Positions 1-25,830 of a stretch of 25,830 bases of DNA are shown here, piece after piece. The translations under genes and the position numbers were made by a program. The stretch is from the IMG/VR virus record IMGVR_UViG_3300008116_001072, positions 1 through 25,830 of that record; one strand, given 5' to 3'. The notes below the pieces were generated by a model. The model did no database searches, was not told the origin of the DNA, and was given only the letters and a program-made list of their open reading frames with translations. Source of the stretch: a virus. Each line of letters begins with the position of its first letter. Position 1 is the first letter of the stretch.

Positions 1-1113
1 GCCGAAGTAACCGCAGTTGCTTTGGTTGACTTCCCTGCAATAGAAATGAACTGGCAGGCATTCAATAGCCAATTTATAGTTGAGCCAAAGGAAGGCGAGA
101 GCAAAGATGAGTTTGTGAGCCGTTGTATAGGTATTGAGATTGGCAATGGATATGAGCAAGACCAAGCAGCAGCTATGTGTTATGCCAAATGGGAGAAAAA
201 AGGTTTTGCCGAAGGTATGCCACACTATACTGCCGATGGCAAGTTATGGACAGGCCCAACACATAAAGATGCGGAAGGCAGATTGATGACAGGTGCAACA
301 CACACAGAAGATAGTGAGTATTTATACCACGAAGATGAGTTGCAAAAGTTTGAAAGCTATACCGACTATCCAGAGGCAGCCAAAGAAAATGCAAAGATTG
401 CTTTAAGATGGGCAGAGGAAAACGGATGGGGTGATTGCGGAACGGATGTTGGCAAACAAAGAGCCAATCAATTAGCAAAAGGAGAGGCAATAAGCCGTGA
501 TACCATAGCGAGAATGGCAGCATTTGAAAGACACAGACAGAACTCAAATAAAAAGTTAGGTGATGGATGTGGCAGACTTATGTGGTTAGCATGGGGAGGT
601 GATGAAGGCATTGCATGGGCGCAACGTAAACTCGAACAAATCGACAAAAAGCAGTTTAAGTTTGCAGCCGATAAGGACAAACGTATTATCTCAGGGCCTT
701 TAATGGTGGCAGATTTGCCAATATATCGCAGAGATGAGAATGGCGAATACTATGGGGTTTTTACTGCTGAGGATATATATAACATCCGCAATAAGTTTTT
801 CAAAGCATCAAACATAAAAGAGGTAAATGCTATGCACGACCCTAACCAAATGATTGAGGGTGTGTATATGATTGAATCGTTTATCATTGATAGCAAACGA
901 GGCATCCATTCTCCTGCAGGATTTCAGTTAAAGGATGGCAGTTGGTTTGGCTCATACAAAGTGGACAATGATGAAGTATGGAATGACTTTGTTAAGACAG
1001 GCAAATTCAAAGGATTCTCAGTTGAAGGTGTTTTCAATATGGTTAAGATTGACCAGAAACCACAAAGCACAATCGAAAAAATAATCGAGATAGTAAAACA
1101 AATCGAGGATTAA
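1..1113 (+). CDS. XkdF-like phage head maturation protease, 5' partial
   Basis: The reading frame is open from base 1, so the start lies outside the window; the first in-frame TTG at 22 is not a convincing start. The opening residues VALVDFPAIEMNW and the later block KDKRIISGPLMVADLPIYRR, running to FKGFSVEGVF, resemble the XkdF-type (S78-like) putative serine protease domain of phage heads. Between these halves sits an insert of roughly 200 residues. It includes a helical stretch with DYPEAAKENAKIALRWAEEN, CGTDVGKQRANQLAKGE and GRLMWLAWGGDEGIAWA, a module often seen attached to Bacteroidota phage head proteins. Immediately downstream come a scaffold-like gene and the capsid gene, the usual order for protease, scaffold and capsid. 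The likely role is cleavage of scaffold or capsid during prohead maturation. I did not identify the catalytic residues, so activity is inferred from family and position. Confidence 0.75.
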   Translation, partial: AEVTAVALVDFPAIEMNWQAFNSQFIVEPKEGESKDEFVSRCIGIEIGNGYEQDQAAAMCYAKWEKKGFAEGMPHYTADGKLWTGPTHKDAEGRLMTGATHTEDSEYLYHEDELQKFESYTDYPEAAKENAKIALRWAEENGWGDCGTDVGKQRANQLAKGEAISRDTIARMAAFERHRQNSNKKLGDGCGRLMWLAWGGDEGIAWAQRKLEQIDKKQFKFAADKDKRIISGPLMVADLPIYRRDENGEYYGVFTAEDIYNIRNKFFKASNIKEVNAMHDPNQMIEGVYMIESFIIDSKRGIHSPAGFQLKDGSWFGSYKVDNDEVWNDFVKTGKFKGFSVEGVFNMVKIDQKPQSTIEKIIEIVKQIED

Positions 1114-1132
1114 AAAGCAACAAAAAAATAAA

Positions 1133-1150
1133 TATCTATTTAATAAAAAA
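1133..1150 (+). promoter_or_regulatory. Recurrent A/T-rich translation leader (copy 1)
   Basis: The 18-nt sequence TATCTATTTAATAAAAAA lies 4 nt before an ATG at 1155. The identical 18 nt occurs at 7428-7445, 5 nt before the ATG of another structural gene, and a shorter version (CTATTTAAT) lies at 23701-23709 before the ATG at 23714. None has a Shine-Dalgarno motif. Bacteroidota translation often relies on A-rich upstream sequence instead, so this is probably an initiation enhancer. Here it argues that 1155 is the intended start of the scaffold gene. Confidence 0.55.
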
Positions 1151-1173
1151 GAACATGACACGCAAAGAAGCAT

Positions 1174-1701
1174 TTGAAAAAATCCAAACTTGTAGAAGGT
1201 GTAGCCATTAACGTAATTGCAGAAGATGGAAACACCACTCCTGCACCTGATGGAACTCACGAACTTGAAGATGGAACTAAAATCACTACTGTTGGTGGCT
1301 TAGTAACTGGCATTGAAAAACCAGAAATGGAAATCGAAGTTGAAGTTGAGGACAAGAAAGAAGAAAAGATGGCAAGTGAGTTTGAAACCGCATTCGCTAA
1401 ATATGCAGAAGATTTCGCAGGTGTTGTTAGCCGTGTTGAGGCTATTGAAACTGCAATGAAATCTTACGAAGAAAAACTTGCAGCAATCAGCAAAGAAATG
1501 GAAAGCAAAGACAAATCAATGGGTGAGAAATTTGCTGCCGTTACTGAAATCGTAAAAGAGATTGCTGAAACTCCTGCTGAACCTTCAGAGAAAAACAAAC
1601 CAAATGGTGCAGTAAAATTCTTATCTGAAAAGAAAGAAAAAGCACTAACCGCAGATGACAAAATAAACGCTTTCTTACAATGGAAAGCAGCAAGAAAATA
1701 A
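1174..1701 (+). CDS. Putative capsid scaffold protein, 5' end frame-disrupted
   Basis: The open frame encodes an acidic, Glu/Lys-rich, largely helical protein (175 aa from a TTG at 1174). It has a predicted coiled-coil middle (about residues 60-130) and a basic end, and lies between the protease and capsid genes. This fits a phage scaffolding protein, which fills the prohead and is removed on maturation. The start is odd. The well-placed ATG at 1155, 4 nt after the A-rich leader, reads MTRKEAFEKIQ and then stops after 18 codons. Dropping one base from the A6 run at 1177-1182 joins it to the long frame as MTRKEAFEKSKLVEGVAI. So either initiation is at TTG 1174, or a one-base slip or error occurs in the A run. 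No sequence family is recognised; the role is inferred from position and composition. Confidence 0.6.
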   Translation: MKKSKLVEGVAINVIAEDGNTTPAPDGTHELEDGTKITTVGGLVTGIEKPEMEIEVEVEDKKEEKMASEFETAFAKYAEDFAGVVSRVEAIETAMKSYEEKLAAISKEMESKDKSMGEKFAAVTEIVKEIAETPAEPSEKNKPNGAVKFLSEKKEKALTADDKINAFLQWKAARK

Positions 1702-1730
1702 TTTATTAACTAATTTAACTAAACAAAAAA

Positions 1731-2675
1731 ATGGCTGGATTTCAAGTTGGTAGTTTAAGTAACTACACCAAAACAAACGAGCAAATGTTGCTCATCAAGT
1801 CTTACTTTGAACCTAAGACTGCATCTGTAATGCAAAAATTAACAGGTGTAAAATCATCTATTCAATTACCACAATTAGACAATTCATTGTTCTGGAAGAA
1901 CGGTGGTACTTGTGGTCTTTTAACCGCATCAGGCGACACTACTATTTCTGCTCGTGTTCTTACAGTAGGTAAGGTAAAAGCAGAACAAGCATTTTGTATC
2001 GCTGACCTTGAGGCAAAATACACACAGTTGTTACTTGCACCTGGTTCACAATACGAATCAATGCCAGGTGGTATCGATGAGGCTTTTATGAATACCGTAA
2101 TCGGTGACGTTCAAGAGAAAATCGAGTATGCTATATGGCAAGGTGATACTGCTAAATGGCAAGATTACTTGAACAAATTTGATGGTCTTGTAAAGATTAT
2201 CAATGCTGCTTCAGGTCCTGTTCAAGCTAATGCTGCTGCTTACATCACCCCTGTAACTGCCGTGAATGCAAGCAACGTAATCAGTGTATTACAAGCCGTT
2301 TATTCAGCTATTGATGTTGAGGTTGTAAACAAACCTGATTTCAAAATCTTTATAGGTGAAGACATTAGCCGTTTGTATCTAACTGCATTGACTAATGCTA
2401 ACCTGTTCCACTTCATGCCATCTGCTGATTCACTTGGTGAATATTTCCTACACGGAACTAACATCAAGATTATGCCAGTACCGGGATTGAATGGTCAGAA
2501 ATTCATCGCAGGTATGAGAACTGCTAACATGTTCTTAGGTGTTGATTTGGAAGGCGAAGATGAGGAAGTGAAGTCATGGTACTCTGAGGACTATGACCAA
2601 GTGTTCATCCGTTTGAAATTCAAACTTGGTGTTCAGATTTCACAAGCTCAGGAAATCGTTAAATTTACTTGGTAA
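1731..2675 (+). CDS. Major capsid protein
   Basis: A 314-aa protein starting MAGFQVGSLSNYTKTNEQ, from an ATG with an A-rich upstream (acaaaaaaATG). Length, position directly after the protease and scaffold genes, and overall pattern fit an HK97-fold major capsid protein. The features seen are an N-terminal helical arm, a central alternating strand/helix region with an inserted hydrophobic Ala-rich part near residues 160-200, and a C-terminal segment with YSEDYDQVFIRLKFKLGVQI resembling the end of the P-domain. It would form the icosahedral shell. A GC-rich hairpin follows the stop codon, as often seen after highly expressed capsid genes. Assignment rests on family resemblance and gene order; no search could be run. 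Confidence 0.75.
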   Translation: MAGFQVGSLSNYTKTNEQMLLIKSYFEPKTASVMQKLTGVKSSIQLPQLDNSLFWKNGGTCGLLTASGDTTISARVLTVGKVKAEQAFCIADLEAKYTQLLLAPGSQYESMPGGIDEAFMNTVIGDVQEKIEYAIWQGDTAKWQDYLNKFDGLVKIINAASGPVQANAAAYITPVTAVNASNVISVLQAVYSAIDVEVVNKPDFKIFIGEDISRLYLTALTNANLFHFMPSADSLGEYFLHGTNIKIMPVPGLNGQKFIAGMRTANMFLGVDLEGEDEEVKSWYSEDYDQVFIRLKFKLGVQISQAQEIVKFTW

Positions 2676-2681
2676 TCATTT

Positions 2682-2701
2682 GGGGAGGGTAACACCTCCC
2701 C
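2682..2701 (+). terminator. Hairpin after the capsid gene
   Basis: GGGGAGG (2682-2688) and CCTCCCC (2695-2701) form a 7-bp G/C stem with a 6-nt loop, starting 7 nt after the capsid stop and followed by tttaataatttt. The T tract is interrupted, so it may be a partial terminator or a 3' stabiliser that sets capsid mRNA level relative to the downstream gene. Confidence 0.55.
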
Positions 2702-2719
2702 TTTAATAATTTTAAAAAC

Positions 2720-3238
2720 ATGGCATGTGCAATAGTATCAGGATATAGCCTCGACTGTAAAGATACGGTTGGTGGTATTAAAAAAATCTATGTAACCGAA
2801 CTGGCAAACGTAACTGCCGTAACTGAGAATGCAAGTGGTTTTGTAACAAGCATAACTAAGGCAGCAGGTAAGAAATTCTTTGTTTATGAGTTAGAACCTC
2901 GTGGACAGAACAACTTTACCCAAGCAATACAAAGTGATGCCACAGTTGGAACAGTTGCTTATGAGCAAACTCTGACTGCTAACTTTGTGAAGTTAAAATA
3001 TGAAACACAGGCTACTTTACAGAACCTAATTAAGAATAGGTTATCGGTAATTATCGAAACAAAAGATGGTTCTTATTGGTTATTCGGTAAAGATAATGGC
3101 TTAGAGGTAACAGGCGGTAACGCTAACTCTGGACAAGCCATGAATGAGTTTCAAGGTTACACTTTGACACTCTCGGGCATGGAGAAAAACCTTGCTAACG
3201 AGGTGAGCAGCTCAATAATAAGCGGATTGCTTTCATAA
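2720..3238 (+). CDS. Putative major tail (tube) protein
   Basis: 172 aa beginning MACAIVSGYSLDCKDTVGGIKKIYVTEL. The sequence is rich in Thr, Val, Asn and alternating hydrophobic residues, predicting a mostly beta protein. Proteins with this opening (CAI.SGY.LDC.D.VGGIK) are frequent next to capsid genes in Bacteroidota phages and are usually regarded as structural, likely tail-tube. It sits between two hairpins, consistent with a separately tuned, abundant product. The other possibility is a head decoration protein. Confidence 0.55.
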   Translation: MACAIVSGYSLDCKDTVGGIKKIYVTELANVTAVTENASGFVTSITKAAGKKFFVYELEPRGQNNFTQAIQSDATVGTVAYEQTLTANFVKLKYETQATLQNLIKNRLSVIIETKDGSYWLFGKDNGLEVTGGNANSGQAMNEFQGYTLTLSGMEKNLANEVSSSIISGLLS

Positions 3239-3260
3239 ATATAAGGGGTTGTTGAGAAAG

Positions 3261-3285
3261 AGGGAGGCTTCGGCCTCCTTTTTTT
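3261..3285 (+). terminator. Rho-independent terminator
   Basis: GGAGGC (3263-3268), a TTCG tetraloop and GCCTCC (3273-3278) are followed by seven Ts. It starts 22 nt after the stop of the tail-tube-like gene, and a promoter-like box lies 13 nt beyond its end, so it separates two transcription units. Confidence 0.9.
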
Positions 3286-3298
3286 ATGCAATAAATTG

Positions 3299-3306
3299 TA
3301 CTTTTG
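3299..3306 (+). promoter_or_regulatory. Bacteroidota-type -7 box (TACTTTTG)
   Basis: The octamer matches TAnnTTTG exactly and lies just after a terminator and 13 nt before the ATG at 3320. No good TTTG is present at the expected upstream distance because the terminator T tract is there. Initiation a few bases downstream would give an almost leaderless mRNA for the next gene. Confidence 0.45.
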
Positions 3307-3319
3307 CTATTTATAATTG

Positions 3320-3802
3320 ATGATTCAGTTCACAAAAGGCCAAAGCAATACTCTAACATTGACTTTGACAGAGAATAGCACGTTAACAAACCCTATTTAT
3401 CTGTTCCAGTTCAATAATCAGCAGACCAATGTTGACTATTATTTCATTGCTAATGATACGAGCCAATATAAAGAACGCTACAATCGGTTTGTTATAGCAT
3501 CAGGAACGGACACATTGAATGCCGAAATAGAGTTAGGCAATGAGGGGTTTTATAATTACTATGTATATGAAACAAACCTTGCCACCACATCAGGACTAAG
3601 CAATGCAGAGGAGGCAGTTCCTTACATTGTAGGTCAAGTTGAGAATGGTTTGGTGTGGGTATTACCAGAGGCAGATGCAATAATCAACTATGAGCCAGAT
3701 GATGACACGGCAGTTGCATACGAGCCTGTTGAATTTGATTATTTAGTACAAGAAGATGATGCGTACATCTTACAAGAAGATGGATATTTAATACAACTAT
3801 GA
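3320..3802 (+). CDS. Structural protein, putative tail or fibre component
   Basis: 160 aa from the ATG at 3320; a TTG one codon earlier is less likely. The N-terminal 110 residues read as a beta-sandwich-like domain, with alternating strands such as NTLTLTLTENSTL and GFYNYYVYETNL, similar to small proteins of unknown function among Bacteroidota phage structural genes. The acidic C-terminus carries repeated short motifs of the form YLVQEDD, YILQEDG, YLIQL, which look like an attachment or trimerisation tail. It overlaps the downstream fibre gene by 4 nt (ATGA), suggesting translational coupling and joint assembly. No enzyme motif is visible. Confidence 0.55.
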   Translation: MIQFTKGQSNTLTLTLTENSTLTNPIYLFQFNNQQTNVDYYFIANDTSQYKERYNRFVIASGTDTLNAEIELGNEGFYNYYVYETNLATTSGLSNAEEAVPYIVGQVENGLVWVLPEADAIINYEPDDDTAVAYEPVEFDYLVQEDDAYILQEDGYLIQL

Positions 3803-4485
3803 GCAGCGATAAAAGAATAAGCGAATTAACATTAGTTGCAGCCAATGCAAGCGGAGATATGTTTCCGATGGTGCAAGGCTCGACAACATTCAAGACAACA
3901 CTTGCCAAGATTTCAACTTTTTTGCAGGGTTATTTGACGGCATCCACAAGTGCAAAAGGAGTTGTTGAATTAGCAACTAATGCAGAAACACAAGCAGGAA
4001 GCGATACAACAAGAGCAGTAACACCTGCTGGACTTGCTTCAGTTGTTGCGAGTGAATCATTGGCAGGACTTGCAGAGATAGCAACACAAGGTGAAGTGGA
4101 TGCAGGCACAGATGACACAAAGATAATCACTCCATTGAAGTTAGAGAACTTTGATAAGTGGGCAACAAAAGAACCTGTTTTAAATACTGCAAATACTGCT
4201 AGTGGCAATAGCACAGTAACATTAAACGCAATGAGTGGTGTTTGTACGTTTACACAGCATATTGTAAAGAATAGCCTTGCTACTTTTACGCTTAACAATA
4301 ATAACATAACCAATAATTCTGTGCTTGATTTTGAGATTAAATATTCAGGTGCAGGCGCACCAGTTATAATGCACTATTCAACAACTCCAAATCAGGCTAC
4401 ATTTCACATTGCAAATCTTCAACTTACTGGACACAATGCAGACACAGATGCTAACATTGTGATTTGGTTTAAAATAGTAGGCTAA
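3799..4485 (+). CDS. Tail-fibre-like protein with phage fibre repeats
   Basis: 228 aa. Two copies of the phage tail-fibre repeat are visible: KGVVELATNAETQAGSD leading to TRAVTPAGLAS (about residues 53-82), and LAGLAEIATQGEVDAGTDD leading to IITPLKLEN. In this family the repeat forms the shaft of receptor-binding fibres. The N-terminus (MSSDKRISELTLVAANASGDMFPMVQGS) resembles the adaptor segment seen in Bacteroidota phage fibres. The C-terminal half is beta-rich and probably forms the head of the fibre. The gene is unusual in lying between the tail-tube-like gene and the portal gene. The stop overlaps the portal start by 1 nt. Confidence 0.7.
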   Translation: MSSDKRISELTLVAANASGDMFPMVQGSTTFKTTLAKISTFLQGYLTASTSAKGVVELATNAETQAGSDTTRAVTPAGLASVVASESLAGLAEIATQGEVDAGTDDTKIITPLKLENFDKWATKEPVLNTANTASGNSTVTLNAMSGVCTFTQHIVKNSLATFTLNNNNITNNSVLDFEIKYSGAGAPVIMHYSTTPNQATFHIANLQLTGHNADTDANIVIWFKIVG

Positions 4486-6329
4486 TGCACCTTATAAAAA
4501 TAGACTTCGAAAACAACAAAGTACCTGCATTTGTAGAGCCACGCAAAGGCTCACAACAAAAGTGGGTTTTTTATGGAGAGAACAATGATTATCCGCAATT
4601 CCTAACAACCTTGTTTAATAGGTCGGCAAAGCACAATGCTATTTGCACCGATAAACAATTATACATAACGGGGCAGGGATGGACATTTGATGCCACAGGG
4701 TTAGAAGGCGAAGCGGAAGCACAATTAAGAGCATTTATTGACAATCCTAATCCATACGAAACTCTGCAAGATTTGCTTTCTAAAACCGCACTTGATGAGT
4801 TATTGTATGGTGGATTTTATCTTAAAGGTGTATGCGATAAAACAGGGCAGTTAGCTGAACTATATCATGTGGATTATAGCAGGGTGCGAAGCAATGAACA
4901 CAATAGCGAGTTTTATATAAGCGATTGTTGGGTAAATACAGACGGCACATACAAGGCCAACCTGAAACCAGATGAATATGAAACATTGCCTTGTTATGAC
5001 CCGAACAAAAAGCAGAAAGTTTTTATATTTTATTACAAATCATACAGACCAGGATTAAAGACTTATACTTTGCCTGAGTATATTGGTGCAGTTCCTGCTA
5101 TCATAACAGATGCGGAGATTGCTAACTTCCATAGGGCCGAGATTCAGAACGGATTCAAAGGCTCTAAGATGATTGTGTTCAAGAACGGAGTGCCTTCATC
5201 AGATGAGATGAAGAAAACCGAAAGACAATTAAAAGCAAAGTTTACCAATACAGATTCAGCAGGAAGTATGGTTGTTGACTTTGTTGATGACCCTAACCGA
5301 GTGCCAGATGTAATCACATTAAATGGCGATGACTTTGACAAGCGATATGAGGCATTAAACAAAACAATACAAGAGGAAATATTTGTAGGTCATAAGGTGG
5401 TATCACCTATGCTTTTTGGTGTAAGAGTTGAAGGCCAGTTGGGTGGTAGGAATGAAATGATTGATGCTTTTCATTTATTTCAAAACAAATATATTTCGCC
5501 AAAACAGGAAATACAGGAAAAGATTTATAACATTTTTGCACCTGTTAAAGGCAAGTTACAGATTAAGAAAGTTGAGCCAGTAATGGCTTCAGTTGGTGAA
5601 ACTATCTTACTTGACTTATTAACTCAAGATGAGATGCGTGAGATTATCGGGCGCAAACCACTTGAGCAAGGTCAGTTGACAGTTAACCAATCTAAAACTG
5701 CACAACCTACACAGACATTTGCAGAACCAAAGAAGCAAAATGATGAGTTGGACTATTCTGTATTCTCCAAATATGGTGAGCCGATTGAAAACTTTGTATC
5801 AGTAAAGACAAAAAAGTTTATTGCATCAAGGCAAGAATTTTTATCTAAGTTGGAAGAAGGTGTTTTGGATATTATCAAAAAGACTCCAGATGTAACGGCA
5901 GAAGATTTGGTTAAGATATTTGACACGGATAAAACAAAGATTGATGATGCACTTGAAACCCTGACTGCTGAAGGTTTAATAAAGCTATCAGACAAGGGCA
6001 TAAGCCTGACCAACAAAGGCGATAAAAAAAAAGTTCCTGACTTTGAGCAGTTGTTTATTAGATACAGATATGAATTAAGACCAGATGCACCTGCATTGAA
6101 ACCAGGTGGAAAGTCAAGGGATTTTTGCAGAGCAATGATAAGCAACCCACGTTATTTTAGCAGGGAGGACATTGATAATATTAGCAGGGATTTGGGGCAG
6201 TTATACGATATACCAAATTATGATGCGTTTAAAATGAGGGGCGGTTGGTATCATGACCCGAATATGGATGTAAATGTGCCTTATTGCAGGCATATCTGGA
6301 AACAAGAATTAGTTAAAAGAGCAAGATAA
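4485..6329 (+). CDS. Portal protein with C-terminal winged-helix and head-protein-like extension
   Basis: 614 aa. Residues 1 to about 390 match the portal pattern: an N-terminal WVFYGENNDYPQFL segment, LDELLYGGFYLKGV, the stem/crown region with NGFKGSKMIVFKNG, and VEGQLGGRNEMIDAFHLFQNKYI. The portal forms the dodecameric ring at the head vertex through which DNA passes. After a Gln/Pro-rich linker (about 400-415) come a winged-helix-like block (about 460-510: TPDVTAEDLVKIFDTDKTKI, ALETLTAEGLIKL) and a terminal domain with GGKSRDFCRAMISNPRYFS and PYCRHIWKQEL. That ending resembles the C-terminus found on phage minor head (Mu F / SPP1 gp7-like) proteins. The fusion may replace a separate minor head protein. 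The portal lies far from the terminase genes (22.1-23.7 kb). Confidence 0.8.
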   Translation: MHLIKIDFENNKVPAFVEPRKGSQQKWVFYGENNDYPQFLTTLFNRSAKHNAICTDKQLYITGQGWTFDATGLEGEAEAQLRAFIDNPNPYETLQDLLSKTALDELLYGGFYLKGVCDKTGQLAELYHVDYSRVRSNEHNSEFYISDCWVNTDGTYKANLKPDEYETLPCYDPNKKQKVFIFYYKSYRPGLKTYTLPEYIGAVPAIITDAEIANFHRAEIQNGFKGSKMIVFKNGVPSSDEMKKTERQLKAKFTNTDSAGSMVVDFVDDPNRVPDVITLNGDDFDKRYEALNKTIQEEIFVGHKVVSPMLFGVRVEGQLGGRNEMIDAFHLFQNKYISPKQEIQEKIYNIFAPVKGKLQIKKVEPVMASVGETILLDLLTQDEMREIIGRKPLEQGQLTVNQSKTAQPTQTFAEPKKQNDELDYSVFSKYGEPIENFVSVKTKKFIASRQEFLSKLEEGVLDIIKKTPDVTAEDLVKIFDTDKTKIDDALETLTAEGLIKLSDKGISLTNKGDKKKVPDFEQLFIRYRYELRPDAPALKPGGKSRDFCRAMISNPRYFSREDIDNISRDLGQLYDIPNYDAFKMRGGWYHDPNMDVNVPYCRHIWKQELVKRAR

Positions 6330-6928
6330 TGGCAGTAAAAGTAATGCTTCTAAGTGAAGCGACATTAAAAGAAAATAGTGTATTGCAGGACAACGTGGAT
6401 ATGAAGGTTGTTACACCAACTATCTATCACGTTCAGAACTTCTATATTTTACCTATATTAGGCACATCTCTATTCAATGAGATAATAGACCAAGTGAGGG
6501 TAAATAATGTGTCAGCATTGAATAAAACATTGCTTGACCTATACATCACTCCTTGCATGATTTGGTACACAAGGGCAGAGTTGCTTATTCACATGACATA
6601 TAAGATGTTTAACAAGGCAGTTGGGGTGCAGAATGCAGACAATATGAATCCTGCCTCTTTGGATGAGTTGATATACATTAAGAACGAGGCAACAAACAAC
6701 GCACAGGAATATGCCCAGAGATTAACCAAATATTTGTTGGCTAACGAAGAACAATATCCTTTATTCTTAAACCAACCAAATGTGGAGATTGATACCTTCT
6801 TAGCTAAGATGAATAACTATAATTCGGGTATGGTGTTGGATGGCGATGGATGTTGTGAAGGAGATTACAATTTTAGAAGCATTCCACACTCACCATTGAT
6901 GGCTCGCAAACCTTGTTATTGGTGCTAA
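6329..6928 (+). CDS. Putative head-tail connector protein
   Basis: 199 aa, mostly helical, starting MAVKVMLLSEATLKENSVL. The pattern (TIYHVQNFYILPILGTSLFNEII, then a helical bundle) resembles connector proteins found directly downstream of portals in Bacteroidota phages. It would sit under the portal and help close the filled head. The C-terminus contains several Cys (DGDGCCEGDY and ARKPCYWC), which is unusual and could reflect a metal site or disulfides; no known zinc motif is evident. Its start overlaps the portal stop by 1 nt. Confidence 0.5.
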   Translation: MAVKVMLLSEATLKENSVLQDNVDMKVVTPTIYHVQNFYILPILGTSLFNEIIDQVRVNNVSALNKTLLDLYITPCMIWYTRAELLIHMTYKMFNKAVGVQNADNMNPASLDELIYIKNEATNNAQEYAQRLTKYLLANEEQYPLFLNQPNVEIDTFLAKMNNYNSGMVLDGDGCCEGDYNFRSIPHSPLMARKPCYWC

Positions 6929-6978
6929 TATGAAAGGTGTACATAAATCAAATATCGAGAAATTATATAAATACCTCA

Positions 6979-7419
6979 ATGCAATACACAACGCTAAACA
7001 AGATATTAAACCTTATAGAAGAAGCCTGCGGTCAGCATGCCCAGATAGCAAGTTTTCTGTTCGGAGAGGACAGTGAGATATCAACTCAGCAAGAGTTATA
7101 TCCATTAGTGGTGGCAAACATTGCACCTGCTACAATCTCGGACAAAACATTGGTATTGCCTATGGTTATACAGGTGTTGGACATACAAAGAACAAACGAG
7201 GACAATATAAGAGATACTTTCTCGGATTGTTTATCCATTGCGCAGGATTTATATGCAATGATGAGCAACCCAGACAATGAGAATTATTTTCTTATTCAGC
7301 AAAATGTAAGCCTTGAGCCTGTAAGAGAAGCCTATCCTGACATCGTAAACGGATGGCGCATGACCTTAAACTTTGAACTTGCACAGACAAGGGATAGATG
7401 TTCTGTTCCGAGCAAATAA
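6979..7419 (+). CDS. Putative neck or tail-completion protein
   Basis: 146 aa from the ATG at 6979 (MQYTTLNKILNLIEEACGQH). An in-frame GTG at 6937 would add 14 residues that do not look conserved. The pattern of an N-terminal helix, GEDSEIS, YPLVVANIAPATI, an alternating beta core and a C-terminal NGWRMTLNFEL strand fits small neck/tail-terminator proteins near the portal in related phages. The assignment is by order and fold impression only. A 48-codon overlapping ORF (6930-7076) in another frame begins right after the previous gene and is discussed under rejected items. Confidence 0.5.
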   Translation: MQYTTLNKILNLIEEACGQHAQIASFLFGEDSEISTQQELYPLVVANIAPATISDKTLVLPMVIQVLDIQRTNEDNIRDTFSDCLSIAQDLYAMMSNPDNENYFLIQQNVSLEPVREAYPDIVNGWRMTLNFELAQTRDRCSVPSK

Positions 7420-7427
7420 TTGAAATT

Positions 7428-7445
7428 TATCTATTTAATAAAAAA
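7428..7445 (+). promoter_or_regulatory. Recurrent A/T-rich translation leader (copy 2)
   Basis: TATCTATTTAATAAAAAA, identical over 18 nt to 1133-1150 and ending 5 nt before the ATG at 7451. It starts 8 nt after the upstream stop codon. It is probably a translation-initiation enhancer for the downstream gene in a host that makes little use of Shine-Dalgarno pairing. Confidence 0.55.
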
Positions 7446-7450
7446 TAATC

Positions 7451-7714
7451 ATGGCAACAGGAATTGATAAAATAAGTGGAAATGGCGGATTTGTTCTGCT
7501 AACTGGCACAGGTGCAAACAATGGCTATTGGGAATCATTGGTAATCAATGAGGATGCGGTATTTTCTGAACTTGAAATTGGCGGTGTTTCGGTATTGTCA
7601 AGCAAAGGTTTATCTGCTAAGACAGTAAAGGCAGGCATGTATTTGCCGACTGACCCAACACAAAAAATTACAAAAGTAACATTAACTTCTGGTAGCGTAA
7701 TAGCTTATCTATGA
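7451..7714 (+). CDS. Small structural protein of unknown function
   Basis: 87 aa, Gly/Thr/Val-rich and predicted beta (MATGIDKISGNGGFVLLTGTG to KITKVTLTSGSVIAYL). Small proteins of this kind precede receptor-binding genes in Bacteroidota phages and may be adaptor or decoration proteins. The strong leader in front of it suggests abundant synthesis. Its stop overlaps the next start by 4 nt (ATGA). Confidence 0.5.
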   Translation: MATGIDKISGNGGFVLLTGTGANNGYWESLVINEDAVFSELEIGGVSVLSSKGLSAKTVKAGMYLPTDPTQKITKVTLTSGSVIAYL

Positions 7715-8532
7715 TAGGGAAGTTTCCAAAAGTTGGCCCGAGAGTTTATGGTGGTTTTGATGCAGATGCACAAGCCTTCATAACGGCAGCAGGCATAACT
7801 GATGCTACACAACAACAAGCTATCAATACGTTGGTTGTTGATATGAAAGGTTATGGCATTTGGACAAAAATGAAAGCCATTTATCCTTTTGTTGGTGGAA
7901 CTGCAACTACACATAAATACAACCTTAAAGACCCAAGAGACCTTGATGCTGCATTTAGGTTATCATTTAATGGAGGATGGACACACAGTTCAAATGGTGC
8001 TTTGCCTAATGGAAGTAATGCTTATGCTGATACTTATTTTAGTCAGTTAAATGGATTTGATTCTGTATCAAGTGCATCGATTGGTGCTTATATCAGAACA
8101 GATAGTTCAAGCAATTCTGGTGATATGGGTGCAGGAGGAACAAATACTGCAAGTAGTGGTATGTTAATATATTCTTCATTTGGTGGTTCTACATACTATG
8201 GATGTGCATTAGCTGCTTCAATAATAGGTACTGGCTCTACTAATACAGATTCTAAAGGTTTTTATTCTGTTGTGAGGGATTCAGGAGTTCAAAGACAATA
8301 TAAGAGAGGCGATATAACTATAAATGTAAGTGAAACTGAATCTATTGGTACAATAAGTAATTTAAACATTTATATAGGTGGTTTAAATCCATCTTCTGGC
8401 AATACGCTATATCTATATAGTGATAGACAAACTGCTTTTAATTTTATAGGTAGTTCATTAACCCAAACAGAAATTGATAACTTTTACACCGCAGTTCAAG
8501 CATTTCAAACTAAATTATCTCGTAACGTATGA
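7711..8532 (+). CDS. Putative receptor-binding / tail-tip structural protein
   Basis: 273 aa. The N-terminal part AFITAAGITDATQQQAINTLV, then MKAIYPFVGGTATTHKYNLKDPRD and LSFNGGWTHSSNGALPNGSN, is a pattern I associate with fibre or tip proteins of Bacteroidota phages. The remainder is Ser/Gly/Thr-rich with jelly-roll-like strands (SVSSASIGAYIRTDSSSNSG, NLNIYIGGLNPSSGN), resembling a concanavalin/LamG-type carbohydrate-binding fold. A role in host-surface recognition is inferred from fold and position. It overlaps both neighbours by 4 nt. Confidence 0.55.
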   Translation: MIGKFPKVGPRVYGGFDADAQAFITAAGITDATQQQAINTLVVDMKGYGIWTKMKAIYPFVGGTATTHKYNLKDPRDLDAAFRLSFNGGWTHSSNGALPNGSNAYADTYFSQLNGFDSVSSASIGAYIRTDSSSNSGDMGAGGTNTASSGMLIYSSFGGSTYYGCALAASIIGTGSTNTDSKGFYSVVRDSGVQRQYKRGDITINVSETESIGTISNLNIYIGGLNPSSGNTLYLYSDRQTAFNFIGSSLTQTEIDNFYTAVQAFQTKLSRNV

Positions 8533-8741
8533 TAGGATATAAATTAACAAACACTCAAGCAAAAGAATTAAAAGGTCAATGGTATGCACCTGATTCTTAC
8601 TTCAACCCAGTTAAAGACATTAATGGGGTTTACTTCATTTTTGAAGGTGAAGTAGATGGATGTGTCAATCCTGAATTTATGTGGGTAAAAGATTTGCCAA
8701 CTGCTAACTATGTTCCACCACCAAGTCCACCATTATCATAA
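8529..8741 (+). CDS. Small hypothetical protein, fibre-cluster
   Basis: 70 aa, MIGYKLTNTQAKELKGQWYAP to a Pro-rich end (PPPSPPLS). No family is recognised. Its placement after the receptor-binding-like gene, with ATGA overlap, suggests an accessory fibre or chaperone role. The composition is soluble, with no signal peptide or membrane segment. Confidence 0.5.
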   Translation: MIGYKLTNTQAKELKGQWYAPDSYFNPVKDINGVYFIFEGEVDGCVNPEFMWVKDLPTANYVPPPSPPLS

Positions 8742-8860
8742 TGGCAAAAGTAACTAAACAGAACGTAAAGAAATCCTTTGGCAAAAAGAAACATGGTATT
8801 GCTAAAAGGAAAATAAACAAACACGAATCATTCAAAGAATACAGAGGACAAGGGAGATGA
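8741..8860 (+). CDS. Very small, strongly basic protein
   Basis: 39 aa: MAKVTKQNVKKSFGKKKHGI, ending FKEYRGQGR. The ATG shares one base with the preceding stop, and the stop overlaps the next start (ATGA). Almost a third of the residues are Lys or Arg and none is strongly hydrophobic, so a nucleic-acid-binding role is plausible. Similar short Lys-rich ORFs ending in YRGQGR occur before the lysis genes in Bacteroidota phages. Function unknown. Confidence 0.65.
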   Translation: MAKVTKQNVKKSFGKKKHGIAKRKINKHESFKEYRGQGR

Positions 8861-9030
8861 AACACTTTAACGATAGTATAGCAGATACGTTGACAGTTGT
8901 AAGTGGAACAAGTGCATTAGCACATTTAGCCACATCATATCAACCTATAATAAGTGCGGTTGCTGGCCTGATAGCAATCATATCAGGTTCACTTGCTATA
9001 TGGTATTATGCTAAAAAAATATGGGGTTAA
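8857..9030 (+). CDS. Small membrane protein, holin candidate
   Basis: 57 aa with one clear membrane segment (about residues 29-50: QPIISAVAGLIAIISGSLAIW), a short polar N-terminus and the basic end YAKKIWG. The size and topology fit a small phage holin. It lies directly before another small membrane protein and an M15 peptidase, and overlaps both neighbours (4 nt upstream, 10 nt downstream). Either this or the next gene may be the holin and the other an antiholin; the sequence alone cannot decide. Confidence 0.6.
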   Translation: MKHFNDSIADTLTVVSGTSALAHLATSYQPIISAVAGLIAIISGSLAIWYYAKKIWG

Positions 9031-9218
9031 AACTCTGGAAAGCATACTTAGAACCAACTCCTAAGAACGTAAAAAAATGGTTATTGGCACTTAAATCAAT
9101 TGTTGGTGTATGTGCAGGTAGTGCATATTTTACAGACCATGCACAGGCAGGATTCTGGATGCTTGTTGCAGGTGCAATAGTTAATGAATTAGGTAACTTA
9201 CTGGCTGATGAGAATTAG
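9021..9218 (+). CDS. Small membrane protein, second holin/antiholin candidate
   Basis: 65 aa. After an amphipathic basic N-terminus (LKLWKAYLEPTPKNVKKW) there are two weakly hydrophobic stretches (LLALKSIVGVCAGSAYF and AGFWMLVAGAIVNELGNLL) separated by a short polar loop, so two membrane passes are likely. The gene is sandwiched between the other small membrane protein and the peptidase, with 10- and 11-nt overlaps, which fits a lysis cassette. Confidence 0.6.
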   Translation: MGLKLWKAYLEPTPKNVKKWLLALKSIVGVCAGSAYFTDHAQAGFWMLVAGAIVNELGNLLADEN

Positions 9219-9654
9219 TGATAAATTTTCCTTACAAGATATAACCCGAAGCGATACGGCAACACGCAAGGGATTTACAGAACAATTTGAGCCAGAGCAG
9301 AGAATAATTGATAACGCAACGGAAGTGTGTAAAAATATTCTCGACAAGATACCACATCAATTTTTTATTTCATCATTTTACAGGTGCAGACGTTTGAATC
9401 GTGCCATTGGTGGGAGTGCGACATCTGACCACATGGAAGGATGCTCTGTGGATATTGATAGTCAGAACAATCTGAACAACAGGATAATCTTTGACTATAT
9501 TAGAATGAATTGTAAATTTGACCAATTAATCTGGGAATTTGGCAATGATTTTAACCCAGATTGGGTTCACGTTTCATATCGGAAAACAGGCAACAGGAAT
9601 CAAATACTTAAAGCAATTAAAGTAAATGGAAACACCAAATACACCAGACTCTGA
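9208..9654 (+). CDS. M15-family D,D/L,D-peptidase endolysin
   Basis: 148 aa. The zinc-site pattern of the M15 peptidases is visible: SDHMEGCSVDID (about residues 73-84; His75 and Asp82 as ligands), a catalytic-type Glu near 110 in LIWEFG, and WVHVSY (119-124; His121 as third ligand). SSFYRCRRLNRAIGGSATSDH is the expected substrate-groove segment. It would cut peptide crosslinks in host peptidoglycan at lysis. There is no signal peptide, so export depends on the holin, which agrees with the two small membrane proteins just upstream. Confidence 0.85.
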   Translation: MRISDKFSLQDITRSDTATRKGFTEQFEPEQRIIDNATEVCKNILDKIPHQFFISSFYRCRRLNRAIGGSATSDHMEGCSVDIDSQNNLNNRIIFDYIRMNCKFDQLIWEFGNDFNPDWVHVSYRKTGNRNQILKAIKVNGNTKYTRL

Positions 9655-9868
9655 AGATGAGTTGGAATTTGAGGGTGTGTATAGTGAGAGTGATTCTGAA
9701 ATAATAGGTGCAGCCTATAACGCATTCGCAATGGTTGATTCCATTGATACTGCTATGATGAGCAAGAAGGAACGAGATAGGGTCATTGAGATAAGGCGAA
9801 TGGCCATTGAACTATGCTACAACTCCTTAAAAAACATATATGACGCAAACCAAAAAGAGGAAGAATGA
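9626..9868 (+). CDS. Acidic hypothetical protein
   Basis: 80 aa, very acidic N-terminus (TPDSEDELEFEGVYSESDSE) followed by two helices (IDTAMMSKKERDRVIEIRR and AIELCYNSLKNIYD). No family is recognised. It overlaps the endolysin gene by 29 nt and the phosphoesterase gene by 29 nt. Small acidic helical phage proteins can be regulators or terminase-like helpers; nothing here distinguishes these. Confidence 0.6.
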   Translation: METPNTPDSEDELEFEGVYSESDSEIIGAAYNAFAMVDSIDTAMMSKKERDRVIEIRRMAIELCYNSLKNIYDANQKEEE

Positions 9869-10856
9869 AAAGCCTCACCTAATTGCACTCAAGGAAATGG
9901 TGCTAAAATTCCCAAACACTCCGCATTTAACCCTTGCCAAAGCATTTGTTAAAAAGTACCCAAAGTTTTATTTATCAGTCGAGCAGGCAAGAACTCAAAT
10001 CAGAGTTTTAAAAGGCTCACTTGGTGATAGAAGCAGAGAGGTATTGCACAAAGACTTCCGGGCAGAACTTGACAAGTTAAAAAAAGACTTGCCAAAAGGC
10101 GAAACGGAAAAGAAAGAGCCATATCATTTGCCAACTGCAAGTAAAAACATTCTCATCATTGGAGATATTCATATCCCATACCACGATGACACCGCATTAT
10201 TTGCTGCATTGGAATATGGATTGGAACAGGATGTGGACACAATCATAATCAATGGCGATTTAATTGATTTTTCTTTGATTAGCCGACACGAAAAAGACTT
10301 AAGGAAGCGAAGTGTCAGTTATGAATTAGATACTGCCAGAACATTTTTAAAAGGGCTGAGGGCAATGTTCCCAAATAAACACATAGTTTACAAACTTGGA
10401 AACCATGACATCCGATATGAAAAGTGGATTATGCAGAAAGCACCAGAGTTAATGGATATTGAAGGCACTAAGTTAGAAGATTTATTGCAGTTGGTTAGCT
10501 TAAATATACATTTGGTTTACGATAAACAGGTTATTTATGCAGGCAAGCACATGGCTATATTTCACGGACACGAAATCGGCCTTACCTCTGGAGGGGTAAA
10601 CCCAGCAAGGTCAGCAAGGTTAAAGCTAAATAAGTCTGCAATCATTAACCACTTCCATCGGGAAACCAAAGATATGGGTAAGAACTTTGGAGAGCAACCA
10701 TATTCATGTTATTCGAGTGGATGCCTCTGTGACCTGTTTCCTGCATATATGGGCGCACATAATAACTGGTCGCATGGTTTTATCCATCTGCAAATAGATA
10801 AGCAGGGAGATTATAAGGTAATGCAGAAAACAATTATTGAAGGCAAAATATATTGA
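9840..10856 (+). CDS. Calcineurin-like metallophosphoesterase
   Basis: 338 aa. All core metal-binding motifs of the calcineurin-like phosphoesterases are present: GDIH (108-111), NGDLID (138-143), GNHD (187-190), FHGHE (241-245) and HFHR (271-274). About 100 residues of basic, helical N-terminus (HTH-like segment LTLAKAFVKKYP and VEQARTQIRVL) precede the enzyme and may bind DNA. The family hydrolyses phosphodiesters or phosphomonoesters. In phages such enzymes are often next to replication or packaging genes; the substrate is unknown. It is the last gene before a strong terminator. Confidence 0.85.
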   Translation: MTQTKKRKNEKPHLIALKEMVLKFPNTPHLTLAKAFVKKYPKFYLSVEQARTQIRVLKGSLGDRSREVLHKDFRAELDKLKKDLPKGETEKKEPYHLPTASKNILIIGDIHIPYHDDTALFAALEYGLEQDVDTIIINGDLIDFSLISRHEKDLRKRSVSYELDTARTFLKGLRAMFPNKHIVYKLGNHDIRYEKWIMQKAPELMDIEGTKLEDLLQLVSLNIHLVYDKQVIYAGKHMAIFHGHEIGLTSGGVNPARSARLKLNKSAIINHFHRETKDMGKNFGEQPYSCYSSGCLCDLFPAYMGAHNNWSHGFIHLQIDKQGDYKVMQKTIIEGKIY

Positions 10857-10875
10857 TATTGTTAATAAGTTTTGT

Positions 10876-10906
10876 GGGGTCGGCAGCAATGTCGGCCTCT
10901 TTTTTG
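10876..10906 (+). terminator. Rho-independent terminator ending the late unit
   Basis: GGGGTCGGC (10876-10884), loop AGCAAT and GTCGGCCTC (10891-10899) pair over 9 bp (two G-U pairs), followed by TTTTTTG. It begins 19 nt after the phosphoesterase stop and is followed closely by a new promoter. Confidence 0.85.
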
Positions 10907-10919
10907 TTTATAACTTTTA

Positions 10920-10950
10920 TTTGTTTATTCAGAAAATATATATATCTTTG
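10920..10950 (+). promoter_or_regulatory. Strong Bacteroidota-type promoter
   Basis: TTTG at 10920-10923, a 19-nt spacer and TATCTTTG at 10943-10950 match both halves of the Bacteroidota primary-sigma consensus exactly. Transcription should begin near 10957. It lies between a terminator and the 400-nt region without long ORFs, so it drives the candidate RNA and possibly the early genes. Confidence 0.8.
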
Positions 10951-10956
10951 CTTTGT

Positions 10957-11047
10957 TGTTTAGAGAGAGACAACTGATTGCTTTGAACTTTTCTTTTGAT
11001 TAGAAATATAAAAGGCTTGCAGACTCTCTCCTGCGGCCTTTTTCCTT
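10957..11047 (+). ncRNA. Candidate ~90-nt terminated RNA / attenuated leader
   Basis: From the predicted start of the 10920 promoter the transcript meets a terminator-like hairpin: AAAAGGC (11010-11016), GCAG (11019-11022), loop ACTCTCTC (11023-11030), CTGC (11031-11034), GCC (11036-11038), then TTTTTCCTTTTT. The loop sequence CTCTCTC (11024-11030) is perfectly complementary to GAGAGAG (10963-10969) near the 5' end. A 7-bp pseudoknot or competing helix is therefore possible. This could be a small RNA or an attenuator for the genes beyond. No known RNA family is recognised. Confidence 0.45.
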
Positions 11048-11057
11048 TTTATAGCTG

Positions 11058-11372
11058 CATAACAACAAGACATACATGGGGGAGTTGTATGAATTGTACT
11101 TCCTGTCAGGGTAAGAAAACACAACCTGCAAACAAAAACAACGGAAAAGAATAAACTGTGTTTGTAAAAGTAAAACCACGCTCTGATTAATCCTATCAAC
11201 GTGGGCAGGAAGGGAGTTGATTAACAAACATAAAGTTCGCTGCATAACGACCATTTAACAACGTGGTAGTGTTTATTCTTTTTGTATAGATTTATGACCT
11301 GTTTTCTTTAAAAGGTTATATTTCAAATGTAGTAAGGCTAACCTCCCCTTCCTGCATAAAGGAGTTGTTATG
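11058..11372 (+). other. Structured region without long ORFs
   Basis: Apart from a 21-codon ORF this stretch has no convincing gene but many complementary segments. CATAACAAC (11058-11066) can pair with GTTGTTATG (11364-11372) or, locally with one bulge, with GTTGTATG (11084-11091). GCAGGAAGGGAG (11205-11216) pairs with CTCCCCTTCCTGC (11343-11355). CCACG (11176-11180) pairs with CGTGG (11200-11204). CTCCCC (11343-11348) could also pair with GGGGAG (11079-11084). GCTGCATAAC occurs twice (11054 and 11239). It may be a long regulatory leader for the gene at 11389, or a replication or regulatory site. A and T tracts separate the elements. I see no tRNA, CRISPR or known riboswitch. Confidence 0.4.
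11089..11154 (+). CDS. Candidate 21-aa CxxC microprotein or leader peptide
   Basis: ATG at 11089 is preceded by GGGGGAG (11078-11084), one of the few Shine-Dalgarno-like sites in the window. It encodes MNCTSCQGKKTQPANKNNGK plus a final Glu. The CTSC motif near the N-terminus could bind metal or a thiol partner; the rest is polar and basic. The start codon is partly within a local hairpin (11058-11091). It might be a leader peptide that controls the structured region rather than a functional protein. Too short for firm evidence. Confidence 0.3.
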   Translation: MNCTSCQGKKTQPANKNNGKE

Positions 11373-11388
11373 ATAAATAAATAAGAAT

Positions 11389-11598
11389 ATGATAGAAATA
11401 AAAGAAACACCAGTCAAGATATATGACATTGAAAAAAAAGAACTCATTGCAACCTATCCGAGCCAAAAGAGAGCAGCAGTAGAATTATTTGCAGGCACAA
11501 AGGCAGGTTTGTGCAAGATTAGAGATTTAGTTTCTGGCAGGATAAGAAAATCTTATTGTCCAAAACTTGATATATATATTACGGCAAGATATGCTTAA
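11389..11598 (+). CDS. Small DNA-binding-like protein (NUMOD-like)
   Basis: 69 aa: KETPVKIYDIEKKELIATYP, then SQKRAAVELFAGTKAGLCKI, then RKSYCPKLDIYITARYA. A short beta segment, a helix-turn-helix-like stretch (SQKRAAVELFAGTKAGLCKIRDLV) and a final strand resemble the modular DNA-binding units attached to homing nucleases and present alone in many Bacteroidota phages. It is the first substantial gene after the 10920 promoter region, so an early regulatory role is plausible. The family assignment is tentative. Confidence 0.55.
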   Translation: MIEIKETPVKIYDIEKKELIATYPSQKRAAVELFAGTKAGLCKIRDLVSGRIRKSYCPKLDIYITARYA

Positions 11599-11603
11599 AT
11601 TTG
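11596..11603 (+). promoter_or_regulatory. Possible -7 box (TAAATTTG) before a leaderless gene
   Basis: TAAATTTG fits TAnnTTTG and lies 4 nt before the ATG at 11608, the same spacing as the promoter at 14398-14405 before ATG 14410. No TTTG is present at the expected upstream distance, so support is weak. Confidence 0.25.
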
Positions 11604-11607
11604 CACA

Positions 11608-11724
11608 ATGGAATTAAAAGACCTCACCTTAGAGCAGTTGATGGAACTGAAAAAAGACCTTGAATGGCAGTTGAAACAAGTAAGAAAAGAAATAAGAATA
11701 AAAGTATATGGCAAGAAAAATTAA
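11608..11724 (+). CDS. Short coiled-coil protein
   Basis: 38 aa (MELKDLTLEQLMELKKDLEW, then QLKQVRKEIRIKVYGKKN). The whole chain has heptad-like Leu spacing and alternating charges, so it should form an amphipathic helix or coiled coil. It overlaps the following membrane protein by 17 nt in another frame. Function unknown; possibly a small partner protein or anti-regulator. Confidence 0.55.
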   Translation: MELKDLTLEQLMELKKDLEWQLKQVRKEIRIKVYGKKN

Positions 11725-12133
11725 ATGGCTGCTGATAACCGCATTGATTGTGTGGGTTTATTTTAGTTTAACCTCATGCGCTGCATACAGGGAAAGGATG
11801 CAAAAGAAATATTGCACTCCAGATACACTAAAAATCATGGTGCATGATACAATCAGGACAGAAACAGTCAGGACTGATACTATCTTCCACGAATCTGTGG
11901 ACTCAGTTACTATATTCAAGGACAAGTTAAAGATTGTATATAGAAAGGTCAGAGATAGCGTATACATAAACGGAGAATGCGAAGGCGATACAATATACAT
12001 ATCAAAGGAGATAAGCGTTCCTACACAAAATAAACGGCCTTCATTCTGGCAACTTGCCAAAGAGTACAGGTTTCCTCTGCTTATTATCTTCATTTTGGGT
12101 CTAATTTTAGGTTTTTACCTAACAAAAAAATAA
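11708..12133 (+). CDS. Candidate unimolecular spanin (lipobox plus C-terminal TM)
   Basis: 141 aa. The N-terminus is a lipoprotein signal: basic MARKIK, hydrophobic WLLITALIVWVYFS and lipobox LTSC with Cys24. A 95-residue Thr/Val/Asp-rich segment with strand-like repeats (DTIRTETVRTDTIF, DSVTIFKDKLKIVYRKV, CEGDTIYISKEISV) follows. A C-terminal membrane helix (about 122-138, FPLLIIFILGLILGFYL) ends in KK. An outer-membrane lipid anchor and inner-membrane anchor in one chain is the plan of one-piece spanins, which fuse the two membranes at lysis. It lies 2 kb from the endolysin rather than beside it. A simple envelope protein is the alternative. Confidence 0.55.
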   Translation: MARKIKWLLITALIVWVYFSLTSCAAYRERMQKKYCTPDTLKIMVHDTIRTETVRTDTIFHESVDSVTIFKDKLKIVYRKVRDSVYINGECEGDTIYISKEISVPTQNKRPSFWQLAKEYRFPLLIIFILGLILGFYLTKK

Positions 12134-12193
12134 AATTATTGTAGTTGATTATCAATAAGTTACATATTTTTTGCTCTTTTTTATAATAATACT

Positions 12194-12224
12194 ATTGTAT
12201 TTTAAATAAATCTATTTATCTTTG
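12194..12224 (+). promoter_or_regulatory. Bacteroidota-type promoter
   Basis: ATTG (12194-12197; one mismatch to TTTG), a 19-nt spacer and TATCTTTG (12217-12224) match the host-type consensus. It lies in the 111-nt gap after the spanin-like gene and 20 nt before ATG 12245. It should drive the cluster of small early genes that follows. Confidence 0.75.
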
Positions 12225-12244
12225 CTTCATCAAAACGAAACAAT

Positions 12245-12355
12245 ATGAAAACAAAAACTATCATCCGCTATGCTATAAACATAATCTTGTTTTGGGCATG
12301 GGTTTACATCGGTGCAAATCTTGACACTATTTTATACAACATCTTTATTAAATAA
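12245..12355 (+). CDS. 36-aa membrane microprotein
   Basis: MKTKTIIRYAINIILFWAWV, then YIGANLDTILYNIFIK. One membrane segment (about residues 6-24) follows a positively charged start. It is the first gene after the 12194 promoter, so it is probably made early. It could be a superinfection or host-membrane modulator, but this is only inferred from location and topology. Confidence 0.55.
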   Translation: MKTKTIIRYAINIILFWAWVYIGANLDTILYNIFIK

Positions 12356-12357
12356 AA

Positions 12358-12537
12358 ATGAAATCAAAGAAGAAAAACTCAACGTTTTACATCTCGAATC
12401 AGATTCCAGATGCACTACAAAGGCTTCAGCTAAAACTTAATAGTCAAAGATTAGCAAGTGAAGGATTTATAACCCTAAGCGACCTTGTTGAAATGGCTAT
12501 CATTGAAAAACTAAAATCGGAAGGGATAAAGCTATGA
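12358..12537 (+). CDS. Small DNA-binding-like protein (ribbon-helix-helix type)
   Basis: 59 aa. A basic start (KSKKKNSTFYISNQIPDALQ) with a short strand is followed by two helices (RLQLKLNSQRLASE and TLSDLVEMAIIEKLKSE). Strand-helix-helix at this size is the plan of ribbon-helix-helix regulators. It is in an operon of small early genes, overlapping the next by 4 nt. Likely a transcriptional regulator; DNA target unknown. Confidence 0.5.
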   Translation: MKSKKKNSTFYISNQIPDALQRLQLKLNSQRLASEGFITLSDLVEMAIIEKLKSEGIKL

Positions 12538-12695
12538 AACAAATCAGCGAGTTTATGGCCAAACTTGATGCTATGGATAGTGTCATGTTATTAGCCTTAG
12601 TCATTGGATATGTGTTTATCTGCATATCTGCAATCAAAGGTTTGTTTGATATAGATGACAAAGATGAATTTAATAAAGGGAGGGGTGCATTATGA
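12534..12695 (+). CDS. Small membrane protein
   Basis: 53 aa with one membrane segment (about 17-35, VMLLALVIGYVFICISAIK) and an acidic C-terminal tail (DIDDKDEFNKGRG). Overlaps both neighbours by 4 nt (ATGA), as expected of a coupled early operon. No family is recognised. Confidence 0.55.
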   Translation: MKQISEFMAKLDAMDSVMLLALVIGYVFICISAIKGLFDIDDKDEFNKGRGAL

Positions 12696-13033
12696 AAGTA
12701 TATTCATTCGCACATTACGGACAAACTCCGATTGATATTGGTGCAAACACCTTAGTTGAGGCAAAACAGATTCTTGCAGATGAGTATGCCTATGCTGCCG
12801 ACTTCCAACTTCAAGCTATTGATGGCAAGCCATTAAATAAGAACATTGAGCAAACGCAGGAACTTTATAACATTGTTGGATTTTTGGGTGCGACTGCCAA
12901 ATATGATAAGGAACTTCCGACTTGGTATAGAATTAAAGCATTAGAGAAACTCATTGCGGTATTTGACAACACCAATATGATGCACTGGGTGGAAGATTGG
13001 GAAACAGAACTTTTAAAACTGAAAAAACTATGA
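12692..13033 (+). CDS. Hypothetical early protein
   Basis: 113 aa, soluble. The N-terminal half (MKVYSFAHYGQTPIDIGANT, VEAKQILADEYAYAADFQLQ) reads as a small alpha/beta domain; the C-terminal half is helical with a Trp-rich patch (NTNMMHWVEDWETELLKL). No recognised motif. The stop overlaps the next start (ATGA). Confidence 0.6.
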   Translation: MKVYSFAHYGQTPIDIGANTLVEAKQILADEYAYAADFQLQAIDGKPLNKNIEQTQELYNIVGFLGATAKYDKELPTWYRIKALEKLIAVFDNTNMMHWVEDWETELLKLKKL

Positions 13034-13305
13034 TAGACATAATCGACACACACACCGACAAGGCCTTAATTGAAGTAGAATACTGCGTTAATGGAGGCGA
13101 TTTGCAGACCTGTATGATACCTGTATGGAGGATTGAAGATTACTATTACACCAACCCTATTAATTGGGTAGAGGATAGATTTGAGCCAAGCGGATTGCAC
13201 ATCCAATATTCTGGAAGCATCCCATTTGATGAGTTAGATATGCGACAATATGAGGATATTATCAGGCAATATATGGAAGATGGTGGTGAGATAACGGAAA
13301 TGTAA
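13030..13305 (+). CDS. Acidic hypothetical protein at the cassette insertion point
   Basis: 91 aa from the ATG at 13030, which overlaps the upstream stop; an in-frame TTG at 12997 is less likely. The sequence MIDIIDTHTDKALIEVEYCV to EDIIRQYMEDGGEITEM is acidic and probably alpha/beta. No family is recognised. Its TAA stop (13303-13305) is immediately followed by the left border of the integron-like cassette. The insertion therefore leaves the coding sequence intact, while separating this gene from its natural downstream neighbour at 14136. Confidence 0.6.
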   Translation: MIDIIDTHTDKALIEVEYCVNGGDLQTCMIPVWRIEDYYYTNPINWVEDRFEPSGLHIQYSGSIPFDELDMRQYEDIIRQYMEDGGEITEM

Positions 13306-13435
13306 CGTTCCCACGCCTTGCGACCGTTGCCGATTGCGTGAGGATTAATTGTCAACCAAAAATAAAATATATATGCGTAGAATAAACATAAAATTAAGTA
13401 GTTACCGGCAATGGCGCAAGGCGTGTGTTAGCACC
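13303..13435 (-). repeat. attC-like recombination site
   Basis: Read on the minus strand the site starts GGTGCTAAC (13435-13427), then ACACGCCTTGCGCC, ends in GCAAGGCGTGGGAACGTTA (to 13303) and contains a 73-nt A/T-rich centre. The arms 13406-13425 and 13311-13332 are complementary apart from an extra A and a G-T difference, which is the imperfect palindrome with extrahelical bases seen in attC. The core boxes are TGCTAAC and CGTTA, close to the RYYYAAC/GTTRRRY consensus but not exact. The spacers between core and stem are unequal (4 and 8 nt), which is unusual. At 133 bp it is within the known attC size range. Confidence 0.6.
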
Positions 13436-14104
13436 TGGCCTTCTTCTCATTTGTCGTTGCTAAATCAATATATTAATTCGATGATAGTGTGTCTTTCGAT
13501 AATTGCAATTCTATGTTCTGTAATTGTAGCGTTGTCTGTTGTAAACTATAGGTTACGGAGTCAAGTTTCTTTTTCAAAAGAGATACTTCATTTTCCAAAT
13601 TACGTGTCGGCTGTGTCTGATACAAGCTGGTCAGAAACGAAACTAAAATTGAAATGGCAGTCAAGATAACACCCCAAATTGTCAGCCGCTTACCCAAGCC
13701 CCTTTGGAATCTAATAATATCTACTTCTGATTCTAACTTTTCTGTTTGTAAAGTGTCTATACGAATTTGTTCAATTTTGTCTGCTTGTTCACGTAAGTAT
13801 TGCTTGGTAAAACCGCCCTGCTCTTCTAAATATCTTTTTGTTATGGCATTAGCTTCGAAAAACACTTCAAAATTGTGTGTTTCAATACTGCGAATATGTG
13901 TTATAACAATATCGTCTGCTGTGGTCATGATTTTCCTAAGCAAGAAATACACAATTTCTTCTTCTTGGTCTGGATACACCTCTTTCCAAATGGTATGCGA
14001 ATGGATTGGTCTGTCAGATTTGTTGTCAATTAGATACCTTAATATAGTATCCATTGCCTCGTGTTGCGGTATTTCTTTTTTGTCTGTCATAGGCTTGGTG
14101 CTAA
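13306..14104 (-). mobile_element. Integron-gene-cassette-like insertion
   Basis: A 799-bp unit carries one minus-strand gene with its attC-like site just downstream. The 5' border reads G^TTAGCACC (minus strand, crossing 14105/14104) and the 3' border G^TTA (13306/13305). Joining the ends gives ACGTTAGCACC. Its GTTAGCACC is exactly complementary (9/9) to the GGTGCTAAC box at the start of the site, as in an excised circular cassette. Deleting the unit leaves ATGTAA joined to CTACTGG and places the next phage start 30 nt after the preceding stop, matching the spacing elsewhere. The direction is opposite to all phage genes. No integron integrase is in the window. An unrelated element with partial inverted repeats is the alternative. 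Confidence 0.6.
13473..14090 (-). CDS. Cassette-borne winged-helix/coiled-coil/membrane protein of unknown function
   Basis: 205 aa from ATG 14090 (MTDKKEIPQHEAMDTIL); an in-frame GTG at 14117 would start outside the cassette. Predicted parts: a small helical, possibly winged-helix domain (about 10-85, with TILRYLIDNKSDRPIHSHTI, KEVYP and a strand EVFFEANAI); a helical linker (90-125); a membrane helix (about 136-156, RLTIWGVILTAISILVSFL); and a C-terminal coiled coil (164-198, LENEVSLLKKKLDSVTYSLQ). This suggests an inner-membrane sensor or effector with coiled-coil oligomerisation. It is the only convincing minus-strand gene in the window. No promoter is seen on its strand within the cassette, as usual for cassette genes, so expression in the phage is doubtful. 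A host-defence or toxin role is possible but unsupported. Confidence 0.75.
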   Translation of the reverse strand: MTDKKEIPQHEAMDTILRYLIDNKSDRPIHSHTIWKEVYPDQEEEIVYFLLRKIMTTADDIVITHIRSIETHNFEVFFEANAITKRYLEEQGGFTKQYLREQADKIEQIRIDTLQTEKLESEVDIIRFQRGLGKRLTIWGVILTAISILVSFLTSLYQTQPTRNLENEVSLLKKKLDSVTYSLQQTTLQLQNIELQLSKDTLSSN

Positions 14105-14135
14105 CTACTGGATACACGCTACTAATGTAAGAAGT

Positions 14136-14387
14136 ATGCTAATAGTTACACACGGAATCAAGAATCTGCCAAATCATTATTTTAGTGGTAATGAACTCTG
14201 GGTAATGACCAACTTTGGCAAGCGGATGCAATACCGAAAACAATTAAAAATGCAAGTAAAAAAGAGCAAAGGTATAGAGTGCAAAGGGTATTATATAGAC
14301 AGGAAATTCAGAAGCCTTAGCAGTCTAAAAAAGCGTACATATCCACTTACTTATGTGGAAGTTCAAAAAGAATATTTGCCATTTTAA
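14136..14387 (+). CDS. Small basic hypothetical protein
   Basis: 83 aa from ATG 14136 (MLIVTHGIKNLPNHYFSGNE). The longer open frame to 14061 runs back into the cassette and is an artefact. Middle part basic (GKRMQYRKQLKMQVKKSKGI), then KGYYIDRKFRSLSSLKKRTY. The layout loosely resembles the small DNA-binding modules found with phage homing nucleases, but no motif is decisive. It is the right-hand phage neighbour of the cassette. The -33 box of the next promoter overlaps its last codons. Confidence 0.55.
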   Translation: MLIVTHGIKNLPNHYFSGNELWVMTNFGKRMQYRKQLKMQVKKSKGIECKGYYIDRKFRSLSSLKKRTYPLTYVEVQKEYLPF

Positions 14388-14405
14388 ATAATACTATTAT
14401 ATTTG
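14375..14405 (+). promoter_or_regulatory. Bacteroidota-type promoter for the recombination/replication operon
   Basis: TTTG (14375-14378), a 19-nt spacer and TATATTTG (14398-14405), a perfect match to both boxes. The ATG at 14410 is only 4 nt after the -7 box, so the first gene would be translated from a leaderless or nearly leaderless mRNA. Confidence 0.8.
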
Positions 14406-14409
14406 CAAT

Positions 14410-14625
14410 ATGAAAGACTACAAAGATTGGCCTGCATTGTGCATCCACATCGGCCCTCCCAGAATAACTATCAAACATAAACCACGAACATCCACTCATT
14501 GTGTAGTGATAACACAAGATGGATATGATGAAGTAATTATGCGAGATAATTTTAAAGCAGCAGAAACCATATTTAATAAACTGATAAATGGAACTACAAA
14601 AACAGGAAGCACTCACGGAGGTTGA
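14410..14625 (+). CDS. Small hypothetical protein, first gene of the replication operon
   Basis: 71 aa, MKDYKDWPALCIHIGPPRIT with a beta-like centre (HCVVITQDGYDEVIMRDNF) and a C-terminal helix. No family is recognised. The start lies directly at the predicted transcription start of the 14375 promoter. It overlaps the annealing-protein gene by 38 nt. Confidence 0.6.
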   Translation: MKDYKDWPALCIHIGPPRITIKHKPRTSTHCVVITQDGYDEVIMRDNFKAAETIFNKLINGTTKTGSTHGG

Positions 14626-15217
14626 GAAGCTAACCACCAAACTAAACACCGAGCCAAGCGAGAATTGGCTACAAAAGACACCAGATGGCAAGGCAAATTA
14701 CATCCCGATTGGGATAATTGAAAACCAACTAAGACAAGATTTTGCTGGGTTAGTTCAGTATGAAATACTATCTGAACGCAGGGAGTTAAACGAGTACATC
14801 GTATCTGCCCGAATCAAAGTATTTCACCCAATCATTATGCAATGGATGAACTATGATGGATTAGGTGCGGTTCAAATCATGCAGGATTCAGGCGCAAACC
14901 TTGCACAGTTTAACGAAACAAAGAAAAAGAATGCACTCCAGATGAATGCACCGAAAGCCTATGCAGAAGCTATTAAGAACGCTGCAAAGAAGATAGGCAT
15001 TAAGTATGGTGCAAACCTTAATCGTAAGTTTGAGGAGGCATACGAGCCAGAATACACCACTAAAGAAACCATGACTGAGATACAGGCTCAAATTGCTAAC
15101 TGCAATGATGTGGAAGAATTAAAGGTATTATGGGATTCTTACCCTGAGATGCACACGAATAACAGATTTAAGGTTGAATTTGGTATTGCTAAAAAAAGAT
15201 TGGAGGGCAAGAAATGA
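14588..15217 (+). CDS. Putative single-strand annealing protein (Rad52/Sak-like)
   Basis: 209 aa. Seen: KANYIPIGIIENQLRQDF (about 35-52), a strand-rich core (VQYEILSERRELNEYIVSARIKVFH), and NAPKAYAEAIKNAAKKIGIK followed by YGANLNR (120-146). The last block fits the 'K.A..DA.K.A...FG..L' helix of Rad52/Sak-type phage recombinases. Such proteins anneal complementary single strands during recombination and replication, working with an exonuclease. The gene immediately downstream is a YqaJ-type exonuclease, the expected partner (4-nt overlap). The last 55 residues (after about 155) are a separate helical tail. An ERF- or RecT-type recombinase is an alternative. Confidence 0.65.
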   Translation: MELQKQEALTEVEKLTTKLNTEPSENWLQKTPDGKANYIPIGIIENQLRQDFAGLVQYEILSERRELNEYIVSARIKVFHPIIMQWMNYDGLGAVQIMQDSGANLAQFNETKKKNALQMNAPKAYAEAIKNAAKKIGIKYGANLNRKFEEAYEPEYTTKETMTEIQAQIANCNDVEELKVLWDSYPEMHTNNRFKVEFGIAKKRLEGKK

Positions 15218-15940
15218 AAATGCAAATTTACGAAACCAAAGAAGATTGGTTAAACTTTAGGGCAGGCATGTTTACTGCCTCTGAAATTCACAGACTGCTA
15301 ACCGACCCTACAAAAAAAGAGCAAGAAATGGGTGAGCAGTTAAGCAAAGGTGCAAAGACTTATATACTTGAACGCATTGCCTCGCAATTAGCATTGCCAG
15401 AGCCTGACTATTACTCGGCAGCTATGCAGCATGGCAATGAAACCGAACCGCAAGCGGTTATGGCATTTGCTAACTTGTATGGATATGATATTAATGACCC
15501 CGATTTTATCTATACATCCACAGGTGGACACATGATATTCAGCAATGATGAGGAAACCTTTTGCGGAACACCTGATATAGTTTTGCCTGATGCCATTGCT
15601 GAGATAAAATGCCCTGCACCGCATACACATTTTAGTTTTGCCTGATGCCATTGCTGAGATAAAATGCCCTGCACCGCATACACATTTAAAATATATGATG
15701 CTCAAGACCCAGTCAGATATTGCAGACCAAATGCCAGACTACTATGCACAGATGCAGTTGAACATGGTTTTAAGTCAAAGAGATTTGTGTTATTTTGTTA
15801 GCTTTGATGACCGCTTCTATAATGAGGCGCATCAGATTAAAATTATCGAAGTAAACAAAGATGACCGATTTATACTAAGCATGCTGCATAAGATTAATAT
15901 TGCGCACCAATTTAAAACAAACCTAATAAATAATTTATGA
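15214..15940 (+). pseudogene. YqaJ-type exonuclease, frameshifted by a 55-bp tandem duplication
   Basis: The first frame (15214-15645, 143 aa) has the family hallmarks: WLNFRAGMFTASEIHRLLTD (12-31), HGNETEP (73-79), GTPDIVL with Asp121, and AEIKCP with Glu130 and Lys132 (the D...ExK nuclease core). It then reads FSFA and stops. The second frame (about 15638-15940) repeats PDAIAEIKCPAPHTH and continues with the missing C-terminal part (LKYMMLKTQSDIADQM onward). The cause is a perfect 55-bp direct duplication (15578-15632 and 15633-15687). Removing one copy restores a continuous 223-aa exonuclease. The enzyme would resect DNA ends for the annealing protein upstream. As written, the product lacks its C-terminal third and is probably inactive. 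Confidence 0.85.
15578..15687 (+). repeat. Perfect 55-bp tandem duplication
   Basis: Two identical adjacent 55-bp units (15578-15632, 15633-15687), each starting TAGTTTTGCC and ending ACACATTT. The unit is not a multiple of three and so breaks the exonuclease frame just after the ExK motif. Perfect identity indicates a recent event, a reversible slippage allele, or an assembly error. Confidence 0.95.
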
Positions 15941-16185
15941 AACACAGAATCAGTATTTGCCTGACCGATGTTCAGGAACTAATTACACAGAAGCATCCAT
16001 CCGTTACAACTGCTAAGAATGGAAAAGTTTACATCAACCTTGACCTATGGATAAATGACAAGGCAGACCAGTATGGCAATGACATTGCGGTTAAGGTTTA
16101 CAACAAAGACACCAAAGAGTCAAAGTTTGTAGGCAATGGAAAGCAATACAAATCAGATGCAACCCAAACCAAAGCACCATTCTAA
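15937..16185 (+). CDS. Small protein, possible ssDNA-binding helper
   Basis: 82 aa: MKHRISICLTDVQELITQKH, then KVYINLDLWINDKADQYGND and IAVKVYNKDTKESKFVGNGK. A strand-rich centre and a polar tail ending in APF are vaguely reminiscent of a minimal OB-fold single-strand binding protein, whose tails end in PF, but the acidic tail is missing. The setting directly after the annealing protein and exonuclease supports a recombination role. It overlaps the exonuclease stop by 4 nt (ATGA). Confidence 0.5.
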   Translation: MKHRISICLTDVQELITQKHPSVTTAKNGKVYINLDLWINDKADQYGNDIAVKVYNKDTKESKFVGNGKQYKSDATQTKAPF

Positions 16186-16186
16186 T

Positions 16187-16436
16187 ATGAACTACATCTA
16201 TCAAGTCATGGCTCAATCTGATATGATTATCAATGCCAATGATGAAGTAAAAAGAAACCACATTGTAAGTGCAGTTGCAAACCATTATGGAGTTACAGTT
16301 GGTGAAATGAAATCGCCATCCAGAAAACGTGACTGTTCTTCATGCAACTGATTACATAACCAGTATGCCAAAGCATGACAACCAATACAAAGACATCTCC
16401 TTTTTTTTAAACAAATTTAATCTTTATAAAAAATGA
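16187..16436 (+). pseudogene. DnaA domain-IV-like protein with internal out-of-frame deletion
   Basis: Frame one (ATG 16187 to 16351, 54 aa) reads VSAVANHYGVTVGEMKSPSR then KRDCSSCN and stops. It corresponds to the first half of the DnaA DNA-binding domain, ending at the S.SRKR motif. A second frame (16329-16436) reads VTVLHATDYITSMPKHDNQY and KDISFFLNKF, matching the DnaA signature 'HTTVLHA..KI' and the helix after it. In intact domains about 30 residues separate these parts; here they are juxtaposed in different frames. This suggests a deletion joining the two halves (GTGA at 16329-16332 is a candidate microhomology). The intact protein would bind DnaA-box DNA in replication or regulation. 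The last codons overlap the next gene by 4 nt. Confidence 0.65.
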
Positions 16437-16669
16437 AAACCGCAAAAAAATCAAAACCCAGTTTCACATCAGATGTGTTGAAACATTTACAAAGACACGG
16501 AAGTATCACCAACTTGCAGGCCATTGAACGCTATGGCAGTTGGAAATGTTCAGCGAGAATTTCTGACCTCCGCAGGGCAGGCTATGAGATAGCCACTAAG
16601 TTGGTAAAAGTTAAAACCCGCTACGGCAAGGAAGTTGAAGTGGCGAAATACATTTTGAAAAGAAAGTAA
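16433..16669 (+). CDS. Small helix-turn-helix DNA-binding protein
   Basis: 78 aa. FTSDVLKHLQRHGSITNLQA, then IERYGSWKCSARISDLRRAG, is a winged HTH: helix, HTH core with recognition helix SARISDLRRAG, then a wing (KVKTRYGKEVEVAKYIL). Such short proteins (SVLxHLxxxGSITxxEAxxxYG) are common phage regulators. The start overlaps the end of the disrupted DnaA-like gene; a hairpin follows its stop. Confidence 0.75.
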   Translation: MKTAKKSKPSFTSDVLKHLQRHGSITNLQAIERYGSWKCSARISDLRRAGYEIATKLVKVKTRYGKEVEVAKYILKRK

Positions 16670-16676
16670 AATCAAT

Positions 16677-16702
16677 GCCTGCTGGGTTTCGGCTCGGCAG
16701 GC
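16677..16702 (+). terminator. GC-rich hairpin between early genes
   Basis: GCCTGCTGGG (16677-16686), loop TTTCGG and CTCGGCAGGC (16693-16702) form a 10-bp stem with two G-U pairs. No T tract follows on the + strand. It is therefore more likely an mRNA processing/stability element or weak attenuator than a full terminator. Confidence 0.4.
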
Positions 16703-16717
16703 TTAAACAAAACTGAA

Positions 16718-16888
16718 ATGAAACAACTAAAAGAAACTTTATACCCCATTGTAATATTGGTGCTAAGTGTTATACTTGCATATCAATATGGAATGAATCA
16801 GGCACAAAGTAGCCTAATTAGGCAACTTGATTGTGATAGGCATTATCAGGATTCTGTAATTATAAACTTGCTGAACAATGGAAAATGA
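16718..16888 (+). CDS. Small single-pass membrane protein
   Basis: 56 aa. A short basic start, one membrane helix (about residues 8-24, LYPIVILVLSVILAYQY) and a 30-residue polar tail with DCDRHYQDS. No lipobox or known motif. It overlaps the following gene by 11 nt. Function unknown. Confidence 0.55.
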   Translation: MKQLKETLYPIVILVLSVILAYQYGMNQAQSSLIRQLDCDRHYQDSVIINLLNNGK

Positions 16889-17132
16889 CCTTACAACCGC
16901 ATGGAGTGAATATATTGCTATGCGAGTAAAAATGAAAAAGCCTTTAACACCTTATGCCGAGCAACTGGCAAAGAAAAAGTTAATCCAATTAAGTGCAGGT
17001 GATATGGAACACGCAATCGAGATTCTCGACCAGTCGACATTTAATTGTTGGTTGGGTTTGTTCCCGATAAAAGACCGCACGAAGTCAATCAATTCTGCAA
17101 CTGCTCAACTAATGAAGGAGTATTTGAAATGA
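16878..17132 (+). CDS. Hypothetical protein, replication-gene neighbour
   Basis: 84 aa, helical: AWSEYIAMRVKMKKPLTPYA, then EQLAKKKLIQLSAGDMEHAI and LDQSTFNCWLGLFPIKD. The pattern (K-rich start, '..L..LS.GD...A..ILDQSI.N.W.GLFP') is one I associate with a C-terminal segment of phage replication-initiator or primosome-like proteins. Here it stands alone. It lies before the putative replication gene, overlapping it by 4 nt. Confidence 0.55.
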   Translation: MENDLTTAWSEYIAMRVKMKKPLTPYAEQLAKKKLIQLSAGDMEHAIEILDQSTFNCWLGLFPIKDRTKSINSATAQLMKEYLK

Positions 17133-17833
17133 ATACCGAAATAGTCCGCACCAATCCTGTCAGGCATATAGCCATTACAGATATAAAACCTCAACTCCTC
17201 CTGCTTGTTTCATGGGCCTATAAGTTCATGAATTTCAAAACCACAAAAGAGGATTTGGATTTTGTGGTTAGTAACCTTGCTCATTGTATAAAAACCGACT
17301 TCGCAAACATGACCTTAAAAGAAGTATCGGAGGCATTCCAGAACGGAGTCAAACTTAAATATGGTGATTTTGTGGGTGGGTTATCAACCTCAAACTTTGT
17401 ATTTTTCCTGACTAAATACAATGAGCATAAACAAACTATTGCAAAGCAGGCTAAGGTATATGTGCCTAAACCCACAATCGAGCCAACAAACGAAGAAAAA
17501 CAGGCAATAATAGAGAAATCCATTGCAGCCTGCTATGATAACTATAAACGAACTGGCAGCATTGTGGACTTTGGCAACGTGGTTTGTAAAGAATTAATCA
17601 AGCAAGGCAAGATTGCATTTAATCCTGCAAGGTTTAACCAGATATGCGAATATGTACAGGTTAGGTTGGATGCTGAATTAAACACTCGACTAAACAAAAC
17701 CTCATTAATATCCGAAGTGCGAAGCATTAAATCTGAAATTAAAGAGTTAAATATTGGCAACAAACAGAAAGATGTTGAGGCAGAGGCTTACAATGAGTTG
17801 CTGAAACAATACTATGCAACGGCACATCCGTAA
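17129..17833 (+). CDS. Putative phage replication-associated protein
   Basis: 234 aa from ATG 17129; the frame is open back to 17045 but that part overlaps the upstream gene. The N-terminal half carries TLKEVSEAFQNGVKLKYGDF, VGGLSTSNFVFFLTKYNEHK, a pattern frequent in uncharacterised Bacteroidota phage and prophage proteins near replication genes. The rest is strongly helical, with a charged coiled-coil-like C-terminus (SEVRSIKSEIKELNIGNKQK). There is no Walker motif. It could load or bind a host replication factor; that is speculation from position. Confidence 0.5.
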   Translation: MNTEIVRTNPVRHIAITDIKPQLLLLVSWAYKFMNFKTTKEDLDFVVSNLAHCIKTDFANMTLKEVSEAFQNGVKLKYGDFVGGLSTSNFVFFLTKYNEHKQTIAKQAKVYVPKPTIEPTNEEKQAIIEKSIAACYDNYKRTGSIVDFGNVVCKELIKQGKIAFNPARFNQICEYVQVRLDAELNTRLNKTSLISEVRSIKSEIKELNIGNKQKDVEAEAYNELLKQYYATAHP

Positions 17834-18068
17834 CTACCTTACCTCAATAGGTGCAGATGAAAGTACACGAATAAGGTGCGAGGTATGCAATGCCCTTGCC
17901 GTAGATATTCACCATATTATTCCACGTTCAAAGTTTGGAAGCAAACGCAAAGAGGAACAAGATGCACCAGATAACCTAATCGCATTGTGTAGAACATGCC
18001 ACGAAAATGCTCATAAAAACTTATTAACAAAGGAGTATTTGTTTTCGATTAATAGAAAAAGGTTTTAA
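17814..18068 (+). CDS. HNH endonuclease
   Basis: 84 aa with a complete small HNH motif: CEVC (22-25), DIHHIIPRSKFG (31-42, catalytic-type His33/His34), DNLIALCRTCHEN (53-65) with the second Cys pair, and H67. The four Cys bind a structural zinc. Small free-standing HNH enzymes in phages act in packaging-related DNA cutting or as homing nucleases. With terminase 4 kb away, and a site in the early operon, either is possible. It overlaps the upstream gene by 20 nt. Confidence 0.8.
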   Translation: MQRHIRNYLTSIGADESTRIRCEVCNALAVDIHHIIPRSKFGSKRKEEQDAPDNLIALCRTCHENAHKNLLTKEYLFSINRKRF

Positions 18069-18070
18069 TT

Positions 18071-18529
18071 TTGTTGTCGGTGAACAACCGAGAAAATATA
18101 ATCCACAGAATCACAACCGATAAAAATTTCAAAGAAATCTGCAAGCGGATAAACAATAACTATGCTGATGACATATTCCAAGAGGTATGTGTTGAAGTGT
18201 TGGAAATGCCAGAGCATAGGTTGCCCGATTTAAAGTTTTTGAACTTTTGGTTTTATCGGGTAGCATTTAATATCTTCAGCAAGCGAGGCAAGTTAGGCAG
18301 CATCATTCACAAACCGCATATTGACATTAAAGCATTTCAAACGAGTGAGCAAGAAAAAGAAAACCTCATCCGTGAGGCAGAAAAGTTTATGCTCAATCTA
18401 TCCGAGTTTGAGAATAGGGTTGTGTTGCTTTATAATCAGTTAGGTGATATGAAGAAAGTACAAAGAGCCACAGGCATAAGTTATTCCGCACTTAGAATGG
18501 TCAAAGAAAAAATTAAACAACTCCAATGA
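18071..18529 (+). CDS. Sigma-70-like transcription factor
   Basis: 152 aa; non-ATG start (TTG 18071 or 18074, or GTG 18080). The N-terminal half has a region-2-like helix (NNNYADDIFQEVCVEVLEMP, then LKFLNFWFYRVAFNIFS). The C-terminal half has a region-4-like HTH (LSEFENRVVLLYNQLGDMKK, ATGISYSALRMVKEKIKQL). It is shorter than ECF factors and lacks a clear DNA-melting segment, so it may be a diverged sigma factor controlling late genes or a sigma-like regulator. No phage-specific promoter set was found to confirm this. Confidence 0.6.
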   Translation: MLSVNNRENIIHRITTDKNFKEICKRINNNYADDIFQEVCVEVLEMPEHRLPDLKFLNFWFYRVAFNIFSKRGKLGSIIHKPHIDIKAFQTSEQEKENLIREAEKFMLNLSEFENRVVLLYNQLGDMKKVQRATGISYSALRMVKEKIKQLQ

Positions 18530-19581
18530 AAGTATTAATAATAACCCAATACCCTAAATTAAGCGGTGTGGATTATCACAGGTTGTGGATACCGCATGGC
18601 AACATGGCAAAGAATCACGGAGTTGAGATAAGTCAAATAAACGAGATTGACACGGCAGAAATTGAGTTCCTGCAAGAACATGATTTGGTTGTTGCAAATA
18701 GATTTATATCTAAAACAGGTGACCAACTTGGAGTAATCAATAAACTAAAAGCAGCAGGTGTTCCGTATGTGTTGGATTTGGATGATGATTATATCATTCC
18801 CGAATGGCATGTATTAAGGCAGGCAGCAAAGAAAATGAACCATTCTGCACAGATTAAGTTGGCAGCACAGAATGCAGTTGCGGTAACAACCACGCATGAA
18901 CTACTTGCCGATGCTATCAAGAAAGAACTTGGACAATCCAATGTATTTATAGTGCCAAATGGAATAGACCCAAATGAAGAACAATTTAAAATTAATGATG
19001 TAAAGAAAGACAAGATTGCTTTCGGGTGGTCAGGGTCAGTAACCCACTTTGAAGATGTATTGGAAATGTTCGAGGGGTTGCTATCTATGTATAAGAACCA
19101 TGACAACTTTAATGTAGTGTATGGTGGTTATGAAAGAGAAGATTTAACCAGTCAGGCAATAGCAGGCATATTATCTGCAAAAGGTGCAGCGAAGTCAGAC
19201 CAATTTAATTTCTACGCAGCGAGTGAGGTAGGCAAGTATGCTTTGTTCTACGATGCTATTGATGTGGCATTGATACCATTGAGGAATAATAGGTTTAACA
19301 ATATGAAATCAAACCTCAAGATGTTGGAGGCAGGGTTTAAAAAGAAAGCGGTCATTGTTTCAAATGTTTGGCCTTATACTTCTATAATCAATAACAACTG
19401 CCTAAAAGTAAAACATAAGAACGATTGGTACAGGCAGATGACAAAACTATTGCAGAATCCAAACATGATTTCAGAACTTGCCGAGCAACTTTATTATGAT
19501 GTTCAACCATACCATATTGACAATATCGCTAAAACAAGATACGAAATATATCAAACACTATGCAAGACCTCGCAATTATAA
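18526..19581 (+). CDS. GT4-like glycosyltransferase
   Basis: 351 aa. The N-terminal Rossmann half begins MKVLIITQYPKLSGVDYHRL and contains LVVANRFISK and YVLDLDDDYIIPEWH. Middle and C-terminal halves have NVFIVPNGID, IAFGWSGSVTHFED, the donor-side segment DVALIPLRNNRFNNMKSNLK followed by MLEAGFKKKAVIVSN. This is a retaining GT-B fold enzyme. The acceptor is unknown. It overlaps the sigma-like gene by 4 nt and begins a glycan-modification cluster with three more sugar/methyl genes, which could modify virion or host surface glycans. Confidence 0.8.
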   Translation: MKVLIITQYPKLSGVDYHRLWIPHGNMAKNHGVEISQINEIDTAEIEFLQEHDLVVANRFISKTGDQLGVINKLKAAGVPYVLDLDDDYIIPEWHVLRQAAKKMNHSAQIKLAAQNAVAVTTTHELLADAIKKELGQSNVFIVPNGIDPNEEQFKINDVKKDKIAFGWSGSVTHFEDVLEMFEGLLSMYKNHDNFNVVYGGYEREDLTSQAIAGILSAKGAAKSDQFNFYAASEVGKYALFYDAIDVALIPLRNNRFNNMKSNLKMLEAGFKKKAVIVSNVWPYTSIINNNCLKVKHKNDWYRQMTKLLQNPNMISELAEQLYYDVQPYHIDNIAKTRYEIYQTLCKTSQL

Positions 19582-19811
19582 TTGGCATATCACTATTGGT
19601 TGTGGTGTTTATGTCACTAACATCCATTCCTGATTGGTTGGATTTCAAACCATTTAATTGTTCAACCTGTTTATCATTCTGGGCATCAGTTGCTGCAATG
19701 ACTTGTTTAATTTATTTGCCCGAATTAAAAGACATTATCACTATATTAAGCTATGGTGGATATTCGGTTTACTTGGGTATGGTAGCAAAACGAATGTTAT
19801 ACAAAATATGA
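19560..19811 (+). CDS. Small membrane protein with Cys pair
   Basis: 83 aa with two or three membrane segments (AIIIGISLLVVVFMSLTSI, FWASVAAMTCLIYLPEL and a weaker IITILSYGGYSVYLGMVAK). PFNCSTCLSFW contains CSTC between segments 1 and 2. Similar small proteins with a 'F.C..CLSFW' motif accompany glycosyltransferase genes in Bacteroidota phages. Possibly a membrane partner of the transferases. It overlaps both neighbours (22 and 4 nt). Confidence 0.6.
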   Translation: MQDLAIIIGISLLVVVFMSLTSIPDWLDFKPFNCSTCLSFWASVAAMTCLIYLPELKDIITILSYGGYSVYLGMVAKRMLYKI

Positions 19812-20122
19812 GAACCTATAAATCAATTTACGATGACTTATGCGCTGACACAGGTGCAAAATATACACTCAAAGAGTTATTGCGGATATTCGAGAGAGAA
19901 TCCGATTGGTTAGGCAAAACAGAGCAACTGATTAAACTCCGTGAACTTGTTATCGAAATTACAGGCATACGGCCCGGCACTTGTCATGGATGCAACTTAG
20001 ATGTCTTGCAGAATATGTTGCGATTCCTTAATAAATATGAATCTGAAAACCCTATAAACCCAATTCAAAATGAGCCTGATAGCAATGGCGGTGTTCGACA
20101 CCGAAGAAAATCAAAGAAGTAA
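19808..20122 (+). CDS. Hypothetical helical protein
   Basis: 104 aa from ATG 19808, which overlaps the previous stop; the longer open frame to 19658 is a shadow. MRTYKSIYDDLCADTGAKYT and ESDWLGKTEQLIKLRELVIE, then ITGIRPGTCHGCNLDVLQNM: helices around a C-H-G-C motif, with a basic C-terminus (RHRRKSKK). No family is recognised. It overlaps the GT2 gene by 53 nt, unusually long for this genome. Confidence 0.55.
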   Translation: MRTYKSIYDDLCADTGAKYTLKELLRIFERESDWLGKTEQLIKLRELVIEITGIRPGTCHGCNLDVLQNMLRFLNKYESENPINPIQNEPDSNGGVRHRRKSKK

Positions 20123-20819
20123 ATATACGAGAGTAACTCTTGAATGCTTAGAGCATACAGTAACTGACCACAGAATTATAATTGTGGACAATGCTTCATG
20201 CGAGGAAACCAAAGAATTGTTAAAGGCTTGCCCATTTGAGGTAATAACCAACACCGAGAATGTAGGCACGGCAAAGGCAATCAATCAGGCATGGGCAAAG
20301 AGAGAACCCAAACAACATCTAATAAAGATGGACAATGATGTTGACATTAACTATCTTAACTGGGTTGATGAAATGGAGGAGGCTATTGAACGTGACCCAT
20401 TAATCGGCATACTTGGACTTAAAAGAAAAGACCTTATGGAAAACCCATTTAGGAATGATATGTATAAGTCTGAACTGCGGATGTTGCCACACTATAAAGG
20501 CCAACGATGGATAATAGTTGAGGATGTGGCTCATGTTATTGGAACTTGCCAAATGTATAACTACCGACTAATTGATAAAATTGGAGGCATGATGCAACCC
20601 GGTATTTATGGATTTGATGATACTTTAGCTGCGGTAAGATGCAAAGTATCTGGATTCCGGAACAGTTTCCTTCCACATATTGAGATTGACCATATCGACA
20701 CAGGCGAAAACCCATACCAAAAAGAAAAGGAAAGACTTGCAGGAAATGATATGGCAGAGTTTAACCGATTAAAAGATGATATATTAATGGGTAGGCTTAA
20801 CCCTTATGTGGCAATATGA
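20070..20819 (+). CDS. GT2 family glycosyltransferase
   Basis: 249 aa. GT-A features: HRIIIVDNASCEETKELL (34-51), NTENVGTAKAINQAW (61-75), KMDNDVD (86-92, DxD-type metal site), and a later GIYGFDDTLAAVRCKVSG acceptor-side segment. An inverting GT-A enzyme transferring a sugar from an NDP-donor is expected; the acceptor is unknown. It is in the same compact run as two other transferases and a methyltransferase. Confidence 0.8.
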   Translation: MSLIAMAVFDTEENQRSKYTRVTLECLEHTVTDHRIIIVDNASCEETKELLKACPFEVITNTENVGTAKAINQAWAKREPKQHLIKMDNDVDINYLNWVDEMEEAIERDPLIGILGLKRKDLMENPFRNDMYKSELRMLPHYKGQRWIIVEDVAHVIGTCQMYNYRLIDKIGGMMQPGIYGFDDTLAAVRCKVSGFRNSFLPHIEIDHIDTGENPYQKEKERLAGNDMAEFNRLKDDILMGRLNPYVAI

Positions 20820-21436
20820 AACTAATAACCGTATGCGATGACTTTGGCAGGGCCAAAATGTTAGAAGAATCTGCTCATAAGTTTGGGTGGGAATATACAC
20901 CTATAAGAACATCATGGCGAGGATTCGGAACTAAACTTGTAAAGCTATATGAATACCTAACAACCACAGATATACATGACTTTGTGTTTGCCGATGCTTA
21001 CGATGTTGTGGTTAAAGGAACACCAGAGCAATTAATGGAAATAGTAAATGGCAAACCTGCCTTAATATCTTCAGAGGTAAATTGTTGGCCTGATGTAGCA
21101 ATGTTAGAAAGATATGAGGCATACGAAAAAATAAACCCAAACATTGACAAGTATAGATTTGTAAACTCTGGAACATATTACATGACCAAAGAACTATTTT
21201 GCAATATGTATCAGTTAGACCCACCACAGGAAACTGATGATGACCAAAGATGGCTAACCAAAAAAGTATTGGATAACAACCTTGCTATTGATACCAAGCG
21301 ATTAGCATTTCAAACTTTATGTGGATTAACAGGCAATGACTATTCATTTATAGATGGCACATTTATAACAAATTATGGGAATATGCCTATATTTATACAT
21401 GGGAATGGCAAAGCAAACATGGAATGGATAAGATAA
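20816..21436 (+). CDS. PLOD/GT25-like glycosyltransferase
   Basis: 206 aa. The sequence shows DFVFADAYDVVVKGTPEQLM (56-74, metal-site D60.D63-like), KPALISSEVNCWPD (80-93), YRFVNSGTYYMTKELF (113-128), DDDQRWL (141-147) and a final IFIHGNGKAN (192-201). This series is typical of the galactosyl/glucosyltransferase domain related to procollagen-lysine glycosyltransferases, found in phages and giant viruses. It would add hexose to a protein or glycan. It overlaps the GT2 gene by 4 nt and the methyltransferase gene by 13 nt. Confidence 0.75.
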   Translation: MKLITVCDDFGRAKMLEESAHKFGWEYTPIRTSWRGFGTKLVKLYEYLTTTDIHDFVFADAYDVVVKGTPEQLMEIVNGKPALISSEVNCWPDVAMLERYEAYEKINPNIDKYRFVNSGTYYMTKELFCNMYQLDPPQETDDDQRWLTKKVLDNNLAIDTKRLAFQTLCGLTGNDYSFIDGTFITNYGNMPIFIHGNGKANMEWIR

Positions 21437-22134
21437 AACAAACATACCAAGACACGCAGGAATGGAATCAGCAAATAGTTGACCAATTCAATGCTGCCGT
21501 AAATGCAAACCCAAGATTAAAAGACTTGAGGGATTTTGTTGAGCAAAACGCATTCGGCTTCGGTGAACGTGCATTCTATCAAATGTGGAATCTCATCATT
21601 GATACGATGCCTAAACGATTCTCATTCTTAGAAATAGGGGTTTTCAGAGGTCAAACACTTGCTTTGATTCGTGAACTGGCAAACCAAAAAGGCAAACAAG
21701 TTAACATTGTAGGAGTTACACCATTGGACAATACCGATGGACATTGGGAGTCAGACTATGAGAATGACATTAAATTCTTGCATAAGATGTTTGAACTCGA
21801 ACAACCTGTTATTGTTAAAGGATTAAGCACCGAGCCTGCAATTATAGATTTTATTCAAAAGGAAACTTATGATATTGTCTACATTGACGGAGGCCATACT
21901 TACGATGTAATCACTTCAGACTTACAAGCCTATGCACATTTAGCTAAAAAGTGGTTAGTCATTGATGACTGCGCTGATAAGTTTAATATGCCATTTGGAT
22001 TCTTCAAAGGCATTGAGCCTGTGAGCCGAGCAGTCGATGAGTATTTGCCACCATTCACAGAAAACCAGAACTTTGAATATTATTTTAACATTGTACATAA
22101 CAGAATATGGAGGAGGAAAAATGGGAAAACATAA
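21424..22134 (+). CDS. Class I SAM-dependent methyltransferase
   Basis: 236 aa. Motif I FSFLEIGVFRGQTLALIREL (67-86) binds SAM; DIVYIDGGHTYDVITSDLQA (150-169) and LVIDDCAD match the later motifs of the methyltransferase family that often accompanies sugar transferases. It probably O-methylates a sugar or small group placed by the neighbouring transferases. It overlaps TerS by 14 nt, linking the modification cluster to packaging. Confidence 0.75.
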   Translation: MDKIKQTYQDTQEWNQQIVDQFNAAVNANPRLKDLRDFVEQNAFGFGERAFYQMWNLIIDTMPKRFSFLEIGVFRGQTLALIRELANQKGKQVNIVGVTPLDNTDGHWESDYENDIKFLHKMFELEQPVIVKGLSTEPAIIDFIQKETYDIVYIDGGHTYDVITSDLQAYAHLAKKWLVIDDCADKFNMPFGFFKGIEPVSRAVDEYLPPFTENQNFEYYFNIVHNRIWRRKNGKT

Positions 22135-22522
22135 ATACATAGAAACCCCAGAAAAGATGTGGGAACTATTTGACGCATACGTTAAAGAAACCAAAAATAA
22201 ACCACGTAAGAAAATGGTCTTTGTCGGCAAGGATGGAAATAAAGATTATGAACATCTTGAAGTACCATTAACCAATGAAGGGTTTAGCGTTTTTTGCCAT
22301 AAATTAGGCTATACTATTCTGCATTATTTTCAAAATACGGATAATGCATACAATGAATATCGTAATATCTGTTCGCATATAAAGGAAACAATCAGGCAAG
22401 ACCAGATAGAAGGAGGCATGGTTGGGCAGTACAATCCGAGCATCACGCAAAGGCTAAATGGACTTACCGATAAAAGTGAAATGGTTGTGAAAGAACAACC
22501 ACTATTCCCAGACAATGTTTAG
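22121..22522 (+). CDS. Terminase small subunit
   Basis: 133 aa from ATG 22121, preceded by GGAGGAGG, a strong Shine-Dalgarno-like site rare in this genome; the open frame to 22037 is a shadow. MGKHKYIETPEKMWELFDAY, EGFSVFCHKLGYTILHYFQN and a C-terminal GGMVGQYNPSITQRLNGLTD (including the 'vG.yN..I..RlnGL.dK' pattern of small terminases) support the call. It recognises packaging sites and recruits TerL. The downstream gene is TerL, overlapping by 8 nt. Confidence 0.75.
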   Translation: MGKHKYIETPEKMWELFDAYVKETKNKPRKKMVFVGKDGNKDYEHLEVPLTNEGFSVFCHKLGYTILHYFQNTDNAYNEYRNICSHIKETIRQDQIEGGMVGQYNPSITQRLNGLTDKSEMVVKEQPLFPDNV

Positions 22523-23690
22523 GCGCACAACTGCAATAAACAAACTACTTCAACTCAAGGCTCGAAAGAAAATAGTACAAGGCGGAACATCTGCAGGAAA
22601 GACATTCGGGATTCTGCCTATACTTATTGACCGAGCAGCAAAGACACCGAGATTAGAAATATCCGTTGTGTCTGAAACTATCCCCCACCTTCGCAGGGGG
22701 GCAATGAAAGACTTTCTTAAAATTATGGAACAAACAGGCCGATACTTTGAGAACAACTGGAATCGGTCATTATTGACTTATAGCTTTGCAAATGGTAGTT
22801 ACATTGAGTTTTTTAGTGCCGAACAAGAAAGCAAGTTAAGAGGTGCAAGGCGCAATATGTTATATATCAATGAGGCAAATAACATTGATTTTGAATCTTA
22901 CTATCAGTTAGCCATAAGGACAAGTGGTGAGATATGGATTGACTTTAACCCAACGCATGAGTTTTGGGCGCATACAGAAGTGCTAAAAGAAACCGATGCT
23001 GAACTTATTGTATTGACTTATAAAGACAATGAGGCATTGCCACCAACTATTGTAGCGGATATTGAGGCAGCAGAAAAGAAAGCAGCCACATCAACTTATT
23101 GGGCAAACTGGTGGAAGGTATATGGCTTGGGTGAAATAGGTAGCCTGCAAGGTGTAGTTTTTGAAGATTGGGAACAAGTTGATGCAATACCAAACGAGGC
23201 GCAACTGATAGCACATGGAATGGACTTTGGGTTTACGAATGACCCGACAACCTTAATGGCAATCTATAAACAAGATGGCAAGATATGGATTGATGAGGTG
23301 CTATACCGAACAAACATGACCAACAATGATATAGGCAACTTCCTTAAATCCATAAACTTTGAACGCAAAGAATTGATTTGCGATAGTGCAGAGCCAAAGT
23401 CGATTGAGGAACTAAGGCTGCAAGGTTTCAATGTGCATCCTGCAATCAAAGGCCCTGACTCAATTAAGATAGGCATTGATATATTGAAGCGATATAAGTT
23501 AATGGTAACTAAACGAAGCACCAATCTAATCAAAGAATTACGAGCCTACACATGGGATAAGGACAACACAGGAACATATACTGGCAAACCTATTGACTAC
23601 ATGAACCACGCTATTGATAGCCTGCGATATGTAGGACTGAACAAGCTAAACAACCGACCATCGGGCAAGTATAGCACCATAACAATTTAA
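22515..23690 (+). CDS. Terminase large subunit
   Basis: 391 aa. ATPase: Walker A GGTSAGKT (23-30), Walker B MLYINE (115-120, catalytic Glu120) and a coupling-type segment WIDFNPTHEF (141-150). Nuclease: GMDFGFTNDPT (Asp237), LICDSAEPKSIEEL (Asp290) and MNHAIDSLRY (Asp368), forming the acidic metal triad of the RNase-H-like fold. It pumps DNA into the prohead and cuts it. The gene lies after TerS and before tail genes; the portal is about 18 kb away within the window, an unusual separation unless the genome is circularly permuted. Confidence 0.95.
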   Translation: MFRRTTAINKLLQLKARKKIVQGGTSAGKTFGILPILIDRAAKTPRLEISVVSETIPHLRRGAMKDFLKIMEQTGRYFENNWNRSLLTYSFANGSYIEFFSAEQESKLRGARRNMLYINEANNIDFESYYQLAIRTSGEIWIDFNPTHEFWAHTEVLKETDAELIVLTYKDNEALPPTIVADIEAAEKKAATSTYWANWWKVYGLGEIGSLQGVVFEDWEQVDAIPNEAQLIAHGMDFGFTNDPTTLMAIYKQDGKIWIDEVLYRTNMTNNDIGNFLKSINFERKELICDSAEPKSIEELRLQGFNVHPAIKGPDSIKIGIDILKRYKLMVTKRSTNLIKELRAYTWDKDNTGTYTGKPIDYMNHAIDSLRYVGLNKLNNRPSGKYSTITI

Positions 23691-23700
23691 CCCTTAAATT

Positions 23701-23709
23701 CTATTTAAT
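23701..23709 (+). promoter_or_regulatory. Short copy of the CTATTTAAT leader
   Basis: CTATTTAAT, shared with the leaders at 1133 and 7428, ends 4 nt before ATG 23714, at the same spacing as the others. Confidence 0.4.
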
Positions 23710-23713
23710 TACG

Positions 23714-24301
23714 ATGAAGAACTATTCCGAACTCACAATCAAACAATTCCTGAGGTGCAAAACTATTGCCGACTTGGAAACTGACCCTATAATGAGGAAG
23801 GTCAAGATGTTGGCTGAAATCGAGGGCAAGGATGTGGATGAGGTTGAGTCGATGCCTATTGGTGATTTATTAGCAAGGTTAAAAGGACTTGAGCAGATTG
23901 AGGCAATGCAACCTGACCAGAAGATAAAGTTAAAGTTTAAACTGGGTGGCAAGAGGTTTATAGTTAAATGGAGGCAACAAGATTTGACTGCTGCTCAATA
24001 CATTGATGCAACGCACTTTTGCAAAGACCCTGATAAGATTATACACAACATCCATAATATTCTGGCTGCATTGGTAGTGGAACGCACATGGTGGGGTAAG
24101 GAGAAAAAGTACAACGGAGATAAGCACAAAGAGATTGCAGACCTGTTTTATAATGAGATGAAAATAAGCACTGCATATCCAATCATGCTTTTTTTTTGCA
24201 AGTACTACGAGGCATTAGTAGCCAATATAATAACCTATTTGGGGGAGGAGGCGGAGAGGCAAATGAGTTCTATCAAAGATATGGTTGGATTGCAACGATA
24301 A
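23714..24301 (+). CDS. Tail assembly chaperone, short form (gpG-like)
   Basis: 195 aa, largely helical, starting MKNYSELTIKQFLRCKTIAD. In long-tailed phages a chaperone of this type lies upstream of the tape-measure gene and is made in two forms, short and frameshifted. Helices with LKFKLGGKRFIVKWRQQDLT and NEMKISTAYPIMLFFCKYYE (about 150-169) fit. The last 18 residues (EEAERQMSSIKDMVGLQR) are unique to the zero-frame product, because a -1 shift site precedes them. Confidence 0.65.
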   Translation: MKNYSELTIKQFLRCKTIADLETDPIMRKVKMLAEIEGKDVDEVESMPIGDLLARLKGLEQIEAMQPDQKIKLKFKLGGKRFIVKWRQQDLTAAQYIDATHFCKDPDKIIHNIHNILAALVVERTWWGKEKKYNGDKHKEIADLFYNEMKISTAYPIMLFFCKYYEALVANIITYLGEEAERQMSSIKDMVGLQR

Positions 24302-24396
24302 ATGACATGGCAAACAATGACAGAACTAAGTGGGATTTTTACTTCGATATGAATGTAACCGAGTTTTTGAATCAACGGCACAGGGGAATACTCTGA
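23714..24396 (+). CDS. Tail assembly chaperone, -1 frameshift fusion (gpGT-like)
   Basis: A -1 shift at TTTGGGG (24238-24244) fuses residues 1-177 of the short form to 50 new residues beginning GGGGEANEFYQRYGWIATIN and ending LNQRHRGIL (227 aa in all, stop 24394-24396). The -1 frame is open, codes for an ordered-looking segment, and occupies the place where the T domain lies in lambda-type gpGT. The T domain binds the tail tube and tape-measure complex. Frameshift efficiency is unknown. A second slippery run (T9 at 24189-24197) exists upstream. Confidence 0.65.
24238..24244 (+). other. -1 ribosomal frameshift slippery heptamer TTTGGGG
   Basis: In the zero frame the bases read T TTG GGG, a standard X XXY YYZ heptamer. 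Both tRNAs can re-pair after -1 slippage to TTT GGG. It lies 18 codons before the zero-frame stop, and the following G/A-rich stretch (GAGGAGGCGGAGAGG) could act as a stimulator, including by anti-Shine-Dalgarno pairing. Confidence 0.7.
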
Positions 24397-24437
24397 CTGA
24401 TATTGTATTGAGATGGTGCAATGGGGGTATAGATGCT

Positions 24438-24950
24438 ATGCGTACAAAGATTCAAAAGAATGTTCGCACAGGTGGTGCAAGTACATTGGCTCAATCAATG
24501 AGTAGCAAACCAATAAAGTCGGGAGGCTCAAAAGTTAGTATTGAAATTGTTGCAGACAAAGATGCCTATTATTGGAAGTTTGTTGACAAAGGTGTTAGAG
24601 GTGTGAAGAAAAACAAGGCAGGCAATTCTCCATATAAGTTCAAAACAATAGGTGCAGGAAAGAATATGGTTGATAGCTTTAAAAAATACATTGCCAAAAC
24701 AGGTAGCAAAAGTATGAGTGGCAAGAAGCTAACCAGTAAGAACAAAAAGAAACAGGCAAGTGCAATCGATAAGGAGGCAAAGGCAATGGCAGTAGCGACA
24801 AAGATAGGAGGTATAAAGCCTGTTAACTTTGTTCGAGAGGCCACTAATAAAAAGAGGGTTGACCAATTAGTGAACGAGGTTGCCAAAGGATTAGGTGCAA
24901 CAATTAAAGTAAGTATTAAACGAGTAGCAAATGAGTATAACAGTAAATAG
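24438..24950 (+). CDS. HK97-gp10-like tail/neck protein
   Basis: 170 aa from ATG 24438 (MRTKIQKNVRTGGASTLAQS). The frame is open back to a GTG at 24330, and a TTG at 24408 is also possible, so the start is uncertain. The region KVSIEIVADKDAYYWKFVDK and GVRGVKKNKAGNSPYKFK fits the HK97-gp10-like core (Y..fv..G.RG......SPY.F), part of the tail-completion machinery. The C-terminus is Lys-rich and helical. It lies between the chaperone pair and another tail gene, overlapping that by 20 nt. Confidence 0.65.
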   Translation: MRTKIQKNVRTGGASTLAQSMSSKPIKSGGSKVSIEIVADKDAYYWKFVDKGVRGVKKNKAGNSPYKFKTIGAGKNMVDSFKKYIAKTGSKSMSGKKLTSKNKKKQASAIDKEAKAMAVATKIGGIKPVNFVREATNKKRVDQLVNEVAKGLGATIKVSIKRVANEYNSK

Positions 24951-25830
24951 CGAACCTGCTGAACATGGGGCAGGCTATAACCAACTTGTATTTGATGTAA
25001 CAAGTACACAGACCGCACAACCGAACTTCAATTTTGTGATTGATGTTTATGTGGGTGGAGTGAGGGTCAATAGACAACTATACCCAAAACAACCTGCATC
25101 GTCTTCATTAAAAGTTGATGTTTCGCCAGTAGTTAGGAATTACTTATCGGCAGACTTTCTGAACGCATCAAGCACATTATTATCCGCCAATACTGGTAGC
25201 AGATGCCCATATTATGTGCAGTTTGGTGAAGCATATAACAACGCATCAGGAACATTGATTATCTATCCTGACCTAACAAAGAGCAATGATAAGTTTGCCT
25301 ACAATGCCGTATTTGATTTTGAGGAGTTCGGCAAGTTTGAATTTTCAAAGATGAACATTGCCTCTGGGTTTACCTTGCAAGAAAGCATACCTAATTACAA
25401 GTATGCAGGGCAATATAAGACAATCACATACTTTGACCCTGTAACGAAGATTGAGGGTATTGTCAGCAATGGCAGTCCGAATGTTTTGTTGACTGGCGAA
25501 TATGCAACCATAATGCCACCAACACTTTCACCGGGATTAGGCATCACAGGAACAGGCATCCCCGCAAACACAACCATTGTGAATGTGGCATACAATGCAG
25601 GGTTAGGCTCTAACATTATTGTGCTATCAAATAACGGCACATCGAATGTAACAACTACTTTGACCGCAAGCAGAAGATTGAGCCATATAAGAGTGAAACA
25701 ATATGATAATGCAGGCTCTTTGCTTGTTACCACAACTGAAGGAATAAGTCAATCGGGAACAACTTATGTTTACAATGTAAATGCAGAAAAGATAAGCGGA
25801 TTCAGTTTAAATGCAAATACTGCATACTAT
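24931..25830 (+). CDS. Tail structural protein, 3' partial
   Basis: Starts at ATG 24931 within the end of the previous gene and stays open for 300 codons to the window edge, so the end is missing. MSITVNSEPAEHGAGYNQLV to FNFVIDVYVGGVRVNRQLYP is a beta-rich domain that I associate with tail tip or distal-tail proteins of Bacteroidota phages. The later part has SPGLGITGTGIPANTTIVNV, an Ig/fibre-like Gly- and Thr-rich stretch. Probably a tail component; no catalytic motif. Confidence 0.6.
   Translation, partial: MSITVNSEPAEHGAGYNQLVFDVTSTQTAQPNFNFVIDVYVGGVRVNRQLYPKQPASSSLKVDVSPVVRNYLSADFLNASSTLLSANTGSRCPYYVQFGEAYNNASGTLIIYPDLTKSNDKFAYNAVFDFEEFGKFEFSKMNIASGFTLQESIPNYKYAGQYKTITYFDPVTKIEGIVSNGSPNVLLTGEYATIMPPTLSPGLGITGTGIPANTTIVNVAYNAGLGSNIIVLSNNGTSNVTTTLTASRRLSHIRVKQYDNAGSLLVTTTEGISQSGTTYVYNVNAEKISGFSLNANTAYY

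Follow-up and report, generated by a model that had tools for sequence, protein, structure and literature searches.

Two loops of pRNA vary between phages and stay complementary, FinP has a two-hairpin plan with allele-specific loops, and ColE1 RNA I is a stem-loop RNA that acts by loop-loop kissing. The pRNA of phi29-like phages is described as a short phage RNA whose self-assembly is driven by loop-loop interactions (PMC5340915), and FinP as a short stem-loop RNA acting via loop-loop kissing (PMC9977716). In phage P4, the small CI RNA controls termination and base-pairs with sites in its own transcript that are complementary to it; it arises by processing of a longer transcript and has an antisense action on seqA and seqC, which lie upstream and downstream of it (PMC4825925). 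ROOL and GOLLD are phage-linked RNAs that form cages and have kissing loops backed by covariation, and contacts first seen by covariation proved to lie between chains (PMC12286853).

The locus considered here lies in a window of 25,830 nucleotides, the whole stretch of DNA that was analyzed (positions 1 to 25,830 of IMG/VR virus record IMGVR_UViG_3300008116_001072). It holds a putative small-RNA unit in which the loop of a 5' hairpin is complementary to the loop of an intrinsic terminator (Table 1). A search of open-licence papers found no description of a kiss between a 5' hairpin and a terminator loop in a phage small RNA, and small RNAs of the Bacteroidota are, to our knowledge, little studied.

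A promoter-terminator unit between late and early genes

The window belongs to a phage with a promoter of the Bacteroidota type, and its large terminase is closest to those of Flavobacterium psychrophilum phages (55%). The unit sits where the preliminary description had placed it, at the boundary of late and early genes: portal, endolysin, and metallophosphoesterase genes make up the upstream run on one side, and small genes, then an exonuclease-like gene, and then the large terminase lie on the other. The upstream operon ends in an intrinsic terminator, listed by the pattern scan at 10876-10899, that is nearly identical in all nine related records (columns 10 to 35 of alignment A1 are invariant), with a T run that is one T shorter in the window and L001. 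A sigma-70 promoter was rejected for this site, as the sigma-70 scan did not return 10920-10950 and the Bacteroidota consensus fits. The promoter had been called perfect, a word that applies to the window and L001 alone, as the -7 box is the off-consensus GATATTTG in 7 of the 9 related records. Transcription would start near 10955-10957, and no second promoter of the Bacteroidota kind was seen in the window before the next gene.

The terminator had been put about 90 nt past the promoter; the unit measures 88 to 91 nt in all eight complete records. The heptamer reported early in the transcript and its complement in the terminator loop were both located, in the loops of hairpins P1 and P3, respectively. 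The pattern scan lists a terminator-like hairpin at 11017-11036, and the full stem extends beyond it on both sides. The plan of P3, with 8 bp, a single bulged T on the 5' side, and 4 bp, is common to the window, L001, L002, L010, L005, and L009; its loop has 7 nt in L010, L005, and L009 and 8 nt in the GAGAGAG allele, and in L008 and L013 there is one mismatch in the lower stem. The weak middle hairpin, P2, has a counterpart in the other alleles (CCTT/AAGG) at a like place. The unit has the makeup of an intrinsically terminated small-RNA gene, namely, a promoter, a hairpin with a T-rich tail, and no open reading frame on the + strand, where none of at least 60 aa was found from 10856 to 11389. 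On the - strand, two open reading frames overlap the region; in L010 the longest open runs on that strand are not the same.

Table 1. Features of the locus, in window coordinates, and the loop pairs found in the related records
Feature	Position	Strand	Basis	Records
Intrinsic terminator, end of upstream (late) operon	10876-10906	+	Pattern scan and alignment	
Promoter, Bacteroidota-type: TTTG (10920-10923), 19 nt, TATCTTTG (10943-10950)	10920-10950	+	Consensus match	
Putative small-RNA unit with its own promoter and intrinsic terminator	10955-11050	+	Sequence comparison	
P1, 5' hairpin: stem GTTGT/ACAAC, loop TTAGAGAGAG	10955-10974	+	Folding; register and length kept in relatives	
Putative kissing 7-mer GAGAGAG, P1 loop	10963-10969	+	Loop comparison, pattern scan	
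P2, weak middle hairpin TTTCT/AGAAA	10990-11006	+	Folds	
P3, terminator hairpin: 8 bp, bulged T11018, 4 bp, 8-nt loop	11010-11042	+	Alignment	
Putative kissing 7-mer CTCTCTC, terminator loop	11024-11030	+	Loop comparison, pattern scan	
T-rich terminator tail	11039-11052	+	Sequence, pattern scan	
Non-coding cassette type A	11051-11372	+	Comparison and folding	Window, L001, L002, L010
69-aa gene, weak NUMOD1 similarity	11389-11598	+	19.8 bits, cutoff 22.8	
Loop pair GAGAGAG/CTCTCTC				Window, L001, L002
Loop pair ATAGCGG/CCGCTAT				L010, L005
Loop pair ATAGGAC/GTCCTAT				L008, L013
Loop pair GTAACGG/CCGTTAC				L009

Covariation of the two loops

Relatives were sought by means of a neighboring protein (12 loci) and by a scan for the upstream terminator sequence (8 records). 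The terminator and promoter region is common to nine IMG/VR records, the window included, and the unit is complete in eight of them (the window, L001, L002, L010, L005, L009, L008, and L013), with L001 repeating the unit of the window and L013 that of L008. The record of L006 is cut inside the unit and was omitted from all loop counts. Scans with two downstream genes and an alignment of the upstream protein gave no new alleles. Four alleles, all from one phage group, make up the evidence base.

The preliminary description had staked its proposal on the complementarity being conserved in relatives, and it is conserved, through compensatory changes: the eight complete units carry four distinct loop pairs, each unit has 7 of 7 Watson-Crick matches, and all seven positions of the pairing have a two-sided change somewhere in the four-allele set. 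When a 5' loop is set against the terminator loop of another allele, only 1 to 5 of the 7 pairs are Watson-Crick, and the true pairing is the best of the 24 possible assignments of four loops to four loops (28 versus 24 for the next). Since both loops have changed and yet remain complementary in the relatives, the pairing between them has very probably been selected. The two hairpin loops display covarying complementarity, one of the features of a kissing-loop RNA.

Covariation was measured on alignment A6, which consists of L010, L005, L009, and L008; the window and L002 were excluded, as MAFFT shifts their terminator by one column. On A6 the loop-loop helix has double changes at 5 of 7 pairs with 100% of the cells paired, and sliding the partners by 1 to 3 columns lowers the paired cells from 99% to 36 to 47%. 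The covariation score of the whole structure was reached by none of 500 shuffles, a control that ignores relatedness. The four rows represent only three distinct alleles, which keeps the covariation count small; the strength of the case, as the alignments present it, lies in the total change of loop sequence with complementarity kept in full. P1 has a compensatory pair of its own on A6 (C-G to A-U), and from the window to L010 both partners have changed in 9 of the 12 pairs of the P3 stem, with the plan kept. P1 of L009 contains wobble (T-G) pairs, as does P3 in both L008 and the window, a placement that suits a + strand RNA.

When the letters of the first 20 nt were shuffled 20,000 times, a 7-nt complement to the loop of the terminator turned up 117 times for the window allele and 29, 34, and 29 times for the other three. 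In a scan of the window for a promoter, a 5' hairpin, and a terminator hairpin, the two loops being complementary over 7 nt, the unit itself was the single place on the + strand, and the - strand had none; among 200 dinucleotide-shuffled versions of the window, 2 contained such a place (+ strand only). In its first form the scanner limited wobble pairs and so failed to detect the window, L001, L002, and L009; it was then loosened, with the -7 box widened to GAnnTTTG, while the known cases were in view, so that its matches on those cases are not independent evidence. What decides the matter is the match of 7 of 7 in all eight complete units. A covariance model trained on the other four rows, with neither the window nor the loop-loop pairs included, recovered the window unit at full length with an E-value of 0.0018, the E-values of this four-row model being rough.

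Modular exchange of the unit and the cassettes beyond it

The 86 nt upstream of the unit are 91 to 100% identical among six sequences. The unit itself is 92% identical between the window and L002, 45 to 51% between the window allele and the other three alleles, and 58 to 86% among those three. In the sequences compared, the unit is a hypervariable allelic module whose flanks can be 91 to 98% identical. Immediately past the terminator, three types of cassette of about 320 to 350 nt each share one slot: the place of type A is taken by an unrelated type B in L005 and L009 (L005 5286-5640) and by type C in L008 and L013 (L008 4581-4935). Cassette identity is 97 to 98% within type A, 94% within type B, and 26 to 36% between types. 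The units of L010 and L005 are 99% identical and their cassettes unrelated (32%), whereas L010 and L002 have 98% identity in the cassette and 46% in the unit. L010 combines the unit of L005 with the cassette of L002, which indicates that the two parts are exchanged independently of each other and that the terminator marks the boundary between them. The contigs of L006, L007, L011, L012, L015, and L035 end within or near the region, as is expected where assemblies break at a locus with many alleles.

Cassette type A is probably a structured RNA, as judged from folding models: three of its members fold better than shuffled sequences, with z-scores of -2.5 to -2.9. The corresponding values are -2.4 (L009) and -0.65 (L005) for type B and -0.45 for type C. 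A short open reading frame in type A stops earlier in L010, on reading of the sequence. The type B cassettes of L005 and L009 (5321-5409 in each) match the Betaproteobacteria-1 RNA (RF02932) over its full length below the gathering score, with 35.3 and 32.7 of 49.4 bits (E-values of 3.5e-05 and 1.3e-04, respectively). It is possible that type B is a relative of this RNA in a Bacteroidota-type phage; a search of open-licence papers on the Betaproteobacteria-1 motif found nothing. The first gene of at least 60 aa past the unit in the window encodes the 69-aa protein with weak similarity to NUMOD1, a domain known from homing endonucleases. In L002 a phosphoadenosine phosphosulfate reductase-like gene (988-1779; phrog_424, E-value of 7.8e-24) lies between the cassette and the 69-aa gene, and L010 has an open reading frame that, by reading, resembles it.

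Searches were extended beyond this phage group. Rfam 15 gave no match at the gathering score in the window, L005, L008, L009, L010, or L002, and the low-scoring matches over the unit look like chance (the best is ncr1015, with 28 of 60 bits and an E-value of 0.068). The DNA of the region had no match among phage or plasmid records, nor did that of cassettes B and C among phage records. The six whole reference phages (L038 and L059 to L063) held no convincing second case; promoter-filtered matches in FpV9 and BV283P2 were rejected, as they lie inside annotated genes. In L014, a more distant relative (metallophosphoesterase, 73%), the loop-match scan found no such unit. The corresponding stretch of L014, at about 4390-4790, seems to hold three other promoter-hairpin-terminator units, without a loop match. 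The terminator pattern matched six stretches in genome_contigs, among them L025, from a Bacteroidia metagenome-assembled genome; L025 has a model E-value of 8e-05, but 6 of its 12 P1 positions are marked unpaired, and it looks like a plain terminator. L022, in viral_contigs, is an unrelated G+C-rich sequence and was taken as a chance match. Among 395 genomes around that of L025, the covariance model gave two weak matches, neither with 7-nt complementary loops, and a search without a positive control found the neighboring metallophosphoesterase at an E-value of 1e-50 or better in none of them. No covarying second target site for the loops was found in the sequences compared; extra 7- or 8-mer copies in L021, L019/L018, L020, and the window lie in unrelated places and were judged to be chance.

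Readings of the loop pairing and known systems

The hairpins, the loop complementarity, its compensatory upkeep, and the modular exchange of the unit are evident in the aligned sequences. We consider it moderately likely that they reflect a terminated phage small RNA closed by a kissing contact between P1 and the terminator. An RNA of about 88 to 91 nt would be transcribed from its own promoter and ended at the intrinsic terminator, and it would fold into three hairpins: one at the 5' end, a weak one in the middle, and the bulged terminator hairpin. The 7-nt loops of the first and last hairpins would then pair, presumably within one molecule, and join the 5' and 3' ends of the RNA; the covariation would be explained equally well by pairing between two copies. 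The closed fold may stabilize the RNA or shape a surface that faces a protein, and the loop sequence could vary freely since complementarity alone would matter.

It is possible, though unlikely, that the same seven pairs instead belong to a long-range antiterminator helix and that the locus is an attenuator. The terminator would be opened by pairing of the 5' end (TTGTT plus the 7-mer) with the loop and a part of the 3' arm of its hairpin, and, under a signal that shifts the balance, the polymerase would continue into the cassette and the 69-aa and 141-aa genes. All six sequences allow a nested fold with this helix, and in five it is the lower of the two nested states, with energies, the kissing contact not being counted, of -23.9 versus -18.6 kcal/mol for the free-loop hairpins in the window; the exception is L009 (-21.7 versus -23.4 kcal/mol). 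The folding program does not score a kissing contact, and the isolated 7-bp loop duplexes have energies of -7.8 to -9.4 kcal/mol, which would bring the two states close. The complementarity reaches 9 bp in L010, L005, and L008, and no TAnnTTTG box occurs on the + strand from the unit to the next gene, as the attenuator would have it. However, by reading of the alignment, the complementarity stops exactly at the edges of the 7-mers in the window and L009, and P1, which dissolves in the antiterminated state, is itself kept by a compensatory change; it is for these two reasons that we favor the kissing fold. In addition, the outer pairs of the long helix (TTGTT with AGCAG, or GTTGT with GCGGC) depend on G-U and, by reading, show no covariation among L010, L005, and L009, and the sequence that readthrough would reach differs from record to record: the cassettes are unrelated, and L002 and L010 carry one more gene.

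The kissing-closed small RNA could also be given a role, and we put this forward as a doubtful extension: it may represent a new class of phage RNA with a private, hypervariable 7-letter lock and key that serves self/non-self recognition between coinfecting phages. The alleles appear near-orthogonal, with 1 to 5 of 7 cross pairs, and seem to be swapped as modules between similar phages, which may be likened to the loop changes that set plasmid incompatibility.

Rather improbable is pairing between molecules, in which the 5' loop would kiss the terminator loop of another copy and give dimers or rings, as in phi29 pRNA, ROOL, and GOLLD. Covariation is blind to whether pairing is within or between molecules, as the ROOL and GOLLD contacts that proved to join chains illustrate (PMC12286853), and the 7-mers fill 7-nt loops in three of the four alleles, a geometry that would suit kissing. 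Nothing favors this arrangement over pairing within a molecule, however, and the 35-nt linker between P1 and P3 should make the latter easy. An element acting as DNA, such as a recombination or protein-binding site with paired hairpins, would suit a recombination boundary at which unit and cassette are exchanged separately and near which the contigs of several relatives end, but it is hardly credible given the promoter upstream, the T-rich terminator downstream, and the strand-specific wobble pairs.

A small RNA closed by its own loops can be set beside the described systems one by one. Like phi29 pRNA, the unit would be a short phage RNA with loop-loop complementarity; unlike pRNA, it has no three-way junction in the folds, and its loops belong to a 5' hairpin and an intrinsic terminator. 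The phage terminase is of the ordinary type and matches ordinary large-terminase families, so that a pRNA motor is not expected. Loops that kiss in a short stem-loop RNA would be shared with FinP and ColE1 RNA I, but those RNAs pair with a target from the opposite strand, whereas here two loops of one RNA would pair; on the - strand a -7 box was seen at 11232, inside cassette type A, a cassette that is absent from other alleles. Like P4 CI, the unit would be a small phage RNA that pairs within its own transcript, although here both partners lie within one terminated unit. Covariation-backed kissing loops in a phage RNA would be common to the unit and to ROOL and GOLLD, which differ in forming cages and in being far longer (GOLLD often more than 800 nt), and the unit has no Rfam match at the gathering score. 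The unit resembles each known system in single respects and is best described as a putative small RNA whose two loops are complementary to each other and differ between alleles. Should the RNA be made, it would offer a compact natural case of a 5' end fastened to a terminator hairpin through a loop contact whose sequence may change freely while it matches itself. The four alleles form a natural series of compensatory mutants for tests of stability, termination, and assembly, and they hint at a specificity code in Bacteroidota phages.
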